30,646 nt of DNA, taken from positions 1 through 30,646 of IMG/VR virus record IMGVR_UViG_3300023170_000117, one strand, 5' to 3'. Source of the stretch: a virus. The notes under the pieces are model-generated. The model saw only the letters and a list, made by a program, of their open reading frames with translations, was not told the origin of the DNA and ran no database searches. A program made the position numbers and the translations under genes. Below, one piece after another: positions 1 through 30,646 of the stretch; the stretch's first letter is position 1; the number at the start of each line of letters is the position of its first letter.

Positions 1-164
1 CAATCTAGTTCAGGTTCAGTGATAGTATAAATTTCAGCTGGAAGTAGGTCACTGAGTGATTTAGTAGATAAATCATTTAGATTTGGACTACCAAGAGACT
101 GAGGATTGGTAAAAGCGGAAAGCAATAACATTCCGCCTAATGCATAAATTATTTTTTTTAACAT
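1..164 (-). CDS. Secreted protein, partial (N-terminus only)
   Basis: The open frame runs off the left edge, and 54 codons are visible. Its ATG overlaps the stop of the upstream gene as TAATG, so translation is probably coupled. The N-terminus is a classic signal peptide: Lys-Lys, then the hydrophobic run IIYALGGMLLLSAF. The mature part is polar (SPNLNDLSTKSLSDLLP). I do not recognise the family. Its place behind a peptidoglycan-binding virion protein and a second exported protein suggests a job at the cell envelope, such as lysis or exclusion, but that is inference from context. Confidence 0.6.
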   Translation of the reverse strand, partial: MLKKIIYALGGMLLLSAFTNPQSLGSPNLNDLSTKSLSDLLPAEIYTITEPELD

Positions 165-1573
165 TACTTCCTATCTGACGGAGATGGTGTCCAGCTAATC
201 GGACTATCTCCACTTCCTGAAATTTTTTGTGTAAGTTGAGAAAGTTTTGTACTAAAAAGTCTAATTTCTTTCATCCAATAATTTATCATCTTGTAATCTC
301 TATCAGACAGTGTATCGTTGGGATTTACTTTTTTCAAAAATTCTTCTGCCGCAGTTACTTCTTTATTCAATCTGGTGAGTTGTGGCATTATAAATCTTAA
401 ATCTCGTCTGCTATATTGACCAAGTTCACGCTTACTCATATTATTAAAATCAAGTAGATCATTTTTTGCACTGTTAATAAGTTTTACAAAAGACATACCA
501 TGATTTTGTTTTGCCCATTCATTATTCTTAGCTCTTGCTTCTTTTCCTGTTTTACTCAAATTTGACATTGTTGAACTTAGCATGTTACCAACCGATGTTA
601 ATCCTTTTAAAACAGGAGCAAGGGTATCTACTACACCAGGAGCCAGGCTTGCTAAAAATTCTTTCATTTGCTGTGGCGGTAATTTGAGGCTAGCTAATAT
701 CTTTTCCTTGTCTTTGTCGGTTGTAGCAGGATGTTCTAATCGGTGCTTAACATCTTCTAAATCTGTGGTTTTATTACCAGTCAATTCATTACCGATTTTA
801 CCTAGTTGCTTTAAACCTGCTTTGGTAATAAGGTTATTTACAGTAGCAATTTTTGCAGGACTTATCCTTGCATGTTTAATAGCTTCCATAAACCCATTAA
901 GTAAACTTTCTTTTTCTCGTAGTCGGATATTATTTGGATCTTTTAGTCTCCTTGTTACGTTTTTAACCCAGAAATCTATATTTTTTTGAGTTATTACACC
1001 ATTAAGGCCAAGGGCATCAACTTCTGACACAGGATCGTTTTGCATTTTTTGTAGTAATGGTTTCACCATTCTTTTTAAATCTTCACTCCAATCAGGTTTA
1101 GGAGCAAAAATTTTATCTTTACTATCTGGATTATCAGCCCATTGTTGATAAAGTACTTCAATGTGATCTGGTCCTTTTAATTTAGCATTATCGCCTGATA
1201 ACTTACTTGGTACACCAGCTGGATCTAATTCATCATTCCCAAAGTTGATCATAGCCTTTAGAGTGTTTCGTCCAACATCGCCGTCTGGTTTTAAACCTTC
1301 CTGCTTTTGGAATGCTTTTACAGCAGATGCAGTTTTTGCACCATACCAACCGTCTGGCTTAGGTAAGCCTGTTACAATTTTTCCAGCTTTATTTTTAACC
1401 TTATATTTAAAACCATTATCGGATAGAAATTGTTGCACAGCTATAACTTGAGGTTTAATCAACCCTTTTTTGCCACGTTTGAACATACCACCGTGGTCGT
1501 AGGTTTGAAACCATTCTCCAACGTCTTTAAGTGACATCTTTTTTTCTTCAAACAAAATTTCATTTGCTAACAT
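164..1573 (-). CDS. Peptidoglycan-binding-domain virion protein with capsid-targeting-like N-terminus
   Basis: 469 aa. Residues about 38-112 look like a PG_binding_1 domain, with the typical DGWYGAKTASAVKAFQKQ and KPDGDVG turns. The rest is Lys-rich and mostly helical, with no catalytic motif I can name. The protein starts MLANEILFE-EKK, a short segment ending in L-F-E, which resembles T4-type capsid-targeting peptides cut by the prohead protease. The ATG has an AAGGAT ribosome site 8 nt upstream. It follows the exported 160-aa gene and overlaps the next secreted gene. A likely role is a packaged or tail-associated protein that acts on the cell wall, but no hydrolase domain is visible. Confidence 0.65.
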   Translation of the reverse strand: MLANEILFEEKKMSLKDVGEWFQTYDHGGMFKRGKKGLIKPQVIAVQQFLSDNGFKYKVKNKAGKIVTGLPKPDGWYGAKTASAVKAFQKQEGLKPDGDVGRNTLKAMINFGNDELDPAGVPSKLSGDNAKLKGPDHIEVLYQQWADNPDSKDKIFAPKPDWSEDLKRMVKPLLQKMQNDPVSEVDALGLNGVITQKNIDFWVKNVTRRLKDPNNIRLREKESLLNGFMEAIKHARISPAKIATVNNLITKAGLKQLGKIGNELTGNKTTDLEDVKHRLEHPATTDKDKEKILASLKLPPQQMKEFLASLAPGVVDTLAPVLKGLTSVGNMLSSTMSNLSKTGKEARAKNNEWAKQNHGMSFVKLINSAKNDLLDFNNMSKRELGQYSRRDLRFIMPQLTRLNKEVTAAEEFLKKVNPNDTLSDRDYKMINYWMKEIRLFSTKLSQLTQKISGSGDSPISWTPSPSDRK

Positions 1574-1588
1574 TTTTATAATCCTTAC

Positions 1589-2071
1589 TTACCATTTTGT
1601 AAACCATAACATAGGATTTCCAATTGGTGTTTCTAATCCTGGAATTTCTACTACAAATTTTTTCATATCCGGATGTGCTTCAAATAAAGCTAATTCTAAA
1701 TACTCAATCATTGATTCTGTTTGTAATTGTTTATACAAGTCCATTACTGCCATAGGTGTATCTGCAATGAAAAGGGCAATATCTAAATCATGATACATTG
1801 TAACTTCCACGCCATATTTTTCCGCTATGTTTTTTGCCGCTTCCATATTTTTCATTTCGGCAACTACATAGTCAAAAGAAAAGGCATATACATCCTCTTT
1901 TGATGTATAAAACAGTGGATATTTTTTACCACCTCTTACAATATGTCTATTAATGTTTACAAAATTCCTGCCATTACCAAGGTATGTATCAGTATGTAAT
2001 TCTGCTTGGACAGGAAACTGTATCAAAAATAACAAAAAAATAGACGAAAAAATAGTTTTGATTAGCTTCAT
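1589..2071 (-). CDS. Small exported protein, family unknown
   Basis: 160 aa with a clear signal peptide: MKLIKTIFSSIFLLFLIQ, then the cleavage-like site PVQA-E near residue 23. The mature domain of about 137 residues has alternating strands and helices, including AFSFDYVVAEM and IALFIADTPMAVMDLYKQL. Its helix-strand rhythm ending in an acidic, Pro-containing tail faintly recalls subtilase propeptide (I9-type) folds, but I would not name it. The ribosome site AAGGAA precedes the ATG. The gene lies directly downstream of the tmRNA and upstream of the peptidoglycan-binding gene. Phages rarely export soluble proteins; known examples act in lysis control or superinfection exclusion, which is only a hypothesis here. 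Confidence 0.6.
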   Translation of the reverse strand: MKLIKTIFSSIFLLFLIQFPVQAELHTDTYLGNGRNFVNINRHIVRGGKKYPLFYTSKEDVYAFSFDYVVAEMKNMEAAKNIAEKYGVEVTMYHDLDIALFIADTPMAVMDLYKQLQTESMIEYLELALFEAHPDMKKFVVEIPGLETPIGNPMLWFTKW

Positions 2072-2171
2072 TATTGTTCCTTAAAATTCTAACTTTTTGT
2101 ATTTAGCAAAAAAGCAGGAGGGATAGTCCGTTCTGTTGCCCGGTGGACTATGCCGCGGAGTTCACAACTTA

Positions 2172-2252
2172 TTAGGCTGCGAGTAATTCACCTTCACTAG
2201 CCATTGACATGTCTAATGAAGTAAATGCTCCAGGTACAAAATTTTCGTTTGC
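2172..2252 (-). other. tmRNA-encoded tag reading frame
   Basis: Reading starts at the resume codon GCA and gives 26 residues, beginning ANENFVPGAF and ending SEGELLAA, then the double stop TAA TAA. The Ala-Asn-Glu-Asn-Phe start and the C-terminal Leu-Leu-Ala-Ala match tag signals recognised by the SspB/ClpXP degradation system. The tag is clearly longer than the 10-residue E. coli tag. Confidence 0.88.
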
Positions 2253-2359
2253 ACTTATCAAAGTTTCTTGCATTAACCGAGCTTGCTCCGGATAACTCAG
2301 CATCCCTACTTACTGCTTGTCGAATACCTGAACACCCCCGTATGTTGAAAAAAAATGTG

Positions 2360-2421
2360 TGGTGGAGGTGGCCGGAATCGAACCGGCGTCCAAGTTCAGC
2401 TTTTGTTCAGCGTCATCGTTA
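2360..2421 (-). other. ssrA: tmRNA acceptor piece
   Basis: This is the 3' half of the tRNA-like domain. It holds the P2 3' strand (GCUGAACUU, which can pair with AAGCAGU of the coding piece around an AA bulge), the T arm, the acceptor strand CACCUCC, discriminator A and encoded CCA. The 5' boundary is uncertain. It abuts or overlaps the stop codon of the 34-aa gene at 2422. Confidence 0.75.
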
Positions 2422-2526
2422 TTAGTTTAGATCAGGTACGTGTAAAGCAATTTCTGCCGACCAAAGTATTATGTATATAATAAACATACCGAATAACCAA
2501 ATAGCCAAGTTTTTACCGTCACGCAT
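2422..2526 (-). CDS. 34-aa single-pass membrane mini-protein
   Basis: A short ORF with start ATG CGT GAC GGT and a good TAGGAG ribosome site 5-6 nt upstream. It has a charged N-terminus (MRDGKN), one hydrophobic segment of about 20 residues (LAIWLFGMFIIYIILWSAEI) and a polar tail ending in VPDLN. The start lies 14 nt after the stop of the cysteine-rich mini-gene, so they look co-translated. Its stop sits at the predicted 5' end of the tmRNA acceptor piece. The function is unknown. A small phage membrane peptide could act in lysis or exclusion, but nothing in the sequence decides this. Confidence 0.6.
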   Translation of the reverse strand: MRDGKNLAIWLFGMFIIYIILWSAEIALHVPDLN

Positions 2527-2540
2527 CTTAATCTCCTACG

Positions 2541-2621
2541 TTAGCAGCCGCACTCTTTGCAATTAGGTTTACAGTCTTTGCAGTTGCACGGATCGCATTT
2601 ACAGTTTGGATTATTACACAT
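2541..2621 (-). CDS. 26-aa cysteine-rich metallothionein-like mini-protein
   Basis: Nine of 26 residues are cysteine (positions 2, 7, 9, 12, 14, 17, 21, 24 and 26), with three CxC pairs (CKC, CNC, CGC) and CxxC spacings; Lys, Asn, Asp and Pro fill the rest. The start has an ideal AAGGAG ribosome site 6 nt or so upstream of ATG, which supports a real gene despite its size. The pattern is that of metal-thiolate clusters in metallothioneins. Metal binding (Zn, Cu or Cd) is inferred; a redox or structural role is also possible. It lies in a run of mini-genes just upstream of the tmRNA. Confidence 0.7.
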   Translation of the reverse strand: MCNNPNCKCDPCNCKDCKPNCKECGC

Positions 2622-2639
2622 AATTTTCTCCTTGTCAAT

Positions 2640-2647
2640 TATTTATT
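2640..2647 (-). promoter_or_regulatory. Candidate late promoter AATAAATA
   Basis: On the minus strand this reads AATAAATA, 18 nt upstream of the cysteine-rich gene's ATG. It matches the NATAAATA form of T4-like late promoters. It could drive the two mini-genes and the tmRNA. It overlaps the stop codon of the preceding 43-aa gene, so a chance match is possible. Confidence 0.35.
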
Positions 2648-2774
2648 TGCCTTGTCCGCGATATCTTTTCCATGCTCTTCGAATTCCTTTATTCTTAGGA
2701 CGGCTATATCCGCTATTTCCTATACTCGTCCTTTTACGGAATCTTGTTCTTTTTTGTATTTTTATTTGTGCCAT
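2643..2774 (-). CDS. 43-aa highly basic peptide
   Basis: 43 residues, of which about 17 are Lys or Arg, with no acidic residue: it begins MAQIKIQKRTRFRKRT and ends RRAWKRYRGQGK. The AAAGGA ribosome site is well placed, and the start is 10 nt after the PAAR gene stop. The composition suggests binding to nucleic acid (DNA condensation in the capsid, or RNA), but no family is recognisable. It belongs to the run PAAR, basic peptide, Cys-rich peptide, membrane peptide, tmRNA. Confidence 0.65.
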   Translation of the reverse strand: MAQIKIQKRTRFRKRTSIGNSGYSRPKNKGIRRAWKRYRGQGK

Positions 2775-2784
2775 TTTATCCTTT

Positions 2785-3105
2785 TTATGAATTAGCAGTC
2801 ACTGTACTAGCACCAACTGCTATAGGTGAAACCCATCCTGCACCATTTACAGTTGTGTCTCCTAATCTTGCCACTGGTATATAATTTGCAAAAACATTAG
2901 GACTTCCGGCAACAACTGAGCCTTGTGGATGTAAAGGATCTCCTAATGTTACAGTATCGCCTAATCTTGCAACAGGAATATTTTCAGCAAACACATTACT
3001 ACTTGCAGAACTAAGAGTTCCGGGTCCTACCCATGGGGTTTTATCATGCCCTGGAGGACAAGTAGCAGTTTGTGTAGGATCTGCCAATCTAGCAATATTA
3101 GGCAT
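2785..3105 (-). CDS. PAAR-type tail spike tip protein
   Basis: 106 aa. Two imperfect repeats carry the signature I-P-V-A-R-L-G-D-T (near residues 43-51 and 76-84), with Asn-Val-Phe-Ala just before each, and a related R-L-A-D at the N-terminus. This is the PAAR-like arrangement that forms the metal-bound cone capping the tail spike in T4 (gp5.4 type) and in type VI secretion. His and Cys near residues 16-20 (CPPGHD) could help bind the metal. The gene overlaps the 309-aa gene upstream by 8 nt, which suggests that both belong to the baseplate. Confidence 0.8.
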   Translation of the reverse strand: MPNIARLADPTQTATCPPGHDKTPWVGPGTLSSASSNVFAENIPVARLGDTVTLGDPLHPQGSVVAGSPNVFANYIPVARLGDTTVNGAGWVSPIAVGASTVTANS

Positions 3106-4027
3106 TTAGATATTCTTCCAATGTATTTAATGTTGTTGTCAGTTCACTTTCACCACTTTCTGGCGCAACATTATTACTGTTTTTATTAAAATTTTGGACT
3201 AATATGCTAAATTTCTCGTTTACACTATCGAGTACAGCTTTTCCTTCGCCTCCCATCACTTTTTTTGCAAACTCTGCAGGATCTTCGCTTTCAACTTGTG
3301 CAAGTTGCCCTATAACACCATTCACACCTGGAGATTGAAGCATAGGACTATCTTTAAATGACATGGCAATTGATGCTTCTCTTAATAATGGCGGAATTTT
3401 GTCGATTTCAGTTTTAAGGAGTTCGTAATCATTTACAAAATCATCTTGAATATTGCCAAAACCTGTTGACGCTGTGCTAGTAAGTTGATCGATTTCTGTT
3501 TTATTTCTAACTGCATCAATGATACTTGAAATAGTATAATCTGTCCCTGCGATTGAAACTGGAAGGTACGAAAAAAGGATTGGCTCTTCTTGATCTTGAT
3601 CTGCAGTTGAAGGCCATAGAACCACCGTATTATCATTTACAGCAAAAACAGTGCCTGTTGCTTCCTCACCCTCTTCATTTATCACTTGAGTTATTGTATC
3701 TCCTATTACAACAGGAACATTAGTAGTAAAAGTCAGTTTAGAAAATTTACTTAAATAGTTTTGAATATTACTTGTACTGTTCGCAGGAGGATCCGAACTA
3801 TTGATAACAACCGAATATTCAGCTGTTGCATCCATAAAGGGAGCAAAGCCATCAATAATACTTTTGCTTAATTCTTCTTCTTGGATTATTGCCCCTAAAC
3901 TTTTAATACTAGTGGTCCAGTCAGATATAAATATATGCCATTTATTGAGGCCGAAATCTATACCTAATGATTCATTTCCCTGTTCAACATTCCCCCAAGA
4001 TTCTCTTGCATCTCTTAATGTATACAT
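3098..4027 (-). CDS. Putative baseplate-associated protein
   Basis: 309 aa. I do not recognise a named family. The N-terminal third is helical and aromatic (WGNVEQGNESLGIDFGLNKWHI is the opening region). Residues about 90-155 are beta-rich and OB- or SH3-like (VPVVIGDTITQVINEEGEEATGT). The C-terminal half is helical. It overlaps the PAAR gene by 8 nt, and tip proteins are usually next to baseplate hub or spike genes, so a baseplate or spike role is the best guess. No transmembrane segment or signal peptide is seen. Confidence 0.5.
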   Translation of the reverse strand: MYTLRDARESWGNVEQGNESLGIDFGLNKWHIFISDWTTSIKSLGAIIQEEELSKSIIDGFAPFMDATAEYSVVINSSDPPANSTSNIQNYLSKFSKLTFTTNVPVVIGDTITQVINEEGEEATGTVFAVNDNTVVLWPSTADQDQEEPILFSYLPVSIAGTDYTISSIIDAVRNKTEIDQLTSTASTGFGNIQDDFVNDYELLKTEIDKIPPLLREASIAMSFKDSPMLQSPGVNGVIGQLAQVESEDPAEFAKKVMGGEGKAVLDSVNEKFSILVQNFNKNSNNVAPESGESELTTTLNTLEEYLNA

Positions 4028-4036
4028 TTTTTTATC

Positions 4037-4213
4037 TCACATACTATTTTTCTTATCTTGTATCTCTTTCCTGCGATCTTTTGTTAATTTACCTAGATCA
4101 CCAAGAGCTTTCCTTGCCCTTGCTGCGGCTGCCTTTACTCCCTTATTATCGAATGTAGCTGTTTCTGCCATATACATTGTATAGGCATGTACTATTTGTT
4201 CATGTAATGTCAT
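4037..4213 (-). CDS. Small histone H1-like (Hc1-type) DNA-binding protein
   Basis: 58 aa, a gene too short for most callers. After an N-terminal helix (MTLHEQIVHAYTMYMAE) comes F-D-N-K-G-V-K-A-A-A-A-R-A-R-K-A-L-G-D-L, then KLTKDRRKEIQDKKN. The core K-G-x-K-A-A-x-x-R-A-R-K-A-L, followed by a basic helix, matches the short bacterial and phage histone H1/Hc1-like proteins. It has a strong TAGGAG ribosome site 6 nt from the ATG. It probably binds DNA or RNA; whether it compacts phage DNA or targets the host nucleoid is not known. Confidence 0.65.
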   Translation of the reverse strand: MTLHEQIVHAYTMYMAETATFDNKGVKAAAARARKALGDLGKLTKDRRKEIQDKKNSM

Positions 4214-4214
4214 T

Positions 4215-4508
4215 TTATACTCCTAAACTTATTCCTGTTGTTGATTGTAAATAATGATCTGCAACTTCTTTATGGCTTTTTGCAGTGATTACTATTTGGT
4301 TTTTACTTACGGTCAAATCCTTTTCTGGATCAACTGTTAGCATAAAAGGTATCATTGCTAATCCTTTTTCTGACATCATTGCCATAAGTGGTTGTTTTAA
4401 TTTTATTGTGCTTGTGTCGTCTATGATTAATTTTCCTACTATTTCTTCTCCTGACGAAAGTCTAACCGAAATCACATCACCTGTTGTATAAGGGGCTTCT
4501 ATTAACAT
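4215..4508 (-). CDS. LSm/Hfq-like small phage protein
   Basis: 97 aa. The N-terminal half has the Sm-fold look: G-D-V-I-S-V-R-L-S-S-G-E-E-I-V-G-K-L, then an acidic turn (IDDTST) and a strand pair around IKLKQPLMAM. The second half adds M-I-P-F-M-L-T and a charged helix. Proteins of this look occur in T4-like marine phages, usually without known function. RNA binding is suggested by the fold resemblance only. It sits directly after glutaredoxin (1-nt gap) and before the Hc1-like gene, with an AAAGGA ribosome site. Confidence 0.5.
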   Translation of the reverse strand: MLIEAPYTTGDVISVRLSSGEEIVGKLIIDDTSTIKLKQPLMAMMSEKGLAMIPFMLTVDPEKDLTVSKNQIVITAKSHKEVADHYLQSTTGISLGV

Positions 4509-4509
4509 T

Positions 4510-4761
4510 TTATCCTTTATGCATAATGTTTTGATAATTCATTGTTTCTACATATGTGATCATTTGATCACATCCACCAATACTTTTACCATCAATAGTA
4601 ATTTGTGGAAAAGTTTTTGCACCTGGAAACCATTCAAGAATTTGTTCTCTTGAAAAATCTTTGTCTAATTGTTTGTACTCGTAATCTAACTTCCTTGTCT
4701 CGCAAAATAACTTTGCTTGATGACATTTAGGACAAGAACTTTTTCCATAAATTTCAATCAT
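4510..4761 (-). CDS. Glutaredoxin
   Basis: 83 aa, a typical small glutaredoxin. The active site is C-P-K-C (Cys9 and Cys12), followed by A-K-L-F-C. The cis-proline motif K-T-F-P-Q-I (T-x-P) and the G-G-C-D glutathione-binding turn are all in place. It probably recycles the dithiol of the phage ribonucleotide reductase, as NrdC does in T4. The ATG overlaps the nrdB stop as ATGA, so nrdA, nrdB and this gene form a translationally coupled set. Confidence 0.92.
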   Translation of the reverse strand: MIEIYGKSSCPKCHQAKLFCETRKLDYEYKQLDKDFSREQILEWFPGAKTFPQITIDGKSIGGCDQMITYVETMNYQNIMHKG

Positions 4762-5858
4762 AGTGTGAATCCCTTTAGTGAGTCTTTTGTTACGTCTTGT
4801 TTAATTCCACCAACAATATAACTTTCAACTTCTGTTTCTTGCGGAGCTACTTGGAGTCCTGCACTACTCAACCAGTGTGTTGTCCATGGTAAAGGATTTG
4901 TGTTAACTGGTTGGCTAAAGATTGTGTCATAACCTAAAGATTTTAGTCTTCGATTAGCAATGTACTCAACGTATTGGCCCAATAACGTATTATTTAAGCC
5001 TATCATTGATCCGTTTTCGAAAAGATAATCAGCCCATGCTTTTTCTTCATTAACACAATCTTGCCATAAAGCATAGACTTCTTGCTCGCATTCTTTTGCA
5101 ATATCAACCATATCAGGATCGTCTTTTCCTTGCATCCACAATTTCAATACATGGGTGCTAATGGCTAAATGTTGTGCTTCGTCTCTTGCAATGAGACTAA
5201 TAATTTTTGCCGAACCCTCCATAAGCTTTAGTTCTCCAAAACCAAAAGTACACGCAAAGGAAACATAAAATCTCAAGCCTTCAAGAATATTTACCGTCAT
5301 CATTGCTAAAAATAAACTTTTTTTGAGTATTTTTTTATCAATAGATTTATCATGCATATACTGATTTGATAATCCTAAAAACTTGTCATAGTATTTTGTA
5401 ACACTAGTTGCCCTTTTAATAATCATTTCATCATCTAGTATAGTATCAAAAACCTCACTAGGATTAGGGTAAACATTTTTCATTATATAAGTATAGGATC
5501 TACTATGGATAGTTTCGAAAAAATCCCAAGTTACAATACAACCTTCTAATTCTGGTAAAGAGGTAATTGGTAGAAATGCAAGACATGGACCTCGGCCTTG
5601 AACACTGTCTAGTAAGGTTTGGTACTTTAAATTAGCAGTAAAGATATGTTTTTGTTCTGGACGAAAGTTTTGATAATCTGATCTGTCTTTTTGTAGATTT
5701 ACTTCCTCTGGTCTCCAAAAATATCCAAGCATGACTTGATTTAATTTATCAAATTGCGGAAATTTATAAGTATCATATCTTTGCACGTTTTGGTCAGCAC
5801 CAAAAAACATCGTTTGCTTTGCAAAATCTATTTTTTCTCTGTTAAACACTGTTTTCAT
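4758..5858 (-). CDS. nrdB: Ribonucleotide reductase class Ia, beta subunit
   Basis: NrdB holds the di-iron/tyrosyl radical for the reduction of NDPs to dNDPs. With the start at 5858 the protein is 366 aa, and the key residues fall on the familiar E. coli numbers: Asp84, Glu115, His118 and Tyr122 (in FFETIHSRSY). Later come Glu in NILEGLRF and Glu/His in RDEAQHL, so the full metal site is present. A second in-frame ATG at 5867 lies only 1 nt from the GAGG ribosome site, while 5858 lies 10 nt away, so I prefer 5858. It lies between nrdA and glutaredoxin. Confidence 0.95.
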   Translation of the reverse strand: MKTVFNREKIDFAKQTMFFGADQNVQRYDTYKFPQFDKLNQVMLGYFWRPEEVNLQKDRSDYQNFRPEQKHIFTANLKYQTLLDSVQGRGPCLAFLPITSLPELEGCIVTWDFFETIHSRSYTYIMKNVYPNPSEVFDTILDDEMIIKRATSVTKYYDKFLGLSNQYMHDKSIDKKILKKSLFLAMMTVNILEGLRFYVSFACTFGFGELKLMEGSAKIISLIARDEAQHLAISTHVLKLWMQGKDDPDMVDIAKECEQEVYALWQDCVNEEKAWADYLFENGSMIGLNNTLLGQYVEYIANRRLKSLGYDTIFSQPVNTNPLPWTTHWLSSAGLQVAPQETEVESYIVGGIKQDVTKDSLKGFTL

Positions 5859-5876
5859 TATTTTCATTCCTCTTTG

Positions 5877-8186
5877 TTAAATCTCACACGCTTCGCAATA
5901 ATCTTCACTATCATTTTCAGTCATTATTTCTTTTTCGTGTGTCTGTGTATCCTTTTCTGGCTCCTCTGTCACATCACTAGGATCTAGTTTATAATCATAT
6001 GTGTTTTGATAGTAACTTGTCTTCCACCCTAATTTATACGTAGTTAAAAGATCTTTGATCATCACACTCATAGGTACTTCGTTATCTGGAAAATACACCG
6101 GATTGTAACTCCAGTTACCACTTATAGCTTGATCAAAAAACTTTTGCATTAATGCAACAATGTTTATATATCCTTCGTTGCTTTCCATTTCCCACAATAA
6201 AGTATAAAAGGCTTTTAAGGTCTGGTATTGGGGGACGATTTGTTTTAGAGGACCTTTTTTACTTTTTTTAACTGATAAGTAGCCTCGCGGTGGTTCTATT
6301 CCATTTGTTGCATTAGAAACTACAGAACTACTTTCTGACGGCATTTGTGCTGATAACGTGCTATGCCGTAATCCATACAATTCTATTTCTTTTCGTAACG
6401 CCTCCCAATCAAGTTTAAGCTCCACATCTATAACTGAATCCACCTCTTTTTTGTATGAATCAATTGGTAAAATACCTTTTGAATACTTTGTTCGAGAGTA
6501 TTTTTCACAGGCTCCTTTTTCTTTTGCAAGGTTGTTGCTAGATTTTAGCAAATAATATTGAAATGCTTCTGTTAACGTATGTACCAACGACCATGCATTT
6601 GGATCATTATATGTTACTTTGTTTTTTGCAAGATAATGAGCTAATCCAATATATCCAATTCCTAGACTTCGTCGTGCCTTAGTGCTTATTTCTGCAGCTA
6701 ATACAGGGTATTTTTGATAATCAATTATCTCTTCTAGTGATCTTACAGCAATATCACATAAATCTTCCAAGTCACTGGTGTCTTTTAGAGTTCCTATGTT
6801 AATTGCACTTAGAATGCAAAGTGCTATTTCTCCCTCTTTATCATCTATATGTTGTATAGGTTTCGTTGGTAGCGTTATTTCTTGACATAGATTTGACATG
6901 TAAACTGGATCAATAAAACTACTATGTGTATTGCAATGATCAACATTCATTATATATATTCTTCCTGTTTCTGCCCTTTCTTTAATCAGTGACGAGAACA
7001 AGGTCATAGAATCTATTTTTTTCTTTTTTATGCTTGTAGCTCTTTCGTATTTTTCATAGAGGTCTTTAAACTTATCTGCATCACTAAAATATGCTTCGTA
7101 CAAATCAGGAACATCATGTGGTGAAAACAACGTAATTTCTTTTCCTTCTATTAATCTTGTATACATTGTTTTATTTAATTGGATAGAATAATCTAATTTC
7201 CTTGCACGATTATCCTCTGTACCCTTATTATTTTTTAAAACTAGTAGGTCTTCAATTTCTTGATGCCAAATAGGAAAATGCACTGTTGCACTGCCACCTC
7301 TAACTCCATTTTGTGTACAACATCTTACGGTTGCTTCGAATTTCTTTAAAAACGGAATAACACCAGTATGTGCTACTTCTCCTCCTCTAATTTTGCTATT
7401 GACTCCTCTAATACGTCCTGCATTCATACCAATACCAGCTCGTTGTGCAATATATTTTCCTACTGCCATGTCAGAGGAAAAAATACTGTCTAATGTGTCA
7501 TCTATATCAACTAGCACACAACTTGCAAATTGTCTTACAGGAGTTCTCACACCTGCCATTACAGGTGTTGGTATGTTAATTTTAAAAAGGCTAATAGCAT
7601 CATAGTATTTTTTTACATAATGCATGCGAATGTCGTTTGGATAATTTGCAAATAAAGTTGCTGCAATCATCATATACATGTATTGCGGCGTTTCAAACAA
7701 AGCACCAGTAGATCGATCTTGACACAAATATTTGTCAACTACTTGTCTTAATCCAGCGTAAGTAAAATTTTCATCTCTTTTATGATTTATGTAACTGTCT
7801 AGTCGGCTTATTTCCTCTAAAGAATATTTGTCTAAAATTTCTGTATCATAAACATTTTTGCTGATATTGTTGTTTATGATTTCTTGTAGTGTGCTTGGCT
7901 TATATTGTCCAAATACTTCTTTATAAATTGAATAAAGAAGTAGTCTTGCTGCAGCGTACTGGTAATTAGGATGTTCTAAAGAAATTAAATCACTAGCACT
8001 TCTTACTAATATTTCCTGTATTTCTGCAGTGCTCATGCCATCATAAAATTGCAGATTTGCATTCATTTCTATCTGGCTGCTACTAACTCCAGCTAAATTC
8101 TCACATGCAAATTCAACTACTTTGTGTATTTTATCAATATTCAAGTTTTCTTTGTTACCAGTTCGTTTTATTATTTGTATTGTCAT
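5877..8186 (-). CDS. nrdA: Ribonucleotide reductase class Ia, alpha subunit
   Basis: 769 aa, full length for NrdA. Residues 1-95 form an ATP-cone, so dATP inhibition may be retained. Catalytic residues: Cys223 (RQFASCVL) and Cys457 (ALCILSAIN) as the redox pair, and Asn432, Cys434 and Glu436 in SNLCQEI. The Tyr-Tyr pair for radical transfer is in TSYYQNTYD. The C-terminus ends DYCEACEI, giving the CxxC that is re-reduced by glutaredoxin. nrdB follows within 20 nt. It supplies dNTPs from host nucleotides for phage replication. No intein or intron interrupts it, unlike several phage nrd genes. Confidence 0.96.
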   Translation of the reverse strand: MTIQIIKRTGNKENLNIDKIHKVVEFACENLAGVSSSQIEMNANLQFYDGMSTAEIQEILVRSASDLISLEHPNYQYAAARLLLYSIYKEVFGQYKPSTLQEIINNNISKNVYDTEILDKYSLEEISRLDSYINHKRDENFTYAGLRQVVDKYLCQDRSTGALFETPQYMYMMIAATLFANYPNDIRMHYVKKYYDAISLFKINIPTPVMAGVRTPVRQFASCVLVDIDDTLDSIFSSDMAVGKYIAQRAGIGMNAGRIRGVNSKIRGGEVAHTGVIPFLKKFEATVRCCTQNGVRGGSATVHFPIWHQEIEDLLVLKNNKGTEDNRARKLDYSIQLNKTMYTRLIEGKEITLFSPHDVPDLYEAYFSDADKFKDLYEKYERATSIKKKKIDSMTLFSSLIKERAETGRIYIMNVDHCNTHSSFIDPVYMSNLCQEITLPTKPIQHIDDKEGEIALCILSAINIGTLKDTSDLEDLCDIAVRSLEEIIDYQKYPVLAAEISTKARRSLGIGYIGLAHYLAKNKVTYNDPNAWSLVHTLTEAFQYYLLKSSNNLAKEKGACEKYSRTKYSKGILPIDSYKKEVDSVIDVELKLDWEALRKEIELYGLRHSTLSAQMPSESSSVVSNATNGIEPPRGYLSVKKSKKGPLKQIVPQYQTLKAFYTLLWEMESNEGYINIVALMQKFFDQAISGNWSYNPVYFPDNEVPMSVMIKDLLTTYKLGWKTSYYQNTYDYKLDPSDVTEEPEKDTQTHEKEIMTENDSEDYCEACEI

Positions 8187-8190
8187 TTTT

Positions 8191-8631
8191 TTATTCTTTA
8201 AGCGAGGTAAAAAATTTAAATTGTGTTAAATCAAAAGAGTGGATAATATTTATATCATCAAAATCAGATTGAGATAAGATTGATAGCTTGTTGTTGAGGT
8301 AACCTATTTTTATGTCATCTATAACCAAGCAGTAAGTCATTGGTAAGTTTCCTTTTTTGACTATCAATAAAACATATTTATCATAGGGTAACGAGCCAAG
8401 GATAAAAGTATAAAAGATGATAAGTAGTAGGCTAAATTGGCAAAATTTATTGTTGTAAAATAATTCCCAAGGAGTAGGCCATGATTCTGGTTTCCAAGGA
8501 TCAATCTGACTGCTTTGTAACCAAACATGTTTAAAAAAGTCTAGTGTAACTTCAATTGGATTTTTTTGCAATGATAAATTATTTCTAAATTCAACCCACT
8601 CACATAAGATATTTTCAAAATTTTTCGTCAT
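8191..8631 (-). CDS. Conserved phage protein of unknown function
   Basis: 146 aa from the ATG at 8631, which overlaps the tailspike stop as ATGA; a longer GTG start at 8655 is less likely. Residues include the motif D-P-W-K-P-E-S-W-P-T-P-W-E-L-F, followed by a short Cys-containing stretch and hydrophobic strands (LLLIIFYTFILG, YVLLIVKKG). The Trp/Pro-rich motif is familiar from T4-like phage proteins, but I cannot give a function. The hydrophobic middle is compact enough to be a buried core rather than a membrane segment. Its neighbours are the tailspike and nrdA. Confidence 0.6.
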   Translation of the reverse strand: MTKNFENILCEWVEFRNNLSLQKNPIEVTLDFFKHVWLQSSQIDPWKPESWPTPWELFYNNKFCQFSLLLIIFYTFILGSLPYDKYVLLIVKKGNLPMTYCLVIDDIKIGYLNNKLSILSQSDFDDINIIHSFDLTQFKFFTSLKE

Positions 8632-10277
8632 GAAATTGCGACATTTTTTGAACACGTAATAGTAAATTTAATTTCGGATTGATCACCTGCTGGCATTAGA
8701 TTTGTAACTAAAACGTTTATATTTCTTAAACTTTGATGTGTTGTGTACTCAGCTGTAAATGTGACTGCAGTACTTGAATCCATACCGTCCCATAAAATAT
8801 CATATTCATCGGTTAACAAAATGTCGTTTAATCTAGAATCATTAACGATTTTTAATATGCCTGATCTTTGACTTTGACTAGACAAGCTTCTTAAATGATA
8901 ATTTATCAGAAAAACTTGATGTTCAAAACTAGGCAATCTAAATAGGAGAGTAGGTGATCCTGCTCTTGGAAATCTAATTAAATGCTCTTCATTATTAGTG
9001 TAATTAATTATTCCGTCTATTTCAGCAATGTACGGCTTAGAATTAATGAATTCTTGATCGTATGATAATACTTTTGTTCTACTAAACATATCACCAGTTG
9101 ATGTATTGCCTGCGTTTTCAAAATATATAACTGATGTTACGGGTAAACTATCATCACCTCCGTCATTTCCTACTTGTGTAAAATGATTATTGTGTGATCG
9201 ATTATTTGTTCCTTCTTTGATGTAGATAGCTTGGCGTCCTACATCAAAGAATTTATTATTTGTTATTTTTGTTTCGTATGGACCAATCCTCGTTGCAACT
9301 GTCTCATCGCTTGAAATTATCATATTACTTCCAAACAAAAATCCGTAACCCATTACGTTGAAATAGCATGAATCAAAAATATTATTTTCTATATCTGTAT
9401 CACTTTTGACTGCAGCAAACCAATTATAAAAATGGCATCCTGTTATTATGTTATTCATGCTTTTCACTGCTTTACTTTTTGATTCAAGTAAAATTGCTAC
9501 GCAATCTGTAAGAGCGTATTGTGCAACTTCTTCATCGGAAATAAAATTCCAAATACTTTTAAAATGTATATTTTCTAATAAGCTATCAGTAATACCATAT
9601 AAATCAAGACCAGTTGTAGTTGTTGTTGTTGCTTCAATTGTACAATTTTTAATAGTTATGTGTTGCGGACGATTAGCTGATGTAACATTTGTATTATATA
9701 CGCCTGGACTGCTATCACTTGTTACAGTTTTAAAAATAGGTCCTGCACTAATATTTCTTATAATAGTTTTATTAGGTCCATCGCCGATTATGCTTGCATG
9801 CGGAGGTAGATATATTGTACCACTTGTTGTATACACACCTGCTTCTAGATATAATGATACTCTACTTTTTGCAAGTGATTTTGTATTGTTGTTCAGGAAT
9901 AGTTGATCTAATGCAGTTTGTAAAGCTACTGTAGCATCTTGGCTTGAATTACCTGTAGCACCAAAAGATTTTATACTGACTCTGTCGTCTAACCTATCTT
10001 GTAAAGTTCTTTTTATAGGAGTTATACCAGTCGACAGGTAACCATCATCTACTTTATAGGTATATGCTCCAGCAATTGAGAACAGATTATCGTATTGGGT
10101 TAGAACTTTAGTATTACCAACAAACGGTGCTCCTTCAGCTACGCTACCATTTCCAATAAATAATTCTTGGGTGTCTAATGCCCAACCCATTTCACCACTT
10201 GCAAGTTGTGGTAATCCTTCGCCTTGGTTTTTTCTACCTCTTCGTATTTGTATTTTGCTTATTTGAACTACTGCCAC
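8628..10277 (-). CDS. Tailspike/adhesin with pectate-lyase-like beta-helix
   Basis: 549 aa starting from GTG, with AGGAG 7 nt upstream. Residues 1-50 carry the phage-fibre N-terminal motif (QIRRGRKNQGEGLP, LASGEMGWALDTQELFIGNG). From about residue 100 a pectate-lyase-3-like right-handed beta-helix begins (VSIKSFGATGNSSQDATVALQTAL, then LYLEAGVYTTSG and ASIIGDGPNKTIIRN), with repeated IxNxxF turns through residue 380. The C-terminal third is beta-rich, perhaps a trimerisation or carbohydrate-binding cap. It should bind, and may cleave, a host surface polysaccharide. Catalytic residues cannot be assigned by eye. Confidence 0.82.
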   Translation of the reverse strand: MAVVQISKIQIRRGRKNQGEGLPQLASGEMGWALDTQELFIGNGSVAEGAPFVGNTKVLTQYDNLFSIAGAYTYKVDDGYLSTGITPIKRTLQDRLDDRVSIKSFGATGNSSQDATVALQTALDQLFLNNNTKSLAKSRVSLYLEAGVYTTSGTIYLPPHASIIGDGPNKTIIRNISAGPIFKTVTSDSSPGVYNTNVTSANRPQHITIKNCTIEATTTTTTGLDLYGITDSLLENIHFKSIWNFISDEEVAQYALTDCVAILLESKSKAVKSMNNIITGCHFYNWFAAVKSDTDIENNIFDSCYFNVMGYGFLFGSNMIISSDETVATRIGPYETKITNNKFFDVGRQAIYIKEGTNNRSHNNHFTQVGNDGGDDSLPVTSVIYFENAGNTSTGDMFSRTKVLSYDQEFINSKPYIAEIDGIINYTNNEEHLIRFPRAGSPTLLFRLPSFEHQVFLINYHLRSLSSQSQRSGILKIVNDSRLNDILLTDEYDILWDGMDSSTAVTFTAEYTTHQSLRNINVLVTNLMPAGDQSEIKFTITCSKNVAIS

Positions 10278-10301
10278 AATGAACTCCTAATAATTTATTA
10301 T

Positions 10302-10309
10302 TATTTATT
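10302..10309 (-). promoter_or_regulatory. Candidate late promoter AATAAATA
   Basis: AATAAATA on the minus strand, about 25 nt upstream of the tailspike GTG, in the 32-nt gap after the glycosyltransferase gene. It matches NATAAATA. It could drive the tailspike, nrdA/B and downstream run. Confidence 0.4.
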
Positions 10310-10918
10310 TTATTTCCGTGTGCTACTTTGCACTAAGCTTCTTTTATTCAATATAAAAAAAGGTTCACCATATGTCCAGTCAATTACCTTACTGCCTATA
10401 ATTTTATCGACAGGAATAGGACCATGGAGTTGAGAAAACTTTATTAGAATTTTTGCGCCAGCAGGGCTAATTAAATAAGAATAAGCTCCAGTATGCCAAA
10501 TACCACATAATTTTGATTTTTTTGTTGTGATATTTCTTGTATTCAATTTCATTATGTTAGCTGTAACCTTTAATGGTGCCCACTCTTTAACAGCAATGAC
10601 ATCATGCTCTAAAATAATTATGTTCTCGTCTATTCTTAGGGCTTTTTGCCATAAAAGAAAATGACTTACAAAACATCCTATCTCTCCGGGTGTCATGTTT
10701 TTGTTTAATTTTTGAAATCGATTTTTAATCCAAAAATCACTCTTTAATGACCAACCTTCAACAGCCGGAAACATTTCATAGCTATACTTATACTGCTCTA
10801 GTGATTCGAGCATTATGCTGTAATATGAGAATGAATTCCTGTTATGGAAAATTGTAGTTGGATGATTTGTATCAGGTAAACGTATTACAAAAATTTTTGG
10901 TTGATCAATAATTTTCAT
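10310..10918 (-). CDS. Glycosyltransferase family 25 (LPS-type)
   Basis: About 202 aa from the ATG at 10918 (another ATG at 10939 is possible). GT25 hallmarks: an N-terminal strand KIFVIRLPD, the T-P-G-E-I-G-C-F-V-S-H-F-L-L-W-Q-K-A-L motif, then N-I-I-I-L-E-H-D-V, and later a G-A-Y-S-Y-L-I-S-P-A-G-A motif. GT25 enzymes add hexoses to LPS or glycoproteins. In T4-like phages they may modify host surface sugars or virion proteins. The gene overlaps the nuclease gene by 14 nt and precedes the tailspike, so glycosylation of the adhesin or masking of its receptor are both plausible. Confidence 0.8.
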   Translation of the reverse strand: MKIIDQPKIFVIRLPDTNHPTTIFHNRNSFSYYSIMLESLEQYKYSYEMFPAVEGWSLKSDFWIKNRFQKLNKNMTPGEIGCFVSHFLLWQKALRIDENIIILEHDVIAVKEWAPLKVTANIMKLNTRNITTKKSKLCGIWHTGAYSYLISPAGAKILIKFSQLHGPIPVDKIIGSKVIDWTYGEPFFILNKRSLVQSSTRK

Positions 10919-11582
10919 AAAAAGTGTACAACCTGTCATACCAGATAGATCGCCATTTCTTGTAATCTTGTGCAGTCAAATCAAACTGTTGATATTCTAA
11001 ATCTCTTGAACACATAAAAATATGTCCTTCTGATATTTGTGTACCAAAAAGTTCATTGTGAGCTTCTGCATATGCAACAAGTTGTAAAAAATAATCGTCT
11101 ACCCATTCTTCTTTTTTTGGTTTATTAGTTTGTTTAAAATCACAAATAGCAAGATTATTTTTATAGGTACAAACTAAATCAGTCGTTCCAGCATATAAAT
11201 TTGGTATCCATAAATTAACTTCGGATCCTATAACTTCGTCTATATATTTAAATGCGTTTTGTTTTATAATCGCAGCCATTTTATTAGCCTGTGCAGCATA
11301 AGGATTAGATCCTTCCTTAGGCCAATCTCCAGTATCAATATAGTCTTCTAAATACTTGTGCATCCTTGTTCCTACATTTGATGCTTCAGTAGTTATTTCT
11401 TGTGCTTTCTTTTCGCCTACTCTTCTACGCCATTCATATAGGTGTGTCTTATCTTTTGTGCTATCTAAAATGGTTGTCACACTTGGAAGAGGTTTCCCGT
11501 TAGGTACTTGGTATAATCTGCTTCCGTTTACGTTAGTTTTCTTTAGGGTTGTGTAATCATATTTTTTTATAATTAAGCTCAT
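10905..11582 (-). CDS. PD-(D/E)XK exonuclease (RecB/Cas4-like)
   Basis: 225 aa. The catalytic core is readable: Glu121 (VIGSE), Asp135 in AGTTD, Asp148-x-Lys150 in ICDFKQ, then Gln167 and Tyr171 in FLQLVAYA. Upstream are the usual G-T-R-M-H-K-Y-L-E motif (residues 71-79) and the entry motif PSVTTIL. The T4-like marine phage homologues I know of are annotated as exonucleases. It may act in recombination or repair, or degrade host DNA. No Fe-S cysteine cluster is visible, so it is not a full Cas4. It starts by ATGA overlap with the preceding 111-aa ORF. Confidence 0.82.
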   Translation of the reverse strand: MSLIIKKYDYTTLKKTNVNGSRLYQVPNGKPLPSVTTILDSTKDKTHLYEWRRRVGEKKAQEITTEASNVGTRMHKYLEDYIDTGDWPKEGSNPYAAQANKMAAIIKQNAFKYIDEVIGSEVNLWIPNLYAGTTDLVCTYKNNLAICDFKQTNKPKKEEWVDDYFLQLVAYAEAHNELFGTQISEGHIFMCSRDLEYQQFDLTAQDYKKWRSIWYDRLYTFYENY

Positions 11583-11914
11583 AAATCATTTAAATCTGTG
11601 GCACGTTTTGCCATTTTTTCAACGCTATCGGTTTCTTGATTATTTTGTGTAGCAACATCTTTATTTTTTTCAGTTTTTGGTTCAATACCATCTTCATTAA
11701 AATTATGGACTAATGCTTTCACTCTTGGATCTGTATCATAAATGTTTTTAAAGCTTTGGTAATCAAATTGTTCGCCGTCTACATTTTGCATTATTTTATT
11801 GAGGTCAAGATTTAATGCATTGTCTTTTAACGCTTCTGGTTTAGGTTTTGAATTAAAATGTAAAAATAAAGATTGCTTGTTTTCGTCTGCTGTTGCAATA
11901 ACAGTCCGGAGCAC
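11579..11914 (-). CDS. Conserved virion-type protein, likely made as a -1 frameshift extension of the upstream gene
   Basis: The GTG at 11914 gives 111 aa: VIATADENKQSLFLHFNSKP, then an acidic/Lys-rich tail (NFNEDGIEPKTEKNKD). The GTG has no ribosome site and lies inside the 3' arm of a strong inverted repeat. The frame is open further upstream, through INETSGALAVKLVQVLR, back to a TAG at 11974-11972, with no ATG, GTG or TTG in between. That frame is exactly -1 to the 315-aa gene at an A_AAA_AAC site. So this ORF is probably expressed as the C-terminal part of a fusion of roughly 440 aa. An ATT start at 11956 or an assembly error in the A9 run are alternatives. Confidence 0.65.
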   Translation of the reverse strand: MLRTVIATADENKQSLFLHFNSKPKPEALKDNALNLDLNKIMQNVDGEQFDYQSFKNIYDTDPRVKALVHNFNEDGIEPKTEKNKDVATQNNQETDSVEKMAKRATDLNDL

Positions 11915-11965
11915 TTGGACTAGTTTAACGGCAAGTGCTCCGGATGTTTCATTAATTAGTTTTTT
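11900..11965 (-). other. Predicted -1 programmed ribosomal frameshift signal
   Basis: The 315-aa gene ends TCA AAA AAA AAC TAA. A_AAA_AAC (11965-11959) is a canonical slippery heptamer. After a 10-nt spacer a stem follows: AACA plus TCCGGAGCACTTG (11948-11932), a 14-nt loop, then CAAGTGCTCCGGA, one bulged C and TGTT (11917-11900). That is 13 perfect pairs plus 4 more. The -1 frame then reads into the 111-aa ORF. The stem has no U-tract after it, so it is not a typical terminator. Confidence 0.6.
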
Positions 11966-12903
11966 TTTGAACTAAGAATTCTACCTAATTGTAAGGATAA
12001 TTTTTGATGCTCTAATATTTTTTGCTTTCTAATTTCTCTTTGAATAGATTCTCTTTTCATTCTGCCTGACTCTTCTTCTCCACCTACTGCAGGTTCTGAT
12101 GCAGCAAAATCGTCTGAAAATGCTGATTCGTCATCAACTGTAGGTTCCATTCCTGGTTCTTCCATTCCTGGTTCTTCCATTCCTGGTTCTTCGTCGCCCA
12201 TTGGCGTAGGTGGCATTTCTTCGCCTGTTAACATGGTTACACCTTGTGTAAGTGTGCCTCTTGTTGTTTCAAGTGATTGATATAGTGCCTCAAGTGCTGG
12301 TTTTACAGAATCGATAAATGTTTGTGATTGTTCTTGGCCCAATTCGTCGCGGATAGCATCGCCTAGTTCTAGCATAGATTCTGTTTGCATTTCTGCAGTA
12401 TCTTCCATCCATGCTGTAATGCGATCAACCATATCTTTAGCAGCCATTACTAATTCTGCTTTATCTTCTTCACCTTCTACTATTGGTTTTTCTGTGCGAG
12501 AAATAGAAGAATTTTCTTTACTTTTTTTGCCTGTAACTTTTTCTACAGCATCATCGTGGTTCATTCCTGATGCTTTCATTCTTGCAATTTTAACATCGGT
12601 GAAATCATTTTTTCCGTCGCCGTCCTGATCTTTCTTTTGTGCTTCTTGAATGTTCCTCTCCTCAATAGCTTGATTTAAAACATCTAAAAACATTTTATTC
12701 TTTTGATAAGACTCGTTTGTGTGAACGTTCTCAAAACTTTCATTAGTTTCGATTTGGCTCAATGTGGTTCTGAGTTTATTTCTTGTGTCTTGTAATTGTT
12801 CTAGTGTAAATTTTTGTGTATCTATATTTTTTCCAAACATAGTCGTTAAATTATCATTTAAACTTTTTACTGTAACTGGCTTTGTAAATTCTCGTAAGTT
12901 CAT
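11956..12903 (-). CDS. Acidic scaffold-like/prohead protein with EF-hand-like loop
   Basis: 315 aa, starting MNLREF. It is helical throughout (two long predicted coiled regions), very acidic in the second half, and ends in a basic helix. Near residue 95 is K-K-D-Q-D-G-D-G-K-N-D-F-T-D-V-K, a calcium-loop-like DxDxDG. Near residues 230-246 is the repeat PGMEE x3, a flexible Pro/Glu linker coded by a 15-nt tandem repeat. The composition and the setting among head/internal genes suggest a scaffold or core protein, but I cannot name the family. The gene stops directly at the predicted frameshift site. Confidence 0.6.
   Translation of the reverse strand: MNLREFTKPVTVKSLNDNLTTMFGKNIDTQKFTLEQLQDTRNKLRTTLSQIETNESFENVHTNESYQKNKMFLDVLNQAIEERNIQEAQKKDQDGDGKNDFTDVKIARMKASGMNHDDAVEKVTGKKSKENSSISRTEKPIVEGEEDKAELVMAAKDMVDRITAWMEDTAEMQTESMLELGDAIRDELGQEQSQTFIDSVKPALEALYQSLETTRGTLTQGVTMLTGEEMPPTPMGDEEPGMEEPGMEEPGMEPTVDDESAFSDDFAASEPAVGGEEESGRMKRESIQREIRKQKILEHQKLSLQLGRILSSKKN
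12147..12191 (-). repeat. Three 15-nt tandem repeats in a coding linker
   Basis: Three exact copies of CCATTCCTGGTTCTT (plus-strand reading) encode the Glu-Glu-Pro-Gly-Met repeat of the 315-aa protein. In-frame copy number may vary between related phages. Confidence 0.9.
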
Positions 12904-12930
12904 GCTACTACCCTTATTTTTATTTTACAA

Positions 12931-13359
12931 TTATTTATCAAATCTGTCAAATATAATTCCTAACAATTCAGCTTTTGCGTAGTGTATATCATTTTTTGCA
13001 AGATCCAATCTTGCATTTAAAATCATTTTCTTTTTTTTATTCTTTTGTTTTTTTAATGAATAACGATAAAAATTAGAATCTCTTTGGTTTTTTTCTATGA
13101 GTGCATCTAAATCTGTAATTTCTTTTACATTATTATTTTTTAACAAATATGTGTGTACTAATGCAATAGCAGCAGCTTTAGTCCACGTATAATTTAAAAT
13201 TTTTTTATCTTTTGCATGGACTATAGTAAAAAAACCGTTTGTTTCTACGATATCATATAAATTTATTGATATTTTTTGTTTAGAAACTTGTGGAATAAAT
13301 TTTAGTGATGGAGATTTGGTAATGATATTATCTAATCTAGCAATTATATCTTTAGACAT
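12931..13359 (-). CDS. Conserved phage protein, unknown function
   Basis: 142 aa from the ATG at 13359, which overlaps the preceding stop by 8 nt; a longer frame to 13395 exists but its first 12 residues look non-coding. It starts MSKDIIARLDNIITKSPSL, has a beta-rich middle (NGFFTIVHAKDKKILNYTWTKAAAIAL), then a Lys-rich stretch (SLKKQKNKKKKM) and a C-terminal helix. The basic patch suggests contact with nucleic acid or a charged partner. It lies in the small-protein head module and ends 28 nt before the scaffold-like gene. Confidence 0.55.
   Translation of the reverse strand: MSKDIIARLDNIITKSPSLKFIPQVSKQKISINLYDIVETNGFFTIVHAKDKKILNYTWTKAAAIALVHTYLLKNNNVKEITDLDALIEKNQRDSNFYRYSLKKQKNKKKKMILNARLDLAKNDIHYAKAELLGIIFDRFDK
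12932..12939 (-). promoter_or_regulatory. Candidate late promoter GATAAATA
   Basis: GATAAATA on the minus strand, 29 nt upstream of the 315-aa gene's ATG and inside the last codons of the 154/142-aa gene (Asp-Lys-stop). It matches NATAAATA, but the coding overlap makes a chance match possible. Confidence 0.3.
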
Positions 13360-13561
13360 TTTTAATAAAAAGAGATGTAATAGGATTATTTCCAATTTTT
13401 TTTACTAAACCTTTTTTAACAAGGTTGTTAATTACTACTGTGTTCCGTTCTGTGAAGTCGGCATATTTGTATTGTTTTTTTTCTATCAAACTATCTAGTA
13501 ATGTTTGTTCTTCGCTACTTGTATAAATACCGAACTCTCCTAGTAAATCATTTACTTTCAT
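13352..13561 (-). CDS. 69-aa protein, winged-helix-like
   Basis: It starts MKVNDLLGE-FGIY; the first nine residues end in L-G-E and resemble a capsid-targeting peptide. Residues 17-60 look like a helix-turn-helix or winged helix: EQTLLDSLIEKKQYKYADF, then NTVVINNLVKKGLVKKIG, which ends in a beta-wing pattern. DNA binding is therefore possible but unproven. The start overlaps the stop of the DUF3008 gene as ATGA. Confidence 0.5.
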   Translation of the reverse strand: MKVNDLLGEFGIYTSSEEQTLLDSLIEKKQYKYADFTERNTVVINNLVKKGLVKKIGNNPITSLFIKNV

Positions 13562-13974
13562 ATTTCTTCAGGTAATCCTTTGTGGCGAGTACTAGCAAAA
13601 TCTTTTGCATCTTTCTTTCTCATACTCCTTGCTACTTTTGCTACTTCACCTGATGCTGGCGTCTCTCCTTGTTGTGCTGCATGGACCATGCCCATAAAAC
13701 GTTGTTGCTTCCTTGATACAGCTTTTTCTATCATGCCAGGATCGTCTAATTCAACTGGATCGCCAGGTTTAATTGTTTGATCAACTTCTCCAGGATCTTG
13801 TGTATTTAATTTAAAAGAATTTGTTGCAGGATCTTTAGAAATCATACCAGGTTTGGTTGGATCCTTTGGTATAATTGTTTGTATTTTTGTTGCAGGGTCT
13901 ACTAGAGTAGTAGCTTTTAAATCATTTTTTACAACTGTTAGCTGTTTTTCTGTTATGATATCAATAACTTTCAT
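13558..13974 (-). CDS. DUF3008-like virion protein with capsid-targeting-like N-terminus
   Basis: 138 aa. The C-terminal 50 residues carry the DUF3008 pattern: V-S-R-K-Q-Q-R-F-M-G-M-V-H-A-A-Q-Q-G-E, then A-S-G-E-V-A-K-V-A-R-S-M and K-D-A-K-D-F-A-S-T-R-H-K-G-L-P. The middle is a Pro/Asp-rich linker with several D-P-A-T/P-G-M repeats. The N-terminus, MKVIDIITE-KQ, ends in I-T-E. DUF3008 proteins are small basic phage or bacterial proteins without settled function; packaging with DNA is a reasonable guess. Start is TAATG-coupled, with AAAGGA upstream. Confidence 0.65.
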   Translation of the reverse strand: MKVIDIITEKQLTVVKNDLKATTLVDPATKIQTIIPKDPTKPGMISKDPATNSFKLNTQDPGEVDQTIKPGDPVELDDPGMIEKAVSRKQQRFMGMVHAAQQGETPASGEVAKVARSMRKKDAKDFASTRHKGLPEEI

Positions 13975-14249
13975 TATTTTCCTTTATTCATTGACTTTAC
14001 CCTACGAGATGCAGGATTTGTTCTTTTAGTCTTATTTGCTTTTCTGCTTAATGATGACCCTAAACGACTTTTAGTTTTCTTTAGCCTTACACTTTTTTTC
14101 AAATCAATTGGAGCAAAACATTGACTTGGTGAAGAAACTGTCCTACCGTTTCTTTTACCTCCTACACATCTAAATTTCCGTATAACTCTTTTTCCAGATC
14201 TCGCCCATACTTGTTTTTCATTGATATTAAGAATTTCTGTGATTAACAT
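13974..14249 (-). CDS. Small basic internal/DNA-binding protein
   Basis: 91 aa, rich in Lys, Arg and Ser. It starts MLITEILNINE-KQVWAR, where the first 11 residues form a hydrophobic helix ending in I-N-E, a capsid-targeting-like segment. It is followed by SGKRVIRKFRCVGGKRNG, then PSQCFAPIDLKKSVRLKKTK and a basic C-terminus (NPASRRVKSMNKGK). The same layout occurs in basic proteins of other marine T4-like phages. After cleavage the mature protein would be strongly basic, as expected for a DNA-associated internal head protein. Coupled by TAATG to the gene before it. Confidence 0.6.
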   Translation of the reverse strand: MLITEILNINEKQVWARSGKRVIRKFRCVGGKRNGRTVSSPSQCFAPIDLKKSVRLKKTKSRLGSSLSRKANKTKRTNPASRRVKSMNKGK

Positions 14250-14482
14250 TATCCTAATTTTTCCAATATAACTATTAATGTAGACATAAATCCTACAATA
14301 ATTGTAACAGATGCCCCAATGAATACTTTCATTAATGCTTTACTACCAGTAACTAAATCTTCATGAATCTTTTCTACTTTTTCTTCTATAATCCCTAATC
14401 GTTTTTCTAAGTTTCCATAACGCACATGGCATAATTCCACATGGGCTTCGAGGTTATCTTTTTCTAAATTAGTTACCGACAT
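14249..14482 (-). CDS. XhlA/holin-like membrane protein with coiled coil
   Basis: 77 aa from the ATG at 14482, which has GGAG 5 nt upstream; an earlier ATG at 14497 lacks one. Residues 4-45 form a charged coiled coil (EAHVELCHVRYGNLEKRLGIIEEKVEKI is its span), followed by one transmembrane helix (VFIGASVTIIVGFMSTLIVIL) and a short tail. This is the architecture of haemolysin XhlA-type and accessory holin proteins. It may anchor to the inner membrane during lysis, or be a virion membrane protein. The function is inferred from shape only. Confidence 0.6.
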   Translation of the reverse strand: MSVTNLEKDNLEAHVELCHVRYGNLEKRLGIIEEKVEKIHEDLVTGSKALMKVFIGASVTIIVGFMSTLIVILEKLG

Positions 14483-14504
14483 TCCATCTCCAAACATAAT
14501 AATA

Positions 14505-14512
14505 TATTTATT
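14505..14512 (-). promoter_or_regulatory. Candidate late promoter AATAAATA
   Basis: AATAAATA, 22 nt upstream of the preferred start (14482) of the XhlA-like gene. It also spans the stop codon of the 129-aa gene. Confidence 0.3.
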
Positions 14513-14897
14513 CTAAAATAGAAAAGAATGTATTACATAATTCAATATCTTCAGTTTGTATACAAGACGGAGCAATAGTTACAGTTTCTGTCAGATTGGT
14601 TATAATTGGGACCAGATTAAAAGATTTAATAAAGTCATCTAACTGTTGTGCGTCTGCTGCTTCTGTACTAAAAATCAATTCCCAGTATTTGTGTTTACCT
14701 TTAAACATAGCACCAAATTTCATATTACCAATTCCAACGTGGTTTTCAGTAATGGATTCTAGTATAAAGTTTGAAGTTAAGGATATAGTTTGAAGGAAAG
14801 TGTTGTAATTACAACTTTGTTTATATTCAATAGATTGACTTGGTCTAATCCTTGATGTTTCTGAAACATCAATTAATGTGGTGATTTTTACTCTCAT
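14508..14897 (-). CDS. Conserved T4-like phage protein, unknown function
   Basis: 129 aa, soluble and beta-rich: it starts MRVKITTLIDVSETSR and contains FGAMFKGKHKYWELIFSTE in the middle and L-V-P-I-I-T-N-L-T-E-T-V near residue 95. I know similar proteins from marine T4-like phages, without function. The start ATG lacks a clear ribosome site. It is the first gene after an intrinsic terminator, so it needs its own promoter; GTAAATAA lies 9 nt before the ATG. Confidence 0.55.
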   Translation of the reverse strand: MRVKITTLIDVSETSRIRPSQSIEYKQSCNYNTFLQTISLTSNFILESITENHVGIGNMKFGAMFKGKHKYWELIFSTEAADAQQLDDFIKSFNLVPIITNLTETVTIAPSCIQTEDIELCNTFFSILE

Positions 14898-14913
14898 AAA
14901 TTATTTACAAGTC

Positions 14914-14946
14914 AAAAAAAAAGCACCACGTAAAAGTGGTGCTTTT
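14914..14946 (-). terminator. Intrinsic terminator of the 113-aa gene
   Basis: On the minus strand, AAAAGCACCAC pairs with GTGGTGCTTTT (11 bp) around the 6-nt loop TTTTAC, followed by a run of nine T. It is 27 nt downstream of the 113-aa gene's stop. It is the only textbook terminator I see in the window. Confidence 0.9.
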
Positions 14947-14972
14947 ATCTGATATTTAATTATGGATAATAA

Positions 14973-15314
14973 TTAATTAGCTGGTTCAAATGTTGCTACT
15001 AAGGTCAGTGTTCTAGCTCCGCCTCCTGTATTAACATCGGTTAAATTCGGTGTACCAGTACCTTGTAACTTGATTACATAATCAGTACCATTAAGGGCCA
15101 TGCCAACAGCACATACAGTAAATGCATCATATCCGTTGCCATCTGTGCCAGTACCGTCGCCAGCTGCTAGTGTCAATTGTGCCATAATTGCTTTCATGTC
15201 TGCATCAGTAGCTCCGGCGCCGACTGCAACAATAAGCTCTTTTCCTACGTCAGTTTGTGATTTGCTAAATTTTTCATAATTATCTGCAACTGTAGTTGCT
15301 CTTAAATCTGCCAT
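14973..15314 (-). CDS. Monocistronic small structural protein, possibly capsid decoration
   Basis: 113 aa, Ala/Gly/Thr-rich with no signal peptide or membrane helix. It starts MADLRATTVADNYEKFSKS, has a helical first third and a beta-rich end (YVIKLQGTGTP, ARTLTLVATFEP). It has a strong AAGGAG ribosome site 6 nt from the ATG, a GATAAATA box 46 nt upstream, and a strong terminator behind it. So it is its own transcription unit, unlike the packed genes around it. That arrangement usually marks a very abundant product, such as a decoration or minor capsid protein. The family is not recognised. Confidence 0.6.
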   Translation of the reverse strand: MADLRATTVADNYEKFSKSQTDVGKELIVAVGAGATDADMKAIMAQLTLAAGDGTGTDGNGYDAFTVCAVGMALNGTDYVIKLQGTGTPNLTDVNTGGGARTLTLVATFEPAN

Positions 15315-15359
15315 TTCATTCTCCTTTATCTTGGCACTCCAAATTGGAGTTTCTAATAT

Positions 15360-15367
15360 TATTTATC
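15360..15367 (-). promoter_or_regulatory. Candidate late promoter GATAAATA
   Basis: GATAAATA on the minus strand in the 71-nt gap upstream of the 113-aa gene. It matches NATAAATA. Because this gene has its own terminator, a dedicated promoter is expected here. Confidence 0.5.
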
Positions 15368-15385
15368 AAAAAAAATGATAATATA

Positions 15386-16258
15386 TCAATACTTATTATT
15401 TTTTGCTCTTTTTTGGATTACCTTTAACATTTCTATGTATCCAGGTCCTCCTTTTATGATGTCATCTACTATTTTTACAACAGGGGCATAAGCTTTTACC
15501 ATTGTACTTGGTATACTTTTTCCTTCAGCAACATTCTGTAAGAAACCTTTGATTAACATTATATTAGTTTCTTTTGTAAGTAACCTGTAAAGCAATAGAG
15601 ATCTATTATCTACGTCAATATCTTGATTTGTAAATTGCGGTTCAGTATCTTTCGTAGCATATGATTCAAAATCATATTGTCCTATAAATTTACTTAGATG
15701 CTCTATAATATCGCTGCTCCTTAATTTTGCTCTTGCAGCAAAAAGTAATTTTGTAGCAATTTGTTTTATAGCTTTTTCTTTTAGAGTATGTATGTTACCA
15801 ATATTTCTTCTAATAGTTTTATACTCGCTATTGTCTATATCTAAACCATTTTCAATTTTAATTAAAGTCCTTTGTGCATTAACAGGTATGTTTCCTGTTG
15901 ATAGCTGTTGTAGGAATTCTTTAACGTTCTGCAAAGGAAGTGTTCTTTTCTGTTGTAGTGTTTCTGCTGCATCAGGATCCTTCAACTTTGCCAGTGCCTT
16001 TTCATCTCCGGTTATAAAATAAATTAGATTATATAAATCAGTACCACTTGTTTTAAAAATTGTATAATTTGTAAAAATCGAATTTTTTGCATACTGTCGA
16101 ACAAAAGGACTATTATGAGGGAAATTTCTCATAAAGTTTAATGTTAGAATAATTAAATAAAATTTTTCGCAACAATCGTTGTAGGTTAAGATGCGTTCGT
16201 CTCTACTACCTCTTGTTAATCTAGCTTCGTTAAGGCTTTGTATAAAGTCTAATTGCAT
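15386..16258 (-). CDS. Helical internal virion protein with capsid-targeting-like N-terminus
   Basis: 290 aa, all-helical. It begins MQLDFIQSLNE-ARLTRG, whose first eleven residues end in L-N-E before Ala, matching the T4 prohead protease rule (L/I)-x-E with Ala/Gly after. No enzyme motif is recognisable. It contains F-F/Y-rich helices near residues 30-80 and several Lys-rich helices. It follows the ligase-like gene directly (TAATATG) and probably shares its fate in the virion. Confidence 0.5.
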   Translation of the reverse strand: MQLDFIQSLNEARLTRGSRDERILTYNDCCEKFYLIILTLNFMRNFPHNSPFVRQYAKNSIFTNYTIFKTSGTDLYNLIYFITGDEKALAKLKDPDAAETLQQKRTLPLQNVKEFLQQLSTGNIPVNAQRTLIKIENGLDIDNSEYKTIRRNIGNIHTLKEKAIKQIATKLLFAARAKLRSSDIIEHLSKFIGQYDFESYATKDTEPQFTNQDIDVDNRSLLLYRLLTKETNIMLIKGFLQNVAEGKSIPSTMVKAYAPVVKIVDDIIKGGPGYIEMLKVIQKRAKNNKY

Positions 16259-16259
16259 A

Positions 16260-17408
16260 TTATCTTTCTACTGCTCTATTTGCGGCTGTAAACCCGCCTC
16301 TATCTACTAGCTTAATGGCACCTTCAGGATGTGCCATTACAAATCCTTCTCCACCTGGCTTATCGTTTATGTAAGCTTTTACAGGAACATCTTGTGTTTC
16401 TAACTGATTTATGATATCGTGTTTTACATTTTGTATACCTGTAACAATCTGCCAAATTGCAGAAAAGCCTGCTTGTTGTTTGCCAACATATTCTACAATT
16501 TTAGCTTTTTTACTTTGACTAACTTTACTGGTAGATAACCAATCTAGGAAATCTTTACCTAAATTTTCCATTCCTGTATCAACTTTGCTATTAACATAGG
16601 TATATAAAATCTTAGGAAAGTCTGTTATTTTCATTGACGCTAGAGTATTTTTATCAAGTAAGGAATCTATAGCTGCAGCATTTTTGCTAGTTAAAGCCTG
16701 TAAATTTTTTATTTCAGTATCGTCAACCTGTGGTGCTTCCTGTGCTGTAACAGGAGGCATAACTAGCACTTCGTTGCCTTTAAAGAAAGTTTCGGGATCA
16801 ATTTTTAAACTAGTTTCATCACCGTTAATATCAATTTCATTATGTATTACTACTGCTGATTTACTCTTAGCGATTTGCATACCAAGGACGCTTTTTGCAT
16901 CTACGGTATAGGTTACAATGTTAGGTTTAAATGTAAAATTACCCTTACTTAACAAAGGAGTGTTGTAGTAAAGTAAATCCCCTTTAAAATAACCTATATG
17001 GTCTCGTGGTGTGGCCTTTTCATACTCATCAAATATATCTCGCATACTTCCTGCAAACTGCCTAAATTTGTTATCTGGTTCTTGGCCTTTACTGTATTTC
17101 CTGTTTAGCAACATTTTTTCTAAATCTTTTGCGCTTGTGCTTTTACCATCATAACCCTTTGCAGTAAAACCACTTTTATCAGTTAGAACAAATTCTCCTT
17201 GTTCATTCCTTCCAAAAATAATAGCAGGAGACCCGTCCCACTTAACAGTGACGTCGGTATGTCCACCTTGTTCTAGATTTTTTAAAGCTTCGATTGCCCG
17301 TGTAGCACCTTTACTTCCTTCCCAGAAGACTATGTCTTCGGCATGCTGGATACGTGCTCCTTCCATAAGTGGTATTGAGTTGGACTGATAAAATTCAAAA
17401 AATCTCAT
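16260..17408 (-). CDS. Covalent nucleotidyltransferase (DNA/RNA ligase-like; DUF6267-type) with capsid-targeting-like N-terminus
   Basis: 382 aa. Ligase-superfamily motifs are visible: motif I K56-W-D-G-S-P, the likely adenylated lysine; a motif III-like Y-F-K-G-D-L-L-Y (140-147); and near the C-terminus motif IV E354-G-F-V-M and motif V A-I-K366-L-V-D-R. The spacing between III and IV holds about 200 residues, unlike compact ligases. The N-terminus MRFFEFYQSNSIPLME-GAR ends in L-M-E before Gly, like a processed head protein. It overlaps the Pol-beta-type nucleotidyltransferase gene as ATGA. The substrate (DNA, RNA or tRNA) cannot be told from sequence. Confidence 0.72.
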   Translation of the reverse strand: MRFFEFYQSNSIPLMEGARIQHAEDIVFWEGSKGATRAIEALKNLEQGGHTDVTVKWDGSPAIIFGRNEQGEFVLTDKSGFTAKGYDGKSTSAKDLEKMLLNRKYSKGQEPDNKFRQFAGSMRDIFDEYEKATPRDHIGYFKGDLLYYNTPLLSKGNFTFKPNIVTYTVDAKSVLGMQIAKSKSAVVIHNEIDINGDETSLKIDPETFFKGNEVLVMPPVTAQEAPQVDDTEIKNLQALTSKNAAAIDSLLDKNTLASMKITDFPKILYTYVNSKVDTGMENLGKDFLDWLSTSKVSQSKKAKIVEYVGKQQAGFSAIWQIVTGIQNVKHDIINQLETQDVPVKAYINDKPGGEGFVMAHPEGAIKLVDRGGFTAANRAVER

Positions 17409-18139
17409 ATTCCGGCTAGCTCCTTGATACGGCGGATCTCTGTGCCTTCTGGTAGTGTGAGTCTGTCTCTTTCAAATGCAGTGCGAGCATCTGCGGTAAG
17501 TTGTTCTAAATCACTTCTTCCTCTAATAGCATCATAAATGCTTGTAACAGTTTCTAAATTCTTAGCATCACTGTTTTTACCAAGTAACATTTTAGCAATC
17601 TCATCTGGTTGATCTGAAATTACATCATCTGTAGCCCTATCAAGTAGTCCACGTAAATAACTCCATTTCATTCCTTGGGCTTTTGCAATACTAGCTAACA
17701 AAATATGTCTATGTTTCCCTTTGTACTGACTGCCACCAGGTTCTCCACGCATACTCCATTTTAACCATTCAGGATTACCAAACATTAGATCAGTTTGCAC
17801 AAATCCTTGTGATTCATCGCCGTTTATTGGTGTTTTAAAGTGTACATTGATGCCAGACTTGGCAATCCATTCTTTTGGATTTTTTCCATTTTGTTTACAC
17901 CAAGCAGATAATTTTTGTACCATTTCATCTTTTGATACATCATCTATGTTAACAGCAACATCTAGATCACCTGAAGTGTCTGCTACCCCAGTACTACCTA
18001 ACTTAAAATCATTATGTGGCAATCCTGTAATTTTTTCTAGCCAAGCAAGTGTAGTTTCAACATCAACCCTGTCTATCCTTTTAGTTGCTAATGATTTGTC
18101 CGGATTTTTAAAAACGTTACCGCCTTCTTTTAAGAGCAT
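17405..18139 (-). CDS. Pol-beta-superfamily nucleotidyltransferase
   Basis: 244 aa. The signature is complete: L-G-S-T (G48-S49), D58-L-D60 in SGDLDVAVN, and the third acidic residue D117 in GFVQTDLMFG. After it comes a helical domain (KHRHILLASIAKAQGMKWSYL). Such enzymes add a nucleotide to RNA, DNA, proteins or small molecules. The start overlaps the preceding 85-aa gene's stop by 1 nt, and the end overlaps the ligase-like gene as ATGA. Tight coupling to a ligase-fold partner suggests joint end-processing of nucleic acid. The N-terminus MLLKE-GG could be a minimal cleavage site, but that is weak. Confidence 0.75.
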   Translation of the reverse strand: MLLKEGGNVFKNPDKSLATKRIDRVDVETTLAWLEKITGLPHNDFKLGSTGVADTSGDLDVAVNIDDVSKDEMVQKLSAWCKQNGKNPKEWIAKSGINVHFKTPINGDESQGFVQTDLMFGNPEWLKWSMRGEPGGSQYKGKHRHILLASIAKAQGMKWSYLRGLLDRATDDVISDQPDEIAKMLLGKNSDAKNLETVTSIYDAIRGRSDLEQLTADARTAFERDRLTLPEGTEIRRIKELAGI

Positions 18140-18396
18140 TAAAGTTTCCTTTTATTCTCAATTATACGTTGTATGCCTCTTTTAAATTTATTTGGATCAG
18201 CCGAACGGATACTATTAATAAATCTTTTTTCTAATTCAGCAGCTTCCGCAGGTGTGTAATTTTCATAAATTAAATTAATCAAATTAATAGAACTGTTAAT
18301 AATATTATTAGCTGTTGTATCAATGATTAAATCATTGTTTTTATTTAGAGCAAGATTACTTAATTCTTGCAATATAGATCTAGTTTGTTTTCGCAT
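18139..18396 (-). CDS. 85-aa conserved helical phage protein
   Basis: It starts MRKQTRSILQELSNLALNKN, continues with a helix IINSSINLINLIYENY, and ends EKRFINSIRSADPNKFKRGI and a basic tail. I know this layout from many T4-like marine phages, where its function is unassigned. A good AGAGGA ribosome site precedes the ATG, with AATAAATA further upstream. It heads the nucleotidyltransferase/ligase run. Confidence 0.6.
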   Translation of the reverse strand: MRKQTRSILQELSNLALNKNNDLIIDTTANNIINSSINLINLIYENYTPAEAAELEKRFINSIRSADPNKFKRGIQRIIENKRKL

Positions 18397-18414
18397 ACAC
18401 GTATCCTCTTAATG

Positions 18415-18422
18415 TATTTATT
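18415..18422 (-). promoter_or_regulatory. Candidate late promoter AATAAATA
   Basis: AATAAATA, 18 nt upstream of the 85-aa gene's ATG, in the 34-nt gap behind prs. It matches NATAAATA and would start the nucleotidyltransferase/ligase transcription unit. Confidence 0.45.
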
Positions 18423-18430
18423 TTAAAATG

Positions 18431-19360
18431 CTACACAAAAAGGCTACTAATAGATTCCTCATTAGTAACTCGACGGATAGCTTCTCCAAATAAATTTGCA
18501 ACACTTACCTGTCTTACCCTACAACCATCTTCACAGTGATCTGCAATCGTATCAGTGATAACTAGCTCAGTTAAAACGCTTTCTCTAACCCTGATACAGG
18601 CACTTCGACTTAGCACACCATGTGTAATATAGGCTTTTACATCAATCGCACCTGCGTCCATAATAGCCTTTGCAGCATTGCATAAGGTACCTCCACTGTC
18701 TACGATATCATCTACTAGGATAGCATGCCGGCCTTCCACATCGCCAATTAAATGCATTACTTCACTCTTACCAGCCGCAGGTCTGCGCTTGTCAACAATA
18801 GCAATGTTACCATGGAAAGCGTCTGCAAACTTACGAGCACGGACAGCACCGCCTGCGTCTGGACTTACAAACACATATTCACTACTGTCTTTTTGATGTT
18901 CCTTAATATCTCTTGCAAAGATAATCCTACTAGTAAGATCGTCAACAGGAATATCAAAGAAGCCTTGTATCTGTCCTGCATGTAAATCCATAGTAAGTAC
19001 ACGGTCAGCACCTGCTGTGGTAAGTAGGTCAGCAACTAGCTTTGCTGTAATGGGTGTGCGGCTTGCACTCTTGCGATCTTGTCTAGCATATCCAAAATAA
19101 GGTATAACTGCTGTAATTCGTTGTGCAGAACTACGTTTAGCTGCATCAATCATAACCATGAGTTCCATTAGGTTATCGTTAACTGGAGTATTTGTTGATT
19201 GGATTATAAAAACATCTTCTCCTCGGATATTTTCTAAGAATTCTACAGAAGTTTCTCCGTCTGAAAACCTGTCAATCTTAGCCGGTACAAGTGTACTAAA
19301 ACTATGCTCTGCAATTGCGTTTGCAAGAGGCTGATTTGAATTTCCTGCGATTAGTTTCAT
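18431..19360 (-). CDS. prs: Ribose-phosphate pyrophosphokinase (PRPP synthetase)
   Basis: 309 aa, full length for bacterial class I Prs. It makes PRPP from ribose-5-phosphate and ATP, the precursor for purines, pyrimidines and NAD. Landmarks: the opening MKLIAGNSN and GEDVFIIQS; the flexible-loop Y-F-G-Y-A-R-Q-D-R-K; D-L-H-A-G-Q-I-Q-G-F-F-D; and the PRPP loop V-D-D-I-V-D-S-G-G-T-L. The opening MKLIAGNSNQPLA and the ITAVIPYFGYARQDRK block look alphaproteobacterial. Compared with the core, the middle and C-terminus are more divergent, for example KDSSEYVF and DHCEDGCRVRQV. It has a sigma70-like promoter of its own. Confidence 0.95.
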   Translation of the reverse strand: MKLIAGNSNQPLANAIAEHSFSTLVPAKIDRFSDGETSVEFLENIRGEDVFIIQSTNTPVNDNLMELMVMIDAAKRSSAQRITAVIPYFGYARQDRKSASRTPITAKLVADLLTTAGADRVLTMDLHAGQIQGFFDIPVDDLTSRIIFARDIKEHQKDSSEYVFVSPDAGGAVRARKFADAFHGNIAIVDKRRPAAGKSEVMHLIGDVEGRHAILVDDIVDSGGTLCNAAKAIMDAGAIDVKAYITHGVLSRSACIRVRESVLTELVITDTIADHCEDGCRVRQVSVANLFGEAIRRVTNEESISSLFV

Positions 19361-19387
19361 TATTCTTTAGATTAAGGTTAAATTGTT

Positions 19388-19416
19388 ATGTTACTGTAAA
19401 AAGTTATTTACGTCAA
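19388..19416 (-). promoter_or_regulatory. Sigma70-like promoter of prs
   Basis: On the minus strand, TTGACG (19416-19411), a 17-nt spacer, then TAACAT (19393-19388), 28 nt upstream of the prs ATG. The -35 matches five of six bases, the -10 four of six. It overlaps the end of the preceding gene. Confidence 0.5.
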
Positions 19417-19787
19417 CCTAATAATATATCAAGGATGTTTTGATTAGATATATCTGCGATTTTGGCACCACAAGCTTCGGCTTCTTTTGCAAGTAATTTA
19501 TGTTCATTGTTGTTACAGATACTTACAAAAAAATCACAGGCTTTAAACCACCCTGCAAGTTCTTGATCAGTTTGGTAACTTACAAAGATTGTATCAGGTA
19601 GGTCGTTAAGTGCGGAATGGGCAAGCACGACACAAGTCGCTCTAGCAGGTAGTTCAAGTTCGCAAAATTCAGCAAGCTGTTCTTCTGCACACCCTAGACT
19701 AACTGTTATTACTATTGGTCTACCGCAGTACAGTTTCGCAGGATTTTCTCTGTTCCATATCGTACGGTCAATGTCATTATCTTCCAT
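19413..19787 (-). CDS. Small cytosolic protein of unknown function
   Basis: 124 aa from the ATG at 19787. An upstream GTG frame (19862) would overlap the divergent promoter and is less likely. The alpha/beta pattern is clear: strands RPIVITVSLG, ATCVVLAHS, DTIFVSY, FFVSICNN and AKIADIS alternate with helices such as EEQLAEFCELE and HKLLAKEAEACGA. It could be Rossmann- or TIR-like in topology, but no motif confirms that. It has four cysteines and no ribosome site that I can see. It lies divergent to the plus-strand island and directly before prs. Confidence 0.5.
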   Translation of the reverse strand: MEDNDIDRTIWNRENPAKLYCGRPIVITVSLGCAEEQLAEFCELELPARATCVVLAHSALNDLPDTIFVSYQTDQELAGWFKACDFFVSICNNNEHKLLAKEAEACGAKIADISNQNILDILLG

Positions 19788-19802
19788 AACAAAATATTTA
19801 TG

Positions 19803-19839
19803 TTGATTTTTTATTACAGATAATTTATAATGATAAATA
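19803..19839 (+). promoter_or_regulatory. Promoter region of the plus-strand island
   Basis: TTGATT (19803-19808), a 17-nt spacer and TATAAT (19826-19831) form a near-perfect sigma70 promoter. GATAAATA (19832-19839), a late-type box, follows directly. The adjoining GATAAATAGTTTTGTGC is shared, with two changes, with the second promoter of this island. Confidence 0.65.
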
Positions 19840-19892
19840 GTTTTGTGCAACTGCACAGACACATACTTATTAACACACAGAAGGAGACAGAC

Positions 19893-20069
19893 ATGAGTAA
19901 TATAGTATCAGCCATCTTTGATTGGCTAGGCGATACCAAATCTGAACGTGAGCGAGAACTCAAATCTTTTGTAAAATCAGAATACAAAAACGACTGGGAA
20001 TATGCCTACAACTCTCTGAGGGAAACACGGCAATTACCAGCCGCTTGGGATCATTGGAATGTTAGATAA
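19893..20069 (+). CDS. 58-aa plus-strand protein, unknown function
   Basis: It begins MSNIVSAIFDWLGDTKSERERELK, with an ideal AAGGAG site 6 nt before the ATG, then a charged helix and WEYAYNSLRETRQLPAAWDHW. It is the first gene of the only plus-strand island inside a minus-strand region, behind a strong promoter. Small charged proteins expressed this way in T4-like phages are often early host-takeover factors, but no family is recognisable here. Confidence 0.65.
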   Translation: MSNIVSAIFDWLGDTKSERERELKSFVKSEYKNDWEYAYNSLRETRQLPAAWDHWNVR

Positions 20070-20163
20070 ATGCAAAACATTCGGTAAACGATTGTTAGCG
20101 GCTATTGAACGTTCGCAGATGCGTCGGGCTCGTCGTGAGATGGAGCAAGGCGGATGGAGCTAG
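20059..20163 (+). CDS. 34-aa basic peptide overlapping both neighbours
   Basis: It starts MLDKCKTFGKRLLAAIERSQ and continues MRRARREMEQGGWS: one amphipathic basic helix. Its start overlaps the 58-aa gene by 11 nt in another frame, and its stop overlaps the 72-aa gene start by 10 nt, which argues for a translationally coupled three-gene run. It loosely resembles the short proteobacterial DUF3563/DUF1127-type helices. With no ribosome site of its own it depends on coupling, so the call is moderate. Confidence 0.5.
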   Translation: MLDKCKTFGKRLLAAIERSQMRRARREMEQGGWS

Positions 20164-20372
20164 ACTTCCATCAATGGAAAGAGCTAGGTCATAACATACT
20201 TGGCCCCAATCGAAACAGTTGGGGCTATGTATATACAATTGCAATATTTGCAAAAGATGATATCATTATTAAAACAATCACCCCATATAGAACAAAAATT
20301 ATTAAAAGATTTAGCAGTTGGGAAGATGCTGCAGATTTCATAGAATTAATAAATTCGGATAGACGTTATTAA
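20154..20372 (+). CDS. 72-aa plus-strand protein, unknown function
   Basis: It begins MELDFHQWKELGHNILGP and continues with beta strands (WGYVYTIAIFAKDDIIIKTI), then a helix (SWEDAADFIELINSD). A compact alpha/beta domain is likely. AAGG lies 4 nt upstream of the ATG. It is the third gene of the island and lies immediately before a second promoter. Confidence 0.6.
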   Translation: MELDFHQWKELGHNILGPNRNSWGYVYTIAIFAKDDIIIKTITPYRTKIIKRFSSWEDAADFIELINSDRRY

Positions 20373-20374
20373 AC

Positions 20375-20403
20375 TTGACAGAAGATAAATATTTTTGTAC
20401 ATT
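20375..20403 (+). promoter_or_regulatory. Second promoter of the plus-strand island
   Basis: TTGACA (20375-20380, perfect -35), a 17-nt spacer and TACATT (20398-20403). GATAAATATTTTTGTAC (20384-20400) inside it matches the first promoter's late-type box. The leader AACACACACAGAGGAA also resembles the leader AACACACAGAAGGA of the 58-aa gene. Confidence 0.6.
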
Positions 20404-20442
20404 ATAGTTTTGTACGTATAAACACACACAGAGGAAAATAAA

Positions 20443-20742
20443 ATGACAAAAAATAATTATACCAACCAAACCTTTGACCAAATGAATGATATGATGAAAA
20501 ACTTCATGCCCGTGGTGAAGCCTAATAAGAACGGATACGAAATCCGGACTAAGGTGCTTGAAATGGCACAAAATCAAATGTGGCAAGACTACCATGCAAA
20601 ATGGGGAGCTTGGGAAACTAAGATCTCTAAGGACGGAGACGAAATTGTTACAGAAGTAAAGATGCCCGAAGTGCCTGGTGTAGAGTCAGTTTTATCAGCG
20701 GCAGAAAAAATGTATGCATTCGTCACTGGTAATAATAAATAA
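20443..20742 (+). CDS. 99-aa conserved marine-phage protein
   Basis: It starts MTKNNYTNQTFDQMNDMMKN. The core is G-Y-E-I-R-T-K-V-L-E-M-A-Q-N, then H-A-K-W-G-A-W-E and a beta pair V-T-E-V-K-M-P-E-V-P, ending in a helix VLSAAEKMYAFV. I have seen this layout in pelagiphage- and cyanophage-type genomes, without an assigned function; the helical part is loosely phasin-like. AGAGG sits 10 nt upstream, after the second promoter. It is the last plus-strand gene before the structured region. Confidence 0.65.
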   Translation: MTKNNYTNQTFDQMNDMMKNFMPVVKPNKNGYEIRTKVLEMAQNQMWQDYHAKWGAWETKISKDGDEIVTEVKMPEVPGVESVLSAAEKMYAFVTGNNK

Positions 20743-20770
20743 CATTGTAAACTTAAATTACTATATGAAA

Positions 20771-20870
20771 CGAGAGTGTAGCTCGGGAAATATGATTTAA
20801 TTACAAAAGCCTCTAGTATTTTAATCGAATAGCTCGCTTGAGCGAGGCACTGTTCAACAAATATTAGAGG
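20771..20870. other. Structured non-coding stretch between converging genes
   Basis: A 12-bp stem (CCTCTAGTATTT at 20810-20821 with AAATATTAGAGG at 20859-20870, one G-U) encloses the hairpin CTCGC-TTGA-GCGAG (20833-20846). Upstream is a smaller hairpin CGAG/CTCG (20771-20785). It lies between the plus-strand 99-aa gene and the minus-strand 52-aa gene, whose stop codon is inside the 3' arm. No U-tract follows on either strand, so a plain terminator is not the best reading. It could be a small RNA, a processing site or a transcript-end block. Confidence 0.5.
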
Positions 20871-21022
20871 TTAACCCAAATATAAAATTCTAGACCAATT
20901 GTTGTTAAAATTGGAATCATAATAAAGATTGCTAATAAACGTAAAAATTTATAATTTACAACTTCATTAAGAAAAATTTCTTTTATATAGATTATATCTT
21001 GCTGTATTTTATTTTTTAACAT
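20864..21022 (-). CDS. 52-aa single-pass membrane protein
   Basis: It starts MLKNKIQQDIIYIKEIFLNE, then a transmembrane helix (FLRLLAIFIMIPILTTIGLEF) and ends YIWVNL. The start is 4 nt after the stop of the 523-aa fibre gene. There is no clear ribosome site, so translation is probably coupled. The shape (short basic/amphipathic start plus one helix) fits holin-like or membrane-anchored phage peptides, but no family is evident. It ends inside the structured stretch. Confidence 0.55.
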   Translation of the reverse strand: MLKNKIQQDIIYIKEIFLNEVVNYKFLRLLAIFIMIPILTTIGLEFYIWVNL

Positions 21023-21025
21023 GCA

Positions 21026-22597
21026 TTAACCAAAAACTAATATTTGAACAAATATATCATCTTCTACAAATTCTAAAGCATTACCACTACTATTCACTCT
21101 TACATAGCCATTCTCATATCCTGTATAAGATGAAGGCGTATCGATTAAAGCTCTAAAATTAGTCACACCTTGTACATTTGGACCAGTTATTTGGGTGTTA
21201 ATTTTTTCTAGCAATTGCTGATATGTTACAGATTTTAACGTCTGGCTAATTGTATCTCTGAACATAAATTTATCCCCAGAAAATATATCAGCTACATTAT
21301 TAGTTTCTGTTACATTACTTAGTGTTGATATTACTTTTTCGTTTAATCCTAAAGTTACTTGCGGTCCTGTTTCACCGGTTGCTCTCTCAATCCCTTGGGT
21401 TGTAAGAAAATCTGTAAATAAATCTGGATGAATATATGACGGATCTATTTGTCTTAACTCAAAATTTCCGCCTCCCACATCTACTGCTCCAAATATTTTT
21501 GTATTGCTATTACCTGCTTCAGATTCTGTAGCTACAGTTTGATTTGTGATAGCATCAACTGTAAGAGAAAAATTAATACTTGTACTACCACTACCAGATC
21601 CTTCACCTGTTATACTAATAGATTCGTTACCAGTTAGATAGGTATTACTATCAATACCGAAATTACCGTCGGTTCTTTTCAAAAAACCATCAAATTGAAA
21701 ATCACCTTCTCGAAGAACATCAGATGGAATTATTTCTGTGTATTTTTCAGGTACATTTGAGGGGGCTTGACCTGGCGCTGCAAGTTCTATACACGCATAT
21801 AAACCACCGTTGAATGATACTACATCATTTGGATAGTATCGGCTGAGTACATTATAATATCCTACATAATTGAAACCTGTTGTGAGTAATTCCCAGTCTG
21901 GATCTATATCACCTGTATATTGATTTACTGGTTGATTAGATGTTGACAGAGCTGCTACAACAACATAGGTATTACCATGGAAAGTAACTACTTCTCTATT
22001 TTCATATACAGTGCCAGATTGATATAACCCTTTGACAGTTAGACCGCCGTCTATCCTATCAAATAAATCTGGATCAGTAGTAGGAGTTTTTCCAGGATCG
22101 CCTTCTGCTAAACCTAAATATAAATTGCCATTCCATCTGACAATATCACCAGCAGTAGTGTTTTGTGTACCATCATAGCCAGGAATGTAATTACCAAACC
22201 CTTTTACTAAATCTTTCCAATAACCTGTGTTATTAACAACTTCTAAGAATGGATTAGTCCTGCCAATTGGAACTTCTTGTAGGGCTATGAAACTATTAGG
22301 GCCATATCTTACTACTTCATTTTTATAGTATATTCTAGCACTGTCACCACCTGAATCACCTTCCCATTCACCTGAAAATTCAATACCACTGCTTATCCTT
22401 AGAAAATCTGTGGCACCGGCAGTTGTCGGTGGCCTATTGCCGGTATCACTGTCGTCAACTACTACAGACGCTGTTTTGACGACATACAAAGATCCTGCAT
22501 GGGTAACTGCATCAAAAAATACTAAAGTCTGGCCATTATTATCTGCAAATTCGCCGACAAAATTTAATCTTACTCTTCCTAAATTTAGTGTTGCCAT
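21026..22597 (-). CDS. Tail fibre with CBM5/12-like carbohydrate-binding repeats
   Basis: 523 aa. Residues about 75-280 contain four related blocks with the pattern Y-x-x-G/N-D/E-V-V-x-(F/W)-x-G-x-x-Y: YYKNEVVRYGPNSFIAL, AGDIVRWNGNLYLGL, YENREVVTFHGNTYVVV and YYPNDVVSFNGGLYACI. Each is followed by a P-G/T-P turn. This resembles the chitin-binding CBM5/12 fold, seen in phage fibres too. The C-terminal third is beta-rich, with a Thr/Gly-rich segment. It probably binds sugar on the host surface. It closes the fibre run behind the 273-aa gene. Confidence 0.72.
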   Translation of the reverse strand: MATLNLGRVRLNFVGEFADNNGQTLVFFDAVTHAGSLYVVKTASVVVDDSDTGNRPPTTAGATDFLRISSGIEFSGEWEGDSGGDSARIYYKNEVVRYGPNSFIALQEVPIGRTNPFLEVVNNTGYWKDLVKGFGNYIPGYDGTQNTTAGDIVRWNGNLYLGLAEGDPGKTPTTDPDLFDRIDGGLTVKGLYQSGTVYENREVVTFHGNTYVVVAALSTSNQPVNQYTGDIDPDWELLTTGFNYVGYYNVLSRYYPNDVVSFNGGLYACIELAAPGQAPSNVPEKYTEIIPSDVLREGDFQFDGFLKRTDGNFGIDSNTYLTGNESISITGEGSGSGSTSINFSLTVDAITNQTVATESEAGNSNTKIFGAVDVGGGNFELRQIDPSYIHPDLFTDFLTTQGIERATGETGPQVTLGLNEKVISTLSNVTETNNVADIFSGDKFMFRDTISQTLKSVTYQQLLEKINTQITGPNVQGVTNFRALIDTPSSYTGYENGYVRVNSSGNALEFVEDDIFVQILVFG

Positions 22598-22599
22598 AA

Positions 22600-23421
22600 T
22601 TAAGCATCCGATAAGATAAAATAACCACCATTATCAATTTCAACGTTGTCTTGATTAAAGGTATCAACATGGGTTAGGATTAAGTCACCATCTGCATCTA
22701 TATCAAAATCAATGATTACCCCTAATAAATTTTCGCTGCTGCCTGTGCTTGAAAATGTAATAGTTTGATATAAACTTGCATTAGGTTGGGTAGTTATTTC
22801 CATTCCTGGACCTGCTATCAACTCGATTGTATCAAGTCCAGTTGCTACAAGATCATCTTGTCCATCTACTTTCCAAGTTTTGAAAGTAGAATTCATTGCA
22901 ATTTTTACTGACCCATTTCCTAAATCGACTACATCAAACCCGCTATCACTATCAAATTGAATATCATCTACATTTGCAACTGTAGTAATAGCTCCGTTTG
23001 CATCAACAGATTGCACTGTGAGAGGACTTAACCCTACACCGCCTCCGCCTGAACTATCATTTCCTACTGCTACCCAGTTATTTCCATTCCATGCAAGAGA
23101 ATCTCCAACACTGAGTAAATTGTTATCTACATTTACATCATTCAAATCATAAAGATTTGTTACAAAAGCAGCATCAAAATCATGTAATACGCCGCTTAAA
23201 CTTGCGCTATTTGAATTATTTAAGGTGCTTGAATCAATAAAAAAATTAGTTTCAGTATCTTCTTTGATATGGACCATAGCAGTATTGCCAGTTCCATCTA
23301 CCTTTTTAAAAAAGAGTTTACCGTCTCTAGGATTTATTGCAATTTCACCATATTCCAGATCCCCTACGCCAGGCGCTCTTCCAGCAGTAAGGTCTCTTTT
23401 ATGTTGGATTAATGTTGGCAT
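22600..23421 (-). CDS. Tail fibre/adhesin protein
   Basis: 273 aa. It starts MPTLIQHKRDLTAGRAPG, then V-G-D-L-E-Y-G-E-I-A-I-N-P-R-D-G-K-L-F-F-K, the phage-fibre N-terminal motif shared with the other fibre genes in this window (Mtd N-terminal-like). The rest is beta-rich and Asp/Asn-heavy (LYDLNDVNVDNN, WNGNNWVAVGND), ending FDIDADGDLILTHVD. It probably attaches to the baseplate through its N-terminus. It sits 2 nt upstream of the CBM-repeat fibre and follows the 664-aa fibre by 6 nt. Confidence 0.7.
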   Translation of the reverse strand: MPTLIQHKRDLTAGRAPGVGDLEYGEIAINPRDGKLFFKKVDGTGNTAMVHIKEDTETNFFIDSSTLNNSNSASLSGVLHDFDAAFVTNLYDLNDVNVDNNLLSVGDSLAWNGNNWVAVGNDSSGGGGVGLSPLTVQSVDANGAITTVANVDDIQFDSDSGFDVVDLGNGSVKIAMNSTFKTWKVDGQDDLVATGLDTIELIAGPGMEITTQPNASLYQTITFSSTGSSENLLGVIIDFDIDADGDLILTHVDTFNQDNVEIDNGGYFILSDA

Positions 23422-23427
23422 TGCCTA

Positions 23428-25422
23428 TTAGTAGCTCCCGGCATCAATTTTGTGTACTGTTGCCCAACCATGGGTTAATGTAAATTGATTACTGTCAAAT
23501 GTTACTAAACCTAGATTAGATTGCACGTAGGAAACAGGTGCAGAACTTGAATCAGCGTCAGCAGCTAACATACTTAATTTGGCTTGCTCTATTGCAGCTC
23601 CTGAATTAATTTTTGCATTAGTGATACTGTCGTCTTTTATTTGTAAAGCATTATTTCCATCTAAGTTTATAAAAACATCATCATAGAGGACATTTAATGT
23701 ATTACCATCTTTTTCCATTGCAGTACCTGGATTAATTTGACCTGCACCAGAAAATTGTTCAAACAAAATGGGGTCTGTACCAATGGAAGGTACACCGTTA
23801 TGGGTAGCAACAAAGCCAGCATCTCCATAAGTCGTACCACGTTGTACAAAGAAGAAAGAACCTCCAGTTAATTCAGCATCTTCATTTGCATCAGGTGTCC
23901 TAGTTAATACCCAAGTTGCGGATCCTGCTGCACCTGCATTGGTTACAATGTAAATACCATTTTCATATGAATTACTAGCTGAAGAATCTCCTTGATTTTT
24001 AATTAATACACGTTCTCCAACTGATAAAGTATAACCATCAATCACAAGAGCTTCTTGAGGTCCAACAAGTGTAGCACCTACTCCATTAGTACCATTTGAA
24101 TATGTTGTTGTTGGGCTACCTGATGATGTATCATATTCTGCTGTAGTTGCTACGACTACACTTTCCTTTACATCTAATCCAGTTGCAACATTGTCCACAT
24201 AAATTTTAGGAACAAGACTGTTATCATTAAATCCTGTACGTCCTGTATAACCTGAAGGAACAGTTACTACGCCATCACCGTCTGGATTCAAGTTAATATT
24301 AGCATCACTAGCTGCTTCTGTTTTTAAATCTAACGAACTGCCACTTGTAGTATTAATAATATTAGTTGCAAAATTTAAATTTCCAATATCTACATCAGTT
24401 AACCCGTCTATTACTGTGTCATTACCAGAACCATTACCTAGGGTTAATTCTGTTGTACCTAAAAATATACTGTCATTAGCAAGCTTTGCATTTGTAACAC
24501 TGCTATCAGTAATTTGAGCTGTAACAATTCCGTCTGTTTTAATTGTAACATGGCCTGACGAAACTGCAAAAGAATTGGCACTAAAGCTAGCAACACCAAT
24601 AGTTGCACTTCCAGGGGTTGCATGAGCAGTTGCATTAACACCTTCTATGGTGAGTGTGTCTGTAGCACTAACTGTTGTTGTAACACCATTAGAAGCCGAA
24701 AATGTGAAAGTATCTCCACCATTGATAGTTTCACTATTTGTTCCGTCTGTAATGTTAAATGAAGTTGAAATCGTAGCAGTGGTATAACTGGTTATTCTTC
24801 CATAGGCATCTACAGTCAGAACAGGTATTGCAGTGGAGGAACCAACAGATCCTGCTACCAATGTTCCTCCACCTGCTGCAGTTAAATCTTCTAAACTTAA
24901 ATCAATTGCACCATCATTTGCATCATCATATTCAACAGTGATTCCTGTATGACTGCCATTTGTAACAAATTGGGCTCCGGTTACATCTTCTATATATTCA
25001 GTAATTTCTGTAATAGTTGATCCTACATTTACATGTAGATTAGTTACTATACTTCTACCTGTTCCGTCCGGGTCAATCTCAATATCACCGTTTGTTGCAG
25101 TGGAAACGATCCTATTACTGTAAAATTTTAAATTTTCTACAAATAATTCATTAATTTTCTTTTGTGCATCTGTAATGATTGCGCTATTTGCAGCTACTTG
25201 TCCTTTTGCGTGGCCTAGCATATCGGTGAAATATTTACCGCCTACTGCAACAGGAGTACTATTAGTACCGTTTGCGTGTCCGATCCAAAGTCTGTCACCT
25301 CTACCACCTGTACTACTATCTAAATTAGAAGTATCATAAACATAAACTAATTCACCTGCATCAATACCGCCACTAGGTAGTGACTGTGTATCAGTCCGTT
25401 TTATTTGAAGTTTCGTTGCCAT
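23428..25422 (-). CDS. Long tail fibre protein
   Basis: 664 aa, the largest structural protein here. It starts MATKLQIKRTDTQSLPSG, with the fibre motif G-I-D-A-G-E-L-V-Y-V and then D-R-L-W-I-G-H-A-N-G. The long middle is Thr/Ser/Asn-rich, beta-repetitive shaft sequence (ITDSSVTNAKLAN, NVTIKTDG-type blocks). Near residues 410-560 is a domain with VDNVATGLDVKESVVVATT and GYTLSVGERVLIKNQGDSS, common in phage fibres. A strong AGGAG site precedes the ATG. It likely forms a trimeric shaft for receptor binding. Confidence 0.78.
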   Translation of the reverse strand: MATKLQIKRTDTQSLPSGGIDAGELVYVYDTSNLDSSTGGRGDRLWIGHANGTNSTPVAVGGKYFTDMLGHAKGQVAANSAIITDAQKKINELFVENLKFYSNRIVSTATNGDIEIDPDGTGRSIVTNLHVNVGSTITEITEYIEDVTGAQFVTNGSHTGITVEYDDANDGAIDLSLEDLTAAGGGTLVAGSVGSSTAIPVLTVDAYGRITSYTTATISTSFNITDGTNSETINGGDTFTFSASNGVTTTVSATDTLTIEGVNATAHATPGSATIGVASFSANSFAVSSGHVTIKTDGIVTAQITDSSVTNAKLANDSIFLGTTELTLGNGSGNDTVIDGLTDVDIGNLNFATNIINTTSGSSLDLKTEAASDANINLNPDGDGVVTVPSGYTGRTGFNDNSLVPKIYVDNVATGLDVKESVVVATTAEYDTSSGSPTTTYSNGTNGVGATLVGPQEALVIDGYTLSVGERVLIKNQGDSSASNSYENGIYIVTNAGAAGSATWVLTRTPDANEDAELTGGSFFFVQRGTTYGDAGFVATHNGVPSIGTDPILFEQFSGAGQINPGTAMEKDGNTLNVLYDDVFINLDGNNALQIKDDSITNAKINSGAAIEQAKLSMLAADADSSSAPVSYVQSNLGLVTFDSNQFTLTHGWATVHKIDAGSY

Positions 25423-25437
25423 TATCTAGCTCTCCTT

Positions 25438-25989
25438 TTAATAAATCCCTCCAGTAAGAACTAAATCTCCTGACTGGGTGTCGATAACGTTTGTTGCCTT
25501 CCATGTTCCGTTTTGCAGTTGCATAAGGCTTCCTTCAACTGCATTTGCTACATCTGTATTTACCAAGTCATCTAGGTAAATTTGTAAGTTAATTTGTGTA
25601 GGATCAATTTCAGTGCCTACAGGTACTAGATTACCATCTGAATCTAAAACCTGCGTACCTGCAGGCAGCACAAGTTGGTTTGTAGCTTGATCTATAGAAA
25701 TTACCTGTGTACCTACAAAAAGTTGACCTTCTCCGTCGATATATAAATTTTTCCAACCTTTATCAGGCGTGCCAATATTGTATTCTCCTGCAATTGCTGG
25801 TGCAAGATTTTGAGCAATTGCGGATAAATCAATGGTAGAACTCTGTGTAATTAAAATACCACCTGGTGTTACACCATCACTTATCCTTAGTCTAGGATCA
25901 GCTTTACTATAAAATAGTTCTCCTGGATCACCTATATAATCTAATAACTCGGCAGTTTTTTTAAAACTTGCCCAAATTTTATACATCAT
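25438..25989 (-). CDS. Tail fibre/adhesin, short
   Basis: 183 aa, starting by ATGA overlap with the preceding 77-aa gene. Residues 17-46 carry the fibre motif D-P-G-E-L-F-Y-S-K-A-D-P-R-L-R-I-S-D-G-V-T-P-G-G. After it comes N-I-G-T-P-D-K-G-W-K-N-L-Y-I-D-G, a motif frequent in phage fibre shafts, and a Thr/Asp/Gln-rich end. It is probably a small fibre or connector upstream of the 664-aa fibre. Confidence 0.7.
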   Translation of the reverse strand: MMYKIWASFKKTAELLDYIGDPGELFYSKADPRLRISDGVTPGGILITQSSTIDLSAIAQNLAPAIAGEYNIGTPDKGWKNLYIDGEGQLFVGTQVISIDQATNQLVLPAGTQVLDSDGNLVPVGTEIDPTQINLQIYLDDLVNTDVANAVEGSLMQLQNGTWKATNVIDTQSGDLVLTGGIY

Positions 25990-26219
25990 GTAATCTCATC
26001 CTCTTCTGGCTCGTCTAATAATTGTGCTGTTGCAATAGAAGGTTTGCCTAATTCTTTTTTCTTTAACTCTATCTCTTGCTGTTGCGGACCTATAAAAACA
26101 GGGGGCGCATCGTCAGCTTCTGGTTCATCCTGTGCTCCTGGCATGTCTACTTCAGGATCACCGTCACCGTTTATTTTAATGTTAATGGGTACATTAATTG
26201 TAAATTCTCTTGCTCTCAT
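25986..26219 (-). CDS. Acidic 77-aa structural protein
   Basis: It begins MRAREFTINVPINIKINGDG, a strand-rich start that differs from the helical capsid-targeting segments elsewhere although it shares M-R-x-R-E-F. The middle is Asp/Glu/Pro-rich (DEPEADDAPP) and the C-terminus is a Lys/Glu helix, ending LLDEPEEDEIT. I know this N-terminus from T4-like marine phages as a conserved virion-associated protein of no known role. A GATAAATA box lies upstream, and it heads the fibre run. Confidence 0.55.
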   Translation of the reverse strand: MRAREFTINVPINIKINGDGDPEVDMPGAQDEPEADDAPPVFIGPQQQEIELKKKELGKPSIATAQLLDEPEEDEIT

Positions 26220-26236
26220 ACTTAAACCTTTTTTAA

Positions 26237-26244
26237 TATTTATC
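26237..26244 (-). promoter_or_regulatory. Candidate late promoter GATAAATA
   Basis: GATAAATA on the minus strand, 17 nt upstream of the 77-aa gene's ATG, in a 50-nt gap. It would start the fibre transcript. Confidence 0.5.
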
Positions 26245-26269
26245 AGTGTTCTTGCCAGTTAGGGCTAGT

Positions 26270-27028
26270 CTATAATAAGTCTGTTATTGGTGCTTCAGGA
26301 TCGTTCTCTACAAGCAGGATGTCAAACACGGCTGTAACACGTGAGTTGTTTGAGCGTACCATTGCTCTCACATCAATGTCACTCTTCTCTGGTAGTGCTG
26401 GAGGGAATGAAAACTGATATCTGTAGGGACTTCCGCTTGTCACTTCAAAGGTGTGCCCAATGCGGAATATATTTCCTAAAGCATTGCGCCTTACAAACAT
26501 ATAACCTGTAGCATCTCCCCCATTCTGAATAGTCATAGCGCCTTGGTACAAGTATCCAATGTATCCTGCTGGTATGGTATAAACAGCCATCAGTGTTTGT
26601 CCAAGGTTGGCTGTGATACGAGCAATAGTAGTACCACCTGCGGTTCCTGCTTCAACGTCAATATTGCCTACATTTACTAGGGCTGCGCCTGACTTAACAA
26701 ACGCTCTATTCACTCTACGCCACAGTTTAGTTCCCACTTGGTCCGCACCTGTGATGGTGATGTCTTCACTTTGTTGCTTCCAGTTCTCATCTAACCCCTG
26801 TACGGTAATTATCAATCCTGAATCTGCGGCATTGTTGCGTTCTATATTTACTACTGCCGGTGTGTCTAATGCTGTCCAAGGATATAATGTGTCTGGTACG
26901 TCCCAAATACTTGAGGTAGTATTAATTGATATGCTAGGTGCAGCACCAAACTTGTGATTGTGCGAGTGATCAGCTAAGTAACCACTGATAACCATTTGTT
27001 CAAAGTCGTAATGCTTTCTGTTAGCCAT
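26270..27028 (-). CDS. Virion structural protein, beta-rich
   Basis: 252 aa from the ATG at 27028, coupled to the preceding stop as TAATG; a TTG-started longer frame is less likely. It starts MANRKHYDFEQMVISGYLAD. The body is beta-sandwich-like (LIITVQGLDENWKQQSEDITI, GYMFVRRNALGNIFRIG, PYRYQFSFPPALPEKSDIDV). Its ending SRVTAVFDILLVEND resembles receptor or decoration proteins. No cysteine and no membrane helix. It has notably higher GC than the genes around it. Family not recognised. Confidence 0.55.
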   Translation of the reverse strand: MANRKHYDFEQMVISGYLADHSHNHKFGAAPSISINTTSSIWDVPDTLYPWTALDTPAVVNIERNNAADSGLIITVQGLDENWKQQSEDITITGADQVGTKLWRRVNRAFVKSGAALVNVGNIDVEAGTAGGTTIARITANLGQTLMAVYTIPAGYIGYLYQGAMTIQNGGDATGYMFVRRNALGNIFRIGHTFEVTSGSPYRYQFSFPPALPEKSDIDVRAMVRSNNSRVTAVFDILLVENDPEAPITDLL

Positions 27029-27309
27029 TAGGTCCAAGGCCTTCCAACAATAAGTCCACCTGTGGGATCATTATCAATTACATCTTTTGAATTGTTACTA
27101 GCAGGATCATAAACTGTAGGTAGTTGGTCTATATCTAATGTATTCCTAGTTCTATACCAATTAGCTGCAGGATTATCAATTCCATCTGTTTCCCAACTTC
27201 CATTTCCCTCTGTAATAATTTGTCCTTTACGTTTAGCTTCGCTATAAGCAAGTTTTACATCTTGTCTTGCTCTTTTATTTGGTAAATGCGAAATTCCATT
27301 TGCTGACAT
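27028..27309 (-). CDS. Small virion protein
   Basis: 93 aa from the ATG at 27309, coupled to the upstream stop as TAATG. It begins MSANGISHLPNKRARQDVKL and has a Lys/Arg-rich first helix (AYSEAKRKGQ), followed by an aromatic, Asn-rich second half (NPAANWYRTRNTLDIDQLP, NDPTGGLIVGRPWT). The N-terminus is familiar from T4-like marine phage structural genes; function is not known. Confidence 0.6.
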   Translation of the reverse strand: MSANGISHLPNKRARQDVKLAYSEAKRKGQIITEGNGSWETDGIDNPAANWYRTRNTLDIDQLPTVYDPASNNSKDVIDNDPTGGLIVGRPWT

Positions 27310-27590
27310 TACGCCCACCCCCTAGGATCTTTTACCCTTAGATCATCAACATGCTTTGCACCATTTACGCCTCCGCCTGCATCTGTTGTTACACTGTCTA
27401 TATTAGTAACAATTTCATTAGGCGTGTTAGCATATGGTCCATCGCTTGGATTTTGCAACATAGCTAGTATCTGTTTGAATCTACTTGTTTGCTCACCTGG
27501 CTCGTTAGGTACAGCGTCTACTGTTGATGTAGTAGTTCCTGCATTATCTATTATATCCAGCACAGCTCTAATAATATCTGTTGTTGTCAT
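27309..27590 (-). CDS. Small phage structural-type protein
   Basis: 93 aa from the ATG at 27590, which has AGGA 6 nt upstream; a TTG frame adds two residues. It begins MTTTDIIRAVLDIID, then a Gln/Pro-rich linker (VPNEPGEQTSRFKQILAM), and ends GAKHVDDLRVKDPRGWA. The motif D-D-L-R-V-K-D-P-R is familiar from marine phage genomes. The function is unknown. Coupled at both sides. Confidence 0.55.
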   Translation of the reverse strand: MTTTDIIRAVLDIIDNAGTTTSTVDAVPNEPGEQTSRFKQILAMLQNPSDGPYANTPNEIVTNIDSVTTDAGGGVNGAKHVDDLRVKDPRGWA

Positions 27591-27598
27591 TGTCAATC

Positions 27599-29068
27599 CT
27601 AATAATTTATATCGTCGTAGTCTGGGCCATCGTCAGTCCACTTGAGCTTTATTACTTCCTCTTTTTCCATATCCTTAAATCGTCTATAGAACATTTCAAT
27701 TTCTCCTTCTAGCTCCTGTCCAGTAGGTAGACTGTCTACATCATACCATTTTGAAAATTCTTTTTCTTTAGTGTCAGGATATTTTTTCATATATTCTTGT
27801 TTTAGCGGAGCAGGTATTTTAAATTGTATCTTGTTCGCTCCACCAAATAAATTTACCATATCATAACCTCCTGACATTAAATTTATCTCTTCTGGAAAGT
27901 CTTCATACTGCTGCTCGTTAAAGTCAACTCCATACTTGGTAGCATTTATCAGCGCCATTTTAGATTGCTTACCCCATTGATCAAAGCCAGTGCCCTTTGC
28001 GATTGTCAACTTTGTGTTTAACATATTTTGCGCTACAACACAGGCTCCCCAGATGCGTATGCCTACCGCCCATGCATTCTTTCCATCTATGTCTTCGTGT
28101 AATGTAAAGAAAGTTCCAAATACTACATGCGGATTCGATACTTCACTAAGTGGTACATCCCACTCCATAGGCTTTGCTCCATACTCTTTATTGTAAACCA
28201 TATCAACAACTTTGAATGCGCCTGTATGGAAGAACACTGCTTGTATTGGTTCATATGGATGTATTATTTCTTGGCCTTTCCTGTCTACAGCACCGTCATA
28301 ACCCATGTCTCTAAATAACTTATTCCACTTGTTTGTATCTTTAGGCTGTGCAGGTTTGTCAAATAATTTAAAACGCACCACTTCATCATTGTAGTTAGGA
28401 GGAGCATCGCCTTCGTCCTGTGCTTTCTGCTCCATGCGTTTCAATTCCATTGTATATTGTTTGATAGGAATAAGATTACTGTCATTTACAGTTCCGGAAA
28501 GGGCAAAGAACGCCATGCGTGTAGCATTCCAAAACATACCTCCCGGAGTCCGTATACGTGCTGCTGACTTAGCACTATCTAGTAATCCTTTAGTCATTTC
28601 CCAACTCAGCACTTGACTATGTCCTTTAGAGTGGAAATGGTCTACAAGTTTTTTTGCTACTATTTCTAAATCTTTGTCTATTTGATCACTGCCATATTTT
28701 TCTAGATCTAACATGTTCCCTGTTGCTCGGATAATATATACAGCAGGCTGTTCGCCAGCAAACGGAACAGTAAAAACCCGCCTACTAGGATCTGCACCAT
28801 CTCGCCACATTTCAGGTAGCGGATATGTGTATATTCCATTAGGTGTATTGTACTTGCTTTTTGGATTTATTCCTATCTTAAAGCCACTAGTATTCCTACC
28901 TTTAGCAACAGATGTCTTACTTGTTATGCCTCTCCCTACATCCATCGTATAACTGATATAGATATCAGGATCATCTTTGTATTTTTCCAGTGCATCATAC
29001 AAACTAACTTTAGGATTTTGTTCTGGATTGCGTCTTGCTTCGTTTATTTTAAATTCTCTAAATCTCAT
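27599..29068 (-). CDS. Large internal virion protein with capsid-targeting-like N-terminus; possible ADP-ribosyltransferase fold
   Basis: 489 aa. It begins MRFREFKINE-ARRNPEQNP, ending in I-N-E before Ala, the best match in the window to the T4 prohead-protease site. Residues 35-80 (IYISYTMDVGRG, TPNGIYTYPLPEMW) and about 245-290 (GYDGAVDRKGQEIIHPYEPIQ, VFF) recall polyvalent-protein ADP-ribosyltransferase domains found in phages, but no complete R-S-E triad can be assigned. The C-terminal 150 residues are helical and unrecognised. T4 Alt, also packaged and injected, is an ADP-ribosyltransferase, so the parallel is suggestive only. Confidence 0.55.
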   Translation of the reverse strand: MRFREFKINEARRNPEQNPKVSLYDALEKYKDDPDIYISYTMDVGRGITSKTSVAKGRNTSGFKIGINPKSKYNTPNGIYTYPLPEMWRDGADPSRRVFTVPFAGEQPAVYIIRATGNMLDLEKYGSDQIDKDLEIVAKKLVDHFHSKGHSQVLSWEMTKGLLDSAKSAARIRTPGGMFWNATRMAFFALSGTVNDSNLIPIKQYTMELKRMEQKAQDEGDAPPNYNDEVVRFKLFDKPAQPKDTNKWNKLFRDMGYDGAVDRKGQEIIHPYEPIQAVFFHTGAFKVVDMVYNKEYGAKPMEWDVPLSEVSNPHVVFGTFFTLHEDIDGKNAWAVGIRIWGACVVAQNMLNTKLTIAKGTGFDQWGKQSKMALINATKYGVDFNEQQYEDFPEEINLMSGGYDMVNLFGGANKIQFKIPAPLKQEYMKKYPDTKEKEFSKWYDVDSLPTGQELEGEIEMFYRRFKDMEKEEVIKLKWTDDGPDYDDINY

Positions 29069-29074
29069 AGCTTC

Positions 29075-29995
29075 TCACATTAATATAATTTCACCTTTAA
29101 TGCTGTCTTCAAACGCAGGAAACAGTTCTTCATTTAATTGGTCTTGTAAGTCTTCTATGTAACCTTCTAGGATACTTTTATCCATATCAGTTAGCTCTTG
29201 CTCATTGCGTGGGTTAGGTGCTTTGGTTACATTTTCAATATCAAGTGCGTCAGGCGCTCGTAATTGCACTGCACCTCTGTTAAGATACTGTGCCCACATT
29301 TCATATATGCCTTCGTATCTGTCTCTCACAACACCTTTCCTTGCGCTACCTGTAGTCATTATCTTTTGCAATCCGTAGTCAGCCCATTTAGCTTGCTTGT
29401 CATCTAACATCTTGTTAGGATTCTTAGGATTGTGCTGTAGGTCAACACCGAAGTTACCAAATATATTATGTAGTCCTTCAAACACTGCTGTTACAATCGC
29501 AGAATAAGCAGGATTCTCTTTTCCTTGTGTCGTCCTGCTGCCATGACCTAGTCTGTGTAACAACATCCATCCACTCACTGCTATCCAATTATCTGCTGCA
29601 TTACCTAGGAAGAACACAACAGTTTTATCTTTGTGCTGCGGAGTCCTTGTCATTGTTTCAGCATCTACCACACCCATCTCAACTAACTGTTCAAACCCTT
29701 CTTCAAACTCTTGGAATAAGTCGTCTACTGTTACAACACCTCTTTCCATAATTTCCGGATTATATGTAGCTTCCCCTGATACAGGAATTAGGATGTAATC
29801 GTTCTTAGTTTTGCTCCAGCTCTTGTAAACTTTCTGTTTCCATTGCGGATTAAAGATCTTTTTCTTTTCTCCTGCTTTCCAAGGCTCTTCATACTCATCA
29901 CCCCACTCGTCTTCATGATCATAATCCCAGTCGCCCATTGGTTGGAAATCACTAATAGGAGCTTCCTTAATCCTTCTAAATTCTTTGAATCTCAC
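29075..29995 (-). CDS. Internal virion protein with capsid-targeting-like N-terminus and HxxxH motif
   Basis: 306 aa from a GTG start with AAGGA upstream. It begins MRFKEFRRIKE-APISDF, ending in I-K-E before Ala. The middle contains W-M-L-L-H-R-L-G-H-G (near residue 147), which looks like a zinc metalloprotease HExxH in which Glu is replaced by Arg, and a later E-M-W-A-Q-Y that could be the third-ligand region. If it binds zinc, it is probably not a classic protease. It is first in the minus-strand run and divergent from ALAS. Confidence 0.55.
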   Translation of the reverse strand: MRFKEFRRIKEAPISDFQPMGDWDYDHEDEWGDEYEEPWKAGEKKKIFNPQWKQKVYKSWSKTKNDYILIPVSGEATYNPEIMERGVVTVDDLFQEFEEGFEQLVEMGVVDAETMTRTPQHKDKTVVFFLGNAADNWIAVSGWMLLHRLGHGSRTTQGKENPAYSAIVTAVFEGLHNIFGNFGVDLQHNPKNPNKMLDDKQAKWADYGLQKIMTTGSARKGVVRDRYEGIYEMWAQYLNRGAVQLRAPDALDIENVTKAPNPRNEQELTDMDKSILEGYIEDLQDQLNEELFPAFEDSIKGEIILM

Positions 29996-30019
29996 AGCTT
30001 GTCCTTTTATTATTTCTTG

Positions 30020-30037
30020 TTTACATATTTATGTAAA
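30020..30037. promoter_or_regulatory. 18-bp palindrome in the divergent promoter region
   Basis: TTTACATA-TT-TATGTAAA is a perfect 8-bp inverted repeat with a 2-bp centre, in the 49 nt between ALAS and the 306-aa gene. It includes CATAAATA on the minus strand (30033-30026), a late-type box for the minus-strand genes. It looks like an operator, but no matching regulator is in the window. Confidence 0.45.
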
Positions 30038-30044
30038 TAGCAGT

Positions 30045-30646
30045 ATGATAGATAAAAAGCCGTTTCATGATACAATACAAGCACTAAAACAACAGGGTAG
30101 ATATCGTGTGTTTAACGATATTGTACGTGAACGAGGAGACTTCCCCCGTGCCATTTGGTATGGACCGTACGCTATTAAAACAGTTGTAAACTGGTGTAGC
30201 AACGACTATCTTGGCATGGGGCAGAACAAAGTTGTAATAGATGCTATGCACACTGCACTTGATCAAACAGGCAGTGGCAGTGGAGGAACTCGTAACATTG
30301 GAGGCACTAGTCACTATCATGTTGCGTTAGAAAAACAATTAGCCATGCTCCATCGGAAGGAACGGGGGCTGTTGTTTACGTCCGCTTATGTCGCAAATGA
30401 ATGGACGCTGATCGCCTTAACCAAAATCATACCCGACCTAGTATTCCTAAGTGATAGCAAGAATCACGCATCCCTTATCCAAGGGATACGGCATAGTGGG
30501 GCTCCCAAACGGATTTGGCAGCATAATGATATGGACGATCTGGAACGTGCATTAAAAGACTTCCCTAACAGCACGCCTTGCATCGTGTTCGAATCCGTGT
30601 ATAGCATGGATGGAGATGTGTCACCAATGCACGACATTTGCGACCT
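30045..30646 (+). CDS. hemA: 5-aminolevulinate synthase, partial
   Basis: The first 200 codons are present; the gene runs off the right edge, and no frame break is seen. ALAS condenses glycine and succinyl-CoA to 5-aminolevulinate with PLP, the committed step of haem synthesis in alphaproteobacteria. Seen in order: R-Y-R-V-F-N-D-I, W-C-S-N-D-Y-L-G-M-G, G-S-G-G-T-R-N-I-G-G-T-S-H, L-F-T-S-A-Y-V-A-N, S-D-S-K-N-H-A-S-L-I-Q-G-I-R, and F-E-S-V-Y-S-M-D-G-D. T-R-N-I separates ALAS from biotin and lipid relatives. The PLP lysine lies beyond the edge. GC rises visibly toward the edge, hinting at recent gain. It has no obvious ribosome site. Confidence 0.9.
   Translation, partial: MIDKKPFHDTIQALKQQGRYRVFNDIVRERGDFPRAIWYGPYAIKTVVNWCSNDYLGMGQNKVVIDAMHTALDQTGSGSGGTRNIGGTSHYHVALEKQLAMLHRKERGLLFTSAYVANEWTLIALTKIIPDLVFLSDSKNHASLIQGIRHSGAPKRIWQHNDMDDLERALKDFPNSTPCIVFESVYSMDGDVSPMHDICD

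Follow-up and report, generated by a model that had tools for sequence, protein, structure and literature searches.

A circularly permuted two-piece tmRNA with a 26-residue tag in a T4-like phage contig

Permuted two-piece tmRNAs have already been described in phages. The Methylophilales phage Melnitz carries a published ssrA of this kind, and in a survey of phage tmRNAs ARAGORN assigned 53 of 133 distinct structures to the two-piece class, 50 of the 53 being marine or aquatic (PMC9004378, 2022). Melnitz (MZ577097) and the Pelagibacter phage Mosig (MT647606) are marine, T4-like members of the Kyanoviridae (PMC9004378). We analyzed a window of 30,646 bases, a whole IMG/VR viral record, which like these two phages contains a permuted gene, although its score with the alpha-type model is marginal. 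It differs from them in its tag, with 26 residues vs 14 in Melnitz (ANDNYVPVDYALAA) and 9 in Mosig (GEDNFALAA), and in its position, which is the nrdAB-PAAR side rather than the gp33/gp59/thyX side at which both ssrA genes lie. A further difference is that Melnitz has a glutamine riboswitch 3' of ssrA, whereas the Rfam cmscan reported none in the window.

Among bacterial systems, the Caulobacter-type alphaproteobacterial tmRNA (RF01849 / RF04321) resembles the window in gene order, acceptor and T arm, and shares with it the resume context ATAAGTGCAAACGA and the 3' GGCAACAGAA loop; the window departs from it in its 26-codon tag, its short spacer and a score that barely clears the alpha threshold. 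One-piece tmRNAs also occur in phage genomes, as in Bxz1-type mycobacteriophages and Bacillus phage G, and these are not known to have the permuted two-piece form. Mycobacteriophage DS6A, unlike the window, encodes a form that consists of the tRNA-like domain and has no coding part (PMC4131195). Given Melnitz and the 53 published two-piece types, the tmRNA of the window has published precedents, and the remark in a first-pass annotation of this DNA that it knew of no well-described phage case of the permuted form is corrected by that literature (PMC9004378). A permuted phage tmRNA is thus not new in kind; the noteworthy variant is the long tag and its recurrence. The first-pass annotation listed a tag frame but made no remark on its 26 residues, the most unusual feature of the locus.

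Architecture and conservation of the permuted gene

Positions 2422–2123 (−) of the window are a circularly permuted two-piece tmRNA gene, as the first-pass annotation had proposed. When the window was searched against all of Rfam (cmscan), only two matches exceeded their curated cut-offs, and both lie on the minus strand where the first-pass annotation had placed the gene. The permuted model (RF04321, tmRNA_permuted) matched 2422-2172 (-) over its full length, positions 1-213 of 213, with 88.1 bits vs a cut-off of 47 (E 7e-16). The alphaproteobacterial model (RF01849, alpha_tmRNA) matched 2504-2122 (-) with 52.4 bits vs a cut-off of 50, and the first ~80 nt on the 5' side of this match are protein-coding sequence. 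Because 2504-2423 is coding sequence of a 34-codon ORF, with the last base of its stop codon at 2422, the RNA does not start there. A local scan retained a partial beta match instead of the alpha match (48.2 bits, below the cut-off of 84). The one-piece model RF00023, a hit to which alone would favor an unpermuted gene, had no match in the gathering-cut-off scan of the window and was also not listed in the E-value scan, which keeps the best clan member alone.

In the same Rfam search, the two scores were 113.4 and 106.7 bits for Melnitz, and for Mosig they were 93.6 and 67.6 bits. ARAGORN at default settings reported no tmRNA in the window; with a lowered threshold (-ps50) it called the permuted gene with the identical tag. 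This default rejection and the marginal alpha score together indicate a divergent tmRNA, and default ARAGORN, the tool of the published phage tmRNA survey, misses members such as the window clade. The assignment to the alphaproteobacterial form, also proposed in the first-pass annotation, is supported only marginally by the alpha score, although the GGCAACAGAA loop near the 3' end, which is conserved, agrees with it.

The acceptor piece extends over 2360..2422 (-), from the start of the RF04321 model to the CCA, and is nearly invariant in relatives. Its 5' end, placed approximately, shares ~1 nt with the stop codon of the ORF upstream, and its CCA end, read from the sequence, lies at 2360. The piece contains the 5' strand of the linking helices, the T arm (GCCGG TTCGATT CCGGC), the acceptor 3' strand CACCTCC and an encoded ACCA. 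It is followed by an intervening spacer of 20 nt (2340..2359, -) that is variable between hardly varying flanks and is expected to be removed. The coding piece of 217 nt (2123..2339, -; 3' end approximate), placed by the RF04321 and RF01849 alignments, comprises the acceptor 5' strand, D region, P2 3' strand, tag frame and 3' hairpin. It begins with the acceptor 5' strand GGGGGTG (2339-2333, -), which gives seven acceptor pairs (GC GC GU GC GC UA GC, the third being G-U), and the D-region sequence TTCGACA lies at 2324-2318 (-). The 5' strand of helix P2, CTGAACTTG, has a two-A bulge and is located at 2391..2399 (-) by sequence and P2 covariation; its partner on the coding piece is CAAGCAG (2319–2313, -). 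The acceptor stem (7 bp), the T stem (5 bp) and P2 are all paired in the window.

The resume codon GCA (2252-2250, -) opens the tag reading frame, ANENFVPGAFTSLDMSMASEGELLAA, whose 26 codons (2175..2252, -) were read from the covariance-model alignment and by ARAGORN -ps50. A double stop, TAATAA (2169..2174, -), can be read directly from the sequence; its second stop is replaced by TAC in some relatives. The 3' hairpin ATAGTCC...GGACTAT (2123..2151, -), supported by the covariance-model alignment and a predicted fold, has the loop ACCGGGCAACAGAAC, which carries GGCAACAGAA, the motif of the alpha model 3' end. Single-sequence folding of the pieces, including this hairpin, performed no better than shuffles. 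Acceptor stem, T arm, CCA, 20-nt spacer, resume codon and double stop all lie where the first-pass annotation had placed them, and our reading of the sequence puts the putative mature ends at the same positions, 2360 and 2339.

Comparison with other viral contigs supports this anatomy. Seven relatives differ from the window at 0–6 positions over the 282 nt of the mature pieces, the coding piece varies among relatives by 0-5 differences over 217 nt, and the spacer is variable in sequence and has a length of 16, 17 or 20 nt. The tmRNA is present in every clade contig that spans the site, many of the comparison contigs being short. More widely, 21 of 38 scored viral contigs from a pattern search had a permuted tmRNA above the cut-off, and dozens of IMG/VR contigs contain one. 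Across 81 distinct viral permuted tmRNAs the T stem is 100% canonical, with several pair types at 3 of its 5 positions, and the acceptor stem is 99% canonical. The first five pairs of P2 are canonical in 93% of cases over 59 distinct viral combinations, vs 75% (sd 1.4, maximum 79%) in 1000 partner shuffles, in which the 5' strand of one copy is set against the 3' strand of another and sequence relatedness is ignored. This covariation supports assembly of the RNA from two pieces.

Proposed function

We consider it highly probable that the locus encodes a functional, phage-owned two-piece tmRNA that is processed by the host, joined through P2, served by host alanyl-tRNA synthetase and SmpB, and used to rescue ribosomes with a 26-residue tag. 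In the proposed sequence of events, the tmRNA would probably be cotranscribed with two tiny upstream genes, and host tRNA-processing enzymes would excise the 16-20-nt spacer, leaving two pieces held together by P2. Once charged by host alanyl-tRNA synthetase, the RNA would be brought by host SmpB to ribosomes stalled on broken mRNAs; lytic infection should make such mRNAs plentiful. The nascent chain would then gain the 26-residue tag (27 with the tRNA-borne alanine), and its LAA-type end would be read by ClpXP, so that the tagged chain is broken down and the phage regains both ribosomes and amino acids. The long middle of the tag may alter delivery of tagged products to a protease, by adaptor spacing or through another protease. 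The ribosome-recycling role suggested in the first-pass annotation is plausible.

A search of 20 related viral records, fragments among them, found no SmpB, and as a control the same search recovered SmpB in 10 of 14 known genomes; host SmpB would thus be needed. Little experimental work has been done on the known phage tmRNAs. If a tagging RNA supplied by a phage has a changed tag, the question is whether it serves ribosome recycling only or also governs which proteins are destroyed, and in what way, and the short- and long-tag series in related phages offer a ready-made comparison.

Long tags and their possible meaning

The most common tag length in a database of 97,179 tmRNA sequences is 10 (PMC11915505). 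Relative to the Rfam consensus, the tag frame of the window has a 39-nt insertion that is in frame and amounts to exactly 13 codons (covariance-model alignment). The tag peptide, which we call tag A, is identical in 10 other IMG/VR viral contigs. Its C-terminal end, ...ELLAA, has the form of a small hydrophobic degron, and ~17 residues separate the ANENF start from LLAA. Among 65 distinct tags that we read, in a non-random sample of fetched sequences and by a procedure biased to short tags, 51 have 9–18 residues and 14 have 22–29, with none between.

The long tags fall into several groups: group A, the window clade, with 26 residues; group B, ANKKALGFADLTVGMSEMRLAA and its relatives, with 22–25; group C, ANAFKPEVTVPVSIFADAELVAA and one variant, with 23; group D, on a beta-type tmRNA, with 26–29; and group E, with 22. 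Members of groups A–D lie near nrdAB of T4-like phages, and group E had no T4-like genes matched nearby. ARAGORN calls the same long tags in groups D and E and in the majority of group B; its tags are shorter in L217 and L229, and the group D length is 26 by our reading and 29 by ARAGORN. The tag of L215, which we read as 29 residues, has an uncertain start. Long tags thus occur on both alpha- and beta-type tmRNAs, every group keeps an AA end, mostly LAA, and the middle sequences are wholly different from group to group. LAA is the ClpX-binding end of ordinary tags. Judged from these predicted peptides, it is the length of the middle, and not its sequence, that is common to several T4-like phage groups. 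Tags A, B and C had no match in an annotated phage collection by tblastn, a search of little power at such lengths. A host origin of the tag was considered and set aside, the sole pattern match in 84,980 bacterial and archaeal genomes (L146) being a chance one with no tmRNA around it.

A possible explanation for the extra length, which we put at somewhat short of even chances, is that this is an ordinary phage tmRNA in which drift has produced a tolerated in-frame insertion between the resume codon and LAA. This account departs from the function proposed above solely over the role of the long tag. It fits the retention of the AA/LAA end alongside middles that differ completely across groups, and related phages do well with tags of 9-15 residues (Mosig 9, Melnitz 14, L165 type 15). 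It sits less easily with the recurrence of 22-29-residue tags in several groups and on two types of tmRNA, and with pN/pS values for the tags, from small samples, of 0.26 (B), 0.30 (C) and 0.41 (D).

Alternatively, and we offer this only tentatively, as a reading that is less likely than not, several T4-like lineages may have independently lengthened the two-piece tmRNA tag to 22-29 residues, changing the fate of tagged proteins through a different protease, adaptor or phage-specific function. In laboratory DAS+4 tags, a changed end together with a four-residue insertion that separates the adaptor site from the ClpX site makes degradation SspB-dependent (PMC8138137), and the Mesoplasma florum ssrA tag is read by that organism's own Lon protease, not by ClpXP (PMC9097571, PMC8138137). 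M. florum, a Mollicute with a one-piece gene, serves as an analogy only for a possible long-tag effect. The M. florum tag has ~27 residues and is not known to carry an LAA end. If the lengthened-tag reading is true, phage trans-translation is more than a copy of the host's.

That the phage RNA instead acts as a decoy or inhibitor, titrating host SmpB or ribosomes and thereby blocking host trans-translation, strikes us as improbable. Such a role has been proposed for the tRNA-like-domain-only molecule of DS6A (PMC4131195, PMC11915505) and would agree with the lack of a detected phage SmpB, but here the mRNA-like half is complete, with resume context and stop in place, and the changes seen in related groups are synonymous ones that keep the tag peptide conserved, a constraint superfluous in a pure decoy. 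More doubtful still is the idea that the locus is a defunct, decaying copy of a host tmRNA: the score is low for the family and default ARAGORN misses the gene, yet in ~12 contigs all stems and the tag frame are preserved with hardly any change, while the spacer varies.

Phage setting and exchange of the cassette

The gene order around the locus is nrdA–nrdB–glutaredoxin–small gene–PAAR spike–Cys-rich 26-aa ORF–34-aa membrane-type ORF–tmRNA, and ~10 contigs, one of 117.6 kb, have it whole or in part. NrdA is nearest to that of T4-like cyanophages (71%), and the window contains tail-fiber, PAAR and exonuclease families. The nrdAB genes, PAAR spike, tail fiber and T4-like synteny bear out the phage setting proposed in the first-pass annotation. 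Directly upstream of the tmRNA, the 34-aa membrane-type ORF (MRDGKNLAIWLFGMFIIYIILWSAEIALHVPDLN; 2422..2526, -) is conserved in the clade, and its stop codon touches the tmRNA 5' end. The first cassette gene, a 26-aa Cys-rich ORF (MCNNPNCKCDPCNCKDCKPNCKECGC; 2541..2621, -) that is likewise conserved in the clade, has 9 cysteines and a metallothionein-like composition. No named phage matched the window DNA at E 1e-5; at E 10 the matches to named phages are 30-46 nt only, in the T-arm/acceptor part, and several hit sequences annotated as tmRNAs or tRNAs.

An aminolevulinate-synthase-like gene (29985-30644, +) runs off the contig end of this metagenomic assembly and could suggest a chimera or host DNA within a viral contig, but the gene order recurs in other contigs and the 117.6-kb relative holds a full-length copy (437 aa, 95% identical), which indicates that the gene belongs to the phage and leaves an artifact with next to no probability. 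Annotated phages hold distant homologs only. Viral genes of this type are known from aquatic phages, on contigs clustering with pelagimyophages (PMC11480375).

Divergence along the neighborhood is uneven. When the window is compared with four relatives (L121, L124, L155 and L149), synonymous sites of nrdA and nrdB are saturated (pS 0.73–0.79), whereas the Cys-rich and membrane ORFs have pS 0–0.19 and the tmRNA is almost identical. Sequences diverge again in PAAR on one side and, in most contigs, in a 469-aa gene on the other, with breakpoints that are not the same across contigs. L138 has the most similar backbone (nrdB pS 0.53), yet its small ORFs are more divergent. Our reading is that phages have recently exchanged the Cys26–TM34–tmRNA cassette, and the low synonymous divergence of the 34-aa ORF in most relatives suggests that it was exchanged together with the tmRNA. 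As to the origin of the cassette, the sequence evidence points to exchange between phages. Given such exchange, the clade-wide near-identity of the tag offers little support for selection on the peptide. Elsewhere in the window, a ribose-phosphate pyrophosphokinase gene (PHROG 619; 18431-19360, -) is 100% identical in the relative contig G012 (L158) despite the diverged nrdAB of that contig, another sign of exchange.

By eye, a candidate T4-type late promoter-like sequence, GCTAAATAC, lies directly 3' of the tmRNA (2096-2106, -), whereas several other phage tmRNAs have TTGACA...TTAAATA immediately upstream instead. A promoter-like site at 2638-2610 (11 of 12) was set aside as it overlaps the start of the Cys-rich ORF. 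The 160-aa downstream gene led to phages L125-L135, whose fetched stretches had no permuted tmRNA match and no other window gene. A related phage fragment, L016, has a closer NrdB (79%) and a beta-type permuted tmRNA (496-805, -) with the tag ANENFALAA; we dropped it as a short-tag ancestor because its tmRNA scores best as beta type. It indicates that alpha- and beta-type tmRNAs both occur in related T4-like phages.
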